Assembly (NCBI RefSeq): GCF_002846495.1
Contig: NZ_PJNE01000001.1
Span: 1,364,001 to 1,428,000 of the forward strand
DNA length: 64,000 bases
From: Phycicoccus duodecadis
Lineage (GTDB): Bacteria > Actinomycetota > Actinomycetes > Actinomycetales > Dermatophilaceae
Direction: 5' to 3'
The position numbers and the translations under genes are program-made. Below are positions 1 through 64,000 of this stretch, piece after piece. How positions within the stretch are numbered: the first letter of the stretch is position 1; each line of letters begins with the position of its first letter. Under the pieces are notes generated by a model that worked only from the letters and a program-made list of their open reading frames with translations, did no database searches and had not been told where the DNA came from.

Positions 1-33
1 CGCCGGCTTGGCTCCCTGCGTCGTGCTGTCGCA

Positions 34-62
34 ACCATAGGGGCAGTTGTGACGATAGTGAA
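34..62 (-). promoter_or_regulatory. Possible leftward promoter at the window edge
   Basis: Bases 1-161 hold no convincing gene. On the minus strand a TTCACT hexamer (57-62) and a TATGGT hexamer (34-39) are 17 bp apart, a plausible sigma-70-type promoter firing out of the window to the left. The stretch is less GC-rich than its surroundings, as expected of a promoter. The gene served would lie outside the window. Confidence 0.35.
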
Positions 63-161
63 GGGGAACCAGACGAATTGGTCGCGGATGTCCAGCCGAC
101 ACGCCGAGGTGACGCAGAGAAACTCGTGGGACGCCCCATCCGGCGGACGGGCCGGCCCCGG

Positions 162-1352
162 TCACTCGAACCAGGGGTCCAGCCCGTGGAGGGGGAAGAC
201 CGCCTGGCGCGTGGCGAAGACGGAGCGGTCGAGGGGGTGGTCGGGGTTGTGCCCCATCGTCCACGGCTGCACCCAGATCGGGAGCCGGTCCTCGGGCAGG
301 TCGCCCATCCGGCGCGGGCCCGGGCGGCCAAGAAGCTCCTGGACGTGCGAGCGCCAGTCCTCAGGGACGGGGGTCCGCACGTCGACGGGGACGTGGGCCG
401 CGATGGCGGTCAGGTGCGTCCACGAGCGGGGGACGACGTCGACCAGCTCGTAGCCGCCGCCGCCGAGGGCGACCCACCGCCCGTCGCACACCTCGTGGGC
501 GAGGGTGTGCAGCTCGTCGTGGGCCCTCCGCTGGGCGTCGACGGTGATGGCCAGGTGCGCCAGGGGGTCCTCGAGGTGGGTGTCGCAGCCGTGCTGGGTC
601 ACCAGCACCTGGGGCGCGAAGGCCCGCACCAGCGGGGGGACCACGGCGTCGATCGCCCGCAGCCACGACGCGTCGGTCGTGCCGGGAGGCAGGGCCACGT
701 CGGCCACGCTCCCCCGCGCGTCGGGCCCGCCGACGTCACCGGGCCAGCCGGTACCGGGGAAGAGGTGGCGCCCGCTCTCGTGCAGCGAGATCGTCAGCAC
801 CCGCGGGTCGTTCCAGAACGCGCGCTCGACACCGTCGCCGTGGTGCACGTCGATGTCGACGTACGCGACCCGCTCGACGCCGTGGTCGAGGAGCCACTGG
901 ATGCCGACCACGATGTCGTTGTAGATGCAGAAGCCGCTGGCGTGCGAGCGCATCGCGTGGTGCAGGCCGCCGCAGTAGTTGACGCCGTGGTCGGCCTCGC
1001 CCTCCCAGACCCGGCGGCAGACCTCGACGGTGCCCTGCACGATGCGGGCCGAGGCCTCGTGCATCCCGCGGAAGGCCGGGTCGTCGTCGGTGCCGAGACC
1101 GCGGTGGGGGTCGGCGGCGGCGGGGTCGGCCGAGGCGGCGCGCACCGCCTCGATGTAGGCGGGATCGTGCGCGGTGGCGAGCAGCTCGTCGGAGGCGACG
1201 CCGGGGCGCACGAGGTCGACGTGGTCGAGCACCCCCAGTGCGCGTGCCAGGCGGGTGGTGAGGTCGAGGCGGACCGGGTTCATGGGGTGGTCGGGCCCGA
1301 AGTCGTAGGCGGTGAACACGTCGTCCCACACGACGCTCGTCCGATGGGCCAT
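162..1352 (-). CDS. acuC: AcuC-like class II histone-deacetylase-family amidohydrolase
   Basis: 396 residues, the usual length for bacterial AcuC. The metal site and catalytic His pair of the arginase/deacetylase fold are visible: a GLHHAM segment near residue 130, DIDVHHGDG near 166-174 and a GGGGY loop near 298. AcuC removes acetyl groups from protein lysines, classically acetyl-CoA synthetase, so it tunes acetate activation in the cytoplasm. It is divergent from the TrkA-like gene that follows. Family assignment is firm; the substrate is inferred from the family. Confidence 0.88.
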   Translation of the reverse strand: MAHRTSVVWDDVFTAYDFGPDHPMNPVRLDLTTRLARALGVLDHVDLVRPGVASDELLATAHDPAYIEAVRAASADPAAADPHRGLGTDDDPAFRGMHEASARIVQGTVEVCRRVWEGEADHGVNYCGGLHHAMRSHASGFCIYNDIVVGIQWLLDHGVERVAYVDIDVHHGDGVERAFWNDPRVLTISLHESGRHLFPGTGWPGDVGGPDARGSVADVALPPGTTDASWLRAIDAVVPPLVRAFAPQVLVTQHGCDTHLEDPLAHLAITVDAQRRAHDELHTLAHEVCDGRWVALGGGGYELVDVVPRSWTHLTAIAAHVPVDVRTPVPEDWRSHVQELLGRPGPRRMGDLPEDRLPIWVQPWTMGHNPDHPLDRSVFATRQAVFPLHGLDPWFE

Positions 1353-1421
1353 GGCTGCACGCTACACAGCGCCACCGTGGCAGGCTGGGCCCCGACCGGA
1401 CCGGATCCTGGGAGGACGACG

Positions 1422-2090
1422 ATGGGCAGAGGCCCGCGCAGCGACGACGAGGTGCTCGTCATCGGGCTCGGCCGCTTCGGGGCCGCAGCCGCACTCGAGC
1501 TCGGACGGCTCGGGCACAAGGTGACGGCGGTCGAGAAGGACGGCTTCCTGGCCGAGAAGTTCCTCGGCCGGATCAGCCAGGTGGTGCACGGTGACGCCAG
1601 CGACGCCGGGGTCATCCGCGACGCCAGGGCCGGCCGCTTCCACATCGCGATCGTGGCGATCGGCTCCTCGGTCGAGGCCTCGGTGCTGGCGGCCGCCAAC
1701 CTGGTCGACGCCGGGGTGCCCGCCATCTGGGCCAAGGCGCTCTCGCCCGAGCACGCCCGCATCCTCGACCGGATCGGGGTGCACCACATCGTGCGGCCCG
1801 AGGCCGACACCGGCCGCCGGGTGGCGCACCTGGTGGGCGGCCGGATGCAGGACTACATCGAGTTCGACGACGGGTTCGCCATCGTCAAGATGCGCCCGCC
1901 CACCGAGGCGGTCGGCTTCACCCTGGAGCAGAGCCAGATCCGCAGCAAGTACGGCGTCACGGTGGTGGGGGTCAAGGCCCCCGGCGAGGACTTCACCTAC
2001 GCCGTGCCGAGCACCAAGGTCTCGGCGCACGACACCCTGATCGTCAGTGGCCCGACCACGCTCATCGAGCGGCTGGCCGCGCGCCCCTGA
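1422..2090 (+). CDS. TrkA/KtrA-type potassium channel regulatory subunit
   Basis: 222 residues: a Rossmann RCK_N domain starting with LVIGLGRFGAAAA, then an RCK_C domain from about residue 140 (QDYIEFDDGFAI). Such proteins form octameric rings that bind NAD(H) or adenine nucleotides and gate a membrane K+ channel (TrkH/KtrB). The ATG at 1422 has a GGAGGA Shine-Dalgarno at 1411-1416; reading open further upstream is antisense to the acuC-like gene and is not coding. No membrane TrkH/KtrB subunit is nearby, so its partner must be elsewhere. Confidence 0.88.
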   Translation: MGRGPRSDDEVLVIGLGRFGAAAALELGRLGHKVTAVEKDGFLAEKFLGRISQVVHGDASDAGVIRDARAGRFHIAIVAIGSSVEASVLAAANLVDAGVPAIWAKALSPEHARILDRIGVHHIVRPEADTGRRVAHLVGGRMQDYIEFDDGFAIVKMRPPTEAVGFTLEQSQIRSKYGVTVVGVKAPGEDFTYAVPSTKVSAHDTLIVSGPTTLIERLAARP

Positions 2091-2117
2091 CGTCCCTCCC
2101 CCGGGCCGCGCAGCGGC

Positions 2118-2642
2118 TCAGACCGCGGGCAGGCCGCCGCGGTCGCCGGTCAGCGAGAGGGTCATGGCGACCTCCTCCTCGCCGTCGTCCTCGGAGACGA
2201 CGCGCATCGGGCGACGGTGCTCGGTGGGCCGGAACCCGAAGCTGCTGGCGAAGGCCACGGCCCGGCCGTTGTCGGTGCCCACCCAGTAGTAGAGGTGCGA
2301 GCGGCCCTGGTCGGCGGCGACCCGGGCCCCGGCCCGCACCAGGTGGGCGGCGACGCCGGTGCCGCGCGCCTCGGGGCGCACCCAGAGGCCGAACAGCTGC
2401 GCGACCTCCTCGTGGTCCTCGTGGTCGCCGACGCTGGCGATGCCGACGGCCTCGCCGTCGACCTCGGCCAGGAGCCGCACCGAGCGCTCCATCCGGGCCC
2501 GCCAGAAGCTCTCGGGCTCGGCCTCCTCGTCGGCGTGGGAGGCCACGAAGGCCTCGGGCGACTCGGTGAGGGCGGTGAGGCGCATCGAGCGGTACTGGTC
2601 CCACTCGTCGACGCCCAGCGGACGCACCGTGATCTCGCTCAT
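2118..2642 (-). CDS. GNAT-family N-acetyltransferase
   Basis: 174 residues from the ATG at 2642 (MSEITVRPLG). The GNAT fold is recognisable: the acetyl-CoA loop reads VRPEARGTGVAAHLV, with the terminal GFRPTE element after it. The substrate cannot be read from the sequence. It lies directly downstream of a second GNAT in the same direction, and the two align along their whole length (ESPEAF/DSPRAF near the N-terminus, GTGVAA/GSGVAA in the CoA loop), so they look like a tandem duplication. Confidence 0.85.
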   Translation of the reverse strand: MSEITVRPLGVDEWDQYRSMRLTALTESPEAFVASHADEEAEPESFWRARMERSVRLLAEVDGEAVGIASVGDHEDHEEVAQLFGLWVRPEARGTGVAAHLVRAGARVAADQGRSHLYYWVGTDNGRAVAFASSFGFRPTEHRRPMRVVSEDDGEEEVAMTLSLTGDRGGLPAV

Positions 2643-2708
2643 GGCACAGCACTCTCCCACGACACCCGTGGGGGTCGGCAAGCGGGACGGTGAACAGTCG
2701 GTGCGCGC

Positions 2709-3236
2709 TCAGGCCCCGGCGCCCAGGTCGAGCACCATCCCGTCCTCGACGCAGGTGGGGTCCCAGGGCATGGTGCCGGAGGTCCCGGTGAGGACGAAAC
2801 CACGGCTCAGGTAGAAGCGGCAGGCCCGGGTGTTCTCGCGGGCGACCTCGAGCAGGACCCGTGTGCGGCCGTCGGCGCGGGCCTGGGCCACGGCGGTCTC
2901 GACCAGGGTCGCGGCCACCCCGCTGCCGCGCGCGGCTGCGGTGACCCACATCCCGACGAGGTACGCCTCGTGGGCGGGCTGGTGGTCGGCGTGCCAGAGC
3001 GCCACGGTGCCGACCGGCCGGTCGCCGTCCCACGCCAGCCAGGTGCCCGGGCCGCTGGTGGCGTGGGTGCGCCAGTCGTCGTCGGTGCGCGCGGCGGCCT
3101 CGGCGTAGCGGGTCCAGAAGGCCCGCGGGCTGTCGATGAGGGCGGCCAGCCGCACGTCGCGGTAGGCGCGCCAGGTGGCCTCGGTGACCCGCTCGACCCG
3201 CAGCCCCGGGTGCACGCCGGGGCCGCCCTCAGCCAC
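2709..3236 (-). CDS. GNAT-family N-acetyltransferase overlapping proC
   Basis: About 175 residues from a GTG at 3236. This start overlaps the proC stop by 8 bp, the typical spacing for coupled translation; an ATG further upstream would lie inside proC. CoA-binding motif AARGSGVAATLV, then the ENTRACRFYLSRGF strand-loop usual in GNATs. Likely last but one gene of a prodh-proC-GNAT-GNAT run. Substrate unknown. Paralogous to the neighbouring GNAT. Confidence 0.83.
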   Translation of the reverse strand: MAEGGPGVHPGLRVERVTEATWRAYRDVRLAALIDSPRAFWTRYAEAAARTDDDWRTHATSGPGTWLAWDGDRPVGTVALWHADHQPAHEAYLVGMWVTAAARGSGVAATLVETAVAQARADGRTRVLLEVARENTRACRFYLSRGFVLTGTSGTMPWDPTCVEDGMVLDLGAGA

Positions 3237-4029
3237 CGGCCAGCTCGGCGCTGCGGGTGGCGGCGGCCTCCATCGCGCTGATGAACGCGGCCCGCACCTT
3301 GTGGTCGTCCATGACGCGCAGCGCGGCGGCCGTGGTGCCACCCGGGGAGGTGACCTGCTCACGCAGCACCGTGGGGTGCTGGCCCGTCTCCTTGATCATG
3401 GTCGCGGCGCCGAACAGGGTCTGCACCACGAGCTCGGTGGCGGTGGCCCGCGGCATCCCGAGGACGACGCCGGCCTCGATCATCGCCTCGACGACGTAGA
3501 AGATGTAGGCGGGGCCGCTGCCGGAGATGGCGGTGACGGCGTCCTGGAGCTTCTCGGGCACCTCGAGCACCTTGCCGGTCGCGGCCAGCAGCCCCTGGGC
3601 CTCGGCCAGGTGCGCGGCCTCGCAGTGCGCGCCGGACGAGACCGCCGCCATCCCCTGGTCGACCAGCGCCGGGGTGTTGGGCATGACCCGCACCACCGCG
3701 CGGCCCTCGGGCAGGCGCGCCTCGAGGAACGCCGTCGTGATGCCCGCCGCCAGGCTGACGACGAGGTTGCCGGGGGCCACGTGCGGGGCCACCTCCTCGA
3801 GCAGCGCGCCCATGTCCTGGGGCTTGACGACCAGCACGAGGGTGTCGGCGGCGGCCGCGGCCTCGGCGTTGTCGAGGACCCGTACGCCGTAGCGCTCGGC
3901 GAGCTCGGCGGCCCGCTCGGGCCGCCGCTCGGTGATGACGAGGCTGTCGGCCGGGCGCCCCGAGCGCAGCAGCCCCGAGAGGAGCGTCTCGCCCATGACG
4001 CCGGCACCGAAGATCGCGACCGTACCCAT
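3229..4029 (-). CDS. proC: Pyrroline-5-carboxylate reductase
   Basis: 266 residues, normal length. N-terminal dinucleotide motif IFGAGVMGE, the family signature VMPNTPALV, and a C-terminal dimer domain with SGSGPAYIFYVVEA and TSPGGTTAAAL. It catalyses the NAD(P)H-dependent last step of proline synthesis. It starts 17 bp after the proline dehydrogenase stop and overlaps the following GNAT, so the four genes are probably one transcript. Sharing a transcript with the enzyme that starts proline breakdown is unusual. Confidence 0.95.
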   Translation of the reverse strand: MGTVAIFGAGVMGETLLSGLLRSGRPADSLVITERRPERAAELAERYGVRVLDNAEAAAAADTLVLVVKPQDMGALLEEVAPHVAPGNLVVSLAAGITTAFLEARLPEGRAVVRVMPNTPALVDQGMAAVSSGAHCEAAHLAEAQGLLAATGKVLEVPEKLQDAVTAISGSGPAYIFYVVEAMIEAGVVLGMPRATATELVVQTLFGAATMIKETGQHPTVLREQVTSPGGTTAAALRVMDDHKVRAAFISAMEAAATRSAELAGG

Positions 4030-4046
4030 GGCGCGACCCTACGGCC

Positions 4047-4997
4047 TCAGCCCCGCGAGGTGAGCGAGCGCAGGAAGAACCGGACGTTGGCCGGGCGCTC
4101 GGCCAGGCGGCGCACCAGGTAGCCGTACCAGTCACGCCCGAACGGCACGTACACGCGCATCTGGTGGCCGCGGTCGGCGATGCGCTTCTGCTCGAGGTCG
4201 CGGATGCCGAGCAGCATCTGCAGCTCGTAGCTGTCGGGGCGCCGGTCGTGGTGGCCGGCCAGGGCCTGGGCGATCTCGACCAGGCGCGGGTCGTGGGTGG
4301 CCACCATGGGGTAGCCGTCGCCGGCCATCAGGACCTTCAGGCAGCGCACGTACGACAGGTCGACGTCGGCGCCGTCCTGGAAGGCGACCGACTCGGGCTC
4401 CTTGTAGGCGCCCTTGCACAGGCGTACCCGGCTGCCCTCGCCCGCCAGGTCGCGGCAGTCGGCCTCGGTGCGGTGCAGGTAGGCCTGCAGCACGGCCCCG
4501 ACCCAGGGGAAGTCGGCCCGCAGCGCGCGGACGGTCTCGAGGGTGCGGTCGGTGGTGGTGTGGTCCTCCATGTCGAGGGTGACCGTGGTGCCGGCCTTCT
4601 CGGCGGCCTCGCACACGGCCCGGGCGTTGTCGAGGGCGATGGCGTCGCCGTCGCGCGGGATGGACTGGCCGACGGCGCTGAGCTTGACGCTGACCTCGGT
4701 GGCGCCGTAGCGGGCGAGGTCGGCCTCGGTGAGGGCCTCGAGCAGGGCGATGTAGGTGTCGCGGGTACGGGCCGCCTGCTCGCGGTCGGTGACGTCCTCG
4801 CCGAGGTGGTCGATGGTGGCGAGCCGGTTGGTGGCGCGCAGGTCGGCGGTGGTCGAGACGGCGTCCTCGACGGCCTCGCCCGCGACGTAGCGGTCGACGA
4901 CCGCCCGGCTGACGGGGGCGGCGACCACCGCCCGGCGGACGGTGTCGGACTCGGAGAGCTGCAGCAGTGCTCCGCGGAGCAGGTCGGAGGCGTCCAC
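4047..4997 (-). CDS. Proline dehydrogenase (monofunctional)
   Basis: 316 residues, the size of monofunctional bacterial ProDH rather than bifunctional PutA. Motifs of the FAD-binding TIM barrel are clear: VSVKLSAVGQ, LDMEDHTTTD, the VRLCKGAYKE strand, ATHDPRL and ELQMLLGIR. The enzyme oxidises proline to pyrroline-5-carboxylate and passes electrons to the quinone pool. A P5C dehydrogenase is not adjacent. GTG start at 4997. Directly upstream of proC in the same orientation. Confidence 0.92.
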   Translation of the reverse strand: MDASDLLRGALLQLSESDTVRRAVVAAPVSRAVVDRYVAGEAVEDAVSTTADLRATNRLATIDHLGEDVTDREQAARTRDTYIALLEALTEADLARYGATEVSVKLSAVGQSIPRDGDAIALDNARAVCEAAEKAGTTVTLDMEDHTTTDRTLETVRALRADFPWVGAVLQAYLHRTEADCRDLAGEGSRVRLCKGAYKEPESVAFQDGADVDLSYVRCLKVLMAGDGYPMVATHDPRLVEIAQALAGHHDRRPDSYELQMLLGIRDLEQKRIADRGHQMRVYVPFGRDWYGYLVRRLAERPANVRFFLRSLTSRG

Positions 4998-5054
4998 GGG
5001 CAGCAGGCTAACCGCCCGCGGCGTCGATCGACGCGCGAGGCGCGGGCCGCCGCC

Positions 5055-5795
5055 TCAGGGCGTGCGCCGCCGCAGGGTGAGGCTGCCGAGGACCAATGCG
5101 AGCACGACCCAGAGCGCGATCATCCCGAGGCTGGGCAGCACCTCGGCGAGCGGGTGGGCGTCGGTGGTCACCTGCTGCATGGCGGCGACCGCGTACGACA
5201 GGGGCAGGACGTCCGAGAACAGCTCGAGGGGACGCGGCAGGTCGGCGCGCGGCTGGATGAGCCCGCACAGCAGGAACTGGGGCAGCACGAAGGCCGGCAT
5301 GAACTGCACCGCCTGGAACTCCGAGCGCGCGAACCCCGACGCCAGCAGGCCGAGCGCGGTGCCGAGCACCGCGTCGACCAGGGCGATGACCACCAGCAGC
5401 CACAGGGGGCCGGCGATGTCGAGCCCGGCGACCCACACCGCGAACGCGGTCGCCACGAGGGCCTGGACGACGGCCACGATGCCGAACGCGAGCGCGTAGC
5501 CGAGCATCAGGTCGCCCTTGGCCATCGGGCTGGTGAGCAGCCGCTCGAGGGTGCCCGAGGTGCGCTCGCGCAGCGTCGCGATGCTCGTGACGAGGAACAT
5601 CACCACGAACGGGAAGACGCCGAGCAGGGCCGGCCCGATGCGGTCGAACACGTCGACGGGCGCGTCGGCGTACACCCAGGCCAGGAGCCCCAGCAGCACG
5701 CACGGCACGACCACGATGAGGGCGACGGTGCGGTGGTCGGCGCGCAGCTGGCGCAGGACCCGGGCCGCGGTGGCGAGCGTGATGCGGGGGCTCAT
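5055..5795 (-). CDS. ABC-2 type exporter permease
   Basis: 246 residues with six hydrophobic segments and the ABC-2 hallmark TLRERTSGTLERLLTSPM after the second segment. The ATG at 5795 overlaps the stop of the ATPase gene by 4 bp (ATGA), so the two form a coupled half-transporter pair. The complex probably works as a dimer of permease and ATPase exporting a drug or lipid; the substrate is not deducible. Confidence 0.87.
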   Translation of the reverse strand: MSPRITLATAARVLRQLRADHRTVALIVVVPCVLLGLLAWVYADAPVDVFDRIGPALLGVFPFVVMFLVTSIATLRERTSGTLERLLTSPMAKGDLMLGYALAFGIVAVVQALVATAFAVWVAGLDIAGPLWLLVVIALVDAVLGTALGLLASGFARSEFQAVQFMPAFVLPQFLLCGLIQPRADLPRPLELFSDVLPLSYAVAAMQQVTTDAHPLAEVLPSLGMIALWVVLALVLGSLTLRRRTP

Positions 5796-6571
5796 CCGGC
5801 CGCCTCCTCGCCGCGGGTCGTCCCGCCGCGGGACTCCACGAGCGTCAGGAAGGCCTGTTCGGCGTCGGCGGCACCCGTGCGGGAGAGCAGCTCCGGCAGC
5901 GTCGAGTCGCTGAGGATGTGGCCGTCGCGCAGCAGCAGGAGCCGGTCGCAGCGGGTGGCCTCGTCCATCACGTGGCTCGAGACCAGCACGGTGGCCCCGG
6001 CCGCGGCCAGCCGCCCGAAGAGGGCCCACAGGTCGCGGCGCAGCACCGGGTCGAGGCCGACCGTCGGCTCGTCGAGCACCAGCAGGTCGGGCGAGCCCAC
6101 GAGCACGCAGGCCAGGCTGGCCCGCGAGCGCTGCCCACCCGAGAGGCGGTCGACCCGGACCCCCGCGTGGTCGGCGAGGTCGACGTCATCCATTGCCCGG
6201 TCGGCGGCGTCGGGCGGTGCGCCGAGCACCTGCCCGAAGTAGCGCACGTTGTCGCGCACGCTGAGGTCGCCGTAGACGCTGGGCGCCTGGGTCAGGTAGC
6301 CGACCCGGTGGCGCAGCGCGGGCGACCCGGCGGGAGCGCCGAGCACGGTGACGGTGCCGCTCTCGACCACCTGGACGCCGACGACGGCGCGCATCAGGGT
6401 CGACTTGCCGCCGCCGCTCGGGCCCAGGAGCCCCACGACCTGGCCGGTGGGCACGCGCAGCGAGAGGTCGGGCAGCACCGGGCGGCCGCCGCGGACGACG
6501 CACAGGTGCTCGACCACCACCGCGTCGTCGACGGGCGGTGATGGCTGCGCTCGGCTGCCGGTCCCGGCCAC
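5792..6571 (-). CDS. ABC exporter ATP-binding protein
   Basis: 259 residues from a GTG at 6571, chosen because GGAGG lies 8 bp upstream; earlier in-frame starts run into the neighbouring gene. Walker A GPSGGGKST, signature LSGGQRSRASLA, Walker B LLVLDEPTVGLD, H-loop VSSHVMDEA. It energises the ABC-2 permease encoded immediately downstream with a 4-bp overlap. The pattern matches DrrA/CcmA-type exporters. Confidence 0.9.
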   Translation of the reverse strand: MAGTGSRAQPSPPVDDAVVVEHLCVVRGGRPVLPDLSLRVPTGQVVGLLGPSGGGKSTLMRAVVGVQVVESGTVTVLGAPAGSPALRHRVGYLTQAPSVYGDLSVRDNVRYFGQVLGAPPDAADRAMDDVDLADHAGVRVDRLSGGQRSRASLACVLVGSPDLLVLDEPTVGLDPVLRRDLWALFGRLAAAGATVLVSSHVMDEATRCDRLLLLRDGHILSDSTLPELLSRTGAADAEQAFLTLVESRGGTTRGEEAAG

Positions 6572-6629
6572 CCCCAGAACCTCCCACTCGGGATGCCGCG
6601 GCACAAGGACCGCCGGCGGACGGGCCGGC

Positions 6630-7442
6630 TCAGGCCGCGGGGGTGTCGAGGTGCAGCCGCGCGAAGGCGAGCGACTCGGCCAGGTCCAGGTCGCGCTGGG
6701 CGGCGTCCACCGTGCGGGTCGAGACCTCGACGACGACGTCGCCGGTGAAGCCTCCGGCGGCGAGGCGCTCGAGCACGGTGCCGCACGGCTGGGTGCCACG
6801 GCCCGGGACGAGGTGCTCGTCCAGCGGCGAGCCCGACCCGTCGGCCAGGTGCAGGTGCGCGAGCCGCCGGCCGAGACGCTCGGCCAGCCCCAGGGCGTCC
6901 GAGCCGGCGGTCGCGGTGTGCGACAGGTCCAGCGTCACGTGGTCGTAGGGCTGCTCGACGGGGTCCCAGTGCGGCAGGTAGGCCTCGACCTCGCGGGCCC
7001 GGGGGCCGCGCCAGGGGTACATGTTCTCGACCGCCAGCCGGATGCCGGTGTCGTGCTCGCGCAGCGCGACCCCGTCGGCGAAGCCGCGCGCGTACTCACG
7101 CTGCCAGCGGAACGGCGGGTGCAGCACCACCGTGGGGGCGCCGACCTCGAGGGCGAGCTCGACCGAGCGGTCGACCTTGCCCCACGGGTCCCTCCCCCAC
7201 ACGCCCTGGGTGACCAGCAGGGTGGGGGCGTGCACGGAGAGGACCGGCACCCCGTGGTGGGCGGCGAGCGAGTGCAGCGCCCCGGCCTCCTGGGTCAGCG
7301 GGTCGGTCCAGACCATGACCTCGACGCCGTCGTAGCCGAGCCGGGCGGCGGTGGCGAAGGCCGAGGCGGCGCCTTCGGGGTAGACCGACGAGCTCGACAG
7401 GCCGACCCGCGGGGTGGTGCGGTGCGAGCGCGTGGCGGCCAC
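6630..7442 (-). CDS. Sugar-phosphate isomerase/epimerase-like TIM-barrel protein
   Basis: 270 residues of the xylose-isomerase-like/AP-endonuclease-2 fold: LSVHAP, VLHPPF, LAVENM, VTLDLSHT and LHLADG sit where the barrel strands and metal ligands occur (Glu in VENM, Asp and His in DLSH). It lies 2 bp before the Ppx/GppA gene on the same strand, an arrangement also known in other actinobacteria. The reaction is unknown; isomerase, epimerase or endonuclease chemistry are all possible in this fold. Confidence 0.75.
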   Translation of the reverse strand: MAATRSHRTTPRVGLSSSSVYPEGAASAFATAARLGYDGVEVMVWTDPLTQEAGALHSLAAHHGVPVLSVHAPTLLVTQGVWGRDPWGKVDRSVELALEVGAPTVVLHPPFRWQREYARGFADGVALREHDTGIRLAVENMYPWRGPRAREVEAYLPHWDPVEQPYDHVTLDLSHTATAGSDALGLAERLGRRLAHLHLADGSGSPLDEHLVPGRGTQPCGTVLERLAAGGFTGDVVVEVSTRTVDAAQRDLDLAESLAFARLHLDTPAA

Positions 7443-7444
7443 GC

Positions 7445-8371
7445 TCAGCCCATCCGGTCGAGGTGACGCAGCAGGATGCCCTCACGCAGCGCCCAGGGGC
7501 AGATCTCGAGCTGGTCGAGGCCGAGCAGGTCCATGGTCGCCTCGGCCACGATGGCCCCGGCCAGGATCTGGCGCGCGCGGGCGGGCGAGACCCCGGGCAG
7601 GCCGGCCCGCTGGTCGGCGGTCATGGCGGCGATGTCGGGGAGGCGCTTCGAGAGCTCGTCGCGCGGGAGGGCTCGCGGGGCGTACATCCCCTCCGAGCTC
7701 GGCGCCGCGCCGCAGATGCGCGCCAGCGAGCGCATCGTCTTGGAGGTGCCCACGGCCCGGTCGGGCGTGCCGGCCTTGGCGATGGGGCGCAGCTCCTTGC
7801 CGATGGCGGCGCGGACCCGGCGACGGGCCTCCTTGACGTCGTCGGGCGACGGCGGGTCGCCGCGCAGGAGGTCGCGGGTCACGCGGCCGGCGCCCAGCGG
7901 CATGGAGACCGCGGCGTCGGGCTCCTCGTCCATCCCCACGGCCAGCTCGAGCGAGCCGCCGCCGATGTCGGCGACGAGCAGCGTCCCGGCCGACCAGCCG
8001 AACCAGCGCCGGGCCGCGAGGAAGGTGAGCCGCGCCTCCTCCTCGCCCGAGAGGATGTCGAGGGCCACCCCGGTGCGCTCGATGACGTGCTCGAGGACGG
8101 CCTGGCCGTTGGGCGCCTCCCGGACGGCGCTGGTGACGAAGCCCCGCAGGTCCTCGACGCCCTGGTCCTGGGCGACCTCCTGGCACTCGGCCACGAAGTC
8201 GGCGAGCCGGTCGCGGCCCTCGTCGGCGATGCGGCCCGCGTCGTCGACGTGCTCGGAGAGGCGCAGGTCGATCTTGTGCTTGCTGGCGGGCAGCGGCTGG
8301 GCGCCGGGGTGGGCGTCGACGACGAGGAGGTGCACGGTGTTCGAACCCACGTCGATGACCCCGAGGCGCAT
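7445..8371 (-). CDS. Exopolyphosphatase / pppGpp phosphohydrolase family protein
   Basis: 308 residues from the ATG at 8371 ([16 protein letters not shown]). The ASKHA phosphatase motifs are present: [10 protein letters not shown] (phosphate 1), [20 protein letters not shown] (phosphate 2) and [11 protein letters not shown]. The short length matches actinobacterial Ppx1/Ppx2, which lack the C-terminal HD domain of E. coli Ppx. It hydrolyses polyphosphate or pppGpp, and the sequence does not say which. Neighbours match the ppx region of mycobacteria. Confidence 0.88.
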
Positions 8372-8424
8372 GGGCCCAACGTAGTCGCTGCCCGGGGGGC
8401 TCCCGGCGTGCATAGGGTGGGCGC

Positions 8425-9318
8425 GTGCCCGAAGCCCCCCTCGACATCCCGCGTACGTGGGCCGAGTTCACCGACCCCGACGAGCCGGGGCAGCGCTTCC
8501 GCGTCGACCTCACCTGGCTCACCTCGAGCTGGTCGTGCGTCTACGGCGTCGGGTGCCAGGGCATCTACGCCGACCGGCCCGACGACGGCTGCTGCACGCT
8601 GGGCGCGCACTTCACCGACGACGACGACGTCGAGCGGGTGCGCGCGGTCGTCGCGCAGCTCGGCGAGGACGAGTGGGAGCACCACCCGGGGCGCGGCCGG
8701 CGGGGCGACAAGGACCCGGCCCGCCTCTCGGCCTGGACCGAGAAGGAGGACGGCGCCCGCAAGACCAAGGTCGTCGACGGCGCCTGCATCTTCCTCAACC
8801 GCCCCGGCTTCCCGGCCGGCGACGGCTGCGCGCTGCACCAGCACGCGGTACTCACCGGCATCCCGCCGCACACCGCCAAGCCCGACGTGTGCTGGCAGCT
8901 GCCGATCCGCCGCTCGTACCGCACCGTCGAGCGGCCCGACGACACCTCGTACCTCGAGGTCACCATCACCGAGTACGACCGGCGCGGGTGGGGGCCGGGC
9001 GGGCACGACCTGGACTGGTACTGCTCGAGCACCTCCGAGGCGCACGTGGGGCGCGAGCCCGTGTACCGCAGCAACCACGCCGAGCTGGTCGAGCTGATGG
9101 GCCGCGCCGCGTACGACGAGCTGGTGCTGCGCTGCGAGGCGCACCTGGCGATGGTGCGCCACGCCCGCTCGGCCGGGGCCCGCACGCTCATCCCGCTGCT
9201 CGTCCACCCCGCCACCATCGAGGCCGACACCGTCGGCGGGCGGCGCGAGCGGGTCAAGCGGCGGCGCGGCACCACGGCGCTGCCGGGGGCCGGGGTGACC
9301 GACGCCACGGCCCCGTGA
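8425..9318 (+). CDS. Cysteine-rich conserved protein, YkgJ-like metal-binding pattern
   Basis: 297 residues from a GTG at 8425. I do not recognise a named function. Cysteines are spread in short motifs: [39 protein letters not shown] and WYCSS. The combination C-xFLN, GCALH and PDVCW resembles the Fe/Zn-chelating cluster of the YkgJ/FliB-like family. It overlaps the next methyltransferase by 4 bp (GTGA), suggesting a joint role. The charged C-terminal tail (RRERVKRRR) may bind nucleic acid. Metal binding is inference. Confidence 0.65.
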
Positions 9319-9995
9319 TCCCCAGCCCGAACATCTGGGACACCCCGGACGTCTACGAGCTCGAGAACCTCGCGTCCGACCGGGCCGGGGTCATCGACAC
9401 GACCCTCGACGCCCTGCACCCGCTCGCTGGGGCCGACCTGCTCGACGTCGGCTGTGGCACCGGCTTCCACCTGCCGCGGTTCGCCGCGCGCGGGGCGCGC
9501 GTGGTCGGGGTCGAGCCGCACCTGCCGCTGGTGTCCCGTGCGGCGGCGCGGGTGGCGGGCGCCGGGTCGACGGCCCGGGTCGTGGCCGCCGGCGCGGAGG
9601 CGCTGCCGCTGGCCGACGCCTCGGTCGACGTCGTGCACGCGCGGTGGGCGTACTTCTTCGGGCCGGGATGCGAGCCTGGGCTGGCCGAGGCCGCGCGGGT
9701 ACTGCGGCGGGGTGGGCTGCTCGCCGTGGTCGACAACGACGCGACGCGCTCGACGTTCGGGGCCTGGTTCGCGCGGGGGTACCCGACGTACGACGCACTG
9801 GCCGTGCAGCGGTTCTGGGACCGGCAGGGCTTCACCACCGAGCGGCTCACCATCGCGTGGACGTTCGAGCGGCGCGAGGACCTGGAGGCCGTGGTCCGCA
9901 TCGAGCTGCCCGGGCCGGCCGCCGAGGACGTGCTGGCCGAGCACGAGGGGCTGGTCGTCGACTACGCCGTCGCGCTGCGGTGGCGCCGCTCCTGA
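9315..9995 (+). CDS. Class I SAM-dependent methyltransferase (UbiE/COQ5-like)
   Basis: 226 residues from a GTG at 9315 overlapping the previous stop. Motif [17 protein letters not shown], the acidic VGVEPH loop and [16 protein letters not shown] mark a class I methyltransferase of the Methyltransf_11 group. The substrate is unknown. Coupled to the Cys-rich protein upstream. Confidence 0.82.
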
Positions 9996-10077
9996 GGGGC
10001 CGCCCGCCCCGGAGCGCGGAGGACGCGCCCGCACATCCGGACGCGGATCGTCCGCTGGGCGTGCTTGCATCGGCCGC

Positions 10078-10665
10078 ATGGAGACTCTCGAGCACACGAT
10101 CCGGCCGCTGACCGCCGAGACGTGGGACGCGTTCGCCGGACTGGTCGAGCGCCACCACGGCATCTTCGGCGGCTGCTGGTGCATCTGGTTCCACCCCGAC
10201 TGCGCCGAGCGGGGGCAGGGGTACGAGGGCAACCGCGCCCTGAAGCGGCGCCTGGTCGAGGCCGGGGAGGCGCACGCCGCGCTCGTGATGGTCGGCGACG
10301 AAGCGGTGGCCTGGGCCGAGTACGGCACGCCCGAGGAGCTGCCCTCCATCCACCACGGCAAGCAGTACCTGGCCGAGGCCGACCTGCTGCCGGACTACCG
10401 GGTCACGTGCATCTTCGTCGACAAGCGGTACCGGCGGCAGGGGCTGGCCAAGGTGGCCCTGGCCGGCGCGCTCGACCTGATCGCCGCGGCGGGCGGCGGT
10501 GTCGTCGAGGGGTACCCGCACGAGATCGGCGAGAAGCGGATGAACAACTCGTTCGTCTACAACGGCACGCGCACGATGTACGAGGAGGCGGGGTTCGAGT
10601 TCGTGCGGGCCAAGGGGCTGCGCAACACGGTCATGCGCCGCACGGTGGAGCCCGCCGCACGCTGA
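10078..10665 (+). CDS. GNAT-family acetyltransferase
   Basis: 195 residues from the ATG at 10078. N-terminal ETLEHTIRPLTAETWDAFAG, a GCWCIWFHPDC segment seen in a known GNAT subgroup, then FVDKRYRRQGLAKVAL as the acetyl-CoA loop and GFEFVRAKG at the end. Substrate not known. It is convergent with the DUF222-HNH gene, 18 bp away. The 82-bp gap upstream shows no clear promoter. Confidence 0.8.
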   Translation: METLEHTIRPLTAETWDAFAGLVERHHGIFGGCWCIWFHPDCAERGQGYEGNRALKRRLVEAGEAHAALVMVGDEAVAWAEYGTPEELPSIHHGKQYLAEADLLPDYRVTCIFVDKRYRRQGLAKVALAGALDLIAAAGGGVVEGYPHEIGEKRMNNSFVYNGTRTMYEEAGFEFVRAKGLRNTVMRRTVEPAAR

Positions 10666-10683
10666 CCGGGACGACGGCGCGAC

Positions 10684-12345
10684 TCAGAAGGGCGGGTGGT
10701 CCTCGGGCTCGGGTGGCTTGTGCCGGGGTGGATGGGTTGCGGTGTAGGTGAGGTGGGCGCCGGCGGCTGTCGGGTGGTGGTGGTCGATCCGGCAGCGGGG
10801 GCGGGGTCGGCTCGGTTCGGGTGGGCCGAGGGTGTGTTCGAGGTGGTACTCGAGGGTGCTGTGGGGTGCGTCGGGGGTGACGAGGCGGGGGTTGTAGGTG
10901 ATGGGGGCGGGGTCGGTGCCGGTGTCGGGTAGGACGGCGCGGTGGAGGTGGTCGACGGGGTGGGTGGTGCGGGCCCGTCCGGTGGGGTCGGTCCAGGTGA
11001 GGGTGGCGTCGGAATGGAGAACCGCCCGCCAGCCGGAGCGTTGTTTGATGCGGTGGTGGCGGCGGCAGAGGCAGACCAGGTTGGTGGCGCTGGTGGGTCC
11101 GGTGGGCCAGGGGGTGACGTGGTCGAGGTCGCAGAAGCGGGCGGCGACGTGGCAGCCGGGGAAGCGGCAGTGCCCGTCGCGGGCCTTGACCAGCGCGGCC
11201 AGGGCCTTGCCGGGGCGGTAGGTGTCGGTGGTGAGGGCGCCGGCGAGGTCGAGCAGGGCGCCGGTGAGCGGGTCACACGGGGCGGGGCTCTTCGCCGGTT
11301 TGCCCCGCGGCCGGGGTGCGGCCCGGCCGGCGCTGGTGTCCGAGGTCGGGTGGGCGCTGGCACGGTCGAGCCAGTCCCTGGAGACCAGCGTGGGTTCGCC
11401 GGGGCGGAGGCCGGTGACCTCGACCAGGTCGCCGGGTGCTCCCCCGCTGGCCGCGGTCCCGGTCACCGGCGCACCGGTCGCGGCGGCACCGGTCGCGGCG
11501 GCATCGGCCGCGATGGTGTGGACGACCTGGACGTCGATGGTCGCGTTGCCCGCCACCAGGTCGGTCAGGGCCTTGGCCCGGGCCCGGTCGACGCGGTCGC
11601 ACACGCCGTCGGTGACGTACTGCTGGGCGAGGGCGTCGATCGCGGCCCAGGCCTGGGCTGCTTCTTCGGAGGGGAAGGTGCCGTGCCAGGTGTCGACCCC
11701 GGGTTCGCCGACCCACCGTTCGAGGCGGCATTCGGACCGGGCGCGGACGGCGCGTTGGCGCAGCAGGTCGGGCGAGATCCGGGCGAGCATCCGCCGGACC
11801 CGGCGCCGCAACCGCGGCCCGTCCTCGCTGCCGAAGTACTCGTGCAGACCGCCGACCACCGACGCGGCGACATCGGCCGGTGCCTCCTCCAGCTCGGTCG
11901 CCACCACCGACGCCCGGTAGGCGTCCAGGCGGCCGGCACCCATCGCGTCGTGCAACCCCCGCAGCCCGGTCTCCGTCAGCGTCCCCTCGGGCCCGTCCGC
12001 CGCCAGTCGCACCGCCGCTCGCACGCGCCGCTCGGCGTGGACCGCGGTCACGGCCAGCACCCCGGACACGATCGCCGAAGCGTCCAACGCCACGTGCCCC
12101 AGCGCCCAGTGGGTGTCGATGACCTCCCCGTCATCCAGGACGTGCGGCTCGATCGCCGCCAGCCGCACGATCGCGGCATCCTGCGCAGCGGTCGCGGTGT
12201 CGATCACCGCCTGCAGCTCGCCCAGAGCCTGCGCCCACTCCTCCTGCGACCCGCGCAGCTCGCTCGGGGACAGAGCGTCCGTCAACATCTGACGCGCTGA
12301 ACGTGCGGCACTCAGAACGTCCTGCGGACCGGTCGTCACTGTCAT
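10684..12345 (-). CDS. DUF222 + HNH endonuclease domain protein (13E12-repeat family)
   Basis: 553 residues from the ATG at 12345, which has a purine-rich GGAAGGGGG upstream. An alpha-helical DUF222 region (about 1-340) is followed by a C-terminal HNH nuclease domain: CRFPGC, DLDHVTPW, NLVCLCRRHHRIK, the His-Asn-His and Cys pairs of an HNH zinc site. The family is abundant in actinobacteria (13E12 proteins of mycobacteria), and some members are known LexA targets. Here an SOS box overlaps the promoter. The biological role is unsettled: DNA-damage response or mobile-element nuclease. Confidence 0.88.
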   Translation of the reverse strand: MTVTTGPQDVLSAARSARQMLTDALSPSELRGSQEEWAQALGELQAVIDTATAAQDAAIVRLAAIEPHVLDDGEVIDTHWALGHVALDASAIVSGVLAVTAVHAERRVRAAVRLAADGPEGTLTETGLRGLHDAMGAGRLDAYRASVVATELEEAPADVAASVVGGLHEYFGSEDGPRLRRRVRRMLARISPDLLRQRAVRARSECRLERWVGEPGVDTWHGTFPSEEAAQAWAAIDALAQQYVTDGVCDRVDRARAKALTDLVAGNATIDVQVVHTIAADAAATGAAATGAPVTGTAASGGAPGDLVEVTGLRPGEPTLVSRDWLDRASAHPTSDTSAGRAAPRPRGKPAKSPAPCDPLTGALLDLAGALTTDTYRPGKALAALVKARDGHCRFPGCHVAARFCDLDHVTPWPTGPTSATNLVCLCRRHHRIKQRSGWRAVLHSDATLTWTDPTGRARTTHPVDHLHRAVLPDTGTDPAPITYNPRLVTPDAPHSTLEYHLEHTLGPPEPSRPRPRCRIDHHHPTAAGAHLTYTATHPPRHKPPEPEDHPPF

Positions 12346-12371
12346 CGGAATCCCCCTTCCCCGTACCCACG

Positions 12372-12400
12372 ATCTTACCCGATCAGGGTGACACGAACAA
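12372..12400 (-). promoter_or_regulatory. Promoter of the DUF222-HNH gene
   Basis: On the minus strand TTGTTC (12395-12400) and TAAGAT (12372-12377) are exactly 17 bp apart, 27 bp before the ATG at 12345. The -35 lies inside the SOS box, so a bound LexA would block it. The rest of the 274-bp intergenic region up to 12619 holds a weak 7-bp hairpin (12425-12450) and nothing else I recognise. Confidence 0.6.
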
Positions 12401-12408
12401 GCGTTCGA
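12393..12408. promoter_or_regulatory. LexA SOS box (actinobacterial type)
   Basis: ACGAAC-AAGC-GTTCGA matches the mycobacterial/actinobacterial SOS consensus TCGAAC-N4-GTTCGA at 11 of 12 defined positions. It sits 48 bp upstream of the DUF222-HNH start and covers its -35 element. Confidence 0.72.
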
Positions 12409-12619
12409 GGAGACCAATCGAACTTTCTGGCAACGTTTTTCCCGCCAGAAGTGCAACGGGTGAGGCAGGTGTGGCTACCCGAGGGGAAGGGATGGGGCCA
12501 TGCTCACCGGAGCACCGCGGAGCCCGCCATCAAGGCCGTCTGTGAAGGTGCGACGAACGCCCCCACCCTCATCCGCGGGATCCGACGAAAGACCATCGCC
12601 GAGCGGGCGTGTCCGCGGC

Positions 12620-13114
12620 TCACCCGCCGGCAGCCACCGAACCCGCTCCCGGCTCGAGCCGCGTGGCCCCCTCGTGCCCGACCGCGACCTGCACCCGCTC
12701 GACGTACATCGCCGCCATCGGCGGCAGCGCCTCCAGCCGGAACCACCCCACCTCGCTCGACTCGTCGTCGCCCACGTGCGCCTCGCCGGACTCGTACCGG
12801 CAGCGGAACACGTGGTCGAGGTACTGCGTGCGGTCACCGTTCGGGTACTCGACCACCCCGGTCACCTGCACCCACGCCAACACCTCGACCGCACACCGGA
12901 CCCCGGTCTCCTCCAGGCACTCACGCACGGCCGTGGTCGCGGGGTGCTCGCCGGGGTCGCAGATGCCCGTGACCGGCGTCCACTCCCCCGTGTCGGCCCG
13001 CCGCACGAGCAGCACCTCGCTGCCGCGCAGGACCACGGCCGTCATCCCCGGCAACCACAGCAGCTCGTGCCCGATCCGCTCACGCAGCGCCAGGATGAAG
13101 TCGGGGGTCGCCAT
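12620..13114 (-). CDS. NUDIX hydrolase
   Basis: 164 residues with a perfect NUDIX box (G-x5-E-x7-RE-x2-EE-x-G): GICDPGEHPATTAVRE followed by CLEETGV. The strand AVVLRGSEVLLVRR and the late VGWFRLEALP are usual for the fold. These enzymes split nucleoside diphosphates linked to another group; the substrate cannot be predicted. Single gene, 50 bp from the flavin reductase on the same strand. Confidence 0.9.
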   Translation of the reverse strand: MATPDFILALRERIGHELLWLPGMTAVVLRGSEVLLVRRADTGEWTPVTGICDPGEHPATTAVRECLEETGVRCAVEVLAWVQVTGVVEYPNGDRTQYLDHVFRCRYESGEAHVGDDESSEVGWFRLEALPPMAAMYVERVQVAVGHEGATRLEPGAGSVAAGG

Positions 13115-13164
13115 CGCCCCACCCTACGGAGCCGTTGGCGCCCGCCCCCGCCCTCCCGCGGGCC

Positions 13165-13794
13165 TCAGCCGTCGTACGTCGGCCGCCTGATCTCGCGGAT
13201 CTCGCCCAGCCGCCCCCACTCGTCGGCACCCAGCCTCGAGAGCGGGTCGAGGGCCCGGATGTCGACGTGCGGGCGGCGCAGCATGTCGTCACCCACCGCC
13301 ACCGACTCCGCGACGGCCACGTGCAGCACCAGCCCGACCACCACGAAGCAGTTCCCGGTCGGGCGCACCTCGTGCAGCCGGCACTCGAAGGCGACCGGCG
13401 ACATCGCGACCCGCGGGGGCGCCACCGTGAGCGACGGCTCGCGCTCGACCCCCTGGGCGTCGAACTCGCCGATGTCGGGCGGGTAGTCGGCGCTCGTGCC
13501 GTTGACGACCTCGAACGCGGGCTCGGTGGCGACGTTGACGACGAACTCGCCGGTGGCCTCGATGTTGTTGAGCGTGTCCTTGCGCCCCACCGACGTGAAC
13601 GCCAGCATCGCGGGGTCGGTGCTGACGACCGTGAAGAAGGAGTGCGGGGCGAGGTTGTCGACGCCGCCGGCCGACCGGCTGCTCACCCACGCGATGGGGC
13701 GCGGCACCACCGAGGCGGTCATCAGCCGGTAGGCCGCGCCGGCGCGCATCCGCTCGGCCTCGGGACCGTGCTGGACGGGGAGCTCGTGGCGCAT
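13165..13794 (-). CDS. Flavin reductase-like FMN-binding protein
   Basis: 209 residues of the flavin-reductase-like split barrel: YRLMTASVVPRPIAWVSS, NLAPHSFFTVVSTDPA and KDTLNNIEATGEFVVNV are the FMN-contacting segments of this family. Members reduce flavin for a partner monooxygenase or act as small flavoproteins. No monooxygenase is nearby. Convergent with nothing; the VOC gene starts 54 bp away on the other strand. Confidence 0.83.
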   Translation of the reverse strand: MRHELPVQHGPEAERMRAGAAYRLMTASVVPRPIAWVSSRSAGGVDNLAPHSFFTVVSTDPAMLAFTSVGRKDTLNNIEATGEFVVNVATEPAFEVVNGTSADYPPDIGEFDAQGVEREPSLTVAPPRVAMSPVAFECRLHEVRPTGNCFVVVGLVLHVAVAESVAVGDDMLRRPHVDIRALDPLSRLGADEWGRLGEIREIRRPTYDG

Positions 13795-13848
13795 CCCCCG
13801 ACCCTACGACCGCTCGCGCCGCCGGCCCCGGCCGACCCATACTGGGCC

Positions 13849-14214
13849 ATGCTCACCCGCTTCGTCGGCACCGTCTTCTACGCCGACCTCTCCGTCGGCC
13901 TCGACCTGTTCGCCGACGGCCTGGGGATGACGGTCGTGCACCGCGACGGCGACCTCGTCGTCCTCGAGCGCGACGGCGCGAAGATCCAGCTCTGCCAGAA
14001 CGCCGAGGCGGCGGCCCACTCGGAGCGGCCCGAGCTCGGCCTCGAGACCGACGACGTCGAGGCCGTCCACCGCGACGTGGCCGCGCGCCGGCCGGACCTG
14101 CTCCACCCCAACCTGCCGACCGTTCGCCTGCGCCCGTGGGGCGCGCGCGAGTTCGCACTCCTCGACAGCACCACCGTCTGCGTCGTCGTGCGGCAGTGGC
14201 CGGCCCGGGACTGA
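13849..14214 (+). CDS. VOC (glyoxalase/bleomycin-resistance-like) protein
   Basis: 121 residues from the ATG at 13849. The single beta-alpha-beta-beta-beta module of the VOC superfamily is visible: FVGTVFYADLSVGLDLF, GDLVVLERDGAKIQL and WGAREFALLD. Such proteins bind metal and range from glyoxalases to drug-sequestering proteins. The usual metal-binding His/Glu set is not obvious, so a non-enzymatic binding role is possible. Confidence 0.72.
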   Translation: MLTRFVGTVFYADLSVGLDLFADGLGMTVVHRDGDLVVLERDGAKIQLCQNAEAAAHSERPELGLETDDVEAVHRDVAARRPDLLHPNLPTVRLRPWGAREFALLDSTTVCVVVRQWPARD

Positions 14215-14218
14215 CCGC

Positions 14219-15130
14219 TCAGACGCCGCCCGGCTCGAGGTCGAGGGCGATGTCGACGATGGGCGAGGAGTGGGTGAGGCCGCCCACCGAGAGGTAGTCG
14301 ACCCCGGTGTCGGCGTACTCACGCGCCACCTCGAGCGTCAGGCCGCCCGTGGCCTCGACCTCCACGCTCTCGCCACTCCCCCGCACGGCCTCCACCGTCT
14401 CGCGCAGCAGTGCCGGAGACATGTTGTCGCACAGCAGGAACCGCGCCCCAGCGGCGACGGACTCGACCGCCTCGGCCGTCGTGGTGACCTCGACCTGCAC
14501 GTCGACGTCCGGGTAGGCCCGGCGCACCGCGTCGTAGGCCGCACTGAGCCCACCCGCGGCGAGCTTGTGGTTGTCCTTGATCATCGCGACGTCGTAGAGG
14601 CCCATCCGCTTGTTGGTGCCGCCGCCGCAGCGCACCGCGTACTTCTCCAGCGCGCGCAGCCCGGGGGTCGTCTTGCGGGTGTCGAGCACGGTGGCGCCGG
14701 TGCCCTCCAGCTCGTCGGCCCAGCGGCGGGTGTGCGTGGCCACCCCCGAGGTGCGCGACAGGATGTTCAGGATCGTCCGCTCCGCGACCAGGATGGTGCG
14801 GGCCGGGCCCCGCAGGGTGGCCAGCCGGTCACCGCCCACCACGGTGTCGCCGTCGGCCGCGAGCAGCTCGCACCCGACGGCACCCGTGCCGATGCGCCGG
14901 TCGACCGCGGCCAGGACGAGCGCCACCACGGGCAGCCCCGCCAGCACCCCGCCGGCGCGGGCCACGACGTGCGCGACGGCCTGCTGCTCCGCCGGGATGG
15001 TGGCCAGCGTCGTCACGTCACGCCCACCGCCGCCGTCCGAGGTGCCCAGGTCCTCGTCGAGCGCGCGCTCGACGACCAGGCGGGCGTCCACCTCCGGGAA
15101 CCCGAAGCCCCCGGCACCGTCGCCGTTCAC
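14219..15130 (-). CDS. nadC: Nicotinate-nucleotide pyrophosphorylase (quinolinate phosphoribosyltransferase)
   Basis: 303 residues from a GTG at 15130 that overlaps the nadB stop by 4 bp. Motifs: DVTTLATIP, the ERTILNILSRTSGVAT helix, LDTRKTTPGLRALEKYAV, GGGTNKRMGL, IKDNH and the late DYLSVGGLTHS. It converts quinolinate and PRPP to nicotinate mononucleotide, CO2 and PPi, the third step of de novo NAD synthesis. Confidence 0.95.
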   Translation of the reverse strand: MNGDGAGGFGFPEVDARLVVERALDEDLGTSDGGGGRDVTTLATIPAEQQAVAHVVARAGGVLAGLPVVALVLAAVDRRIGTGAVGCELLAADGDTVVGGDRLATLRGPARTILVAERTILNILSRTSGVATHTRRWADELEGTGATVLDTRKTTPGLRALEKYAVRCGGGTNKRMGLYDVAMIKDNHKLAAGGLSAAYDAVRRAYPDVDVQVEVTTTAEAVESVAAGARFLLCDNMSPALLRETVEAVRGSGESVEVEATGGLTLEVAREYADTGVDYLSVGGLTHSSPIVDIALDLEPGGV

Positions 15131-16821
15131 GCGCGCACCCCCATCGGCTCGGACACCGGGCGCTCGACGACCACGAGCTGCCCGTCCGCGCCCCGGGTGA
15201 CGCCCTGGTGCACCCGCCAGCGGTCCTCCCGTTCGGGGAAGTCGGTGCGCACGTGGCCGCCGCGGGTCTCCTCGCGACGCCGGGCCAGCAGCGCCAGCGC
15301 CTGCCCGAGGTGCAGCAGGTTGGTGGTCTCCCAGGCGTCGGGTCCCGGGTCGGCGGCCCTCGCCGGCCGAGCCGCCAGCGCGGCCAGCCCCTCCTGCGCC
15401 GCGGCGGTCGAGTCGGCGCTGCGCAGCGGGCCGCATCCACGGGTCATGGTGCGCTGCAGCTCGATCCGCAGGTCGCCCTCGAGCAGGTCGACGCCGCCGT
15501 CGTCGTCCGCCGCCACCGGCTCCCGACCCGCGAGGTCGCCGGCCTCGAGACGGGCCGTGACGTCGTCGGCGATGCGGTGTGCGAAGACCAGCCCCTCGAG
15601 CAGGCTGTTCGACGCGAGCCGGTTGGCCCCGTGGACCCCCGTGCACGAGACCTCGCCACAGGCGTACAGCCCGTCGACCGAGGTGCGCCCGCGCAGGTCG
15701 GTCTCGATCCCGCCCGAGGCGTAGTGCTGCGCCGGCGCCACGGGCAACAGGTCGACCGCGGGGTCGAAGCCCAGCTCACGGCAGCGCGCGACGATCGAGG
15801 GGAACCGCTCCTCGAGGAACGCGGCCCCCAGGTGGCGAGCGTCGAGCCCCACGTGGTCGAGGCCGCGCTCGCCCATCACGTCGAGGATGCCGCGCGCCAC
15901 GATGTCGCGCGGGGCGAGGTCGGCCAGCTCGTGGCGGCCCTGCATGAACCGGCGGCCGGTGTCGTCGACGAGGAAGGCGCCCTCGCCGCGCACGGCCTCC
16001 GAGATCAGCGGCTGCTGCCCGGTCGAGCCCTCCCCCAGGAAGAGCACGGTCGGGTGGAACTGCACGAACTCCAGGTCGGTCACGCGGGCCCCCGCGCGCA
16101 GCGCCGCCGCCATCCCGTCGCCCGTCGCCACGGGCGGGTTGGTGGTCGAGGTGTAGATCTGCCCCAGCCCCCCGGTGGCCAGGACGACGGCCCGCGCCCG
16201 GGCGGCCCCGACCCCGTCGCGCTGCCCCTCGCCGATGACGTGGAGGGTGACTCCGCACACCGCGCCGTCGGCAGCGGTCAGCAGGTCGACGACCAGGGCG
16301 TGCTCGACGACCTCGATGCCCGGGTCGTTGCGCACCTGCTGCAGGGCCGCGATGAGCGCACGGCTGATCTCGGCGCCCGTGGCGTCGCCCCCGGCGTGCG
16401 CGATGCGGTCGCGGTGGTGCCCGCCCTCGCGGGTCAGCTTGATCTCACCGCCGTCGTCGAGGTCGAAGTGCGCGCCGAGCGCCACGAGCTCGCGCACCCG
16501 GTCGGGGCCTTCGGTGACCAGGGCCCGCACCGCCTCGACGTCGCACAGCCCGGCTCCCGCGACGAGGGTGTCGTCGAGGTGCTCCTGGGGGGTGTCCTCG
16601 GGGTGCAGGGCCGCCGCAATGCCGCCCTGAGCCCACGCCGTCGAGCCCGCCGACAGCACGGTCTTGGTCACCAGCAGCACCCGGTCGACGCGCTCACGTA
16701 GCCGCAGGGCGCAGGTGAGCCCGGCGATGCCGGAGCCCACCACGACCACGTCGGCGGTGGTGGTCCATCCGGGGGCGGCCGCCGCCAGGCGGCGCGGGAG
16801 CACGACGGGGAGCTCGCACAT
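15127..16821 (-). CDS. nadB: L-aspartate oxidase
   Basis: 564 residues from the ATG at 16821, 10 bp after the panC stop. FAD-binding VVVGSGIAGLTCAL near residue 25, TAWAQGGIAAAL, the substrate loop FVQFHPTVLF, and HYASGGIETD and CTGVHGANRLASNSLLEG of the flavin/capping domains. It oxidises L-aspartate to iminoaspartate for NAD synthesis. nadA (quinolinate synthase) is not in the window although nadA-nadB-nadC is the common order. Confidence 0.95.
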   Translation of the reverse strand: MCELPVVLPRRLAAAAPGWTTTADVVVVGSGIAGLTCALRLRERVDRVLLVTKTVLSAGSTAWAQGGIAAALHPEDTPQEHLDDTLVAGAGLCDVEAVRALVTEGPDRVRELVALGAHFDLDDGGEIKLTREGGHHRDRIAHAGGDATGAEISRALIAALQQVRNDPGIEVVEHALVVDLLTAADGAVCGVTLHVIGEGQRDGVGAARARAVVLATGGLGQIYTSTTNPPVATGDGMAAALRAGARVTDLEFVQFHPTVLFLGEGSTGQQPLISEAVRGEGAFLVDDTGRRFMQGRHELADLAPRDIVARGILDVMGERGLDHVGLDARHLGAAFLEERFPSIVARCRELGFDPAVDLLPVAPAQHYASGGIETDLRGRTSVDGLYACGEVSCTGVHGANRLASNSLLEGLVFAHRIADDVTARLEAGDLAGREPVAADDDGGVDLLEGDLRIELQRTMTRGCGPLRSADSTAAAQEGLAALAARPARAADPGPDAWETTNLLHLGQALALLARRREETRGGHVRTDFPEREDRWRVHQGVTRGADGQLVVVERPVSEPMGVRA

Positions 16822-16831
16822 GGTGGGGGCC

Positions 16832-17749
16832 TCAGACCTCGGCGCGGGCGGTGGGGACGTCGGAGAACACGTCGATGGCCCCGCCACCGGGCCCGACGAC
16901 GACGGGGGTGTTGTCGATGAGGCGGGTCGTGCCGATCCGGGCGGCGACGGCCAGGAGCGCCTCGCCGCGGTACCACTCGGGCACGTCGGCCAGGGTCTGC
17001 GGGTGCACGAGGACCAGGTAGTCGACCAGGGCCAGCGGTTCCTCGACGACGACCTCGCGGGCGGCGCGCCGCACCGCCGACGGACCGAACGGCGCGGCGT
17101 CGGCCCCGGCGCGCAGGGCACGGCTGAGGCACAGCGCCACCTCGCGGTCGGAGGCGGTGAGGTAGGTGTTGCGGCTGCTCATCGCCAGCCCGTCGGGCTC
17201 CCGCACGGTCGGCACCGACACGACGTCGACCGGGAAGTCGAGGTCGCGCACCATCCGCCGGATGAGCAGCAGCTGCTGGGCGTCCTTCTGGCCGAAGTAC
17301 GCACTGCGGGCGGCGGTGAGGTGCAGCAGCTTGCCGACCACGGTGAGCACGCCGTCGAAGTGCCCCGAGCGCGACGCGCCCTCGAGCACCTCGCCGAGCG
17401 GCCCGGCCGACACCCGCACCCCGGGGTCGCCGTCGGGGTACACGACGTCGGGCGTGGGGGCGAACACCACGTCGACGCCGGCGTCGCGGCAGATAGCCAT
17501 GTCGTCGTCGAACGTGCGCGGGTAGCGCGAGAGGTCCTCCTTGGGCCCGAACTGCAGGGGGTTGAGGAAGATCGTCACGACCACGTGGTCGTGCCGGCGG
17601 CGCGCGGCCCGGATGAGCTCCGCGTGCCCCTCGTGCAGGGCGCCCATCGTCATCACGGCGGCGACGTCGCGGCTCGGCAGTGCCTCGCGGGCGGCCTTGA
17701 GCTCGTCGCGGGTGTGCGCGACGACGGGGGTGGCGGTGGTGGTGGTCAC
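16832..17749 (-). CDS. panC: Pantothenate synthetase
   Basis: 305 residues from a GTG at 17749, immediately after the DUF2520 stop. Motifs of the class I aminoacyl-tRNA-synthetase-like nucleotidyltransferase: MTMGALHEGHAEL, FLNPLQFGP, HFDGVLTVVGKLL, YFGQKDAQQLLLI and MSSRN. It joins pantoate and beta-alanine using ATP. Co-oriented with nadB and nadC; panB is not nearby. Confidence 0.95.
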   Translation of the reverse strand: MTTTTATPVVAHTRDELKAAREALPSRDVAAVMTMGALHEGHAELIRAARRRHDHVVVTIFLNPLQFGPKEDLSRYPRTFDDDMAICRDAGVDVVFAPTPDVVYPDGDPGVRVSAGPLGEVLEGASRSGHFDGVLTVVGKLLHLTAARSAYFGQKDAQQLLLIRRMVRDLDFPVDVVSVPTVREPDGLAMSSRNTYLTASDREVALCLSRALRAGADAAPFGPSAVRRAAREVVVEEPLALVDYLVLVHPQTLADVPEWYRGEALLAVAARIGTTRLIDNTPVVVGPGGGAIDVFSDVPTARAEV

Positions 17750-18640
17750 TCAGCGCTCCTGGTCGGAGAGGACGTCGAGGAGGGGCTCGGCGGCCGCCGG
17801 GCGGAGCCGGCCGGCGTCGAGCGCCCGCAACGCGGTGGCCCGGGCGAGCGCCACGTAGGTCCTCCGGATCTCGGGCGCGAGCCGGTCGAGCTCGCGCAGG
17901 TGGTCACTCACGGTACCCACGTCGCCGCGCGAGACCGGGCCGGTGAGGGCGGCGTCACCCATCCGCAGCGCGTTGTCGAGCGCGGCGTGCAGCAATGGGG
18001 CCAGGACGCGGCGCGGCTCGGACACCCCGGCCCGGGTCAGCAGCTCCATCGCCTCGGCCGTCAGGGTGACCAGGTGGTTCGCGCCGTGCGACAGCGCCGC
18101 GTGGTAGGCCACCCGCTCCTCCTCGGCCACGGCCTGCGGCGTCCCGCCCATCTCGAGGACCAGCGCCTCGGCCACCGGCGCGAGCTCGGGGTCGGTGGTC
18201 ACCCCGAAGACGCACTCGACGAGCCGGTCGAGGTCCATCGCGGTGCCGGTGAAGGTCATGGCCGGATGCAGCGCCAGGCCGAAGGCGTGGTGGGCGCGCA
18301 CCGGGTCGAGCACCGCGGTGCCGAAGCGGCCGCTGGTGTGCACCACGAGCTGCCCGGCCTGCCAGGCGCCGGTGGCCGAGAGCCCCGCGACCAGGTCGGC
18401 GAGCGCGTCGTCGGGGACGGCCAGCAGCACCAGCTCGGCGCCGGCCACGACGGTGGCGACGTCGACGACGGGGACACCCGGCAGCAGCGACGCGGCCCGC
18501 TCGCGGCTGGCCTCCGACACGGCGTACACGCCGGTGACCCGATGACCGGCCCGCGCCAGGGAGGCCCCGAGGACCGCGCCGACGCGGCCCGCACCGACGA
18601 CCCCGACGGTGAGGCGCGCGGGGTGCTCGATGCCGTCCAC
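17750..18640 (-). CDS. Rossmann-like/DUF2520 oxidoreductase-like protein
   Basis: 296 residues, GTG start. N-terminal NAD(P)-binding GVVGAGRVGAVLGASLARAG, then LVLLAVPDDALADLV and a C-terminal helical DUF2520 domain (HPAMTFTGT, YHAALSHGANHLVTL). The fold resembles proC/ketopantoate reductase. Its stop touches the panC start, so it may supply or protect pantoate as a PanE-like reductase; that role is inferred from position only. Confidence 0.8.
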   Translation of the reverse strand: MDGIEHPARLTVGVVGAGRVGAVLGASLARAGHRVTGVYAVSEASRERAASLLPGVPVVDVATVVAGAELVLLAVPDDALADLVAGLSATGAWQAGQLVVHTSGRFGTAVLDPVRAHHAFGLALHPAMTFTGTAMDLDRLVECVFGVTTDPELAPVAEALVLEMGGTPQAVAEEERVAYHAALSHGANHLVTLTAEAMELLTRAGVSEPRRVLAPLLHAALDNALRMGDAALTGPVSRGDVGTVSDHLRELDRLAPEIRRTYVALARATALRALDAGRLRPAAAEPLLDVLSDQER

Positions 18641-18696
18641 GGGCCAGAACGCTACCCCCGGCCGGGCCTGTCCCGGTCGCCGGTAGCGTGCGCCGG

Positions 18697-19671
18697 ATGG
18701 ACCTGCTCCCCTGGCGCGACGCGTGGCAGCACGCGCTCTACGGCGCCGGCGGCTTCTACCGCGGCGACGGCGGCCCGGCGAGACACTTCATCACCTCGAC
18801 CCACGAACCCCTGGGCGCCACCTTCGCCGAGGGGGTCCTCGCGCTCGCCGACCGCGAGGGTGCCACCCACGTCGTCGACGTCGGGGCCGGCCGGGGCGAG
18901 CTGGTCACCGCCCTGCACCGCCTGCGTCCGGGGCTGCGGCTGACCGCGGTCGACGTCGTGGCGCGCCCTCCCGGCCTGCCGGCCGACGTCGCCTGGCTGG
19001 TCTCCCCCGGCGGCGCCGACCTCCCCGACGCGCTGCGCGACCTCCACGACGTCCTGGTGGTCGCCCACGAGTGGCTCGACGTGGTGCCCTGCACCGTCGC
19101 CGAGGTCGGCCGCGACGGGGCCCTGCGCACCGTGCTCGTCGACCCCGCGACCGGCACGGAGTCGCTGAGCGACCCGCTCGCTGGGCCGGACCTGGCCTGG
19201 TGCGCGCAGCACTGGTGCCTCGAGGGGCCGGCGGCTGGGACCCGGGTGGAGGTCGGGCTGACCCGTGACCGCGCCTGGGCCGGCCTGCTGTCCCGCGTCC
19301 GCAGCGGCACGGCCCTGGCCGTCGACTACGGCCACACCCGGGCGACCCGTCCCGCCACCGGCACCCTGGTCGGCTACCGCGACGGCACCACCGTCCCGCC
19401 CGTCCCCGACGGCACGTGCGACCTCACCGCGCACGTGGCCGTCGACAGCCTCGAGCAGGACGAGCGCACGACCCAGCGCGAGGCGCTGCTCGGTCTCGGC
19501 CTCACGGCTTCGACCCCGCCGCTCGGCCTGGCGCGCACCGACCCGCCGGCCTACCTCACGGGTCTGGCCCGGGCCTCGGCCGTCACCGCCCTCACGGCAC
19601 GGCGAGGCCTGGGGGACTTCCACTGGGTGCTGCGCCGCATCCCCGACCCCCGGACCCGGCCGGGTGCGTGA
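18697..19671 (+). CDS. MidA/NDUFAF7-like SAM-dependent methyltransferase (Methyltransf_28)
   Basis: 324 residues from the ATG at 18697 (a GTG three codons earlier is possible). SAM motif VVDVGAGRGELVTAL, then the family element VVAHEWLDVVPCTVAEV, which corresponds to the NE-x-x-D-x-x-P element of MidA/NDUFAF7, and AVDYGHTRATRP late. Mitochondrial NDUFAF7 dimethylates an arginine of NDUFS2, the homologue of NuoD. Here a NuoD-like gene starts 21 bp downstream on the same strand, so an enzyme-substrate pair is likely. Confidence 0.78.
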   Translation: MDLLPWRDAWQHALYGAGGFYRGDGGPARHFITSTHEPLGATFAEGVLALADREGATHVVDVGAGRGELVTALHRLRPGLRLTAVDVVARPPGLPADVAWLVSPGGADLPDALRDLHDVLVVAHEWLDVVPCTVAEVGRDGALRTVLVDPATGTESLSDPLAGPDLAWCAQHWCLEGPAAGTRVEVGLTRDRAWAGLLSRVRSGTALAVDYGHTRATRPATGTLVGYRDGTTVPPVPDGTCDLTAHVAVDSLEQDERTTQREALLGLGLTASTPPLGLARTDPPAYLTGLARASAVTALTARRGLGDFHWVLRRIPDPRTRPGA

Positions 19672-19692
19672 CCGGTGCGGCACACTGACCGG

Positions 19693-20871
19693 GTGACCTC
19701 CGACGCCCCCGCCGAGCCCCGCGCGCTCGACGTCGCCGTCGGGGCCGGCGGCCTCGCCACGGCCGACATGGTCCTCAACATCGGGCCGCAGCACCCGGCC
19801 ACCCACGGCGTGCTGCGGCTCAAGGTCGTGCTCGACGGCGAGCGCATCCTGAGCGCCGAGCCCGTCGTCGGGTACATGCATCGGGGCGCCGAGAAGCTCT
19901 TCGAGGTGCGCGACTACCGGCAGATCACCGTGCTGGCCAACCGCCACGACTGGCTCTCGGCGTTCTCCTCCGAGCTGGGGGTCGTCCTGGGCGTCGAGGC
20001 GATGCTCGGGATGGAGGTCCCCGAGCGCGCCGTGTGGCTCCGGACCCTGCTGGCCGAGATGAACCGCGTTCTCTCGCACCTGATGTTCCTCGGCTCCTAC
20101 CCACTCGAACTGGGCGCCATCACCCCGATCTTCTACGCCTTCCGCGAGCGCGAGGAGCTCCAAGCGGTGATGGAGGAGGCCTCCGGCGGCCGGATGCACT
20201 ACATGTTCAACCGCGTCGGCGGCCTCAAGGAGGACGTGCCCGCCGGCTGGCTCGGGCGCGTCGCCCAGGCCCTGGCGTCGGTGCGCCGGCGCCTGCCCGA
20301 CCTCGAGTCGATGCTCGTCGGCAACGAGATCCTGCTCGCCCGCACCCGCGGGGTCGGCGTCCTCGACGCCGCCACGGTGCTCGACTACGGCGTCTCGGGC
20401 CCCATCGCCCGCGCGAGCGGGGTCGACCTCGACCTGCGCCGCGACGACCCCTACCTCGCCTACGGCGAGCTCTTCGCGCCGGGCGGGCCCGGCCGGGTCG
20501 TCACCCGACCCGAGGGCGACTGCCTGGCGCGCCTCGACGTGCTGCTCGAGCAGGTGCACGTCAGCCTCGATCTGGCCGACGCCTGCCTGGACCGCCTGCA
20601 CGGGCTGCCCGCCGGGCCGGTGAACCAGCGCCTCCCCAAAGTCCTCAAGGTCCCCGAGGGCGAGCGCTACACCGCCACCGAGAACCCGTTGGGGCTCAAC
20701 GGGTACTACCTCGTCTCGCGCGGTGAGAAGACGCCGTGGCGGCTCAAGCTGCGCTCGGCCTCGTTCGGCAACGTGCAAGTGCTGAGCGAGGTGCTCCCCG
20801 GCTGCGTGGTGGCCGACATGGTGGCCGTGCTCGGCTCGATGTTCTTCGTCGTGGGCGACGTCGACAAGTAG
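19693..20871 (+). CDS. Orphan NuoD-like (NADH-quinone oxidoreductase 49-kDa subunit) protein
   Basis: 392 residues from a GTG at 19693. NuoD signatures: [54 protein letters not shown], and the terminal [17 protein letters not shown]. His38 of HPATHG, which contacts quinone in Thermus Nqo4, is kept. The neighbouring quinone-binding Tyr87 of Nqo4 (LDY-V-S) is Trp87 here (HDWLS). No other nuo subunit is nearby. It may be a second NuoD copy or part of a hydrogenase-like or Complex-I-related enzyme. A candidate methylation site is Arg64 of the HRG motif. Confidence 0.85.
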
Positions 20872-20912
20872 CCCGCGAGGGTGCCGATGTCGGCGCGACC
20901 GGCCCGGGCGGG

Positions 20913-21401
20913 TCAGGGGTCGCCCAGCCGGTCGTCGAGAGGGCGGTCGTCGTCGTCGCGGTCGTCGATCCGGCACCACGACTGCGCGAGCATCCCGCAC
21001 ACCGTGAGGACCAGCGACGCCACGAGGGCGAGCCCGAACGACAGCAGCCGCTCCTGGTTGGCGACCAGCGACAGGTCGCCCAGCAGCACGCCGAGCTGGC
21101 CGAGGTACCAGCCGGTGGCCGCGGCCCCGGTGAGCGCCGCGGCCTGCGAGAGCACCAGCGCCCGGGCCGCACGCAGCGCCTCGACCGAGGTGCGGTGCCC
21201 GCTGCGCAGGTGGCGACGTACCGGCCGCGCGATCCACAGCACCAGGCCGCCCATCACCACGAGCAGCGCCAGGGCGGGCCAGACAGGCCGCTGGAGCAGC
21301 GAGCCGTCGCGGGTGACGACCAGGCTCATGCCGTAGCCCAGGACGAGCGTCACCGCCGCCACGAGCAGCAGGGTCTGGATGCGGACGCCGTGACGGCTCA
21401 C
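20913..21401 (-). CDS. DUF3180 family membrane protein
   Basis: 162 residues from a GTG at 21401 overlapping the folB-folK stop by 4 bp. Four hydrophobic segments: TLLLVAAVTLVLGYGMSLVV, ALALLVVMGGLVLWIA, an Ala-rich LVLSQAAALTGAAATGWYLG and FGLALVASLVLTVCGMLA, ending in an acidic tail (DDRDDDDR). It is regularly found at the end of actinobacterial folate operons. Function unknown. Convergent with the NuoD-like gene, 41 bp apart. Confidence 0.8.
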   Translation of the reverse strand: MSRHGVRIQTLLLVAAVTLVLGYGMSLVVTRDGSLLQRPVWPALALLVVMGGLVLWIARPVRRHLRSGHRTSVEALRAARALVLSQAAALTGAAATGWYLGQLGVLLGDLSLVANQERLLSFGLALVASLVLTVCGMLAQSWCRIDDRDDDDRPLDDRLGDP

Positions 21402-22327
21402 GCGAGGTCCTCCGGGTCGGGGGCGGCAGCGGACGGGGCGGGGCGCACGCCGCTGGTGTCGAGGGCTGCCACGAGGTCGGCGACCGCCACGACGTCCGTA
21501 CCCACGCGCAGCACGGCCGCGGGGTCGACGTCGAGCCACGGCACCAGCACGAAGGCGCGTTCGGCCGCGCGCGGGTGCGGCAGCGTCAGCCACGGCCGGT
21601 CGGAGACGACGTCGGCGCCTGCGGCGGGGTCGCCGTACTGCACGAGGTCGAGGTCGAGGGTGCGCGCGCCCCAGCGCACCTCGCGGGTCCGGTCGAAGGC
21701 GGCCTCGACCCCGTGCAGGGCGCGCAGCAGCGACGCCGGCGACAGCGCCGTGCGCGCCAGCACCACCCCGTTCACGTAGACGGGCTGCTCGGGGCCACCG
21801 ACGGGGTCGGACTCGACGAAGGCCGAGCGCGCCACGACCTGCACGGCCGGATGGTGCGCCAGCGCTTCGACGGCCGAGGCCGCGGTCTCGGCCGGGCTGC
21901 TGCCCGCCCAGGGGAGGTTGGCCCCCACCGCCACCACCACCGGTACCGGCTCGCGCCGGCGGGTGACCCGCACCTCGACGTCGTCGAACGGCACCCCCAC
22001 CGGCGCCTGCGGCTTGTGCACCGTGACGGTCACCTCGTCGACGGCCGCGTGCGCCAGCGCGTCGTGCGCCACGGCCTCCGCCAGGGCCTCGATGAGGTCG
22101 AAGGGCGGGCCCTCGATGCGTGCCAGCGCCGCCGCCCCGATCTCGCCGTAGTTGACGGTGTCGGCGAGGTCGTCGCTGCGGCCCGGGGCGGTCAGGTCGA
22201 CGGCCAGCTCGACGTCGACCACGAAGTCCTGGCCGTCGCGCTTCTCGTGCTCGAAGACGCCGTGGAAGCCGCGCCCGCGCACCCCGCGCAGCACGATCCG
22301 GTCGCGGGCCGTCCCGGCGGCGCTCAC
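21398..22327 (-). CDS. folB-folK: Bifunctional dihydroneopterin aldolase / HPPK (FolB-FolK fusion)
   Basis: 309 residues from a GTG at 22327, overlapping the folP stop. Residues 1-125 are FolB (LRGVRGRGFHGVFEHEK, VNYGEIG, FDLIEALAEAVA). Residues 130-290 are FolK (VVAVGANLPWAG at the start, VYVNGVVLA, and RTLDLDLVQYGD followed by LPHPRAAERAFVLVP). The two successive steps of folate synthesis, release of hydroxymethylpterin and its pyrophosphorylation, are on one chain. The C-terminus adds an Ala/Pro-rich tail. Confidence 0.92.
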   Translation of the reverse strand: MSAAGTARDRIVLRGVRGRGFHGVFEHEKRDGQDFVVDVELAVDLTAPGRSDDLADTVNYGEIGAAALARIEGPPFDLIEALAEAVAHDALAHAAVDEVTVTVHKPQAPVGVPFDDVEVRVTRRREPVPVVVAVGANLPWAGSSPAETAASAVEALAHHPAVQVVARSAFVESDPVGGPEQPVYVNGVVLARTALSPASLLRALHGVEAAFDRTREVRWGARTLDLDLVQYGDPAAGADVVSDRPWLTLPHPRAAERAFVLVPWLDVDPAAVLRVGTDVVAVADLVAALDTSGVRPAPSAAAPDPEDLA

Positions 22328-23175
22328 TCGCGCGCCCCGTCGGCCATCAGCGCGTCGGCGACGTCGAGGGCGTCCATGGCCGCCACCACGTCGTGCACCC
22401 GGACGCCCCACGCCCCGCAGCCGGCGGCGTAGGCGGTGGTGACCGCGGTGGCCACGTCCCGCTCGAGCGGCGCCCGCTCGGCGCCGGCCGCCCGCCCCAC
22501 CCGGCCGAGGAAGCCCTTGCGGGAGGTACCCACCAGCACCGGCAGCCCGAGGTCGACCAGCTCGCCGAGGCGGCGCAGGACCTCCCAGTTGTGCGCGGCG
22601 GTCTTGGCGAAGCCGAAGCCGGGGTCGAGGACCAGCCGTGAGCGCGGCACACCGGCCGCCTCGATGGCCTCGACCCGCTCGGCCAGCTCGCGGCGCACGT
22701 CGGCCACGACGTCGTCGTACACGGCGCGCGACTGCATCGAGGTGCTGTGCCCGCGCCAGTGCATGACGACCAGCGGCACTTCGCGCTCCGCGACCAGCGG
22801 CACCATCTCGGGGTCGGCCAGCCCCCCGGAGACGTCGTTGACGAGGGTGGCACCGGCGTCCAGGGCGGCCGCCGCGACCGCCGAGCGCATGGTGTCGACC
22901 GACACCGGGCCGAGCGCGGCCAGGGCCTCGACGACCGGCAGCACCCGCCGCAGCTCCTCGGCCTCACTGGGCCGCTCGGCCCCCGGCCGGGTCGACTCGC
23001 CGCCGACGTCGAGCACGTCGGCGCCCTGCGCCAGCAGCGCCCGCCCGTGCTCGAGAGCGTCGGAGGGATGGAACCACGCCCCGCCGTCACTGAAGGAGTC
23101 GGGGGTGACGTTGACGACGCCCATCACGACGGGCCGGCCGGCCCGCCCGGTGGGGAGCCCGACGGCTCGGGTCAT
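22324..23175 (-). CDS. folP: Dihydropteroate synthase
   Basis: 283 residues from the ATG at 23175 (ATGA overlap with folE). Signatures [11 protein letters not shown] and [46 protein letters not shown]. It condenses hydroxymethylpterin pyrophosphate with p-aminobenzoate and is the sulfonamide target. All key loops are intact, so no resistance substitution is evident. Confidence 0.95.
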
Positions 23176-23786
23176 CGCTTCCCGCCGAGCAGGAGCGACA
23201 TCGCCTCCGCCCGCGTCGCCGGGTCGCGCAGCTGGCCGCGCACGGCCGAGGTGATGGTGCGCGAGCCGGGCTTCTGCACACCGCGCATCGACATGCACAG
23301 GTGCTCGGCCTCGACGACCACGATGACGCCCTGGGCACCGAGGTGGGTGACGAGCGCGTCGGCCACCTGCGTGGTGATCTGCTCCTGCACCTGGGGGCGC
23401 CGCGCGAACACCTCGACCAGGCGACCCAGCTTGCTGAGGCCGGTGACCTTGCCGTCGGCGGCCGGGATGTAGCCGATGTGCGCCACCCCGTGGAACGGCA
23501 GCAGGTGGTGCTCGCACGTCGAGTACATCGGGATGTCCCGCACGATCACGAGCTCCTCGTGCTCGATCGGGAAGGTCTTCGACAGCACCTCGGCGGGGTC
23601 CTGACGCAGGCCGGCGTAGAGCTCGACGGCGGCCTTGGCGACCCGGGCCGGGGTCTCGAGCAGACCGTCGCGGTCGGGGTCCTCACCGATCGCGATCAGG
23701 AACTCGCGCACCGCTGCCCGCGCCCGTGGGACGTCGACCGGCGGGTGGACGAAGGAACCGGCCGCCTCAGGGTTCGACACGACCAC
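23172..23786 (-). CDS. folE: GTP cyclohydrolase I
   Basis: 204 residues, GTG start at 23786 that overlaps the 3' end of ftsH by 20 bp. Zinc and catalytic residues are in [13 protein letters not shown] and [34 protein letters not shown] is the family signature. It opens GTP to dihydroneopterin triphosphate, the first folate step. First gene of the coupled folE-folP-folBK-DUF3180 series. Confidence 0.95.
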
Positions 23787-25911
23787 CCTCGGGGACCTCG
23801 ATGACCTCGGTCGCGGGGTGCTCGTCCGGGGTGGTCTTCGCGCCGACGGCGGCCTGCGCGTCGATGGCGGCCTGGGTCTGCGGGTCGCCCGGGGTGACGG
23901 TGGCGCCCTGGGGCGCCCCGGACCCGTTGCGGCCGTTCATGGCAGCGGCCTCGGCCGGGGTCAGGACCGGCGGGATGTTCGAGAGGGTGCGGTGCTCGCT
24001 CGACAGCCAGGTGGGCCGCACCGGGCGCTTGTGGATGTCCTTGAACAGCTCGGCGAGCTCGGCGGCGTTGAGCGTCTCCTTGTCGAGCAGCTCGAGGACG
24101 AGGCGGTCGAGGAGGTCGCGGTTGTCGTTGACCACGTGCCACGCCTCGTCGTGCGCGGTGTCGACGAGCTTGCGGACCTCCTCGTCGACGACGGCCGCGA
24201 CCTGCTCGGAGTAGTCGCGCTGGTGGCCCATGTCGCGGCCCAGGAAGGGCTCGCCCTGGCTCTGGCCGAGCTTGATGGCGCCGACGCGCTCGCTCATCCC
24301 GTACTCGGTGACCATCTTGCGGGCCATGGCGGTGGCCTTCTCGATGTCGTTCGCGGCACCGGTGGTGGGGTCGTGGAAGATGATCTCCTCGGCGACGCGA
24401 CCGCCCAGGGCGTACGCCAGCTGGTCGAGGATCTCGTTGCGCGTCGTCGAGTACTTGTCGTCGAGCGGCATCACCATCGTGTAGCCGAGGGCGCGACCGC
24501 GCGGCAGGATCGTGACCTTGGTGACGGGGTCGGTGTGGTTCATCCCCGCCGCCACCAGGGCGTGGCCGCCCTCGTGGTAGGCCGTGATCTTGCGCTCCTT
24601 GGCCGACATGATGCGGGTCCGCTTCTGCGGGCCGGCGATCACACGGTCGATGGCCTCGTCGAGGACCTCGTCGTCGATGAGCTTCTTGTCGGTGCGTGCC
24701 GTGAGCAGCGCGGCCTCGTTGAGGACGTTGGCCAGGTCGGCGCCGGTGAAGCCGGGGGTGCGCCGGGCGACGGCCAGCAGGTCGACGTGCGAGGCCATCG
24801 GCTTGCCCTGCGCGTGCACCTGAAGGATCTTGTGCCGCCCGATCATGTCGGGATTCTCGACGCTGATCTGCCGGTCGAAACGGCCCGGGCGCAGCAGCGC
24901 GGGGTCGAGGATGTCGGGGCGGTTCGTGGCGGCGATGAGGATGACGTTGGTCTTGACGTCGAAGCCGTCCATCTCGACGAGCAGCTGGTTCAGCGTCTGC
25001 TCGCGCTCGTCGTGCCCGCCGCCCATGCCGGCGCCGCGGTGGCGGCCGACGGCGTCGATCTCGTCGACGAAGACGATGGCGGGGGCGTTGGACTTGGCCT
25101 GCTCGAACAGGTCGCGCACGCGGGAGGCGCCGACACCGACGAACATCTCGACGAAGTCAGAGCCGGAGATGGAGTAGAACGGCACCCCGGCCTCACCGGC
25201 GACGGCCCGCGCGAGCAGGGTCTTGCCGGTACCGGGCTGGCCGTAGAGCAGCACGCCCTTGGGGATCTTGGCCCCGACGGCGAGGAACTTGGCCGGCTCG
25301 CGGAGGAACTCGACGATCTCCTGGAGCTCCTCGACGGCCTCGTCGGCCCCGGCGACGTCGGCGAAGGTGACCTTCGGGGTGTCCTTGGTGGCGAGCTTGG
25401 CGCGCGACTTGCCGAACTGCATGACGCGCGAGCCCCCGCCCTGGGCCTGGCTCATCAGCCACCAGAAGAGACCGACCAGCAGCAGCACGGGGAAGAAGCT
25501 GATGAAGATGGTCCAGAACGTGCTGTCGCCCTGGACCTTGTCGTCGTAGCCGTCGGGCAGGTTGGTCTTGAGCTCGGTGACCAGGCCCTCGGCGCGGGCG
25601 TCGACGTACTCGGCGCGGACCTTGGTGGCGTCCTTGACGTTCTTGGCAGGGTCGGAGAAGCTCTGGCCCTTCTTGAGGTCGAGGGTCAGGACGTTGTCGG
25701 TGGACATGACCGCCGAGTCGACCTTCTTCTCGGTGATGAGCTTCTCGGCCTGGGAGGTCGTGATCGTGGTGTAGCCGCCGTCGCCACCGGTGGTGAAGAC
25801 GACCAGCAGCAGCACGAGCGCGGCGAGGACCCAGAACACCGGGGCCTTGAGAATGCGTTTGAAGTCCATCTGGCCACGGGGCTCGCGCCCCGACCTCCTG
25901 CTCGTCGTCAT
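23767..25911 (-). CDS. ftsH: ATP-dependent zinc metalloprotease FtsH
   Basis: 714 residues. Two membrane segments ([17 protein letters not shown] near 30 and [20 protein letters not shown] near 140) flank an extracytoplasmic domain. AAA+ motifs follow: Walker A GQPGTGKT (Gln where Pro is commoner), Walker [31 protein letters not shown]. The peptidase site is [11 protein letters not shown] with a distal Asp. A 100-residue disordered Gly/Ala/Pro/Glu tail is typical of actinobacteria. Start ATG 25911; an internal ATG at 25869 is possible. Membrane quality-control protease. Confidence 0.95.
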
Positions 25912-25994
25912 CTGGCCCGGAGGTCACGCCGTCCGGACTGGTACACGCTAGCAACGAGCCCGCGGGTGTGCGTGTTCCGCAGGGTTCGACGGGA

Positions 25995-26546
25995 TCAGCT
26001 GTAGACGTGCTTGGCGAGGGTGCCCACGACGCGCAGCCCCCGGTAGGCCTCGGCGTAGTCGAGGCCGTAGCCGACGACGAACTCGTTGGGGATGTCGAAG
26101 CCCACCCACGCCACGTCGACCTCGACCTTGGCCGCGTCGGGCTTGCGCAGCAGGGTGCAGATCTCGACCGAGGCGGGGCTGCGCGACTCGAGGTTGGACT
26201 TGATCCAGGACAGCGTCAGGCCCGAGTCGATGATGTCCTCGACGATCAGGACGTGGCGACCGGTGATGTCGCCGTCGAGGTCCTTGAGGATGCGCACGAC
26301 GCCGCTGGACTTGGTGCCCGAGCCGTACGACGACACCGCCATCCAGTCGACCGGGACGCTGTTCGGCAGCGCGCGCATCAGGTCGGCCATCACCATGACG
26401 GCGCCCTTGAGCACGCCCACCAGCAGCAGGTCCTGGCCCTCGTAGCGCTCGGTGATGTAGCCCGCGAGCTCCTCGAGCCGGGCGTGGATCTGCTCCTCGG
26501 TGAGAAGGACTCGTTCGAGATCTGCTCCCATGTGGGCGGCGTCCAC
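25995..26546 (-). CDS. hpt: Hypoxanthine (guanine) phosphoribosyltransferase
   Basis: 183 residues from a GTG at 26546, preferred because AGGAG lies six bases upstream; ATG 26531 is the alternative. PRPP loop [15 protein letters not shown], flexible loop [31 protein letters not shown] near the end. It salvages hypoxanthine/guanine. It sits between tilS and ftsH, the conserved tilS-hpt-ftsH order. Confidence 0.94.
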
Positions 26547-26580
26547 TGCGGCTCCTGGTCGGGCTGGGGGGTGGTGGGCC

Positions 26581-27582
26581 CTAGTCAACCCGATGGGCGG
26601 GGGCCATGGACACCCGCCCGTCGGATCTCGTGACGCGCAGGCCCCCGGGGGCGTGCACGGCGCCCTGACCGTGCCAGTGGGTCAGGAGCCGGTCGCAGGC
26701 GTCGGTGTGCCGGCTGGAGACCTGGCCCGCGGGCGCGCCGGCGGCCACCAGGAGACGGCGCCAGGCCCGGGTGCGCAGGGGCCGGGGCAGCGCGGCCAGG
26801 GCCTGCGCCGGCCACGGGCCGGGGCCCAGGGCGGCCACGGCGGCGTCGGCGAGCGCGTCGAGGTGGTCGGCGTCCTCGCGCAGCTGGTCGGCGCTGCGGG
26901 CGAGCGCGGCGGCCAGCCCGGGGCCCAGGTCGGCCTCGAGGCCGGCCAGGGCCCGGCGGGCGCGGACCCGGGCGAAGGCCGGGTCCTCGTTCATCGGGTC
27001 GTCCCACCAGCTCAGGCCCTCGGCGGTGCAGGCGGCCCGGGTCTGCTCGCGGGTGACCCCGAGCAGCGGGCGCCGGTAGCGGCCGCGGGCGGGCGGCATC
27101 CCGGCCAGGCTGCGGGCGCCGCTCCCCCGGGCCAGCCCCAGCAGCACCTGCTCGGCCTGGTCGTCGCGGGTGTGGCCGAGGAGCACCAGCCGGGCCCCGT
27201 GGCGGTCGGCGGCGGCGTCGAGCTCGCGGTAGCGGGCGGCGCGGGCGGCCGCCTCGAGGCCGCCGGAGCCGCCTCCGAGCGCCATCGACCAGCAGGACAC
27301 GACGGACACGGGGTCGAGCCCGAGGTCGCCCAGCCGCCGCCCCGTCCGCTCGGCGAGCGCGCGCGACCCGTCCTGCAGCCCGTGGTCGACGACGACGGCG
27401 CCCACCCGGACGCCGGCCGCCCCGGCCTCGTGGCGGGCGGCATCGGCCAGCGCCAGCGAGTCCGCTCCCCCGCTGCACGCGACCAGCACCAGGTCGCCGC
27501 CGTCGCACTCGGCCAGGGCCGCACGCACCGCCGAGCGCACCGCGGCGACGGCGGGGTGCGGCGTCCCCCACGCGCGGGTCAT
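26581..27582 (-). CDS. tilS: tRNA(Ile)-lysidine synthase
   Basis: 333 residues. ATP pyrophosphatase P-loop [18 protein letters not shown] near residue 37, [23 protein letters not shown], and [20 protein letters not shown] then [16 protein letters not shown], all TilS motifs. It converts C34 of tRNA-Ile(CAU) to lysidine. The chain lacks the long C-terminal domains of E. coli TilS, as usual in actinobacteria. Followed by hpt 34 bp later. Confidence 0.93.
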
Positions 27583-27634
27583 CGAGCCATCACCGTCCGA
27601 TCATCCCGGCTCGGGGCGACACCGGCGCGGGCGG

Positions 27635-28672
27635 TCAGGCGTGGACGCGGCGGACCCAGGCCTGGGGGTCGGCGATCTCCTGCGGCCGGGGCAGGGTCTC
27701 GGGGGAGGTCCACACGGCGTTGAAGCCGTCGACGCCGACCTGCTCCTGCACGGCCCGCACGAACACCGCGCCGTCGCGGTACTGGCGCATCTTGGCCTCG
27801 AGGCCCAGCAGGCGGCGCAGCAGCCGGTCGGCGGAGCCCGCACCCTTGCGGCGCGTCGTGAACTTGCGACGGATGTCGGCCACGGACGGGATGTGCGCGG
27901 GCCCCACGTCGTCCATCACGACGTCGGCGTGCCCCTCGAGCAGCGACATGACGGCGGTGAGGCGCGCCAGCAGGTCGCGCTGCTCGGGCGTGGTGAAGAG
28001 CTCGGCGATACCGGTGCTGCCCTCCGAGAAGAGCTCGGGCAGCCGCTCGGCGATGCGCGAGGTGATCTCGTGGACCCGTTCCTGGTCGGGCGCGAGGTCG
28101 ACCGCGAGACGGCGGGCCTGGGCGATGACGTGCTCGCGCAGCCACGGGTTCGCGGTGAACTGCACGCGGTGGGTCTCCTCGTGCATGCAGACCCAGGTGC
28201 GGAAGTCGGCGGGGTCGACCGACAGCTCGCGCGCGGTCGCCATCAGGTTGGGTGCGACGAGCAGCAGGCTGGGGGTGCCGTCGGGCGCGAGGTCGTACTG
28301 GCCGAGCACCTTGCTGGCCATGAACGCCAGGAGCGCCCCGGACTCGGCCCCGGTGACCTTTCCGCCCACGGCCTGGGCGGCGGGCCCGGGCGCGCCCCGG
28401 CGCTCGACGATGGCGTCGACCGCGGGGTCGAGCAGGGCCGACATCGAGTCGACGTTGACGGCGATCCAGGTGGCGCGGTCGACGACCAGGGCCTCGGGGG
28501 CGTCGGCCGGGGTGTGCATCCGGGCGGTCTCGGCGACCGGCCCCCGGGCGGCCCGCGCGGCGGCGCGGATGGCGGCGACCTCGGCCTTCGCCTCGGCTGG
28601 CGAGACCACCGGCCCGGCCGGGACGAGCGCTCGGCCCGTCGTCTTCGCGAACTCCCAGTCGACGTATGCCAC
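27635..28672 (-). CDS. DUF2342-type zinc-dependent metalloprotease
   Basis: 345 residues. HEETH (164-168) in CMHEETHRVQF is a zincin motif, with LLEGHADVVMD downstream as the probable third-ligand region. The family is often annotated as coenzyme F420 biosynthesis-associated or zinc-dependent metalloprotease; substrate unknown. It lies between dacB and tilS, on the same strand, in the order seen in other actinobacteria. No signal peptide, so cytoplasmic. Confidence 0.85.
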   Translation of the reverse strand: MAYVDWEFAKTTGRALVPAGPVVSPAEAKAEVAAIRAAARAARGPVAETARMHTPADAPEALVVDRATWIAVNVDSMSALLDPAVDAIVERRGAPGPAAQAVGGKVTGAESGALLAFMASKVLGQYDLAPDGTPSLLLVAPNLMATARELSVDPADFRTWVCMHEETHRVQFTANPWLREHVIAQARRLAVDLAPDQERVHEITSRIAERLPELFSEGSTGIAELFTTPEQRDLLARLTAVMSLLEGHADVVMDDVGPAHIPSVADIRRKFTTRRKGAGSADRLLRRLLGLEAKMRQYRDGAVFVRAVQEQVGVDGFNAVWTSPETLPRPQEIADPQAWVRRVHA

Positions 28673-28696
28673 GGGTTCAGCCTCTCATCACGGCGG

Positions 28697-30139
28697 TCAC
28701 CGGCAGCCGCATCGGGTGAGGGCGGCCACGATCCGGTCCAACGCGGCCCGGGCCCGCAGGGTTCCGTCGTAGGTCTGCGCGAACCCGTCGACCTGCACGA
28801 CGAAGAGGAGCGGGCGGCCGTCGGCCGTGAGGGTGGTGCCCGCCAGCGAGGAGCCCTGGCGCAGGGTGCCGGTCTTGGCCCGCGGCACCCCCAGGACGTC
28901 GGCGGTCGCCTTCTCGGTGAACCGCCCGCGCACCGTGCCCTCGAGGCCCGACACCGGCAGCCCCGCGACGACGCTCCGCAGGGGTTCGGAGTCCCCCTGC
29001 ACCGCGCGGGCCAGCACCGCCGACAGGGTGACGGGGGCGACGGCCTGGCCGGGGCTGAGGCCGCTGGCGTCCTTCAGCACGAGGCCGGGGACGGGGATCG
29101 CGTCGGCCGCGAGCCGGCTGCGGATGAACGCCGCGTTGTCGCCGGTGCCCCGGGTGGGGGCGCCGGCGGTGGCGGCCGCCTGCCGGACCAGGCTCTCGGC
29201 CAGGGTGTTGTCGCTCACGGCGAGCGCGTGCTCGAGCAGCTCGCCGTAGGTGGCCGACTCGACCGAGCCCAGCTCCTCGGCGCCGGCCGGGGCGGGGGCC
29301 CTCCACGTGGTGGCGGGCGCCAGGGTGGCCTCGACGCCCTTCTCGGCCAGCCGGGTGACGAGGGCGCGGGCCACCGTGGTCTCGGGTGAGGCGGGCGCCG
29401 GCCGCAGCGGCCGGGCCTGCTGCGTGGTGAGGCCGGTCATCGCCACGGGCCCGGCGAAGCCGTCGCGGACGTCGTTGCGGACCCAGGTGGCCGGGATGCG
29501 CGGGCCGGGGGCGAAGGAGAGGTCGAGACGCAGCCGCACGGTGGTGCGGCCGCTGGGGCGCAGGGCCGCCGCGACCTGGGCGGCGAGGTCGGCGAGCCCC
29601 GCCCGCCCCTCGACGGCGTCCGGGTCGCCGGTGGTCGGGGACAGCAGCATGTCGCCCCGGACGACCAGCACGAGGTCCGTGGAGCCGGGCGGGGCCACGA
29701 CGGTCGTCGGGATGCGGGAACCGAGGTGGAGGGTGTCGGTGACCGCCACGGCGGCCAGCAGCTTGGCGGTGGACGCGGGGACCCGCGCCTGGGCCGACCG
29801 CACGCCCAGGAGCTCCTGGCCGGTGACCCCGTCGCGCACGCTGAGGCCGAGGTGCCCGGCGAGCGCGCGGTCGGTGGCCGCGGCGTCCACCGCCGCCAGC
29901 AGGCCGCGCGCGGTGGGTACCGGCGCGTCGGCGCCGGCGTCGCGCAGGGCGGTGGCCGACGGGCCCGGCGTGGGCAGCAGGACCGGCGCCGGGGTGCCCG
30001 AGACGGTGGGGGTGGGCACGACCACGGGGCGCTCGACGGTGAGGATCCCGGGGGCGACGTCGAGCACGTCCGCCGTGGCGTAGCCACCGACGCCGAGGAG
30101 GGCGACGGCCGCCGTGGACGCGACCATGACACGTCTCAC
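28697..30139 (-). CDS. dacB: D-alanyl-D-alanine carboxypeptidase / endopeptidase (PBP4, S13 family)
   Basis: About 480 residues from a GTG at 30139, chosen because AAGGGAG lies just upstream; GTG 30163 or ATG 30127 are alternatives. N-terminal signal/anchor ([20 protein letters not shown]), a Pro/Thr linker, then the S13 penicillin-binding fold with SxxK ([11 protein letters not shown]), SxN (AVSDNTLAE) and KTG ([10 protein letters not shown]). It trims peptidoglycan stem peptides outside the membrane. Divergent from ppa, 94 bp between starts. Confidence 0.92.
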
Positions 30140-30233
30140 CGCCACTCCCTTCGTCCCCACCACGATCCATGCGCCAGACTGTCGGTCGAGCCTAGGTCAC
30201 GCAGCACAGCGCACTACGAGGGAGCAACACGCC

Positions 30234-30866
30234 GTGGAGTTCGACGTCACCATCGAGATCCCCAAGGGTCACCGCAACAAGTACGAGGTCGACCACGAGT
30301 CGGGCCGCATCCGCCTCGACCGGATGCTGTTCACCGCCATGTCGTACCCGTCGGACTACGGCTACATCGAGGACTCGCTCGGCGAGGACGGCGACCCGCT
30401 CGACGCGCTGGTCCTCCTCGACGAGCCGACCTTCCCCGGCTGCGTGGTGCGCGCGCGCCCGATCGGGATGTTCCACATGCGCGACGAGGCCGGCGGTGAC
30501 GACAAGATCCTGTGCATCCCGGCGGGCGACCCGCGCAAGGCGCACATCAGCGAGCTCGAGCACATCACCGAGTTCGACCGCCTCGAGATCCAGCACTTCT
30601 TCGAGACCTACAAGGACCTCGAGCCGGGCAAGTCCGTGCAGGGCGCGCACTGGGCCGGCCGCGAGGAGGCCGAGGACTGCATCAACGAGGCGCTCGAGCG
30701 CGCCCGCGCGGCGGGGCTGACCACGGCCCGGTGGCGGATGCCCCCGCACGCCGAGGTCCCGGGTGCGGCGGCCACGTCGGCCCACACCCGCGACGAGCTG
30801 GCCGCGGCCGCCGAGAAGGCTCGCGCGGAGCTGGCCACCAAGGACAAGCCGCTCAGCGACGACTGA
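30234..30866 (+). CDS. ppa: Soluble family I inorganic pyrophosphatase
   Basis: 210 residues from a GTG at 30234, with a purine-rich GAGGGAG 11 bp upstream. [33 protein letters not shown] and [13 protein letters not shown] carry the metal-binding acids (D-x-D-P-x-D signature); [10 protein letters not shown] and [11 protein letters not shown] are later family blocks. Hydrolyses PPi in the cytoplasm. The last 45 residues are an Ala/Glu/Lys-rich extension beyond the usual 165-175-residue chain. A membrane pyrophosphatase is also encoded at 55802-58246. Confidence 0.95.
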
Positions 30867-30869
30867 CCC

Positions 30870-30890
30870 CCGGGCAGCTTCTTCGCCCGG
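30870..30890 (+). terminator. Stem-loop after ppa
   Basis: CCGGGC (30870-30875) pairs with GCCCGG (30885-30890) over a 9-base loop, 4 bp past the ppa stop. No T-run follows, as is common in GC-rich actinobacteria. Confidence 0.5.
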
Positions 30891-30893
30891 TGC

Positions 30894-30945
30894 GGGAACC
30901 TTCACGTCGGCACCGCAAGCGTTCCGGTGCCGACCCGAAGGTCCC
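30894..30945. repeat. Long inverted repeat between convergent ppa and DUF427 gene
   Basis: A perfect 10-bp stem GTCGGCACCG / CGGTGCCGAC (30906-30915, 30925-30934) continues, after a 2-base mismatch, with ACCTTC / GAAGGT (30898-30903, 30937-30942). The near-52-bp hairpin lies between two convergent genes and could terminate both. Confidence 0.6.
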
Positions 30946-30968
30946 GGTGCCTACTCCGGCCTCGACGC

Positions 30969-31466
30969 CTACCAGCCCCAGGTGCCGGGCTCGCCCTTGA
31001 ACGGCCCGACGACCCGGCTGGTGATCCAGCCGCCGTAGAAGCCGCCCGCCTGCGGCGTCACGACCTCGTCGTCGACGACGCAGCGGTCCACGGCCCCGGG
31101 CATCACGGCCACGTGGTCGAGCAGCACCTCGAAGCCGCGGGTCGGCCGCGGGTAGGTCCACGCGGCCCGCGGCGCGACCAGCCCGCCGCCCACGAGGTCG
31201 TAGTACGCCGCCTCGCCCTTCCACTCGCAGTACGACGAGCCGGAGGCCGGCCGCAGCGCACCCTCGAGGACGTCGGCCGTCGGCAGGTAGTACGTCGGGG
31301 GGTGGCTGGTCTCGAGCACCCGCAGGGGCCGGGTGCTCAGCGCGATGCGGACGCCACCGAGCCAGATCTCGACCGACTCGCGGCTCGCGTCGACGGCGGG
31401 TGGGCGGGGGTAGTCCCACACGGACTCCTGGCCGGGGCCGGGGGGCAGCGGGCGGGGGCGGGCCAT
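30969..31466 (-). CDS. DUF427 domain protein
   Basis: 165 residues. The DUF427 core is clear: VRIALSTRPLRVLETSHPP, YYLPTADV, SYCEWKGEAAYYD and AAWTYPRPTRGF. The family is widespread in actinobacteria and fungi, with a small beta-barrel fold and unknown function. Convergent with ppa. The 92 bp between this start and the next gene's stop hold nothing recognisable. Confidence 0.82.
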   Translation of the reverse strand: MARPRPLPPGPGQESVWDYPRPPAVDASRESVEIWLGGVRIALSTRPLRVLETSHPPTYYLPTADVLEGALRPASGSSYCEWKGEAAYYDLVGGGLVAPRAAWTYPRPTRGFEVLLDHVAVMPGAVDRCVVDDEVVTPQAGGFYGGWITSRVVGPFKGEPGTWGW

Positions 31467-31558
31467 CCCGGCAGGCTAACCCGGCGCCGGTCGCGCCGCG
31501 GCGTCGGGCCCGGCACCAGCACGGGTCACCCTCGCCGTCGCGTCCCGTCCGCGGCCGG

Positions 31559-32467
31559 TCACGGGTTGCAGGCCGGACAGTCACCAGGGCCGGCGGTGGC
31601 CGGTGCCGCCGCGTCGAGCACCTCGTGGGAACAGTGCGGGCAGCGCCGGACGACGTGGGTCGGCCGGGCGGTGGGGGTACCGCAGCCGGAGCACGGCGCG
31701 TGGCCGGTGTGCTCGTCGGGGCCGAACCCGAGGCGCCCGCAGGCCGGGCACGGGGTGTGCAGCCGGTGGATGAGGTCGACGGCGGCACGCCGGATGACGG
31801 GATGCCGCTCCGGGGCCCGGTCGGCGCGCAGGTCGGTCTCGACGACGACCCGGGACGACCACCGAGCGGCGTGCCGGACGGCGTCACGGAGCGACTCCGG
31901 GGAGCCGAGGCCCTTTGTGATGCCGGCACCCCCGGCCGCGTCCGGGGCGGTCGCGGCGGCCGGGTCCGGGCGGGCGACGAGGCGGGTGCGCGTGAGGTCC
32001 ACCTGCGCCAGGACGCGGTCGAGCGCGGCGGTGGCGTCGGGGTCCACGGTCCAGGACCGCGCCCACGGGGCGTGGCCGGTGGCGCGTCCCGTGAGGGTCA
32101 GGCCCGACTCGGTGTCGAGGAACGCCAGCAGCTCGTGCTGGACGACGAGGCCGGTGTCGGGGTCAGGGGTGAAGCTCCCCTCCGAGGCGAGGGCCAGGGG
32201 CAGGCCGCCCGCTGCCGCACCGGCGCGGGCCTTGGCCTCGGCGGCGGCCTGCGCGCCGGCCGGTCGGGGGACCTCGGGCGTGAACGTGCCGAACCGGTCG
32301 GTGTCGACGGCGACGGGGATGACGTGCAGCCCCACGGCCGCGAACAGGTCCCTGACGACCTCGGCCTTCCCGTGCTGCGTGGCCATCACCACCGGACGGC
32401 CGACGTAGGGGCGCGGGCGGCCGGGGGCGCGAGGCTCGGGACGGGAGGTGGTGTCGATGCTGGTCAT
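31559..32467 (-). CDS. Zinc-ribbon protein coupled to dabBA, N-terminus resembling ITPase/Ham1 enzymes
   Basis: 302 residues from the ATG at 32467, overlapping the dabBA stop by 4 bp (ATGA). I think it belongs to a DUF family seen beside dabA genes (perhaps DUF6671), but cannot confirm. Residues 25-36 read PVVMATQHGKAE and 88-98 GLPLALASEGS; this spacing recalls the AT-x-x-x-GK and acidic loop of ITPase/Ham1 pyrophosphatases. A VVVETDLRADRAPERH block (207-222) looks functionally constrained. The C-terminus carries four CxxC pairs (Cys240/243, 259/262, 276/279, 297/300), probably two zinc ribbons. A role with the carbon transporter is inferred from coupling. Confidence 0.7.
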   Translation of the reverse strand: MTSIDTTSRPEPRAPGRPRPYVGRPVVMATQHGKAEVVRDLFAAVGLHVIPVAVDTDRFGTFTPEVPRPAGAQAAAEAKARAGAAAGGLPLALASEGSFTPDPDTGLVVQHELLAFLDTESGLTLTGRATGHAPWARSWTVDPDATAALDRVLAQVDLTRTRLVARPDPAAATAPDAAGGAGITKGLGSPESLRDAVRHAARWSSRVVVETDLRADRAPERHPVIRRAAVDLIHRLHTPCPACGRLGFGPDEHTGHAPCSGCGTPTARPTHVVRRCPHCSHEVLDAAAPATAGPGDCPACNP

Positions 32468-35400
32468 GGCTGCTCCTGCGGGACGGGGGCGGGCTCGTGC
32501 TCGGGCCGGACGCTCCGGGTCGCGGTGCTGACCCGGGCGGATGCGGAGGTGGGGTCGTCGGCATCCCCCGTGGTCCAGGGCGCCCAGGTGAGGTCCGGGC
32601 GCAGGACGCTGACGGTGTCGTCGTCGACGGCCATGACCGTGACCCATCGGTTGACCACGAGGTGGCGCAGGACCTCGTGCCGGTCGACGACCGCGCGGAT
32701 GGCCTCGGGGTCCGCGGCGACGAGGGCGCTCAGCCGGAGCGGCTCGTGCACGAGACCGTCGAGGCCCGCGGCGCCCGGGTCCTCGGTGAACAGGGCCTGC
32801 CAGGGCAGGCCGACCCGCAGGTCGCCGCGGGCGCCGGTGACGACGCCGACGTCGCCGACGACGTTGTGCGTGGTCTTGTCGCCCGCGCCGAGCGTCGAGG
32901 GGGCCAGGGCCGAGAAGTTGTACTGCGCGTTGATCCACTGGGCGACGACGAGGGGCGCGGTGAGCAGCTGCTCGAGGATCTCCCCGCGCGGGTCGAGGCC
33001 GGCGTCGTAGGAGTGGAGGAAGACCCGGCCCTGCAGATCCGTGCCGCGGGTGAGCGACCGGGGCCCGATGACGATCGCCGCGTTGCCGGCCAGGCCCCAC
33101 TCCGGGGTCGGCTCGGACCAGTCCGCGGCCCGGTCGCCCAGCCCGGCGACGGTGTCGGACCGGCCACGGGGCGGTAGCGCCTGGAGCCGCTGGGCGGCGG
33201 CGCGACGGCCGGCGGTGCGTAGGTCGCGCTCGAGGGCGGGGTCGTCCCACGGGTCGAGCAGCTCGACCCGGTCGGTGGTGGTGTCGTGCAGGGCGGCCAG
33301 GGCCCGCGTGTCGTCGGGGATGCGGATCCCCCTCCCCGCCAGGCGGCCCCGCACCTCCGGGTCGTTGATCAGGTGCGCCAGGGCGGCCGCGTTGACCGGC
33401 CCGGGATGTCCGCCGCAGGCCCCGCAGTCGTAGGCCGTGGCGAAGGCGTTGTTCTCCAGGGTCGCGCCGTGGCCGCAGACGAGCACGACCGGGGCGAAGC
33501 CGTCGACGAGTCCGATCGCGCGCAGTGACGACTCGACCACGTCGGTCTTCTCGTCGACGCTCCAGGGGACGACGAGGGAGCCGGTGTCCGCGGGGCGGAC
33601 ACCGCGCGCCGTCGCGGACCGGACCATCCGGCGGACGCGACCCGGCACGACCGTCGTGGCGACCGCGGTCGTCGCCGACAGCACGCCTCCTCCCTCGGCG
33701 ACGGCCAGCGCGGCCACTGGATGCCGGGAGACGGCCGTCGCGGTGCGGTGCACGGCCTCCCGGAAGCGGAGCGGCCGCGCTCGCTCGGTGACCGTGTGCC
33801 GAGGCCGGACGAGCGCGGGGCAGAGGTCGTGGGCATGACCCTCGACGTCGACGAACCGGACGGCCGCGCCGAAGAAGCCGGCGAAGCCGTAGGTCTCGTG
33901 GTTCCCGACCTGCTCCAGGTGGCGCCGGACCCGCTCCGAGCGCACGTCGATGCACCAGAGCGACTGGGTGGCCGGCCGCCCACCCGTGGCTCCCGCTGCG
34001 GCACGGGCGCGGGAGCTCCCCAGCGAGGCGACGAGCCGGCGCTGGGGGCCGACCTCCAGGGCGTCCTGCCAGATCGCCCGGAGCTCGGCCTCCCCGCTTG
34101 CGGCAGCACCGAGGTGACGGTTGCGGTGTCGGTCGACCGCGGGGGGCACGGGAATGGGCCCGGAAGCGACCGCCGCCGCGGCGCTGCTCGCGCAGAGCCC
34201 GACGAGGACGTCGTGCGCCAGCCGCACGGCCACGAGCTCGAGGAGCGGGCCGGGGCCTCCCTGCTCGCGGGCCCGCCAGGCCGCGTGCGCGCTCCAGCCG
34301 GGCGCGGCGGCCAACGTGCTCGTGATCAGGGAGCGCATGTCCGACGTGCTCGTCCCCGCCCGGCGCACGAGCAGCAGGATCGCGGCGACGGGGTCCGCGG
34401 GCAGCGTCCGCGCCCACGCGGCGGCACCGGCGATCCCGATGACCCCGTCGTACGAGCGATGCTGCGCCGCGCGACGCCACAGGTGGTACGGCCCCTCGGG
34501 CTCGGCCTGGGTCGCGGCAGCGCGGTGGTCCGGGCGGGGGGACACCGTCGACCAGGCGAGCTGGGTCCACGCGTTCTCGTGCTCGGCCACGGCGTCCGCG
34601 TGGGGCACCGCGTGCTGCTGCACGAGGCGGCCGCCCGAGGCGCTGACGGGATGGCGCGCGGCCTCGGCGAGGAGCCGGGTCCCGGCGACGACCTCGGGGG
34701 CCGGCCGTGGGGCCGCATCGCGGGGGCGCTGGGCGGCGGCGAGGTCGGCGTCGGTGATCCGCCCGGTCTCGTGGCCGTGCAGGTAGAAGGACAGCCCCGG
34801 CTGCAGGTCATGGCCGTGGAACGCCTCGGCCGCGGCGATGGCGTCGAGGTACGGCAGGTGTTCCAGGCCCGCCAGGGGGTTCGCGGCCACCATGGCGCGC
34901 AGGGGCCACGCCGGGCCGCCGGCCCGCGCCACGTCCTCGACCGTGGCGACCAGGGTGGCGCGCTCCTCGGCGGACGGCTCGCGGGTGGCGTCGGCGGCGC
35001 AGGCCGCCACGACGGACGCGGGGACGGCGCCGCGGGCCCGCGACCCCGGCGTCAGGGTCAGCGGGAACAGGCGGAGGGCCAGGGCTCCGGCCGGGTCGCT
35101 GACGACCCTCCGGCTGCCGGCGACGAGGGCGACGCCGGCCAGGGCCGCCACCGCGAGCAGCGGCGCCGCGGCCCAGCCCTCCCACACCGGGGCCGGAGGC
35201 AGGACCGGGCTCAGGAAGCCCTCCCAGCGCGCCATCGCCCACACGTAGGTCGTCCCGCCGGCACCGGCGAGCAGGACCACCCCGAGGACCGTGCGGGTCC
35301 GGATGCGGGCGAGGGAGGCCGCGTTCCATCCGCCCAGCGCGACGGCGGCCGCCGCCACGGCGAGCGGAAGCAGCGCCACCGGCCCCTGTGTCTCGAGGAG

Positions 35401-36474
35401 CGCGCGGGCGGCCGGCCACGCCAGCAGGACGACGACCAGCAGGGCCGCCCCGGCGGCCGCGAGCTGAGCGCGGGGGCGGCGCACGGTGGCCCAGCGATGG
35501 CCGTGCCGGTCGACCGCGCCCCCGGCCCGCAGGAACAGCCACGACTTGTAGCAGCCGTGGGCCACCAGGTGCATCAGGGCCATGGCCGGCAGGCCGAGGC
35601 CGACCTGGATCGTCATGTACGCCATCTGGGTCGTGGTCGACGAGGCGAGCCGGCCCTTGACGTCACGACGCGCCGCGCCCGACCAGCCGCCGAGGAGCAG
35701 GGTCAGGACGCCCACCCCGAAGAGCCCGGCCAGCACGACGGGCGCGGCGGCGAAGACCGGCCACGCCACGACCGCCAGCACGCCGGCGCCGTTGACGATG
35801 CCCGCGTGCAGGAGCGCCGAGATCGGGGAGGGCGCCTCGGCGGTCTCCGGGAGCCACCGGTGCGCGGGGAACAGCCCGCTGCGCGCCACGCACGCGAGGG
35901 CGAGCAGGGCCGCCACCACCACCACCCGCCCGTCGCTCGCGCCCGTGACGGCCGCGGCCCGGTCGGTCGACGGCAGCCAGGCCACCCAGGCGGCGACGGC
36001 CAGCCAGAGGGCCAGGTCACCCGCGAGGAGCGTGCGCCGCATCCTGCGAGCCGCGGCACCGGCGTGCTGGGTGCCGGTGCGGGCGATGAGGGCGGTCATC
36101 AGCAGGCCGCTCGCGGTCCAGCCCAGCGCGAACGTCACGATGCTGCTGCTCACGGCCAGCAGGGTCAGGGCGAGCAGCAGGCCGGTGAGCAGGGCCCCGA
36201 CGCGGCCGGCCCGGCGCCGACCCCGCAGGTTGGCGGCGCAGAACCGTGCGACGACCCAGCCCAGGACCCCGAAGAAGACGAGCAGGACGCAGGCGGCGAC
36301 GTCCAGCCGCCAGCGCCACGAGAGCCCCGGCGCGAGCGGCAACGCCCCCTGCAGGGGGTCGCCCACGGCCTCCGGGACCAGACCCGAGAGGCCCACCAGC
36401 AGGACCGACAGCGAGAGGGTGCGAACGCCGAGGAGAGGAATCACACGCAGAAGAATGCATGCATTTTGCTTCAT
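32464..36474 (-). CDS. dabB-dabA: DabB-DabA fusion: DAC-type inorganic carbon (CO2/bicarbonate) uptake protein
   Basis: 1336 residues. Residues 1-460 are a DabB/NuoL-like proton-channel domain with about a dozen hydrophobic segments and the hallmark HRWLPETAEAPSPISALLHA (205-224) and HLVAHGCYKSWLF (302-314). From about 505 onward the chain is DabA (DUF2309): WPLRAMVAANPLAGL (523-537). The beta-carbonic-anhydrase-like zinc ligands are all present: Cys841 and Asp843 in WCIDVRSE, His1002 in CGHG, Cys1017 in DCGACGG. DabA and DabB are normally separate genes; here they are one chain without a break. The complex traps CO2 as bicarbonate using the proton gradient. The ATG at 36474 lies in promoter-like sequence, so GTG 36444 may be the true start. 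Confidence 0.9.
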   Translation of the reverse strand: MKQNACILLRVIPLLGVRTLSLSVLLVGLSGLVPEAVGDPLQGALPLAPGLSWRWRLDVAACVLLVFFGVLGWVVARFCAANLRGRRRAGRVGALLTGLLLALTLLAVSSSIVTFALGWTASGLLMTALIARTGTQHAGAAARRMRRTLLAGDLALWLAVAAWVAWLPSTDRAAAVTGASDGRVVVVAALLALACVARSGLFPAHRWLPETAEAPSPISALLHAGIVNGAGVLAVVAWPVFAAAPVVLAGLFGVGVLTLLLGGWSGAARRDVKGRLASSTTTQMAYMTIQVGLGLPAMALMHLVAHGCYKSWLFLRAGGAVDRHGHRWATVRRPRAQLAAAGAALLVVVLLAWPAARALLETQGPVALLPLAVAAAAVALGGWNAASLARIRTRTVLGVVLLAGAGGTTYVWAMARWEGFLSPVLPPAPVWEGWAAAPLLAVAALAGVALVAGSRRVVSDPAGALALRLFPLTLTPGSRARGAVPASVVAACAADATREPSAEERATLVATVEDVARAGGPAWPLRAMVAANPLAGLEHLPYLDAIAAAEAFHGHDLQPGLSFYLHGHETGRITDADLAAAQRPRDAAPRPAPEVVAGTRLLAEAARHPVSASGGRLVQQHAVPHADAVAEHENAWTQLAWSTVSPRPDHRAAATQAEPEGPYHLWRRAAQHRSYDGVIGIAGAAAWARTLPADPVAAILLLVRRAGTSTSDMRSLITSTLAAAPGWSAHAAWRAREQGGPGPLLELVAVRLAHDVLVGLCASSAAAAVASGPIPVPPAVDRHRNRHLGAAASGEAELRAIWQDALEVGPQRRLVASLGSSRARAAAGATGGRPATQSLWCIDVRSERVRRHLEQVGNHETYGFAGFFGAAVRFVDVEGHAHDLCPALVRPRHTVTERARPLRFREAVHRTATAVSRHPVAALAVAEGGGVLSATTAVATTVVPGRVRRMVRSATARGVRPADTGSLVVPWSVDEKTDVVESSLRAIGLVDGFAPVVLVCGHGATLENNAFATAYDCGACGGHPGPVNAAALAHLINDPEVRGRLAGRGIRIPDDTRALAALHDTTTDRVELLDPWDDPALERDLRTAGRRAAAQRLQALPPRGRSDTVAGLGDRAADWSEPTPEWGLAGNAAIVIGPRSLTRGTDLQGRVFLHSYDAGLDPRGEILEQLLTAPLVVAQWINAQYNFSALAPSTLGAGDKTTHNVVGDVGVVTGARGDLRVGLPWQALFTEDPGAAGLDGLVHEPLRLSALVAADPEAIRAVVDRHEVLRHLVVNRWVTVMAVDDDTVSVLRPDLTWAPWTTGDADDPTSASARVSTATRSVRPEHEPAPVPQEQP
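36454..36465. promoter_or_regulatory. Palindrome in the dabBA/regulator control region (candidate operator)
   Basis: AATGCATGCATT is a perfect 12-bp palindrome, markedly AT-rich for this genome. On the minus strand a consensus -35 TTGACA (36476-36481) lies 10 bp upstream of it, so the palindrome covers the -10/spacer region of a dabBA promoter whose transcript would start close to GTG 36444. The gene of a winged-helix regulator begins 58 bp away, divergently. Confidence 0.5.
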
Positions 36475-36522
36475 CTGTCAAGTGCCGGGCCTGGCCTGTC
36501 GAAGCCTCGGTAGGCTCTCCGG

Positions 36523-36837
36523 ATGAGCGATGCGCCGACGCGGCCGTGGACCTTCCTGTCCAACCACGGTCACGTCCTGGTCGCCATCAGCCGCTCCCCC
36601 CACGCCAAGGTCCGCGAGCTGGCCGCGTCGGTCGGGATCAGCGAGCGCGCGGCTCTGTCGATCGTCGGTGACCTGGAGAGTGCCGGGTACATCACCAAGC
36701 ACCGCGTCGGTCGGCGCAACACCTACCGGCTCGACCCCCACCGCCACCTCCGCCACCCGGCCGAGTCCTCGACCCGCGTGGCAGCACTCCTGGCCATCTT
36801 CGAGGTCGACGGGGACGACGGGGACGACGCGAGCTGA
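36523..36837 (+). CDS. Small winged-helix (MarR/ArsR-like) transcriptional regulator
   Basis: 104 residues, almost entirely one winged helix-turn-helix: SNHGHVLVAISRSPHAKVRE, ASVGISERAALSIVGDLES (recognition helix) and GYITKHRVGRRNTYRLD (wing), then an acidic tail. Divergent from dabBA with 48 bp between the ORFs, so it most likely controls the carbon-uptake locus and perhaps itself. A TAGGCT -10-like hexamer at 36511-36516 places the transcript start at the ATG, suggesting a leaderless mRNA. No metal or ligand site is evident. Confidence 0.8.
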   Translation: MSDAPTRPWTFLSNHGHVLVAISRSPHAKVRELAASVGISERAALSIVGDLESAGYITKHRVGRRNTYRLDPHRHLRHPAESSTRVAALLAIFEVDGDDGDDAS

Positions 36838-36882
36838 CCCCCGGCCGGCCGCAGCCCGGGGAGCCGGGGACGGCAACGGTAA

Positions 36883-36910
36883 GGCCCCCTCGACGGGCGT
36901 CGAGAGGGCC
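36883..36910 (-). terminator. Hairpin terminator of the tRNA-Thr transcript
   Basis: GGCCCCCTCGAC (36883-36894) pairs with GTCGAGAGGGCC (36899-36910) with one mismatch and a 4-base loop, 19 bp downstream of the tRNA 3' end. On the minus strand the stem is followed by a short TTACCGTT stretch. It also lies downstream of the convergent regulator gene. Confidence 0.7.
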
Positions 36911-36928
36911 TGACCTGCGGTACTGCGG

Positions 36929-37005
36929 TGGAGCCGCCTATCGGAATCGAACCGATGACCTATTCATTACGAGTGAATCGCTCTGGCCGACTGAGCTAAG
37001 GCGGC
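36929..37005 (-). tRNA. tRNA-Thr (anticodon CGU)
   Basis: The minus strand folds into a standard cloverleaf: acceptor GCCGCCT/AGGCGGC, D arm GCTC/GAGC, anticodon stem ATTCA/TGAAT with loop CTCGTAA (anticodon CGT, codon ACG), T arm ATCGG-TTCGATT-CCGAT. The discriminator is T and CCA appears to be encoded (36931-36929). Confidence 0.95.
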
Positions 37006-37037
37006 GGGCGCCCGGCCGGGGCCGGACACGTCGGACG

Positions 37038-37043
37038 AGTATA
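37038..37043 (-). promoter_or_regulatory. -10 element of the tRNA-Thr promoter
   Basis: TATACT on the minus strand, five of six bases of the consensus, 32 bp before the tRNA 5' end. No good -35 is seen at the expected distance. Confidence 0.45.
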
Positions 37044-37073
37044 AGGAGCCCGGCGCCGCGTTCGCGAATCCGC

Positions 37074-38621
37074 TCAGCAGCGCAGCCCGTCCTTGGGGAG
37101 CGCCCCCTTGAGGTACCACGTGTCGACGGCACCGTCGACGCAGGCGTTGGAGCGGGTGTAGGCGGTGTGACCGTCGCCGTCGAACGTGATGAGGGACGCC
37201 TTCGCGAGCTGGTCGTGCAGGCGCACCGACCACGCGTAGGGCGTCGCGGGGTCTCGTGTGGTGCCGATGACGACGATGGGCTCGGCCCCCGCGGCCGTGA
37301 CCTCGTGCGGCTCCCCCGTCGCCTTCACCGGCCAGAACCCGCAGGGCAGCGAGCTCCAGGCGAGGTAGCGGCCCCACGTCGGAGCCTTCGCGGCTGCCGC
37401 GTCCGCCATCGTCTCGCGCTCCGACAGCGAGCTCGACTCGGGCTTGTCGAGGCAGTTGACGGCGTAGATGACCTCCATGATGTTGCCGGCGTAGCCGCCT
37501 CCGGGGTTGCGGTCGGCGTACTGGTCGGCCAGCTGCATCAGGGCGGTGCCGTCGCCGGCCAGGGCGTTGGTCATGGCATCCATCAGGGTGCGCCAGGCCC
37601 CCTGGTCGTACATGGCGGCGGCGATGCCGAGCGAGGCCCAGCCCTCGGTGAGCGCCGGCACGGTCGCGTCACCGGTCTTGGGCACCGGCGTGGTGTCGAC
37701 CTTCTTCAGGAACGAGCGCAGGTTCTCCATGACGGCGTCGACCGAGGTGCCGAGGGGGCAGTCGCCCTCCTTGACGCAGTACGCCGCGAACGAGCGGGTG
37801 GCGAGCTCGAAGCCCTCGGCCTGGCCGAGGTTGATCTCCTCGCTGGTGAGGTCGGGGGCCACGACGCCGTCGAGGACGAACCGGCCGACCTGCTGCGGGA
37901 AGAGGTCGGCGTAGGTGGCGCCGAGGAAGGTGCCGTAGGACTTGCCCAGGTAGGTCAGCTTCTTCTCGCCGAGGGCGGCCCGCAGGACGTCCATGTCGCG
38001 GGCGGCGTCCTCGGTGGAGACGTGCGGCAGGAGCTTGGCGGCGTTGGTCCCGCAAGCCTGTGCGAACGAGGCCGCGGCCGCCGCGAACGCCTGCTCCTCG
38101 GCGGTGTCGTCGGGGGTCGGGTCGGACGCCAGGAAGCCGTCGAGCTGGGCGTCGGTGAGGCAGTCGACCGGGGCCGAGCGCCCGACCCCTCGCGGGTCGA
38201 ACCCCACGATGTCGTAGGCGTCGCGCACCCCCTTGCCGACGATGAAGTCGGCGGCGCGCGCGTAGTCGACGCCCGAGCCCCCGGGCCCGCCGGGGTTCAC
38301 GACGAGCGACCCGATGCGCTTGCTCGCCTTCCTCGCCGGGACGCGCAGCACCGAGATCTCGATGGTGCTGCCGGAAGGGTCCTGGTAGTCGACCGGGACC
38401 GTGAGCTGCGCGCACTCGGCCCCCGAGCAGTCCTTCCAGTCCAGCTGCTGGCCGTAGAAGCGGCCCAGGCCCTGGGTCCCCGAGGGCGGCGGCTGGGGGG
38501 TGACGGCGACCGACGGCCGCGCTTGGACGCGGTCGCGCACGTCGTCGACGACGGCGCATCCGGCGAGGACGGTGGTGGCCACGAGGGCGCCCGCGACGAG
38601 GGCGAGGGGGCGCAGGGTCAT
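37074..38621 (-). CDS. Secreted alpha/beta-hydrolase lipoprotein, tripeptidyl-aminopeptidase type (S33)
   Basis: 515 residues from the ATG at 38621. A lipoprotein signal peptide ends in VLAGC (lipobox), so the enzyme is anchored outside the membrane. Then the alpha/beta-hydrolase: oxyanion region VVNPGGPGGSG, FDPRGVGRS, nucleophile elbow YLGKSYGTFLG, and a C-terminal TAP-like domain with IGTTRDPATPY (Asp) and FDGDGHTAYTRSNACVDGAV (His). It matches Streptomyces SlpD/tripeptidyl aminopeptidases that release N-terminal peptides. Natural substrate unknown. Confidence 0.88.
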   Translation of the reverse strand: MTLRPLALVAGALVATTVLAGCAVVDDVRDRVQARPSVAVTPQPPPSGTQGLGRFYGQQLDWKDCSGAECAQLTVPVDYQDPSGSTIEISVLRVPARKASKRIGSLVVNPGGPGGSGVDYARAADFIVGKGVRDAYDIVGFDPRGVGRSAPVDCLTDAQLDGFLASDPTPDDTAEEQAFAAAAASFAQACGTNAAKLLPHVSTEDAARDMDVLRAALGEKKLTYLGKSYGTFLGATYADLFPQQVGRFVLDGVVAPDLTSEEINLGQAEGFELATRSFAAYCVKEGDCPLGTSVDAVMENLRSFLKKVDTTPVPKTGDATVPALTEGWASLGIAAAMYDQGAWRTLMDAMTNALAGDGTALMQLADQYADRNPGGGYAGNIMEVIYAVNCLDKPESSSLSERETMADAAAAKAPTWGRYLAWSSLPCGFWPVKATGEPHEVTAAGAEPIVVIGTTRDPATPYAWSVRLHDQLAKASLITFDGDGHTAYTRSNACVDGAVDTWYLKGALPKDGLRC

Positions 38622-38722
38622 GCCAGGACGATAAGCGAGCCTTCTGGGAGGCCCGACCGGGGGGAGGTCACGAAACGGCAGCGATCGACCCCGGCCGGGG
38701 GTGGACGAGCCGTCGTCGCCGG

Positions 38723-39862
38723 TCAGCGCGGCAGGCGCAGCCCGAGGGCCATCGCCTCGAGCGCGAGGAGGGGCGCCACGTTGGCGTCGATGCGTTCGCG
38801 CGCGGTGCCCACGGCGTCCATGGCGAGCAGCAGCTGCTCGGCGGTCAGCACTTCGGCGACGCGGGTGACCACCTGGCGGCTGTCCTCGTTGACCAGCGCG
38901 CTGCCGGCGCCGGTGCGCAGCACCAGGGCGTCGCGGTAGACCGAGAGGAGGTCGACCAGCGAACGGTCGAGGACGTCGCGGGTGAAGCGGGTGGCGCGCG
39001 CCTTCTGCTCCTTCTCGAGCGCCGACACCTGCGAGCGGATGTGGGGCGGCTGGGTGCGCGAGGACGGGTCGGCTCCGAGGATCTCGAGCAGCCGGGCCTT
39101 CTCGGTGGCGTCGCGCTCGCCCGAGGCCGCGGCCGACTCCTCCTGGGCGATGGTGACGAGGTCGGCGGCGGCGCCCACGGCCTCGCCGACGGTGACGATC
39201 CGGGCCGTCATGGCGACGACGTCGTGCCGCCGGATGCGGGCGTGCTCGTCGCGGGCGAGGCGGCGCGCCAGCCCCACGTGCGACTGGGCGGCACGGGCGG
39301 CGTACAGGGCCATCGGGTGGTCGACGCCGTCGCGGCGCACCAGCAGGTCGGCGACGGCCTCGACCGACGGGGTGCGCAGCCGCACGTGCCGCGAGCGCGA
39401 GCGGATGGTGATGATGACGTCCTCGACCGAGGGCGCGCACAGCATCCAGACGGTGCGCGGTACGGGCTCCTCGAGCGCCTTGAGCAGGGCGTCGGCGGCG
39501 CGCTCGGTGAGGCGGTCGGCGTCCTCGACGATGATGACGCGGAAGCGCCCGACCGACGGCCGGTGGGCCGCCAGCGCGACGAGGTCGCGGGCCTGCTCGA
39601 CCTTGATCGAGAGGCCCTCGGTGGCGATGACGTCGACGTCGGCGTGGGTGGCGTCGAGCGCGGTGCGGCACTCGCGGCACTCGCCGCATCCGCCCTGCGG
39701 GCAGAGCAGCGCGGCCGCGAAGGCCCGGGCCGCGACCGAGCGACCCGATCCCGGCGGCCCGGTGAAGAGCCAGGCGTGCGTCATCGACGCGGGGTCGCGT
39801 ACCGCCCGCTCGAGGGTGGCGACGGCCTTCTCCTGGCCGATGACGTCGCGCCAGACGGTCAC
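38723..39862 (-). CDS. holB: DNA polymerase III delta' subunit (clamp-loader)
   Basis: 379 residues from a GTG at 39862 overlapping the tmk stop by 4 bp. AAA+ fold: FTGPPGSGRSVAARAF (Walker A with Arg in place of Lys), zinc module CPQGGCGECREC, VIIVEDADRLTERAADALL, and sensor VEDVIITIRSRSRHV. The degenerate P-loop fits delta', which does not hydrolyse ATP. Works in the clamp-loader complex. tmk-holB is the usual actinobacterial pair. Confidence 0.93.
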   Translation of the reverse strand: MTVWRDVIGQEKAVATLERAVRDPASMTHAWLFTGPPGSGRSVAARAFAAALLCPQGGCGECRECRTALDATHADVDVIATEGLSIKVEQARDLVALAAHRPSVGRFRVIIVEDADRLTERAADALLKALEEPVPRTVWMLCAPSVEDVIITIRSRSRHVRLRTPSVEAVADLLVRRDGVDHPMALYAARAAQSHVGLARRLARDEHARIRRHDVVAMTARIVTVGEAVGAAADLVTIAQEESAAASGERDATEKARLLEILGADPSSRTQPPHIRSQVSALEKEQKARATRFTRDVLDRSLVDLLSVYRDALVLRTGAGSALVNEDSRQVVTRVAEVLTAEQLLLAMDAVGTARERIDANVAPLLALEAMALGLRLPR

Positions 39863-40503
39863 GACAGACCCCGGGGGGCCGGCTCGACGACGCCCATCGC
39901 CTCGACCCGCGCCAGGACCTCGGCGTGGACGGCGTCGGGCGGGGTGGTGCCGTCGACGACGAGGTAGCGGTGGGGGTTGCCCCGGGCCACGGCGAGGAAG
40001 TGCTGGCGCACCGAGTCGTGGAAGTCGTCGGCCTCGGACTCGAGCCGGTCGTGCACCTCGCCCCGCCGGCGGCGCCCCTCGCCCGACGGCACGTCGACCA
40101 CGACGGTGAGGTCGGGGACGAGGTCGCCGACGGCCCACATCTGCAGGTCGTGCACCTCGTCGGCGCCGAGGTCGCGCCCGGCGCCCTGGTAGGCGACGGC
40201 GGAGTCGGTGTAGCGGTCGGTGATGACGACCTGCCCGGCGGCGACGGCCGGCCGGATGACGAGGTCGACGTGGTGGGCCTTGTCGGCGGCGAAGAGCAGC
40301 GCCTCGGCGCGGGGCGAGACGTGGTCGCCGTGCAGGACGAGGTCGCGGATGGCCGCGCCGAGCTCGGTACCGCCGGGCTGGCGGGTGACCAGCACCTCAC
40401 GGCCCCGGGCGCGCAGGACCTCGGCGAGGAGCCGCACCTGGGTGGACTTGCCCGCGCCGTCGCCGCCCTCGAAGGCGATGAACACCCCGCTCGCACCGGT
40501 CAC
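39859..40503 (-). CDS. tmk: Thymidylate kinase
   Basis: 214 residues, GTG start at 40503. P-loop FEGGDGAGKSTQ, TRQPGGTELG, ITDRYTDSAVAYQGAGR and the LID region. Phosphorylates dTMP for DNA synthesis. Only 57 bp of native upstream sequence remain before the IS30 element. Within it a TAGGCT -10-like hexamer (40510-40515, minus strand) and a perfect 6-bp hairpin (40523-40538) are seen, so the gene probably still has its own promoter. Confidence 0.94.
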   Translation of the reverse strand: MTGASGVFIAFEGGDGAGKSTQVRLLAEVLRARGREVLVTRQPGGTELGAAIRDLVLHGDHVSPRAEALLFAADKAHHVDLVIRPAVAAGQVVITDRYTDSAVAYQGAGRDLGADEVHDLQMWAVGDLVPDLTVVVDVPSGEGRRRRGEVHDRLESEADDFHDSVRQHFLAVARGNPHRYLVVDGTTPPDAVHAEVLARVEAMGVVEPAPRGLS

Positions 40504-40556
40504 GCCGCGAGCCTAGGCCAGCCCCGCGACACCGCGGGCCCTCGGCCACCGCATCC

Positions 40557-40560
40557 CGGG
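40557..40560. repeat. Left target-site duplication CGGG
   Basis: CGGG directly before the left end of the IS element. The same four bases follow the right end at 41876-41879. Confidence 0.6.
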
Positions 40561-40580
40561 TCGAGAGGAGGTGACACGCC
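40561..40580 (+). repeat. Left terminal inverted repeat of the IS30 element
   Basis: TCGAGAGGAGGTGACACGCC; its inverted partner is at 41856-41875. Confidence 0.8.
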
Positions 40581-40636
40581 GACCAGGGAGGTGCGGCCTC
40601 AGGGGGTGAACGCAACACGACCTGTGGAGGTGTGTT

Positions 40637-41809
40637 GTGACATTGAAGTTGGCTCGTCGGTTTGAGGACGCGTTCTGGCGTGAGTACCGGCTCGATGGTG
40701 ACGTGCTGCGGTCCGCGGCTGTGGCTGGGGTCGGATCGAGCATCGCGGGGCGGTGGGTCCGCGAGTCTGGTGGCGTGATCAGGATGCGGGTTGCGGACTC
40801 TGGCCACCGGCTCAGCTTCGAGGAGCGTGAGGCGATCGAGGAGATGCTCGCCCGGGGCCATACCCAGGCGGAGATCGCGCGCGAGATCGGGCGGGCGCGG
40901 TCGACGATCAGTCGGGAGATCGCGCGCAACCTTCGCCCCAAGGGCCGCACCAGCGCCGGGACGGTGCGGATGCGGCCGTACTCGGCGCGGATCGCGCAGC
41001 TGAAGGCTGAGCAGCGGGCCCGCCGGCCCAAACCGACCAAGCTGTCCGGGCACCGGGTGCTCGCGGCGACGGTGCAGGCGTGGATCGGCGGGACCGAGCG
41101 GATGAGCCCTCAGCAGGTCAGCAACCGGCTCAAGGTGCTCTTCCCCGATGATGAGTCGATGCGGGTCTCCCACGAGACGCTCTACCAGGAGCTGTACGTC
41201 CAAGGCCGTGGCCACCTGCGCGCTGACCTGCACCACGCGCTTCGCACCGGTCGGGCCCGTCGGGCCCCGCGCAAGGCCGCCAAACGGCCCCGGGTGCCCG
41301 GGGAGCTGCTGATCGCGAATCGACCCAAGGACGTCGACGCCCGCACCGTGCCCGGGCACTGGGAAGGTGACCTGATCATCGGCAAGAACAGCGCCTCGGC
41401 GATCGGGACCCTGGTCGAGCGCACCACCCGGTTCGTGATCCTGCTTCACCTACCAGGGCGGCACGACGCCGAATCCGTCGCCGACGCCATCGCGCAACAG
41501 ATCACCGCCCTACCCGAGCACCTGGCCCGCTCCCTGACCTGGGACCAAGGCGTCGAGCTGGTCGGCTCCCACCAACGAGTCCGTGCCGAGACCGGGCTGA
41601 GCGTGTGGTTCTGCGACCCCGCCTCGCCCTGGCAACGCGGCAGCAACGAGAACACCAACGGGCTCCTTCGCCAGTACTTCCCCAAGGGCACCGACCTGTC
41701 CGTGTACACCCAAGAAGACCTCGAGACCGTCGCAGACGGACTCAACGCCCGACCCCGCATGACCCTGGGATGGCGTACCCCAGCCGAAGCCCTCGCCGAA
41801 GTAGCCTGA
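40637..41809 (+). CDS. IS30-family transposase
   Basis: 390 residues, intact. N-terminal helix-turn-helix HRLSFEEREAIEEMLARGH then AEIAREIGRARSTISREIAR, typical of IS30. The DDE catalytic core is complete: Asp in GHWEGDLIIGK, Asp in LTWDQGVEL and Glu in NENTNGLLRQYFPKGTDLS. GTG start at 40637. No frameshift or stop, so the element may be active. Confidence 0.95.
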   Translation: MTLKLARRFEDAFWREYRLDGDVLRSAAVAGVGSSIAGRWVRESGGVIRMRVADSGHRLSFEEREAIEEMLARGHTQAEIAREIGRARSTISREIARNLRPKGRTSAGTVRMRPYSARIAQLKAEQRARRPKPTKLSGHRVLAATVQAWIGGTERMSPQQVSNRLKVLFPDDESMRVSHETLYQELYVQGRGHLRADLHHALRTGRARRAPRKAAKRPRVPGELLIANRPKDVDARTVPGHWEGDLIIGKNSASAIGTLVERTTRFVILLHLPGRHDAESVADAIAQQITALPEHLARSLTWDQGVELVGSHQRVRAETGLSVWFCDPASPWQRGSNENTNGLLRQYFPKGTDLSVYTQEDLETVADGLNARPRMTLGWRTPAEALAEVA

Positions 41810-41855
41810 AACCAACCCGTTGCGCTCACCGATTGAGACCGCCAGGCCGTGGCCC

Positions 41856-41875
41856 TGCGTGTCGCCTCCTCTCGA
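41856..41875 (-). repeat. Right terminal inverted repeat of the IS30 element
   Basis: Read on the minus strand: TCGAGAGGAGGCGACACGCA, 18 of 20 identical to the left end. Confidence 0.8.
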
Positions 41876-41879
41876 CGGG
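41876..41879. repeat. Right target-site duplication CGGG
   Basis: CGGG directly after the right IS end, identical to 40557-40560. Confidence 0.6.
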
Positions 41880-41883
41880 CGGG

Positions 41884-42675
41884 TCAGGGGTTCTCGTGCC
41901 GGTCGGCGTTGGCGTGGACGGCGTCGCGCACGTACTGCGCGAGGCCGGGCGCCAGGTCGTCGTAGGTCGCGGTGAACCGCGGGTCGGTGACGTACATGTC
42001 GGCCAGGTTCCGGTGGAACGCGTGGTCGAGGTCGTAGAACCGGCGCTCGATGTGCTCCCGGTGGGCCTCGGCGGCATCCATCGCCGCCTGGGACGTCGCC
42101 GGCGCCCCGGACTCCAGTGCTGCGACGAACGCCGCGTTCACGGCGTCCTGCTCGGCCTTGACGTCCTCCCAGTCGGCCCTCGTGTACTGGGCGGTGCGGG
42201 ACGCCGACTGCTTCCAGGCCTCGCTCTCGCCCCAGCGCTCCCGGGCCTCCTGCTGGTACTCCTCACCGAAGCCGTCGCCGAAGAGCTCCTTCAGGTCCTC
42301 GGTCGTGGCGGGCTGCTCGTGCATCTCTCTCTCCAGTGCTCGGTCGATGGCCGTGACGAGCTGCTCGAGCTCGCCCAGCCGGGACACGACCACCTCGCGC
42401 TGGCGCCGCAGGTGCTCCGCGGGCGTCCCGTCGCCGTCGAGCAGGTCCTTGACCTCGTCCAGAGGCAGGTCGAGCCGGCGGTACGTGACGACCGTGGCGA
42501 GCCGCGCGAGGTCGGCCTCGGTGTAGAGGCGGTACCCCGCGTGGGTGCGGGCGGACGGGACGACGAGACCGATGGCGTCGTAGTGGTGCAGCGTGCGCAC
42601 CGTGACGCCGAAGGCTCCGGCGACCTGCCCGACCGTCAGCTCCATGCGAGCAGTGTGCTGGCGTGGGGTGGTCAT
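41884..42675 (-). CDS. MerR-family regulator with TipAS drug-recognition domain
   Basis: 263 residues from ATG 42675; ATG 42645 (MELTVGQV) is an alternative. MerR winged helix: VGQVAGAFGVTVRTLHHYDA, GYRLYTEADLARL. A coiled-coil dimer helix follows, then a TipAS-like C-terminal domain (EDLKELFGDGFGEEYQQEA, HREHIERRFYDLDHAFHRNL, DMYVTDPRFTATYDD) that captures thiopeptides or other hydrophobic drugs in TipA proteins. Probably an autoregulated drug sensor; its target genes are not obvious here. IS30 ends 5 bp past its stop, leaving it intact. Confidence 0.88.
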   Translation of the reverse strand: MTTPRQHTARMELTVGQVAGAFGVTVRTLHHYDAIGLVVPSARTHAGYRLYTEADLARLATVVTYRRLDLPLDEVKDLLDGDGTPAEHLRRQREVVVSRLGELEQLVTAIDRALEREMHEQPATTEDLKELFGDGFGEEYQQEARERWGESEAWKQSASRTAQYTRADWEDVKAEQDAVNAAFVAALESGAPATSQAAMDAAEAHREHIERRFYDLDHAFHRNLADMYVTDPRFTATYDDLAPGLAQYVRDAVHANADRHENP

Positions 42676-42682
42676 GTCATCC

Positions 42683-42713
42683 ACCGTCGCGCCTGACGTC
42701 GGGTGAGGGTCAA
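42683..42713 (-). promoter_or_regulatory. MerR-type promoter with 19-bp spacer
   Basis: On the minus strand TTGACC (42708-42713) and GACGGT (42683-42688) are 19 bp apart, the over-long spacer typical of MerR/TipA-activated promoters. The spacer holds an imperfect dyad, CCTCAC-N5-GTCAGG. The transcript start would fall near ATG 42675, fitting autoactivation of a leaderless mRNA. Confidence 0.55.
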
Positions 42714-42741
42714 GCCCGTCCCCGCCGGCGGGCCCCGGAGG

Positions 42742-45501
42742 TCAGGCCTTCGTGGCGGCCCGCTTCGTCGTCGCCTTCTTGGCCGCCGTCTTCCTGGTCG
42801 CGGCCTTCTTGGTGGTCGTCTTCTTCGTGGCCTTCTTGGCGGTCTTCTTCACCGGGCCGCGGGCGCGCTTGTCGGCGAGGAGCTCGTACCCGCGCTCGGG
42901 GGTGATCTTCTCGGGGTCGTCGTCCTTGCGCAGCGTCGCGTTGGTCTCGCCGTCGGTGACGTACGGCCCGAACCGGCCCTCCTTGACCACGACGGGCCGG
43001 CCCGACACGGGGTCGGCGCCGAGCTCGGCCAGCGGCGGCTTGGCGGCCGCCCGGCCGCGCTGCTTGGGCTGGGCGTAGATGGCGAGCGCCTCGTCGAGGG
43101 TGATGTCGAAGAGCTGCTGCTCGGTGGTGATCGAGCGCGAGTCGGTGCCCTTCTTCAGATACGGGCCGTACCGGCCGTTCTGCGCGGTGATCTCCTCGCC
43201 GGACTCGGGGTCGGCGCCGACGACGCGGGGCAGCGACAGCAGCCGCAGCGCGGTGTCGAGGTCGATGCTCGCGAGGTCCATGTCCTTGAAGAGGGACGCG
43301 GTGCGCGGCTTGACCTTGTTCTTGCCCTTGCCCTGCTCCTCCTCGGGGATGACCTCGGTGACGTACGGCCCGTAGCGGCCGGCCTTGGCCACGATGTCGC
43401 GGCCGGTCCCGGGCTCCTGCCCGAGGACGCGCCCGTCGTCGGCCGCCTGGTCGAGCAGCTCACGGGCCATGGCCGGGGTGAGCTCGTCCGGCGGCACGTC
43501 GTCGGTGATGGACGCGCGCCGCGGCTGGGACTCGCCCGAGGCGGCGGCCACCGGGTCGGTGACCTCGCCGGTGCGCGGGTCGATGCCGGCGGGGACGACC
43601 TCCTCGACGTACGGGCCGTACCGCCCCACGCGCACGACGATGCCGTCGCCGATCTCGATGGTGGAGATGGCGCGCGCGTCGATGTCGCCGAGGTCCTCGA
43701 CCAGCGAGCGCAGCCCCTCGGCCGAGGTGGCCTCGTCGCCGAAGTAGAAGCGGCCGAGCCAGGCGGCGCGCTGCTCGTCGCCGCGGGCGATGGCGTCGAG
43801 GTCCTCCTCCATCGAGGCGGTGAAGTCGTAGTCGACGAGCCGGCCGAAGTGCTCCTCCATCAGCCGGGTGACGGCGAACGCCAGCCAGCTCGGGACCAGG
43901 GCCGAGCCCTTGGTGTTGACGTAGCCGCGGTCCTGGATGGTGCCGATGGTCGAGGCGTAGGTCGAGGGCCGCCCGATGCCACGCTCCTCCATCGCCTTGA
44001 CCAGGGTGGCCTCGGTGTAGCGCGCGGGCGGGGACGTCTCGTGTCCCCCGGCCTCGGCACGCCGGACGGTGAGCTCACGCCCCGCCCCGAGCTTGGGCAG
44101 GCGGCGCTCCTCGTCGTCGCGGCCACGGGTGTCGTCGCGGCCCTCCTCGTAGGCGGCCAGGAAGCCGCGGAAGGTGATGACGGTGCCGCTGGCCGAGAGC
44201 TCGACCTGGCGGGCCGGGGCGGTGTCGGGCAGCGTCGCCGCCAGCCGCACCGAGGCGGTCGAGCCGCGGGCGTCGGCCATCTGCGACGCGACGGTGCGCA
44301 TCCAGATCAGCTCGTACAGGGCGAACTCGTCGCCGCGCAGCTCGCCGCGCACCTGCGCCGGCGTGCGGAAGCGGTCACCGGCGGGGCGGATGGCCTCGTG
44401 CGCCTCCTGGGCGTTCTTGACCTTCTTCTCGTACCGGCGCGGCGCGTCGGGCACCGAGGCGGCGCCGTACATGTCGCGGGCCTGGGTCCGGGCGGCCGTG
44501 AGGGCGGCGTCCGACAGCGTGGTGCTGTCGGTCCGCATGTAGGTGATGTAGCCGTTCTCGTAGAGGCGCTGGGCGACCCGCATCGCGTTGCGGCTGTTGA
44601 GCCGCAGCTTGCGCGAGGCCTCCTGCTGCAGGGTGCTGGTGGTGAAGGGCGCGCTGGGGCGGCGGGTGTAGGGCTTCTCGGAGACCTCCGAGACCGTGAC
44701 GGTGGCGGTCCGCAGGGCCTGCGCGATCCCGGTGGCCTGGCCCTCGTCGAGCTGCACCGCCTTCTCGCCCTTCAGGGTGCCGTCGTCGGCGAAGTCGCGG
44801 CCGGTGGCCACGCGCTTGCCGTCGACCCCCGTGAGGCGGGCGGTGAACAGGTCCTCGTCGCCGGCGGGGGTGACGTCGGCGTCGACGTCCCAGTAGCCGG
44901 CCCGCACGAACGCCATCCGCTCGCGCTCGCGCTCGACGACCATCCGGGTGGCGACCGACTGCACGCGCCCGGCGGACAGCTTGGGGGCGACCTTGCGCCA
45001 GAGGACGGGGCTGACCTCGTAGCCGTACAGCCGGTCGAGGATGCGGCGGGTCTCCTGGGCGTCGACCAGCGCGACGTTGATGTCGCGGGTCTGGGTGGAG
45101 GCGCGCTGGATGGCCTCCTTGGTGATCTCGTGGAAGACCATCCGCTTGACGGGGACCTTGGGCTGGAGGGTCTCGTAGAGGTGCCACGCGATGGCCTCGC
45201 CCTCGCGGTCCTCATCCGTGGCCAGGTAGAGCTCGTCGGCGTTCTTCAGCAGGGCCTTGAGCTCGCGGACCTTCTTGCGCTTGTCGGCGTCGACCACGTA
45301 GTAGGGGTCGAAGTCGTCCTCGATGTTGACCCCGAAGCGGCCGAAGGGGCCCTTCTTCATGTCCGCCGGCATCTCGCTCGGGGTGGGGATGTCGCGGATG
45401 TGGCCGACCGACGCCTCGACGTCCCAGTCCTTGCCGAGGTACCCGGCGATCGTCTTCGCCTTCGCGGGCGACTCGACGATCACGAGCTTGCGTCCTGCCA
45501 T
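42742..45501 (-). CDS. topA: DNA topoisomerase I
   Basis: 919 residues. TOPRIM domain from the start (KLVIVESPAKAKTIAGYLG, ATDEDREGEAIAWHL), active-site Tyr in NGYITYMRTDSTTL near 320, then several topoisomerase C-terminal repeats (each with RYGPYV/GRYGPYL/GRFGPYV). The last 45 residues are a Lys/Ala/Thr-rich tail (KKTAKKATKKTTTKKAA), which raises processivity in actinobacterial TopA. Relaxes negative supercoils. The usual partner tmk is 2.2 kb downstream because the MerR gene and IS30 lie between. Confidence 0.97.
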   Translation of the reverse strand: MAGRKLVIVESPAKAKTIAGYLGKDWDVEASVGHIRDIPTPSEMPADMKKGPFGRFGVNIEDDFDPYYVVDADKRKKVRELKALLKNADELYLATDEDREGEAIAWHLYETLQPKVPVKRMVFHEITKEAIQRASTQTRDINVALVDAQETRRILDRLYGYEVSPVLWRKVAPKLSAGRVQSVATRMVVERERERMAFVRAGYWDVDADVTPAGDEDLFTARLTGVDGKRVATGRDFADDGTLKGEKAVQLDEGQATGIAQALRTATVTVSEVSEKPYTRRPSAPFTTSTLQQEASRKLRLNSRNAMRVAQRLYENGYITYMRTDSTTLSDAALTAARTQARDMYGAASVPDAPRRYEKKVKNAQEAHEAIRPAGDRFRTPAQVRGELRGDEFALYELIWMRTVASQMADARGSTASVRLAATLPDTAPARQVELSASGTVITFRGFLAAYEEGRDDTRGRDDEERRLPKLGAGRELTVRRAEAGGHETSPPARYTEATLVKAMEERGIGRPSTYASTIGTIQDRGYVNTKGSALVPSWLAFAVTRLMEEHFGRLVDYDFTASMEEDLDAIARGDEQRAAWLGRFYFGDEATSAEGLRSLVEDLGDIDARAISTIEIGDGIVVRVGRYGPYVEEVVPAGIDPRTGEVTDPVAAASGESQPRRASITDDVPPDELTPAMARELLDQAADDGRVLGQEPGTGRDIVAKAGRYGPYVTEVIPEEEQGKGKNKVKPRTASLFKDMDLASIDLDTALRLLSLPRVVGADPESGEEITAQNGRYGPYLKKGTDSRSITTEQQLFDITLDEALAIYAQPKQRGRAAAKPPLAELGADPVSGRPVVVKEGRFGPYVTDGETNATLRKDDDPEKITPERGYELLADKRARGPVKKTAKKATKKTTTKKAATRKTAAKKATTKRAATKA

Positions 45502-45748
45502 GGTGCACCTACCTGTTCCGTCCGGTCACGTGCAGCGGATTCGTCGCTGCTCCGACGTGCGGACGTGGCCGACGGTAGCGCCCGGACCCCGCCGGAGCAC
45601 ACACCGGGTCTCTCCGCCGCGCGTCGCGCCGGCCGGGGCCGCGCACCGCCGAGGCCGTCCGGCCCCGGTGATCTCGCCCCGCACCGGTCACAGGGGGCCG
45701 GTGCGCCGCAGCCTGACCGGTGCGGCCCGGGCCGGGCGGTGCGAACGG

Positions 45749-45801
45749 TCGACGCCAAGCCCGGAGCGGAGTATGCTGACCATGGTGGTTGAACAATCAA
45801 C
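45749..45801 (+). promoter_or_regulatory. Promoter and operator-like palindrome of the DODA-like gene
   Basis: In the 319-bp gap between topA and the dioxygenase, TCGACG (45749-45754) and TATGCT (45772-45777) are 17 bp apart. Just past the expected transcript start lies GTTGAACAATCAAC (45788-45801), an inverted repeat with 5-bp arms, AT-rich for this genome and like MarR-family operators. A strong GAGGAG ribosome site (45810-45815) follows. The rest of the gap is topA leader without recognisable elements. Confidence 0.55.
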
Positions 45802-45820
45802 TACACCCCGAGGAGCACCC

Positions 45821-46627
45821 ATGCCCGACACCGCCCAGCGCCCGCCCGTCCTCTACCTCAGCCACGGCGCACCGCCGCTGGCCGACGACGCGACCTGGAC
45901 CGGCCAGCTGGGCGCCTGGGGCGCCGACCTGCCGAGGCCCGCCGCCGTCCTCGTCGTGTCGGCCCACTGGGAGCTCGCGCCGGTCGCGGTGTCGGCCACC
46001 AGCGGCAACGTTCCCCTCCTGTACGACTTCTGGGGCTTCCCGCAGCGCTACTACGAGGTCACGTACGACGCCCCCGGGGCGCCCCGGCTGGCCCACTCGG
46101 TCGCCCAGCTGCTGGCCGGGGCCGGCGAACAGCTGCACCAGGACCCGAGCCGCGGCCTCGACCACGGCGCCTACGTGCCGCTGAAGGAGATGTTCCCCGA
46201 GGCCGACGTCCCGACCCTGCAGCTCTCGATGCCGACCCTCGACCCCCGGCGCCTCTTCGAGCTCGGCCGACGGCTGGCCCCGCTGCGCGACGAGAACGTC
46301 CTGATCGTCGGTTCCGGCTTCACGACCCACAACCTGGCGTGGTTCGACCCGTCGGCCGGGCCCGACGCCGCCCCGCCCACCGCATCGGCCGAGTTCGACC
46401 ACTGGGCCGCCGAGGCCGTGGGCGCCGGGGACGTCGACGCCGTCCTCGACTTCCTGGTGCGCGCCCCGGCCGCCGTCGAGGCCCACCCCCGCACCGAGCA
46501 CTGGGCCCCGCTCTACGTGGCGCTCGGCGCGGCTTCGGCGTCCGGCGCCCTGTCGGCCGACACCGTCGACAGTGTCATCGACGGGTTCTGGTTCGGCCTG
46601 AGCAAGCGCTCCTGGCAGTTTGCCTGA
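45821..46627 (+). CDS. DODA-type extradiol aromatic ring-opening dioxygenase (LigB family)
   Basis: 268 residues from ATG 45821. LigB/DODA metal and catalytic residues: LYLSHGAPPLADD, VVSAHWELAPVAVS, the YDFWGFPQRYYEVTYDAPG block and RGLDHGAYVPLKEMFPEAD, then VLIVGSGFTTHNL. Bacterial homologues (YgiD) open catechols such as DOPA between or next to the hydroxyls; the real substrate may be another catechol. Single gene under an operator-like palindrome; a regulator is not adjacent. Confidence 0.9.
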   Translation: MPDTAQRPPVLYLSHGAPPLADDATWTGQLGAWGADLPRPAAVLVVSAHWELAPVAVSATSGNVPLLYDFWGFPQRYYEVTYDAPGAPRLAHSVAQLLAGAGEQLHQDPSRGLDHGAYVPLKEMFPEADVPTLQLSMPTLDPRRLFELGRRLAPLRDENVLIVGSGFTTHNLAWFDPSAGPDAAPPTASAEFDHWAAEAVGAGDVDAVLDFLVRAPAAVEAHPRTEHWAPLYVALGAASASGALSADTVDSVIDGFWFGLSKRSWQFA

Positions 46628-46688
46628 GCCGTCCCTTCCGAGGTGGCGCGCTCCCCTCTCGGTTGCTCCCCAGCAGGGAGCGCGCGAC

Positions 46689-46827
46689 TGCCTCACCACC
46701 CGGAGCATCCGAGAGCCCCCACCGTCACTCCCCCGACCCACGGCTGCCTCACCACCCGGAGCATCCGAGAGCCCCCACCGTCACTCCCCCGACCCACGGC
46801 TGCCTCACCACCCGGAGCATCCGAGAG
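46689..46827. repeat. 56-bp tandem repeat, about 2.5 copies
   Basis: Units at 46689-46744 and 46745-46800 are identical; a third begins at 46801 and stays identical through 46827 (TGCCTCACCACCCGGAGCAT at each start). The array lies in the 241-bp gap between convergent dioxygenase and dienelactone hydrolase genes. No coding or palindromic function is evident. Confidence 0.9.
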
Positions 46828-46868
46828 GCGCCACGAGGAGGGACATCCCCGCCGGCGCCGCCTCGACC

Positions 46869-47576
46869 TCAGCCGCCCAGGTGCTCGCGCAGGAAGGCCT
46901 CGATGCGCGCCCAGGCGTCGCGGGCGCTCTCGGGTTCGGGGCCGGCGTGCAGGACGAACCTGGCGAGCGGGGCGATGTACCAGGGCGCGAGGTCCTCGGG
47001 GTTGAGGAACGAGTGCCCGGCCCGCGGGTACTCCACCACGTCGTGGGCGACGCCCCGGGCGGCGAGCACCTCCTCGAGCTTCGCGGCCGCGCCCCGGAGC
47101 GAGAGGTCGCGGCCGCCGTAGCTGGCCACCACCGGGCAGGCACCGTCGAGCGCGGAGGGGTCGGAGGGCAGCATCCCGTAGTTCACCGCCGACGCCGACC
47201 ACCCAGGGCGCCCGGCCAGGGCCAGCGCGAAGGCGCCGCCCATGCAGAAGCCGATGACGCCGACCTGCCCGGTCGAGCGCGGGTCGTCCACGAGCTGCTG
47301 CCGGGCGGCCTCGATGTCGTCGAAGGCCGGCCCGCTCCCCCGGCTCAGGGCCGCGAACGTCGCTCGCAGGCACGCGACGCGGCGCCCGCGCGAGAACAGG
47401 TCGGGCGCCAGCACCAGGAAACCGGCGGCGGCCAGCCGGTCGGCGTGGGCGCGCATGTTGTCGTCGAGCCCGAAGGCCTCGTGCACCAGCACGACGCCGG
47501 GCCACGGCCCGTCGCCGGACGGGGTGGCCAGGTACGCCGCGAGCTCGCCGACGCGGGTCGGGGTGCCGGCCACCAC
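46869..47576 (-). CDS. Dienelactone hydrolase family protein
   Basis: About 235 residues from a GTG at 47576 (GTG 47573 also possible). Alpha/beta-hydrolase with the DLH signature: VVLVHEAFGLDDNMRAHADR, the Cys nucleophile elbow GVIGFCMGGAFALALAG, ASYGGRD (Asp), YPRAGHSFLN (His). DLHs hydrolyse dienelactone in chlorocatechol breakdown, but many family members act on other esters. It is convergent with a ring-opening dioxygenase, a suggestive but unproven pairing. Starts within a few bases of the small membrane gene's stop. Confidence 0.87.
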   Translation of the reverse strand: MVAGTPTRVGELAAYLATPSGDGPWPGVVLVHEAFGLDDNMRAHADRLAAAGFLVLAPDLFSRGRRVACLRATFAALSRGSGPAFDDIEAARQQLVDDPRSTGQVGVIGFCMGGAFALALAGRPGWSASAVNYGMLPSDPSALDGACPVVASYGGRDLSLRGAAAKLEEVLAARGVAHDVVEYPRAGHSFLNPEDLAPWYIAPLARFVLHAGPEPESARDAWARIEAFLREHLGG

Positions 47577-47578
47577 CG

Positions 47579-47869
47579 TCAGTGCCCGGACCGCGGGCGC
47601 TTCTTGGGCGCCGGGCGGACGGGGTCGTCGCCGACCTCGGGGACCTCCTCGGGCACGACCACCGGCCGCAGCCGCGACCAGGCGATGAAGCCCAGCCCGA
47701 CCACCAGCAACCCGATCCCGGCGTACAGGTTGGCGTTGAGGCCGCCGGTCTTCTGGGTCGCCGGGTCGGCGAAGATGCCCATCAGGGTGAGGATCACGCC
47801 GTAGATGGTGAGCAGCAGCCCGATGATGTTGCGGATGTCGAACGCACCCGCGGTGTGCTTCTCGGCCAT
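47579..47869 (-). CDS. Small two-TM membrane protein next to the symporter
   Basis: 96 residues with AGGAG before ATG 47869. Two hydrophobic helices (NIIGLLLTIYGVILTLMGIF and LYAGIGLLVVGLGFIAW) and a basic, Pro-rich C-terminal tail. It starts 12 bp after the symporter stop on the same strand, which suggests an accessory subunit. No named family recognised. Confidence 0.72.
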   Translation of the reverse strand: MAEKHTAGAFDIRNIIGLLLTIYGVILTLMGIFADPATQKTGGLNANLYAGIGLLVVGLGFIAWSRLRPVVVPEEVPEVGDDPVRPAPKKRPRSGH

Positions 47870-47881
47870 GACGACTCCTGC

Positions 47882-49678
47882 TCAGAAGAGGATGTTGAGG
47901 ACGATGACCATGACCAGGGCCAGGCCGGCCAGCGGCACGGTGCGGCGGTACCAGGGGTAGCCCGCCTCGTGGGGGTCGGTACGCGCTTCGAGCGGGGTCT
48001 CGGAGTACACCAGCCCGACGAGCTCCTCGACCGGCTTGGGCGCCGTGCGGTAGGTGACGGCCACCGAGACCGCGATGTCGACCACGAAGGCGGTGGAGGC
48101 GGCGACGAAGGCCGCGCCCTGGCCGCCGAGCGGGATGACCCCGAGGCTCGCCGACCCGAACGCGTCCTGGCTGAGGAACGCCACGGCGACCGCCGACAGC
48201 GTGCCCGAGACCAGGCCGGTCCAGCCGGCGGCCGGCGTCATGCGCTTCCAGAACATCCCCAGGATGAACGTGGCGAACAGCGGCGCGTTGAAGAAGCCGA
48301 ACAGCGTCTGGAGGTAGTTCATGATGTTCGAGAAGGAGCTCGCGATGATGGCCGTGAAGATCGCGATGACGGTGGCTCCGAGGGTGGCCAGCCGGCCGAT
48401 CCGCAGGTAGTAGTCGTCGGAGCGGTCCTTGCGGATGTAGCGCTCCCACAGGTCGTAGCTGAACACCGTGTTGAAGGCCGAGATGTTGGCCGCCATGCCG
48501 GCCATGAACGCCGCCAGCAGACCGGTGAGGGCCAGGCCGAGCAGCCCGTTGGGCAGCACGTCGCGCATCAGGTACAGGAGCGAGTCGTTGAACGCGACCC
48601 CCTGGCCGGACGCCCCGCCCGGCGGGCTCCCGCCGTTCTTGAGCGAGACGATCTCGGGCACCAGGACCGCGGCGATCATGCCGGGCACGATGGTCAGGAA
48701 CGGCACGAACATCTTGGGGAAGGCGCCGATGACCGGCGTCTTGCGGGCCGCCGAGATCGAGTCGGAGGCCATCGCCCGCTGGACCTCGACGAAGTTGGTC
48801 GTCCAGTAGCCGAACGAGAGGACGAAGCCCAGGCCGAACACGATGCCGACCACCGACCAGAAGCCGCTGTCGAACCCGGTGAGGGCCTGCCCGGGCCAGG
48901 AGTTCAGCTGCTGTTCGGCCGGCGGCACGCCCGCGGAGGCCGGGGCCTTGGCCGCGGCCGCGGTGATCTTCGCCTCGAGCCCACCCCAGCCGCCGACCCG
49001 GTTGAGGCCGATGACCACCAGCGGCAGCAGGCTGGCGACGATGACGAAGAACTGAAGCACCTCGTTGTAGATCGCCGCCGACAGCCCGCCCAAGGTGATG
49101 TACGACAGCACGATGAGCGCCGCGACGATCAGCGCCAGCCACAGCGGCCACCCGAGCAGCGCGTGCACGATCGAGCCGAGCAGGTAGAGGTTGACACCGG
49201 CGATGAGCAGCTGCGCCACGGCGAAGGAGATGGCGTTGACCAGGTGGGCCCGCTTGTCGAAGCGGCGGAGCATGAACTCCGGCACCGAGCGCACCTTGGA
49301 GCCGTAGTAGAACGGCATCATCACGATGCCGAGGAACAGCATCGCGGGGATGGCGCCGACCCAGAAGTAGTGCACGGTGGCGATGCCGAACTGAGCCCCG
49401 TTGGCGCTCATCCCCATGATCTCGACGGCGCCGAGGTTGGCCGAGATGAAGGCCAGGCCGGTGACCCACGCGGGCAGCGAGCGCCCCGAGAGGAAGAAGT
49501 CGATGGAGTCGCTGACCGAGCGGCGCGCCAGCAGGCCGATGCCGAGGACGAAGACGAAGTAGACGGCCAGGATGAGGTAGTCGACCGGGCTGGCGTCGAT
49601 GAGGGTGTCGGCCGCCGGGACCATCCCCACGGTCCCCGTCACGATCGCGTGGGCTGCTGCTCCGACCACATCCACCAC
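47882..49678 (-). CDS. Sodium:solute symporter (SSS family, SGLT-like)
   Basis: 598 residues, GTG start with GAGGAG upstream. About 14 hydrophobic segments. SSS signatures: DYLILAVYFVFVLGIGLLARR, SDSIDFFLSGRSLPAW, FISANLGAVEIMGM (unwound helix and Na+ site), GGLSAAIYNEVLQFFVI, FSYDLWERYIRKD. The SGLT-like order suggests a sugar or sugar-alcohol substrate, but this cannot be fixed from sequence. Likely one transcript with the small membrane protein and perhaps the dienelactone hydrolase. Confidence 0.9.
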   Translation of the reverse strand: MVDVVGAAAHAIVTGTVGMVPAADTLIDASPVDYLILAVYFVFVLGIGLLARRSVSDSIDFFLSGRSLPAWVTGLAFISANLGAVEIMGMSANGAQFGIATVHYFWVGAIPAMLFLGIVMMPFYYGSKVRSVPEFMLRRFDKRAHLVNAISFAVAQLLIAGVNLYLLGSIVHALLGWPLWLALIVAALIVLSYITLGGLSAAIYNEVLQFFVIVASLLPLVVIGLNRVGGWGGLEAKITAAAAKAPASAGVPPAEQQLNSWPGQALTGFDSGFWSVVGIVFGLGFVLSFGYWTTNFVEVQRAMASDSISAARKTPVIGAFPKMFVPFLTIVPGMIAAVLVPEIVSLKNGGSPPGGASGQGVAFNDSLLYLMRDVLPNGLLGLALTGLLAAFMAGMAANISAFNTVFSYDLWERYIRKDRSDDYYLRIGRLATLGATVIAIFTAIIASSFSNIMNYLQTLFGFFNAPLFATFILGMFWKRMTPAAGWTGLVSGTLSAVAVAFLSQDAFGSASLGVIPLGGQGAAFVAASTAFVVDIAVSVAVTYRTAPKPVEELVGLVYSETPLEARTDPHEAGYPWYRRTVPLAGLALVMVIVLNILF

Positions 49679-49783
49679 CTGCTCCTCGTCGAGTCAGCAC
49701 CGTGCTCGGCACCGCCCGTCACGCTAGCCCCTCCCCCACCCCGGGGCACCTCGACGGGTGAGCCGATTTCGTCGCGGCCGAGG

Positions 49784-51814
49784 TCAGGTGCGCGACGGGC
49801 CCCCCTGTCCGACAGCGGCCGCGACACCCTCCTCGTCGCCCAGCGCCGCCGCGAACTGGGCCGCGTGCAGGCGGGCGAAGGCGCCACCCGCGGCCAGCAG
49901 CTCGGCGTGCGAGCCGCGCTCGACGATGCGCCCGTCCTCCATCACGAGGATGAGGTCGGCGTCGCGGATGGTCGAGAGGCGGTGGGCGATCACGAAGCTC
50001 GTGCGGTCACTGCGCAGGGCCGCCATGGCGTGCTGGACCAGCAGCTCGGTGCGGGTGTCGACCGAGCTGGTGGCCTCGTCGAGGATCAGCAGCGAGGGGT
50101 TCGCCAGGAAGGCCCGGGCGATGGTGACCAGCTGGCGCTCACCGGCGCTGATGTTGTCGGCCTCGGCGTTGAGCACGGTGTCGTAGCCGTCGGGCAGCGA
50201 GTGCACGAAGCGGTCGACGTAGGTGGCCCGTGCGGCCTCGAGGATCTCGTCGTCGGTGGCGCCGGGGCGGCCGTACGCGATGTTCTCGCGGATGGTGCCG
50301 GCGAAGAGCCAGGTGTCCTGGAGCACCATCCCGGTGCGCGAGCGCAGGTCGTGACGGGTGAGGTGGCGGATGTCGACGCCGTCGAGGGTGATGCGCCCGC
50401 CGTCGAGCTCGTAGAAGCGCAGCACCAGGTTGACCAGGGTGGTCTTGCCGGCGCCCGTGGGCCCGACGATGGCGACGGTCTGCCCGGGCTCGACGACCAG
50501 GTCGAGGTGCTCGAGCAGCGGGCGCTCGGGGGTGTAGGCGAACGAGACGTCCTCGAACGCCACGCGCCCGCGGGGGTCGGTGATCCGCTGCGGCGAGGCC
50601 GACTCGGCCTCCTGCTCGGAGGCGTCGAGGACCTCGAAGACCCGCTCGGCGGAGGCCACCCCGCTCTGCATCAGGTTGGCCATGGACGCCACCTGGGTGA
50701 GCGGCTGGGTGAACTGGCGCGAGTACTGGATGAACGCCTGCACATCGCCGAGGCTCATGGTGCCCGAAGCCACCCGCAGGCCGCCGACCACCGCGATGAC
50801 GACGTAGTTGAGGTTCCCGATGAACATCAGCGTCGGCATGATGATGCCGCTGATGAACTGGGCCCGGAAGGTGGCGTGGTGCAGGGCGTCGTTGCGCACC
50901 GCGAAGTCGCGGTCGGCCTCGGCCTGGCGCCCGAAGACCTTGACCAGCTCGTGCCCGGTGAAGGTCTCCTCGACCACACCGTTGACCTCGCCGGTGCTCT
51001 TCCACTGCTGCACGAAGTGGCCCTGGCTGCGCTTGCCGATGGCGGCGGTGACCACCATCGTCACCGGGATCGTGACCAGGGCGATCACCGCGAGCAGCGG
51101 GCTGATCCAGACCATCATCGCGATCATCGCGATGACGGTGAGCAGCGAGGTGACGAGCTGGCTGAGGGTCTGCTGGAGGCTCTGGGCCACGTTGTCGATG
51201 TCGTTGGTGACCCGGCTCAGCAGCTCGCCGCGGGGTTGGGCGTCGAAGTACGGCAGCGGCAGCCGGTTGAGCTTGTCCTCGACGTCGCGGCGCAGGCGGA
51301 AGACGGTGCGGTTGACCGCGCTCGTGAGCAGACGGCCCTGCACCAGCTGCAGGCCGGCGGCCACGACGTAGATGGCCAGGACGGCCAGCAGCACCTGCCC
51401 GACGGCGGCGAAGTCGATGCCCTGGCCCGGCACGACGTGCTCCATGGCGGCAAGGACGTCGGCCATCCGGCCCTGCCCGCTCGCCCGCAGCCGCTCGACG
51501 GCCTGCTCCTGGGTGACCCCGGCCGGGATGCGGCGGCTGAAGACGCCCGCGAACACCAGGTCCGTGGCGCGGCCGAGGATCTTGGGGCCGATCGCGTTGA
51601 GCACCACGCTGCCCAGCGCCAGGGTCAGGGCGCCGACCACGACGGGGCGCTCGGGGCGCAGCAGCCGCAGGACACGCTTGGCCGAGGGCCCGAAGTCCTG
51701 GGACTTCTCCGTGGGCATCCCGATGGCCGCGTGCGGCGGCCCCCCGCGGCGGACGCCGGCCGGGCCGCGGCGCGCCTCGGCCTCCTTCTCCTCGGCCGAC
51801 TTCAGCTCGCTCAT
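49784..51814 (-). CDS. Heterodimeric ABC exporter subunit with canonical Walker B
   Basis: 676 residues from ATG 51814, overlapping the partner's stop by 4 bp. N-terminal charged tail (about 45 residues), six-helix ABC_membrane domain with an extra loop, then ATPase: Walker A GPTGAGKTT, signature ISAGERQLVTIARA (degenerate), Walker B LLILDEATSSVD with catalytic Glu, H-loop VIAHRLSTI. Complementary to its partner: this subunit gives the intact Walker A/B site and the partner the intact signature. Pattern of TM287/288 and BmrCD multidrug exporters. Confidence 0.93.
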   Translation of the reverse strand: MSELKSAEEKEAEARRGPAGVRRGGPPHAAIGMPTEKSQDFGPSAKRVLRLLRPERPVVVGALTLALGSVVLNAIGPKILGRATDLVFAGVFSRRIPAGVTQEQAVERLRASGQGRMADVLAAMEHVVPGQGIDFAAVGQVLLAVLAIYVVAAGLQLVQGRLLTSAVNRTVFRLRRDVEDKLNRLPLPYFDAQPRGELLSRVTNDIDNVAQSLQQTLSQLVTSLLTVIAMIAMMVWISPLLAVIALVTIPVTMVVTAAIGKRSQGHFVQQWKSTGEVNGVVEETFTGHELVKVFGRQAEADRDFAVRNDALHHATFRAQFISGIIMPTLMFIGNLNYVVIAVVGGLRVASGTMSLGDVQAFIQYSRQFTQPLTQVASMANLMQSGVASAERVFEVLDASEQEAESASPQRITDPRGRVAFEDVSFAYTPERPLLEHLDLVVEPGQTVAIVGPTGAGKTTLVNLVLRFYELDGGRITLDGVDIRHLTRHDLRSRTGMVLQDTWLFAGTIRENIAYGRPGATDDEILEAARATYVDRFVHSLPDGYDTVLNAEADNISAGERQLVTIARAFLANPSLLILDEATSSVDTRTELLVQHAMAALRSDRTSFVIAHRLSTIRDADLILVMEDGRIVERGSHAELLAAGGAFARLHAAQFAAALGDEEGVAAAVGQGGPSRT

Positions 51815-53544
51815 GCGCTGACCTCGCTCGTCTGCTGGCTCTCGACGATCTCCCGGTAGGTCGGGCAGGTCGCCAGGAGCTCGTCGTGGGTTCCGGTGCC
51901 GACCACCACGCCGTCGTCGAGGACGACCACCTGGTCGGCGTCGAGGATGGTCGAGACCCGCTGCGCCACCACGATCACGGTGGCTTCGCGGGTGACCGGG
52001 GCCAGGGCCGCCCGCAGCCGCGCGTCGGTGGCGACGTCGAGGGCCGAGAACGCGTCGTCGAAGAGGTAGACCGCCGGGCGGCGCACCAGGGCCCGGGCGA
52101 TGGCCAGCCGTTGCCGCTGACCGCCGCTGACGTTGGTGCCGCCCTGGGCGATCGGCGCGCCGAGCCCCTCGGGCAGGGAGCGCACGAAGTCCTCGGCCTG
52201 GGCGATGCGCAGCGCCTCCCAGAGCTCGTCGTCGCTGGCGTCGGCGCCCCCCTGGCGCAGGTTGCTGGCGACGGTGCCGCTGAACAGGAAGGGGCGCTGC
52301 GGCACCAGGCCGATGCGCGACCACACGTCGTCGAGCGCGGCCTCGCGGACGTCGACCCCGCCGACCAGCACGGCGCCGCCCGTGACGTCGTGCAGACGCG
52401 GGACGAGCCCGACCAGGGTGGTCTTCCCGGCGCCGGTGGACCCGACGACCGCGGTGGTGGTGCCGGGGCGGGCGGTGAAGGAGACCTCACGCAGTACCGG
52501 CGACTCGGCGCCCGGGTAGGCGAAGGTGGCCCCGCGCAGCTCGACGGCGACCGGGCCCGGCGGGATGGGGCGGGGGTCGGCGGCCGGTACGACCGAGGAC
52601 TCGGTGTCGAGGACCTGCGCGATGCGGCCGGCCGAGACGCTGGCCCGCGGGATCATCATCGACATGAAGGTCGCCATCATCACCGACATCAGGATCTGGA
52701 TGAGGTAGGCCATGAACGCCGTCAGCGCGCCGATCTGCATCTGCCCCGCGTCGACGCGGTGCGCCCCGAACCAGATGACGGCGACGGTCGAGGCGTTGAA
52801 CAGCACCATGACGATGGGGAAGGCCAGCGCCATCAGCCGGCCGACGGCCAGCGCGGTGCCGGTGTAGGTGCGGTTGGCCTCGGCGAAGCGCTCGCGCTCG
52901 ACGTCCTCGCGCACGAACGCCCGGACCACCCGGATACCGGTGATCTGCTCGCGCAGGATGCGGTTGACGGTGTCGACGGCCTTCTGCATGGCCCGGAAGT
53001 GCGGCAGCATCCGGCTGATCACCGCGCCGACCGAGACGCCGAGGAGCGGGACCGCCACGGCCACCAGCCACGACAGGCCGACGTCCTCACGCAGCGCCAT
53101 GACGATGCCGCCGACCATCATGATCGGGGCCGTCACCATCATGGCCAGGCCCATGTAGACGACCTGCTGCACCTGCTGCACGTCGTTGGTGGAGCGGCTG
53201 ATGAGGGTGGGGGCGCCGAAGGCCGAGACCTCGCGCGCCGAGAACGAGCCCACCCGGTGGAAGACGGCGGCGCGCAGGTCGCGCCCGAGCGAGGCGGCGC
53301 TCAGGGCACCGATGCGGGTGGCGGCGACGGTGGCGACGATCTGGAGGAAGGAGACCCCGAGCATCCACATCCCGGCGTTCAGGATGAACGCGGTGTCGCC
53401 GACGGCCACCCCCTCGTCGATGATGCGCCCGTTGAGGCTGGGCAGGTAGAGGGACGCCAGGGTGCCGACCAGCTGGAGGGCCAGCAGCACCGCCAGCGCA
53501 CCGGAGTACGGCCGCAGGTAGGTGCGGACGAGACGGACGAGCAT
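51811..53544 (-). CDS. Heterodimeric ABC exporter subunit with degenerate Walker B
   Basis: 577 residues from ATG 53544, which shares one base with the TetR stop. Six-helix membrane domain (MLVRLVRTYLRPYSGALAVL at the start), Walker A GSTGAGKTT, canonical signature VSGGQRQRLAIARA, and Walker B VYLFDDAFSALD, where Asp replaces the catalytic Glu; the H-loop reads VVAQRVSTI with Gln for His. This subunit therefore forms the non-hydrolysing ATP site. Coupled to the TetR gene upstream and the second subunit downstream. Confidence 0.93.
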   Translation of the reverse strand: MLVRLVRTYLRPYSGALAVLLALQLVGTLASLYLPSLNGRIIDEGVAVGDTAFILNAGMWMLGVSFLQIVATVAATRIGALSAASLGRDLRAAVFHRVGSFSAREVSAFGAPTLISRSTNDVQQVQQVVYMGLAMMVTAPIMMVGGIVMALREDVGLSWLVAVAVPLLGVSVGAVISRMLPHFRAMQKAVDTVNRILREQITGIRVVRAFVREDVERERFAEANRTYTGTALAVGRLMALAFPIVMVLFNASTVAVIWFGAHRVDAGQMQIGALTAFMAYLIQILMSVMMATFMSMMIPRASVSAGRIAQVLDTESSVVPAADPRPIPPGPVAVELRGATFAYPGAESPVLREVSFTARPGTTTAVVGSTGAGKTTLVGLVPRLHDVTGGAVLVGGVDVREAALDDVWSRIGLVPQRPFLFSGTVASNLRQGGADASDDELWEALRIAQAEDFVRSLPEGLGAPIAQGGTNVSGGQRQRLAIARALVRRPAVYLFDDAFSALDVATDARLRAALAPVTREATVIVVAQRVSTILDADQVVVLDDGVVVGTGTHDELLATCPTYREIVESQQTSEVSA

Positions 53545-54125
53545 CAGCGCTCCTCGGGGTGGTCGGGGAGGGTGGGGTGGCGCCGGGTGCCGTCGAGGAC
53601 GACCGAGACGATCTCGGCCGGGTCGAGCCGCCCGGTGGCCATGAGCGGGTGCACGCTCGAGAGGGTGAGCAGCTGCAGCAGCCCCACGACCTCCTGGACC
53701 GGCTTGCGCAGGGTGTGGGCGTCGGGCCCGACGAGGTCGGCCAGAGCGGCGTCGACGGCGGGGTCGGAGTGGCGGGTCGGCTTGTGGCCCACCGGCGCCG
53801 GGGCTCCGGAGTGCAGGAGCACGGAGATGAGACCCACCACCTGTTCGACGTGCTGCTGCATCACCCGCACGCCCTCGGTGAGCCGCTCGTCGAGGGTGCG
53901 GCCGGGGTCGATGGCGCGCAGGCGGGCCACGGCGGGGGTCGAGTCGAACACCGCACCGACGCAGGCCTGGACGAGGTCGTCCTTGGTGCCGAACGCCTTG
54001 AAGACGGTGCCCTCGGCGATGCCGGCCGCCTCGGCCACCTGCTTGGTCGTGACCGCGCTGCCGTGTTCGCGCAGCAGCGGCACGGTGACCTCGACGATGG
54101 CGGCTCGTCGCTCGTCGGGACTCAT
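53544..54125 (-). CDS. TetR-family repressor of the ABC exporter operon
   Basis: 193 residues from ATG 54125 (GTG 54146 is an alternative). N-terminal TetR HTH: AIVEVTVPLLREHGSAV, TKQVAEAAGIAEGTVFKAF, GTKDDLVQACV. The C-terminal ligand domain is variable. First gene of a TetR-ABC-ABC operon behind an operator that overlaps the promoter, so it surely represses itself and the exporter; exporter substrates would be inducers. Confidence 0.9.
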   Translation of the reverse strand: MSPDERRAAIVEVTVPLLREHGSAVTTKQVAEAAGIAEGTVFKAFGTKDDLVQACVGAVFDSTPAVARLRAIDPGRTLDERLTEGVRVMQQHVEQVVGLISVLLHSGAPAPVGHKPTRHSDPAVDAALADLVGPDAHTLRKPVQEVVGLLQLLTLSSVHPLMATGRLDPAEIVSVVLDGTRRHPTLPDHPEER

Positions 54126-54154
54126 CGCGGGGGCACGGGGGGGCACGGCACGAC

Positions 54155-54183
54155 ATCCTAAGTGAGTGAGCACTCACTCACAA
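54155..54183 (-). promoter_or_regulatory. Promoter with embedded TetR operator
   Basis: Minus strand: -35 TTGTGA (54178-54183), 17-bp spacer, -10 TAGGAT (54155-54160). A palindrome with 8-bp arms, GTGAGTGA-GCAC-TCACTCAC (54162-54181), fills the spacer and overlaps the -35. A bound dimer would occlude RNA polymerase. Confidence 0.75.
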
Positions 54184-54203
54184 GGGGTTTTCGCGAGGTG
54201 CGA

Positions 54204-55709
54204 CTACGGGCGCAGCAGCAGCCCGTCGGCGGCGGCGTCACGCACGAAGGCCACCACCTCGGCCCGGACCTGCGCCCCGTCGAGCCCCAGCAGCCCGGCG
54301 ATGGCGGCGGCCGCACCCCCGGCCGCCAGCTCGCCGTCGCAGACCGACGCGAACGCGGCCGTCACGGTCGAGAGCACGAGCTGCCGGCGCAGGCCGCCGC
54401 CCTGGCGCAGCAGGATGACGCGCGGGTCGGCCTCCCCGGGCACCGCGTGCCGCTCCTCGGTGACGTCCGGGGCGCAGCGCCAGGCGAGGTCGAGGACCGC
54501 GTCGTCGTCGTGCTCGGCCAGCCAGGTGCGGGCGCGCATCCCGGCCAGGATGGTCGGGCCCATCGGCTGCTCGACCGGCCCGGGGGCGTCGACGAGGTCA
54601 CGGAAGGGCTCGCGCTCACCGGCCGGGCGCTGCAGGGTGACCACGCCGAAGCCGATGGACTCGACGTCGCGGGCGGCGAAGTCGTCGAGCCAGGCGGCGT
54701 ACATCCCGTTGAAGTCGGCGGTGCCCGGGTGGTGGCCGCCGTCGCGGGCCCAGGTCTCGGCGTACTCGGCCGGGTCCTGGGTCTCGCGCTGGACGACCCA
54801 GGCGTCGAGCCCGAGCCCGTCGAGCCACTCCCCCACGCGGTCGCGCCAGGTCGCACCCCGCGGGACCTCCCAGTTGCCGAGCAGCTGCGCCAGGCCGCCG
54901 GGCTCGAGGTGCGCCCCCACCCGGCGGACGAGGTCGCGCACCACCTCGTCGCCGCTGGCCCCACCGTCGCGGTACTCGAACAGCGGCACCGCCCCCGAGC
55001 GCGGCGTGATGACGAACGGCGGGTTGGACACCACGAGGTCGAAGCGCTCGCCGTCGACCGGGTCGAGCATCGAGCCCGCTCGCACGTCCCAGGTGACGCC
55101 GTTGAGCGCGGCGTTGAAGCGGGCGAAGGCCAGGGCGCGCCCGGAGAGGTCGGTGACCACGACCCGGCCGGCGTGCGCCCCGAGGTGCAGGGCCTGGACG
55201 CCGCAGCCGGTACCGAGGTCGAGGGCACTGGCGACCTCGGGCCGGGGGGTCCAGGAGGCGAGGGTGGCCGAGGCGCCGCCGACGCCGAGCACGTGGTCGG
55301 GGCGGAGCGGCCGGCCGGTGGCGAGCTCGCCGAGGTCGGAGGCGACCCACCAGTCCGAGCCCTCGGTGGCGTAGGGGCGCACGTCGCAGAGCGCGACCAG
55401 GGCGTCGCCCTCCGGGGCGAGCAGCCCCAGCGCGGCGGCCCCGTCGACGCCCAGGGTCGGCAGCGCGGCGGCCACCTCGGTGGCGTCGACCGGGTCGCCG
55501 AGCGTGAACAGCCGCACCAGCGCGGCCAGCGGGCCGCCCACGGTGTCGGTGACCCGCTGCGCCGGCAGGGCCTGCTCGCGCTCGAGGGCGGCGGCCGCGA
55601 GGGGGCCGAGCAGGGCGGTGACCCCCGCGACGGTGAAGCCGGTGGCCGTCAGGTCGGCACGGAGGCGGTCGACCAGCGCGGGGTCGACGTGGGGCGGGGT
55701 GGCGGTCAT
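54204..55709 (-). CDS. Class I methyltransferase with NPPF motif (HemK/RsmC-like)
   Basis: 501 residues. An N-terminal helical DUF-like region (1-150) precedes the Rossmann methyltransferase: ALDLGTGCGVQALHLGAHAG, VVTDLSGRALAFARFN and VVSNPPFVI, the NPPF/Y tetrad of enzymes that methylate amide or exocyclic amino nitrogens. A C-terminal extension is Ala-rich. Target may be rRNA, tRNA or protein glutamine. Same strand as the exporter operon but separated from its promoter by 21 bp, so independent. Confidence 0.82.
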   Translation of the reverse strand: MTATPPHVDPALVDRLRADLTATGFTVAGVTALLGPLAAAALEREQALPAQRVTDTVGGPLAALVRLFTLGDPVDATEVAAALPTLGVDGAAALGLLAPEGDALVALCDVRPYATEGSDWWVASDLGELATGRPLRPDHVLGVGGASATLASWTPRPEVASALDLGTGCGVQALHLGAHAGRVVVTDLSGRALAFARFNAALNGVTWDVRAGSMLDPVDGERFDLVVSNPPFVITPRSGAVPLFEYRDGGASGDEVVRDLVRRVGAHLEPGGLAQLLGNWEVPRGATWRDRVGEWLDGLGLDAWVVQRETQDPAEYAETWARDGGHHPGTADFNGMYAAWLDDFAARDVESIGFGVVTLQRPAGEREPFRDLVDAPGPVEQPMGPTILAGMRARTWLAEHDDDAVLDLAWRCAPDVTEERHAVPGEADPRVILLRQGGGLRRQLVLSTVTAAFASVCDGELAAGGAAAAIAGLLGLDGAQVRAEVVAFVRDAAADGLLLRP

Positions 55710-55748
55710 CGGGGTCGAGCCTAGGGCTCCGGCCCGGCCGCGGATGTG

Positions 55749-55786
55749 CCGAGGGGCCGGCCCCGTGGTCGGGACCGGCCCCTCGG
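55749..55786 (-). terminator. Strong terminator hairpin after hppA
   Basis: A perfect 12-bp stem, CCGAGGGGCCGG / CCGGCCCCTCGG, with a 14-base loop, 16 bp past the hppA stop. No U-run follows. Confidence 0.75.
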
Positions 55787-55801
55787 GCCGTGCGGGGTGC
55801 G

Positions 55802-58246
55802 TCAGACCTGGGTCGAGCGCTCCTTCTCGAGGTCGACGGGGTCGGCGTGACCCGGCGCGTCACCGGCGGGGGTGACGTCGACACGGGCCTGGGGCTCGAC
55901 GTCGTCGCCGCCGATGGCGAGGTCCTTGCTCTTGGAGTAGGCCACCGCCGCCCCGACGATGATGATCGCGACCGCGGCGATGCCGTAGCGGATCGGGGCC
56001 GAGGCGTCCGGTCCGATCGAGAGAGACACGATGGCCGGGGCGATGAGCACCGAGACCAGGTTCATCACCTTGAGCAGCGGGTTGATGGCCGGGCCGGCGG
56101 TGTCCTTGAACGGGTCGCCGACGGTGTCGCCGATGACGGTGGCCGCGTGGGCCTCCGAGCCCTTGCCGCCGTGCGCGCCGTCCTCGACGATCTTCTTGGC
56201 GTTGTCCCACGACCCACCGGAGTTGGCGAGGAACACGGCCATCAGCGCACCCGCGCCGATGGCGCCGCCCAGGAAGCCTGCCAACGGCCCGATACCCAGA
56301 CCGAACCCGACCGCCACCGGCATGAGCGCGGCCAGCAGGCCCGGGGTGGCGAGCTCGCGCAGCGAGTCACGGGTGCAGATGTCGACCACGCGGCCGTACT
56401 CGGGCTTCTCGGTGTAGTCCATGATGCCGGGGTGCTCGCGGAACTGGCGACGCACCTCGAAGACGATGGCACCGGCGGCCCGGGTGACGGCGTTGATGGC
56501 CAGCCCCGAGAAGAGGAACACGACGGCCGCGCCGAGAAGCAGCCCGACCAGCACGCTAGGCGTCACGATCTGCAGGTCGAAGGCGGTCAGCGAACGTTGG
56601 ATGGACGCGATCTCATCAGCCCCGAGCTCGCCGCCCTGGGCTCGAGCCTGCAAGTCGGTCAGGATCGGGTTGTAGACGGACTGCCAGGCGTCGCTGTACG
56701 AGCCGAACAGCGCCGTGGCCGCGAGGACGGCCGTGGCGATGGCGATGCCCTTGGTGATGGCCTTGGTGGTGTTGCCGACCGCGTCGAGCTCGGTGAGGAT
56801 CTGCGCGCCCTCGCCGTCGACGTCGCCCGACATCTCGGCGATGCCCTGGGCGTTGTCGGAGACCGGGCCGAAGGTGTCCATGGCCACGATGACGCCCACC
56901 GTGGTGAGCAGGCCGCACCCGGCCAGCGCGATGAGGAACAGCGACAGCGAGACCGCGCCGCCACCGAGCAGGAACGCCAGGTACACGGCGCCACCGATGA
57001 TGGCCGCGGTGAAGACCGCCGACTCGAGGCCGACGCCGATGCCCGAGAGCACGACGGTGGCGGGCCCGGTGAGCGAGGTGCGTGCGACGTCGAGGGTCGG
57101 GCGCTTGTCGGTGCCGGTGTAGTGGCCGGTGAGCCACAGGATGATGCCGGCCAGGACGATGCCGATGACCACGGCGAGGAACGCGGTGAGGCGCGGGTCG
57201 CCGGTGAGGGCCGCGATCTGCTCGTTGCTGGAGCCGAGGTCGGCGTAGGTGGCCGGCAGGTAGGTGTAGGCCGCGACACCGGAGAGGACGGCCGAGATGC
57301 CGGCCGCGATGTAGAAGCCGCGGTTGATGGCGCTCAGGGCGTTCTCGCCCGGGCGGGCCTTGGTGATGTAGACGCCGAGCAGCGCGGTGAGCGCACCGAT
57401 CGCGGGGATGATCAGCGGGAAGACCAGGCCGTAGGCGCCGAAGGCGACCGAGCCGAGGATCAGCGCGGCCACCAGGGTGACGGCGTAGGACTCGAACAGG
57501 TCGGCCGCCATGCCGGCGCAGTCGCCGACGTTGTCGCCCACGTTGTCGGCGATGGTGGCGGCGTTGCGCGGGTCGTCCTCGGGGATGCCGGCCTCGACCT
57601 TGCCGACCAGGTCGGCGCCCACGTCGGCGGCCTTGGTGAAGATGCCGCCGCCGACGCGCATGAACATCGCGAGCAGCGCGGCGCCGAAGCCGAAGCCTTC
57701 GAGGACCTTGGGGGCGTCACCCTTGTAGAGCAGCACGACGACGGAGGCGCCCAGCAGGCCGAGGCCCACGGTCACCATCCCGACGACGCCGCCGGTGCGG
57801 AAGGCGATCTTCATGCCGGCGTCGCGGCCGCCCTCGTGACGGGCGGCGGAGGCGACGCGGACGTTGGCCTTGACCGCCAGGCTCATGCCCAGGTAGCCGA
57901 TGGCCGCCGAGAAGAGGGCGCCCAGGACGAAGAAGCCCGAGCGGCCCCAGCGGACACCGCCGGTGTCGGCGGGGAGCAGAAGCAGGAGGCCGAAGACGAT
58001 GACGACGAAGGGCGCGAGGGTCTTGAACTGCCGCGCGAGGTAGGCCTGGGCCCCCTCCTCGACGGCGTCGCCGATCTCCTGCATCTTCTCTGTCCCGGGG
58101 TCGGCCGCGAGGACCTGACCACGGAAGACGAAGCCCATGACGAGCGCCACCAGGGCGATCACCGCGACCGAGACGACCAGGGTCAGGTTCGTCCCGGTCA
58201 GGTCCAGGGCTCCCGACTCGGCGTTCGCGAGTGCGAGGGGTGACAT
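55802..58246 (-). CDS. hppA: Membrane-bound proton-translocating pyrophosphatase, K+-independent type
   Basis: 814 residues from ATG 58246 with AAGGAGG upstream. About 16 membrane helices. Catalytic DNVGDNVGDCAGMAADLF at 234-251, further acidic loops DTFGPVSDNAQGIAEM and DTVGDPFKDTAGPA. Lys495 and Thr498 in GNTTKAIT mark the K+-independent class, which pumps protons. It couples PPi hydrolysis to proton export. Follows the STAS gene on the same strand, 158 bp apart; that gap shows a TACAGT -10-like hexamer (58318-58323) on the minus strand. Confidence 0.96.
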   Translation of the reverse strand: MSPLALANAESGALDLTGTNLTLVVSVAVIALVALVMGFVFRGQVLAADPGTEKMQEIGDAVEEGAQAYLARQFKTLAPFVVIVFGLLLLLPADTGGVRWGRSGFFVLGALFSAAIGYLGMSLAVKANVRVASAARHEGGRDAGMKIAFRTGGVVGMVTVGLGLLGASVVVLLYKGDAPKVLEGFGFGAALLAMFMRVGGGIFTKAADVGADLVGKVEAGIPEDDPRNAATIADNVGDNVGDCAGMAADLFESYAVTLVAALILGSVAFGAYGLVFPLIIPAIGALTALLGVYITKARPGENALSAINRGFYIAAGISAVLSGVAAYTYLPATYADLGSSNEQIAALTGDPRLTAFLAVVIGIVLAGIILWLTGHYTGTDKRPTLDVARTSLTGPATVVLSGIGVGLESAVFTAAIIGGAVYLAFLLGGGAVSLSLFLIALAGCGLLTTVGVIVAMDTFGPVSDNAQGIAEMSGDVDGEGAQILTELDAVGNTTKAITKGIAIATAVLAATALFGSYSDAWQSVYNPILTDLQARAQGGELGADEIASIQRSLTAFDLQIVTPSVLVGLLLGAAVVFLFSGLAINAVTRAAGAIVFEVRRQFREHPGIMDYTEKPEYGRVVDICTRDSLRELATPGLLAALMPVAVGFGLGIGPLAGFLGGAIGAGALMAVFLANSGGSWDNAKKIVEDGAHGGKGSEAHAATVIGDTVGDPFKDTAGPAINPLLKVMNLVSVLIAPAIVSLSIGPDASAPIRYGIAAVAIIIVGAAVAYSKSKDLAIGGDDVEPQARVDVTPAGDAPGHADPVDLEKERSTQV

Positions 58247-58404
58247 TCCATCCTCCTTGACGGCGTGCTCCGTCCCCGGGCGCGGTCGGGCGCCGATGGC
58301 AGGGACGGGTCCGGCGTGACTGTACCGGTCCGTCAGCGGATGCCGCCCGCCCGGGTGGGGGTGACGCGGTTCACACCCGGCGCGATGACCTGCGGCGGGA
58401 CCGC

Positions 58405-58740
58405 TCAGGCGGCGATGGCCTCGTCGACGCTGGCGTGGATGCCGAACACCTTGTCGAGGCCGGTGATGCGGAAGACCCGCAGGATGCGCTCGCTGGAACA
58501 GACGATGCGCAGCCACCCCGAGGCGTTGCGCACCAGCTTGAGGCGGCCCACGAGCACGCCGAGGCCGGTGGAGTCCAGGAAGGAGACGGCGTCGAGGTCG
58601 ACCACGAGACGGACGTGGCCGTCGGTGATCTCCTGGTCGAGGGACTGGCGGAGCTGGGCGGCCGTGTGGACGTCCACCTCTCCCTCGACCGTGACGACAC
58701 TGACGTCGTCGTGGTGGGACGTGGTCACGGAGAGCTCCAC
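58405..58740 (-). CDS. STAS-domain anti-sigma factor antagonist
   Basis: 111 residues from a GTG at 58740 with GAGGAG upstream. Single STAS domain: VSVVTVEGEVDVHTAAQLRQ, LVVDLDAVSFLDSTGLGVLV with Ser57 as the usual phosphorylation site, and a C-terminal helix. Unphosphorylated antagonists bind an anti-sigma kinase and free a sigma factor. No kinase or sigma gene is adjacent. Divergent from the helicase gene with 89 bp between starts. Confidence 0.9.
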   Translation of the reverse strand: MELSVTTSHHDDVSVVTVEGEVDVHTAAQLRQSLDQEITDGHVRLVVDLDAVSFLDSTGLGVLVGRLKLVRNASGWLRIVCSSERILRVFRITGLDKVFGIHASVDEAIAA

Positions 58741-58829
58741 GCGTTGTGCTCCTCTGGAGGCCGCAGGGCGATCGGGCGGGGGGCCCCGAGCCGGGTGGGC
58801 TGTGGGAACCAAGGATTACCGTAACCGTC

Positions 58830-61112
58830 GTGTCCACCCCTGCCCAGCACCTGGCCCATATGGCCCGAGGTCAGCGGGCGGACCGGCTCGTGCACGTCGA
58901 GCACATCCCGGCCCGGCCGGCCCGGCTGGCGCAGTGGCCGGCCGAGGTCTCGCCGGCGGTGCTCGCGGCGCTGCTGGGCGCGGGGATCGAGCGTCCGTGG
59001 AGCCATCAGCGCGAGGCCCTCGACCTGGTCCACGCCGGCGAGCACGTGGTCCTGGCCACCGGCACGGCCTCGGGCAAGAGCCTCGGGTACCTGGTGCCGC
59101 TCCTGGGGTCGTTGGCCGACGGCGCGCCGGCGGCCGGGGTGCGGGGCCCCACCGCGCTCTACCTCTCGCCCACCAAGGCGCTGGCCGCCGACCAGCTGGC
59201 GCGCGTCGACCGGCTGGCCGTGCCCGGCGTGCGCGCGGCCACCTACGACGGCGACACCCCACCCGACGAGCGACGGTGGGTCCGCGAGCACGCCAACCTG
59301 GTCCTGACCAACCCCGACCTGCTGCACCACTCACTGCTGCCCGGCCACCAGCGGTGGTCGCGGTTCCTGCGGGGGCTGCGGTACGTGGTGGTCGACGAGT
59401 GCCACGTCTACCGCGGGGTGTTCGGCGCCCACGTGGCGGCCGTGCTGCGGCGGCTGCGCCGGGTGGCGGGGCGTTACGGGTCGACCCCCACCTTCGTGCT
59501 GGCCTCCGCGACGGTCAGCGACCCGGCGGCGCACGCGTCGCGCCTGACCGGGCTGCCGGTGCACGCGGTGACGAACGACGGCTCGCCCCGCGGCGCCATG
59601 ACCTTCGCGTTGTGGGAACCCGCGACCGGCGAGGACGGCAGCCGGCGCTCGGCCACCACCGAGGCGGCCGACATCCTGGCGGACCTGGTGGAGCGCGGGG
59701 TCCAGACGGTGGCCTTCGCCCGCAGCCGGGCCGGGTCCGAGGCCCTGGCCGCCGGTGCCCGGCGCCGCCTCGAGGAACTCGACCCCACACTGGCCGAGGG
59801 GGTGTCGGCGTACCGCGGCGGCTACCTCCCCCAGGACCGGCGGCTGGTCGAGCGTGGGCTGCGCTCGGGGGCGGTGCGCGGCCTGGCCGCCACCAACGCC
59901 CTCGAGCTCGGCATCGACGTCAGCGGCCTCGACGCGGTGGTCATGGCGGGCTGGCCGGGCCGGCGAGCGAGCCTGTGGCAGCAGGCCGGCCGCGCCGGCC
60001 GCTCGGGGGAGGACTCGCTGGCGGTACTGGTGGCCGCCGACGACCCGCTCGACTCCTACCTGGTGCGCAACCCGGCGGCGATCTTCGGTGCCGCGGTCGA
60101 GAGCACGGTCGTGGACCCCGACAACCCGCACGTGCTGGCCCCGCACCTCGCGGCCGCCGCGGCCGAGCTGCCACTGGCCGAGGCAGACCTCGAGCTGTTC
60201 GGACCGTCGTCGCGCCGGCTGTTGGACGTCCTGGTCGAGGGCGGGATCCTGCGCCGCCGCCCGACGGGCTGGTTCTGGGCGCGCGAGGACCGCCCCACCG
60301 ACCACCTCTCGCTGCGCGGTGCGGGTGAGGTCGTGGCGGTGGTCGAGACCCGCACCGGGCGGGTGATCGGCACGGTCGACGAGGCGTCGTCGCACACGCA
60401 GGTGCACACCGGCGCCGTGCACGTGCACCAGGGCGACACGTGGGTGGTGACCAACCTCGACCTGGAGGCCCGGGCGGCCCATGCCGTGCGCGGCGACCCC
60501 GGCTGGTCGACCTCGGCCCAGTCCGTCAGCCGCTTCGACCTCCTGGCCGCCGAGCGGACCACCCGCCGGGCGCGGGTCGACGTCACCTTCGGCACGGTGC
60601 GGGTGACCACGCAGGTCACCGGCTTCATGAGACGCCTCCCGAGCGGCGAGGTCATCGGTACCCATCCGCTCGACCTGCCCGAGCACGCGCTGACGACCAA
60701 GGCCGTGTGGTGGACCGTGCCCGAGGAGGTGCTCGAGGCCGCGGGCGTGGGCGCACCGGACGTCCCGGGAGCACTGCACGCAGCGGAGCACGCGGCCATC
60801 GGGATGCTGCCGCTGGTCGCCACCTCCGACCGCTGGGACGTGGGAGGGGTGTCGACGGCCCTGCACCCCGACACCGGACTGCCGACGGTGATGGTCTACG
60901 ACGGCTACCCGGGCGGCGCGGGCTTCGCCGAGCGGGCCTTCGAGGCCTTCGAGGCGTGGGTGGGTGCGACCCGCGACGCCGTGCTGGGGTGCCCCTGCCG
61001 CAGTGGCTGCCCCGCCTGCGTGCAGTCGCCCAAGTGCGGCAACGGTAACGAGCCCCTCGACAAGGCTGGAGCGGTGACGGTGCTCGAGCTCGCGCTCGCG
61101 TCGGTCGGGTGA
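58830..61112 (+). CDS. MrfA/YprA-like DEAD/DEAH helicase with C-terminal Cys cluster
   Basis: 760 residues from a GTG at 58830. Helicase motifs: Q-motif SHQREALDLVHAG, motif I ATGTASGKSLGYLVP, Ib TNPDLLHHS, II VVDECHVYRG, III ASATVSDP, V ATNALELGIDVSGLDAVV, VI QQAGRAGRSG. The C-terminal DUF1998-type domain ends in CPCRSGCPACVQSPKCG, four cysteines that bind zinc in MrfA. MrfA repairs DNA-crosslink damage with MrfB in Bacillus; no MrfB exonuclease is nearby. Homologue of mycobacterial Rv3649, which also neighbours the tad locus. Confidence 0.92.
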   Translation: MSTPAQHLAHMARGQRADRLVHVEHIPARPARLAQWPAEVSPAVLAALLGAGIERPWSHQREALDLVHAGEHVVLATGTASGKSLGYLVPLLGSLADGAPAAGVRGPTALYLSPTKALAADQLARVDRLAVPGVRAATYDGDTPPDERRWVREHANLVLTNPDLLHHSLLPGHQRWSRFLRGLRYVVVDECHVYRGVFGAHVAAVLRRLRRVAGRYGSTPTFVLASATVSDPAAHASRLTGLPVHAVTNDGSPRGAMTFALWEPATGEDGSRRSATTEAADILADLVERGVQTVAFARSRAGSEALAAGARRRLEELDPTLAEGVSAYRGGYLPQDRRLVERGLRSGAVRGLAATNALELGIDVSGLDAVVMAGWPGRRASLWQQAGRAGRSGEDSLAVLVAADDPLDSYLVRNPAAIFGAAVESTVVDPDNPHVLAPHLAAAAAELPLAEADLELFGPSSRRLLDVLVEGGILRRRPTGWFWAREDRPTDHLSLRGAGEVVAVVETRTGRVIGTVDEASSHTQVHTGAVHVHQGDTWVVTNLDLEARAAHAVRGDPGWSTSAQSVSRFDLLAAERTTRRARVDVTFGTVRVTTQVTGFMRRLPSGEVIGTHPLDLPEHALTTKAVWWTVPEEVLEAAGVGAPDVPGALHAAEHAAIGMLPLVATSDRWDVGGVSTALHPDTGLPTVMVYDGYPGGAGFAERAFEAFEAWVGATRDAVLGCPCRSGCPACVQSPKCGNGNEPLDKAGAVTVLELALASVG

Positions 61113-61172
61113 GGCGGGACGGCCCGGGTCCGTGGCGGCATCGGCGCTGGTCAGCGGGGTAGGGTCCGCAGC

Positions 61173-61667
61173 ATGGTCATCCTCGGTGTGGTTCTCGTCC
61201 TCGTCGCCCTCGTCGCGGGGATCCTGCTCTTCATCGGCACCGGCTCGCTCACCGACACCGTCGACATCCAGGTGCTCGGAGGCACGCTGAGCCTGCCGCC
61301 GCTGGCCCTCCTCGTGACGGGGATGGTGATCATCACCGTGTTCTGGTTCGGCTGGTTCCTGCTGCGCGTCGGCACCAAGCGGGGCCATCGCCGCCGGGTG
61401 GAGGCCAAGGAGAGCGCCCGCGAGGCCGAGGAGCGTCGCCTGGCCGAGGAGGCCCGGATGAAGGAGGAGGTCGCCGCCCGCGAGCGCCAGCTCGAGGACG
61501 AGCGCCGCCGCCACGAGGAGCGCGAGGCCGAGCTGCGCCGCGAGGCCGAGACCCGCGTCGCCGAGCAGCACACCGCCACCGAGACCGCTCGACGCCGGGC
61601 CGAGGTGGCCGAGGCGCGTACCGAGACCCGCACCGACGGCGAGCCCCCGGTCGGCACCACGCGCTGA
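61173..61667 (+). CDS. Two-TM membrane protein with long coiled coil
   Basis: 164 residues. Two hydrophobic helices (VILGVVLVLVALVAGILLFI and LALLVTGMVIITVFWFGWFLL), then a highly charged Glu/Arg/Ala coiled coil (residues 75-140, EERRLAEEARMKEEVAAR) and a Thr-rich tail. No named family recognised. It follows the helicase by 60 bp on the same strand. Likely a cytoplasmic-facing coiled coil anchored in the membrane. Confidence 0.7.
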   Translation: MVILGVVLVLVALVAGILLFIGTGSLTDTVDIQVLGGTLSLPPLALLVTGMVIITVFWFGWFLLRVGTKRGHRRRVEAKESAREAEERRLAEEARMKEEVAARERQLEDERRRHEEREAELRREAETRVAEQHTATETARRRAEVAEARTETRTDGEPPVGTTR

Positions 61668-61735
61668 CCCCGACCGGGCGACCGGCGCTGGGCGGCGTCC
61701 GCGCCCGAAGGGCCGGCCCCTGACGGCAGCACACG

Positions 61736-62119
61736 TCACCGCGGCGCCTCCCCGTCGAGACCGGCGGTGGCGTCACCCCGGGCCGTCGCCGGGAGCCCGG
61801 GCCACCACGACCGCGCCCGCAGCGGGACCGCCGCCTCGACGGTGACGTGCCCTCCTCCCCCGACGCAGGACACCACGACGGCGCCACCGGCGCGCGCGAC
61901 CTCGCCCGCCGCGTCGCAGTCGGGAACACCGCCTCGCAGGAGGCCGGCGGCCGCGGCCAGGGCCGCCCGGTCGGCGACGTTGGAGGCCCGGTGGGTGTCG
62001 CGGACGGCCGCGGCGAGCACGACGGCCGCGACCAGCACACTGGCGAGCACGCCCAGGGCGGCGAGGACCAGGACGCTCGCACTGCCCTGCTCGGCGCCCC
62101 ACCCGCTGCGGCTCGTCAC
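61736..62119 (-). CDS. Rv3654c-family TadE-like secretion protein
   Basis: 127 residues from a GTG at 62119, overlapping the TadE gene stop by 4 bp. One N-terminal membrane segment in QGSASVLVLAALGVLASVLV with the pseudopilin-like Glu9 upstream, then RASNVADRAALAAAAG. The family sits at the 3' end of actinobacterial tad loci. Probably a minor pilin. Confidence 0.82.
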   Translation of the reverse strand: MTSRSGWGAEQGSASVLVLAALGVLASVLVAAVVLAAAVRDTHRASNVADRAALAAAAGLLRGGVPDCDAAGEVARAGGAVVVSCVGGGGHVTVEAAVPLRARSWWPGLPATARGDATAGLDGEAPR

Positions 62120-62505
62120 CGGCCGGCCCCCGCGGTCGTGCCGCCCTGGGGGCTCGACGCCTCGAGCCGCGCCCGGGCGTCGCCGGACGCCGCCCCGACC
62201 CCCAGCGCCGCGAGCAGGGGCGGGACCGGCGGCGTGACCGTGACCCCCACCCAGGCGCCGCCGACGTCGACGACCACCCGCGACCCCGGAGGTGCGTGGT
62301 CGACGGCCTCGGCCCGCGCCGCGCTCGGCGTCTCGCCCCGTGCGACCGCCCGGGCCGCGAGATGAGCGGCGTCGACCGCGCGGACCCCGTCGATGCCGAG
62401 CCGGACCGCCGACAGAGCGAGCGCCAGCACGACGAGCAGGGCCGGGACGGCCACCGCGAGCTCCGCGGTGACCATCCCGCCCTCGGCCCGAGCCGCTCGG
62501 GTCAC
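62116..62505 (-). CDS. TadE-like minor pilin
   Basis: 129 residues from a GTG at 62505 (overlap GTGA with the DUF4244 gene). Basic N-terminus, EGGMVTAELAVAVPALLVVL with the Glu15 typical of the type IV prepilin-like cleavage region, then an Ala/Arg/Val-rich periplasmic part. Between the DUF4244 pilin and the Rv3654c-type gene; likely a minor pilus subunit. Confidence 0.83.
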   Translation of the reverse strand: MTRAARAEGGMVTAELAVAVPALLVVLALALSAVRLGIDGVRAVDAAHLAARAVARGETPSAARAEAVDHAPPGSRVVVDVGGAWVGVTVTPPVPPLLAALGVGAASGDARARLEASSPQGGTTAGAGR

Positions 62506-62702
62506 GTGCCCAACGCCGACACGATGATCTGCGTCAGCGCACTCTTGACGGGCCCGGACTTGACGATCGCGAGCAGCAGCGCCGCGAACGCCACGGCGGC
62601 CACCGTGCCCACCGCGTACTCGGCCGTCGTCATCCCCGCCTCGCCGAGGCGGGGCAGCCGCCGGGCCGCGGCCCGGAACCGGTGGATCGTACGTGCTGTC
62701 AT
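62502..62702 (-). CDS. DUF4244 Flp-type pilin
   Basis: 66 residues from ATG 62702 with GGGAGG upstream. Basic leader, then EAGMTTAEYAVGTVAAVAFA, the prepilin motif (Gly-Met cleavage site with Glu at +5 of the mature chain) and a single hydrophobic helix. Almost certainly the major pilin of this tad locus. Separate from tadC by a 138-bp gap where no gene fits. Confidence 0.87.
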   Translation of the reverse strand: MTARTIHRFRAAARRLPRLGEAGMTTAEYAVGTVAAVAFAALLLAIVKSGPVKSALTQIIVSALGT

Positions 62703-62840
62703 GGGTGACCTCCCCTGCCGGGGCGCGCCTCTCGCGCCCTCCCCTCGAGCCTCGGCCCGGCCGCGCACCGGGGCGAGGCCTCCCGCCCGATCTGTGGACG
62801 GCGCCGGCCCGGACGGCCGGCTGTGGACGACGCGACCGGC

Positions 62841-63401
62841 TCACCGTGCCCCCTCCCCCAGCAGCAGGAGCACCACCGGCGCCACGGTCGTGGCGACGAA
62901 GCCGGGCAGGAAGCAGAGCCCGAGCGGCAGCACGAGCAGCACCCCGGCCCGCTGCACGGCAGCCTCGACGCGGCGCGACTCGACGTCGAGCATCCGCCGG
63001 GCCGCCTCCTCGAGCAGGGCCGCCGGCGCCGCTCCGGCGGCGTGGGCCGCGTGCCAGGCCGCGGCCGCCGCCGACCACCCCGGCCCGACGTGCTGCCAGG
63101 CCAGCTCGGCGGGCACGCCCCACCGGTGCGCGGCCGCCACGACCGCCAGCTCGCGCCCGGCGGGGCCGGGGTCGACGCTCGCCACGGCCTCGAGGCTCTC
63201 GACCGGGCCGCCCCCTCCGCGCAGGACGGCGGCCAGCAGCCCCAGCGCCGCAGCCGCATCGGCGACGTCGGAGGCCTCGTCGGGTGTGGAGGCGCCCACG
63301 CGCGCGCCCCCGCGGGTCGCGGCCACCCAGCGCATCTCACGGCGCGGTGGGAGGAGCCCGGCCGCGAGCGCCACCAGCAGCGCCAGCACGAGGAGCGTCA
63401 T
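62841..63401 (-). CDS. Type II secretion F domain protein (TadC-like)
   Basis: 186 residues from ATG 63401 with ATGA overlap. Hydrophobic start (MTLLVLALLVALAAGLLPP), a T2SSF domain (SVDPGPAGRELAVVAAAHRW, WHAAHAAGAAPAALLEEAAR), RRVEAAVQRAGVLLVLPLGL and a C-terminal membrane helix. Inner-membrane platform protein of the pilus machine, pairing with TadB. Confidence 0.85.
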   Translation of the reverse strand: MTLLVLALLVALAAGLLPPRREMRWVAATRGGARVGASTPDEASDVADAAAALGLLAAVLRGGGGPVESLEAVASVDPGPAGRELAVVAAAHRWGVPAELAWQHVGPGWSAAAAAWHAAHAAGAAPAALLEEAARRMLDVESRRVEAAVQRAGVLLVLPLGLCFLPGFVATTVAPVVLLLLGEGAR

Positions 63402-64000
63402 GGTCGCCCCGCCGTGTCGGCCGGCCGCTGCGCCCGGCCGACGAGAGCACCGGACCACCACCAGCCGGCGACGGTGAGCAGCAGCCCGGCGAGCCCGGCC
63501 ATCCGCGCGGGGATGCTGCCGTAGAGCGAGCCCGGCTCGATCCCGATCAGCAGGCCGACGAGGGGGCCCGAGAGCGGCAGCAGCGTGAGGAGGCGCATCG
63601 AGGCGCGCGGCCCGGCCAGCGCGGCCCCGACCCGGCGCCCGGCCTCCTGCCGGGCGCGCACGGACGCGGCCGCCGCCGCCGTGGTGTGGGACGCCGCGGC
63701 ACCGGTGGCTTCGGAGACCCGCCAGGCGCGGGCGAGCACCGCCAGGTCGGAGGCAGTGCGGCCACCCACCCCGGGCGGGGGGTCGGCCACCGCGGCAACG
63801 GGCGAGGACCCCCCGCCGCACCGCTCGGCCAGCCACGGGGCGGCGGCCGTCACAGCGGGCGAGCGGGCCGCGACCGCGAGCGCCGCCGGGAGGTCGAGCC
63901 CCGCCCGCAGCCCGACGGCGACCACCTCGGCCAGGTCGGCGACCCAGCCGTCCTGCACCGTCGTGCTCGACCGGGGGGCCCACCGAGCGCGGAGGCGGCC
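63398..64000 (-). CDS. Type II secretion F domain protein (TadB-like), cut by the window edge
   Basis: At least 200 residues; the reading frame stays open to base 64000, so the 5' end is outside the window. GTG 63958 is internal to the frame and need not be the start. T2SSF features: ADLAEVVAVGLRAGLDLPAA, SEATGAAASHTTAAAAASVR, RASMRLLTLLPLSGPLVGLL and a terminal hydrophobic helix. Overlaps tadC by 4 bp. Confidence 0.82.
   Translation of the reverse strand, partial: GRLRARWAPRSSTTVQDGWVADLAEVVAVGLRAGLDLPAALAVAARSPAVTAAAPWLAERCGGGSSPVAAVADPPPGVGGRTASDLAVLARAWRVSEATGAAASHTTAAAAASVRARQEAGRRVGAALAGPRASMRLLTLLPLSGPLVGLLIGIEPGSLYGSIPARMAGLAGLLLTVAGWWWSGALVGRAQRPADTAGRP

Follow-up and report, generated by a model that had tools for sequence, protein, structure and literature searches.

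The window, a 64,000-nucleotide stretch of the Phycicoccus duodecadis genome, holds a gene in which the two parts of a DAC inorganic-carbon transporter, DabB and DabA, are joined. Judged from its sequence, the encoded protein is a well-supported member of the known DAC kind and belongs to a fused lineage apart from the published one, and it very probably acts as a single-chain DAC in which proton conduction would drive the one-way hydration of CO2 to bicarbonate. Meanwhile, the two genes linked to it, one regulator-like and one encoding a DUF6671 protein, are a more interesting lead than the DAC itself.

The fused gene and its match to DAB2

The sequence-only reading had placed DabB and DabA in one 1336-residue open reading frame, and this is borne out. 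The minus strand at 32464-36474 is a single open frame of 1336 codons with zero internal stops, in the order DabB then DabA, and Pfam finds both domains, PF00361 (Proton_antipo_M, NuoL/Mrp type; residues 109-325, E 2.3e-27, 96.4 bits against a cut-off of 21.5) and PF10070 (DabA; residues 512-1278, profile positions 1-747 of 747, E 2.3e-193, 645.1 bits against a cut-off of 25). The gene and its parts are as follows.

32464..36474, minus strand: fused DabB-DabA gene, from the open reading frame and Pfam; likely real start a GTG at 36444
35125..36474, minus strand: DabB-like proton-channel part, residues 1-450, with PF00361 at 109-325
34942..35124, minus strand: inter-part linker, about residues 451-511; 54 residues between the profile edges (450 to 504)
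32641..34941, minus strand: DabA part, PF10070, residues 512-1278; match to 9rd0_A, E 1.7e-89
33946..33954, minus strand: Cys841 (zinc ligand) and Asp843 (Asp-Arg dyad), identical in every tabulated row, fused or split
33694..33696, minus strand: Glu927, counterpart of the DabA2 finger Glu444 by alignment to 9rd0
33469..33471, minus strand: His1002, zinc ligand by alignment to 9rd0
33424..33426, minus strand: Cys1017, zinc ligand by alignment to 9rd0

A frame error, or two genes taken for one, is ruled out by the stop-free frame, by a Nostocoides sp. Soil756 protein with 78% identity across the whole length of the window protein and by fused frames at many loci. Both Pfam domains lie in one protein, by manual count, in 116 of the 120 homologues listed, the window's own copy included, these being the best 120 of 711 and a fused query favouring fused proteins. 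The database copy of the window protein has 1326 aa and begins at codon 11; since it starts there, and since the ATG at 36474 sits inside the upstream palindrome described below, the true start is probably the GTG at 36444, 10 codons downstream of that ATG. Relatives already bear the names DabA or MpsB in the database.

The DabA part matches chain A of PDB 9rd0, the DAB2 structure of Halothiobacillus neapolitanus, over residues 503-1290, and the DabB part matches 9rd0_B over 43-392 (E 4.2e-21), several NuoL-type chains slightly outscoring 9rd0_B with this single sequence as query. Cys841, Asp843, His1002 and Cys1017, put forward earlier as being in register with a complete DabA, align, by manual count, with C351, D353, H524 and C539 of DabA2 in chain A, the roles of which are taken from the available text of PMC13144422. 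The Cys2His ligands (C841, H1002, C1017) and the Asp-Arg dyad (D843, R845) are all present, and the seven DabB2 proton-path residues S256, H260, K310, S316, H339, H343 and K347 are all kept, as S219, H223, K273, S279, H302, H306 and K310.

Residues were tabulated over 22 fused loci, 110 DabA and 111 DabB parts of database proteins, and the loci L048, L054 and L100, the last taken as Acidimicrobium ferrooxidans. C841, D843, R845, H1002, C1017, S219, H223, K273, H302, H306 and K310 are identical in every tabulated fused row, and S279 is kept in all except one. Ser846 (DabA2 Ser356) is invariant across the 22 fused loci and 110 fused database proteins, and the Glu927 place holds Glu in 20 of these loci and 108 of these proteins, with Asp in the remainder. 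The claim of an intact zinc site therefore stands, no loss of ligands being seen among the fused rows tabulated.

The ion-pair places of DabB2 are less well kept: D185 is retained as D153, K235 is replaced by Arg198 and R182 by Leu150, leaving one pair as Arg-Asp and the other lost entirely, whereas in DabB2 just the Glu is missing among the NuoL ion-pair residues (PMC13144422, in the text available). At the place of that residue, NuoL Glu144, the window has Thr120 and DabB2 has Ile151, the place having been located from the adjacent Trp column and the DabB2 residue taken from the same source. R182 and K235 do not define the DAC family, because only 26 of 70 split dabB-dabA rows have Arg at the first place and only 27 have Lys at the second. 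Coupling in the window protein may differ from that of DAB2 given Leu150 and Arg198, since the R182A and K235A changes in DabB2 are described as keeping complementation while lowering DAB2 growth yield (PMC13144422). The tunnel residue R653 of DabA2 is replaced by Thr1123, at a place that is variable within the fused clade.

An AlphaFold2 model of residues 58-1257 has a mean pLDDT of 88.0 and a pTM of 0.90. In a fold search with a slice of the DAC, 9rd0 was not among the fold-search rows, which mainly probe the NuoL-like part. NuoM/NuoN-type rows reach model residues 882-885, as known from range ends alone, which hints that the DabA finger may complete the antiporter fold. What can be read directly from the gene is the joining of both parts in a single frame, the presence of the catalytic residues and of the seven proton-path residues, kinship with DAB2 and the lack of the NuoL Glu144.

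Distribution and descent of the fusion

DabA was found in 8 of 149 genomes of the family sample, all 8 of them fused, and in 31 of 394 genomes of the class sample, comprising 12 fused (the window's included), 8 split in the order dabB-dabA, 9 split in the opposite order, 1 whose fetched DNA shows no DabB and 1 fragment. The phylum sample gave DabA in 20 of 296 genomes; two were already in the set, and 15 of the 18 others were taken in, 3 fragmentary ones being left out. These 15 newly fetched loci consist of 1 fused, 5 split dabB-dabA, 8 split in the opposite order and 1 without DabB. Among the best 80 named-organism loci of 575 confirmed, 13 are fused and all 13 belong to Actinomycetota. Fusion was never called from the open-frame length of the genome search; the 'AB' order is doubtful for L143 and L165, whose DabA open frames run through dabB, and the name of L123, a MAG titled Bifidobacterium breve, is likewise doubtful. 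The fusion is thus common in parts of the Actinobacteria without being the most frequent form of DAC in the samples, a possibility that had been named as one that would refute the sequence-only reading.

Several other arrangements were seen in passing. At L125, L128, L129, L133, L138 and L185, by title five Chloroflexota and one gammaproteobacterial MAG, the DabA frame follows the DabB stop directly and in phase, a single stop codon short of a fusion. In L101-L105, L107 and L111-L113 of the phylum sample, DabA spans 1236-1279 residues against 791 in the window, a large insertion. The finger-Glu place in 19 rows of DabA-first order is occupied by A in 8, Q in 6, E in 2, H in 2 and D in 1.

A distinct actinobacterial DAC lineage had been suggested, and the trees agree with this. 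With support of 100, the FastTree tree contains an actinobacterial lineage of 24 rows, 23 of them fused and the other lacking DabB in the DNA retrieved, while the fused rows of the window's clade group together in the DabA tree (17 rows, support 99) and in the DabB tree (18 rows, support 99); the trees were made by quick or FastTree methods, with 54 rows chosen from 122. L100 and L048 fall outside this clade. On these trees, nature appears to have made the DabB-DabA joint two or more times, with the parts in the same order, and the window fusion most likely arose in the Actinobacteria separately from that of A. ferrooxidans. Separate fusions are favoured because the junctions differ, the DabB C-terminal tail of L100 resembling that of non-actinobacterial split DabB.

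The contrary history, in which the fused gene was one ancient invention that was later split in many lineages, is unlikely. It could draw on the 54-row DabA tree, where two fused/split changes are needed and may be read as one fused ancestor followed by two splits, and on the unstable placement of L054, which lies among split rows in one analysis (81), weakly with the fused clade in the DabA tree (71) and inside it in the DabB tree (99). However, a single clade of all 20 fused rows is rejected for DabA (AU test, p 0.00016) and for DabB (p 0.00042), and the DabB tree needs three changes, with the actinobacterial fused rows grouping with 3 actinobacterial split rows (93) and A. ferrooxidans with non-actinobacterial split rows. 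The differing junctions weigh on the same side, that of several fusions.

Linked genes and genomic site

The fused gene is flanked by the following features.

31562..32467, minus strand: DUF6671 protein of 302 aa, whose ATG start shares bases with the stop codon of the DAC (ATGA)
36442..36477, no strand: imperfect 36-bp palindrome, candidate operator, 13/18 pairs, with a perfect core AATGCATGCATT at 36454-36465
36523..36837, plus strand: divergent winged-helix (HTH_24) gene, candidate regulator
36929..37005, minus strand: tRNA-Thr(CGT), bordering the three genes; order kept in relatives without the three genes

Homologues of the winged-helix protein (threshold E 1e-10) occur in 8/8 DAC-positive and 14/141 DAC-negative genomes of the family (p 6e-8, overstated by relatedness among the genomes), and by coordinates the homologue adjoins the DAC in all 8 DAC-positive genomes. 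With 36 short-context loci and 10 identical rows left out of the neighbour counts for this gene and DUF6671, a winged-helix gene lies near 14 of 20 fused DACs and 29 of 33 split dabB-dabA actinobacterial loci, and near 0/19 split loci of other phyla and 0/13 loci in the opposite order. A DAC-specific family holds just in part, given the homologues in DAC-negative genomes. These homologues (L195-L208) come from 14 family genomes without DabA, and G016 has a second copy; the alignment of the family consists of 22 listed homologues and the window. The gene is a concrete candidate regulator of actinobacterial DACs.

As an operator, the palindrome taken by itself is weak in the window, where 30 of 63,964 positions score as high, the site itself counted, and it is the copy in Soil756 that gives it interest: a perfect 36-bp palindrome at the matching place (L039, about 4430-4500), with the winged-helix gene on one side and the fused DAC on the other. 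A perfect 12-bp palindrome is missing there in most other relatives, and a sigma-70 scan found no promoter.

The DUF6671 protein is predicted to adopt an ITPase-like fold, similar to the ITPase/HAM1-Maf fold, and its C-terminus carries 8 Cys in pairs, a pattern from which we infer a zinc ribbon. The alignment covers 25 of 28 distinct loci and the window, and no paper using the term DUF6671 was found in the literature searched. In the Actinomycetes, 7 of 8 DUF6671-bearing genomes also have DabA, the exception being G224. The gene lies near 5/20 fused DACs, 16/33 split dabB-dabA actinobacterial loci, 4/19 split dabB-dabA loci of other phyla and 0/13 loci in the opposite order. A constant DAC partner is rejected by the count near fused DACs and by the 24 of 31 DabA-positive class genomes without a DUF6671 match. 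It is a concrete candidate for an accessory factor of actinobacterial DACs.

Four genomes of the same genus that lack the DAC have a pyrophosphatase gene, DUF427, tRNA-Thr and the next gene in the same order, DUF427 and the tRNA being about 0.2 to 2.0 kb apart there and 5.5 kb apart in the window. These are the informative DAC-less ones of six stretches compared, as those of G128 (no DAC) and G106 (DAC elsewhere) include neither tRNA-Thr nor the next gene. In Soil756 the three genes lie at the same place. This points to the DAC genes having been gained beside the tRNA, or lost repeatedly. Elsewhere in the window, a transposase-like ORF lies at 40637-41809 on the plus strand; it carries HTH_38 together with an rve integrase core, and we take it to be IS30-like.

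A broader reading, tentative and probably not correct as a whole, is that the fused DAC, as a single-chain PMF-driven CO2 hydrase, could be the pump of a patchily inherited actinobacterial inorganic-carbon cassette, in which the winged-helix regulator would act through the shared-promoter palindrome in response to CO2 or bicarbonate shortage and, in some loci, a translationally coupled DUF6671 protein would serve the DAC by zinc delivery, assembly or nucleotide-gated control. If this were true, DUF6671 would be an accessory component, so far without a name, in a subset of DACs, alphaproteobacterial split ones included.

Proposed function and comparison with known systems

The most likely role of the window protein is that of a proton-driven vectorial carbonic anhydrase, the scheme being the model given for DAB2 in the available text of PMC13144422. 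The N-terminal NuoL-like part would conduct protons down the membrane gradient, the hydrophobic helical finger of the C-terminal part, bearing Glu927, would complete the outer half-channel, and proton passage would activate the buried Cys2His zinc site, which has kinship with the beta-carbonic anhydrases. This site would then hydrate CO2 unidirectionally to bicarbonate, feeding the carboxylases of a heterotroph. It is from sequence that we infer the activity, coupling ion, direction and bicarbonate use of the window DAC.

A sodium-coupled bicarbonate importer, rather than a proton-driven CO2 hydrase, is argued for in the MpsAB papers as sodium-bicarbonate cotransport (PMC6689103; reported in PMC13144422, both in the text available), and the first ion pair in the window is Arg/Asp, not Lys/Asp. 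This is a decidedly unlikely account of the window protein, in which the zinc ligands and the Asp-Arg dyad are retained, and DAB2 is described as fully active without sodium (PMC13144422). Less probable still is a DAC that has decayed or been put to another use and has ceased to transport inorganic carbon: the gene is patchy within the family, a carbonic anhydrase is also present in the genome and the R182, K235 and R653 places are altered, but zinc and core proton-path residues are retained across the tabulated fused rows.

For the proton-driven hydrase, supply of bicarbonate to carboxylases in a heterotroph would be the likeliest use; the anaplerotic role suggested in the sequence-only reading is a conjecture. 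The presumption of heterotrophy is consistent with the genome, where no RuBisCO match was present, RuBisCO being the one carbon-fixation route searched. The genome's single weak Pro_CA match is a small Rv1284/3las-like beta-carbonic anhydrase (L228, 1393-1899, plus strand), and no alpha-carbonic anhydrase match was found there; since this small enzyme is retained, the DAC would not be the sole bicarbonate source. Some Pro_CA match is present in 147 of 149 family genomes, so the need for a DAC is not obvious. If a best E under 1e-20 is taken as strong (a limit of our own, applied by eye), 59 of the 149 genomes have a strong match, namely 1/8 DAC-positive and 58/141 DAC-negative genomes (Fisher p 0.15, related genomes not being independent). 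On these Pro_CA and alpha-type searches, the DAC as a substitute for a lost carbonic anhydrase is unsupported.

The sequence-only reading had taken DACs to be built from two separate proteins. This is wrong: a fused mpsA-mpsB gene of A. ferrooxidans had been published by 2019 (PMC6689103), and the available text of PMC13144422 refers to it as a natural single-subunit DAC; in that work DabB2 and DabA2 were also fused by hand, in the same order, for cryo-EM because the complex fell apart. That engineered fusion worked, bringing stability with growth yield not significantly affected (PMC13144422). The proposal that fusion enforces 1:1 stoichiometry is weak, as DabA2-DabB2 is already described as a heterodimer (PMC13144422). 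A literature search, with many journals outside its coverage, did not find a fused DAC in Actinobacteria other than A. ferrooxidans. Natural fused proteins may offer naturally stable DACs for structural work and for engineering carbon supply.

Like the window gene, the A. ferrooxidans DAC (L100) has DabB then DabA in one frame with zinc ligands intact. It differs in its separate place in the DabA and DabB trees, a single clade for all the fused rows being rejected, in having Lys at the K235 place and Arg at the R182 place where the window has Arg198 and Leu150, and in a longer DabB tail and a linker of 68 residues against 54. The H. neapolitanus DAB2 shares both part families, the zinc ligands, the finger Glu and the seven proton-path residues, while its R182, K235 and R653 are substituted in the window protein, and it is naturally two genes, fused just in the cryo-EM construct (PMC13144422). 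MpsAB of Staphylococcus aureus is a two-part homologue that supports growth of a heterotroph in air and complements an E. coli carbonic anhydrase mutant; it is encoded by two genes, with sodium coupling argued (PMC6689103), in contrast to the one gene here, and the available text of PMC8567241 gives the species no carbonic anhydrase, whereas the genome of the window has a small one. Split actinobacterial DACs, for example in Microbacterium, Cryobacterium, Mycolicibacterium and Nocardia, share the winged-helix neighbour (29/33) and, in about half of the loci, DUF6671 (16/33), but their DabB and DabA are separate genes, often with overlapping frames.
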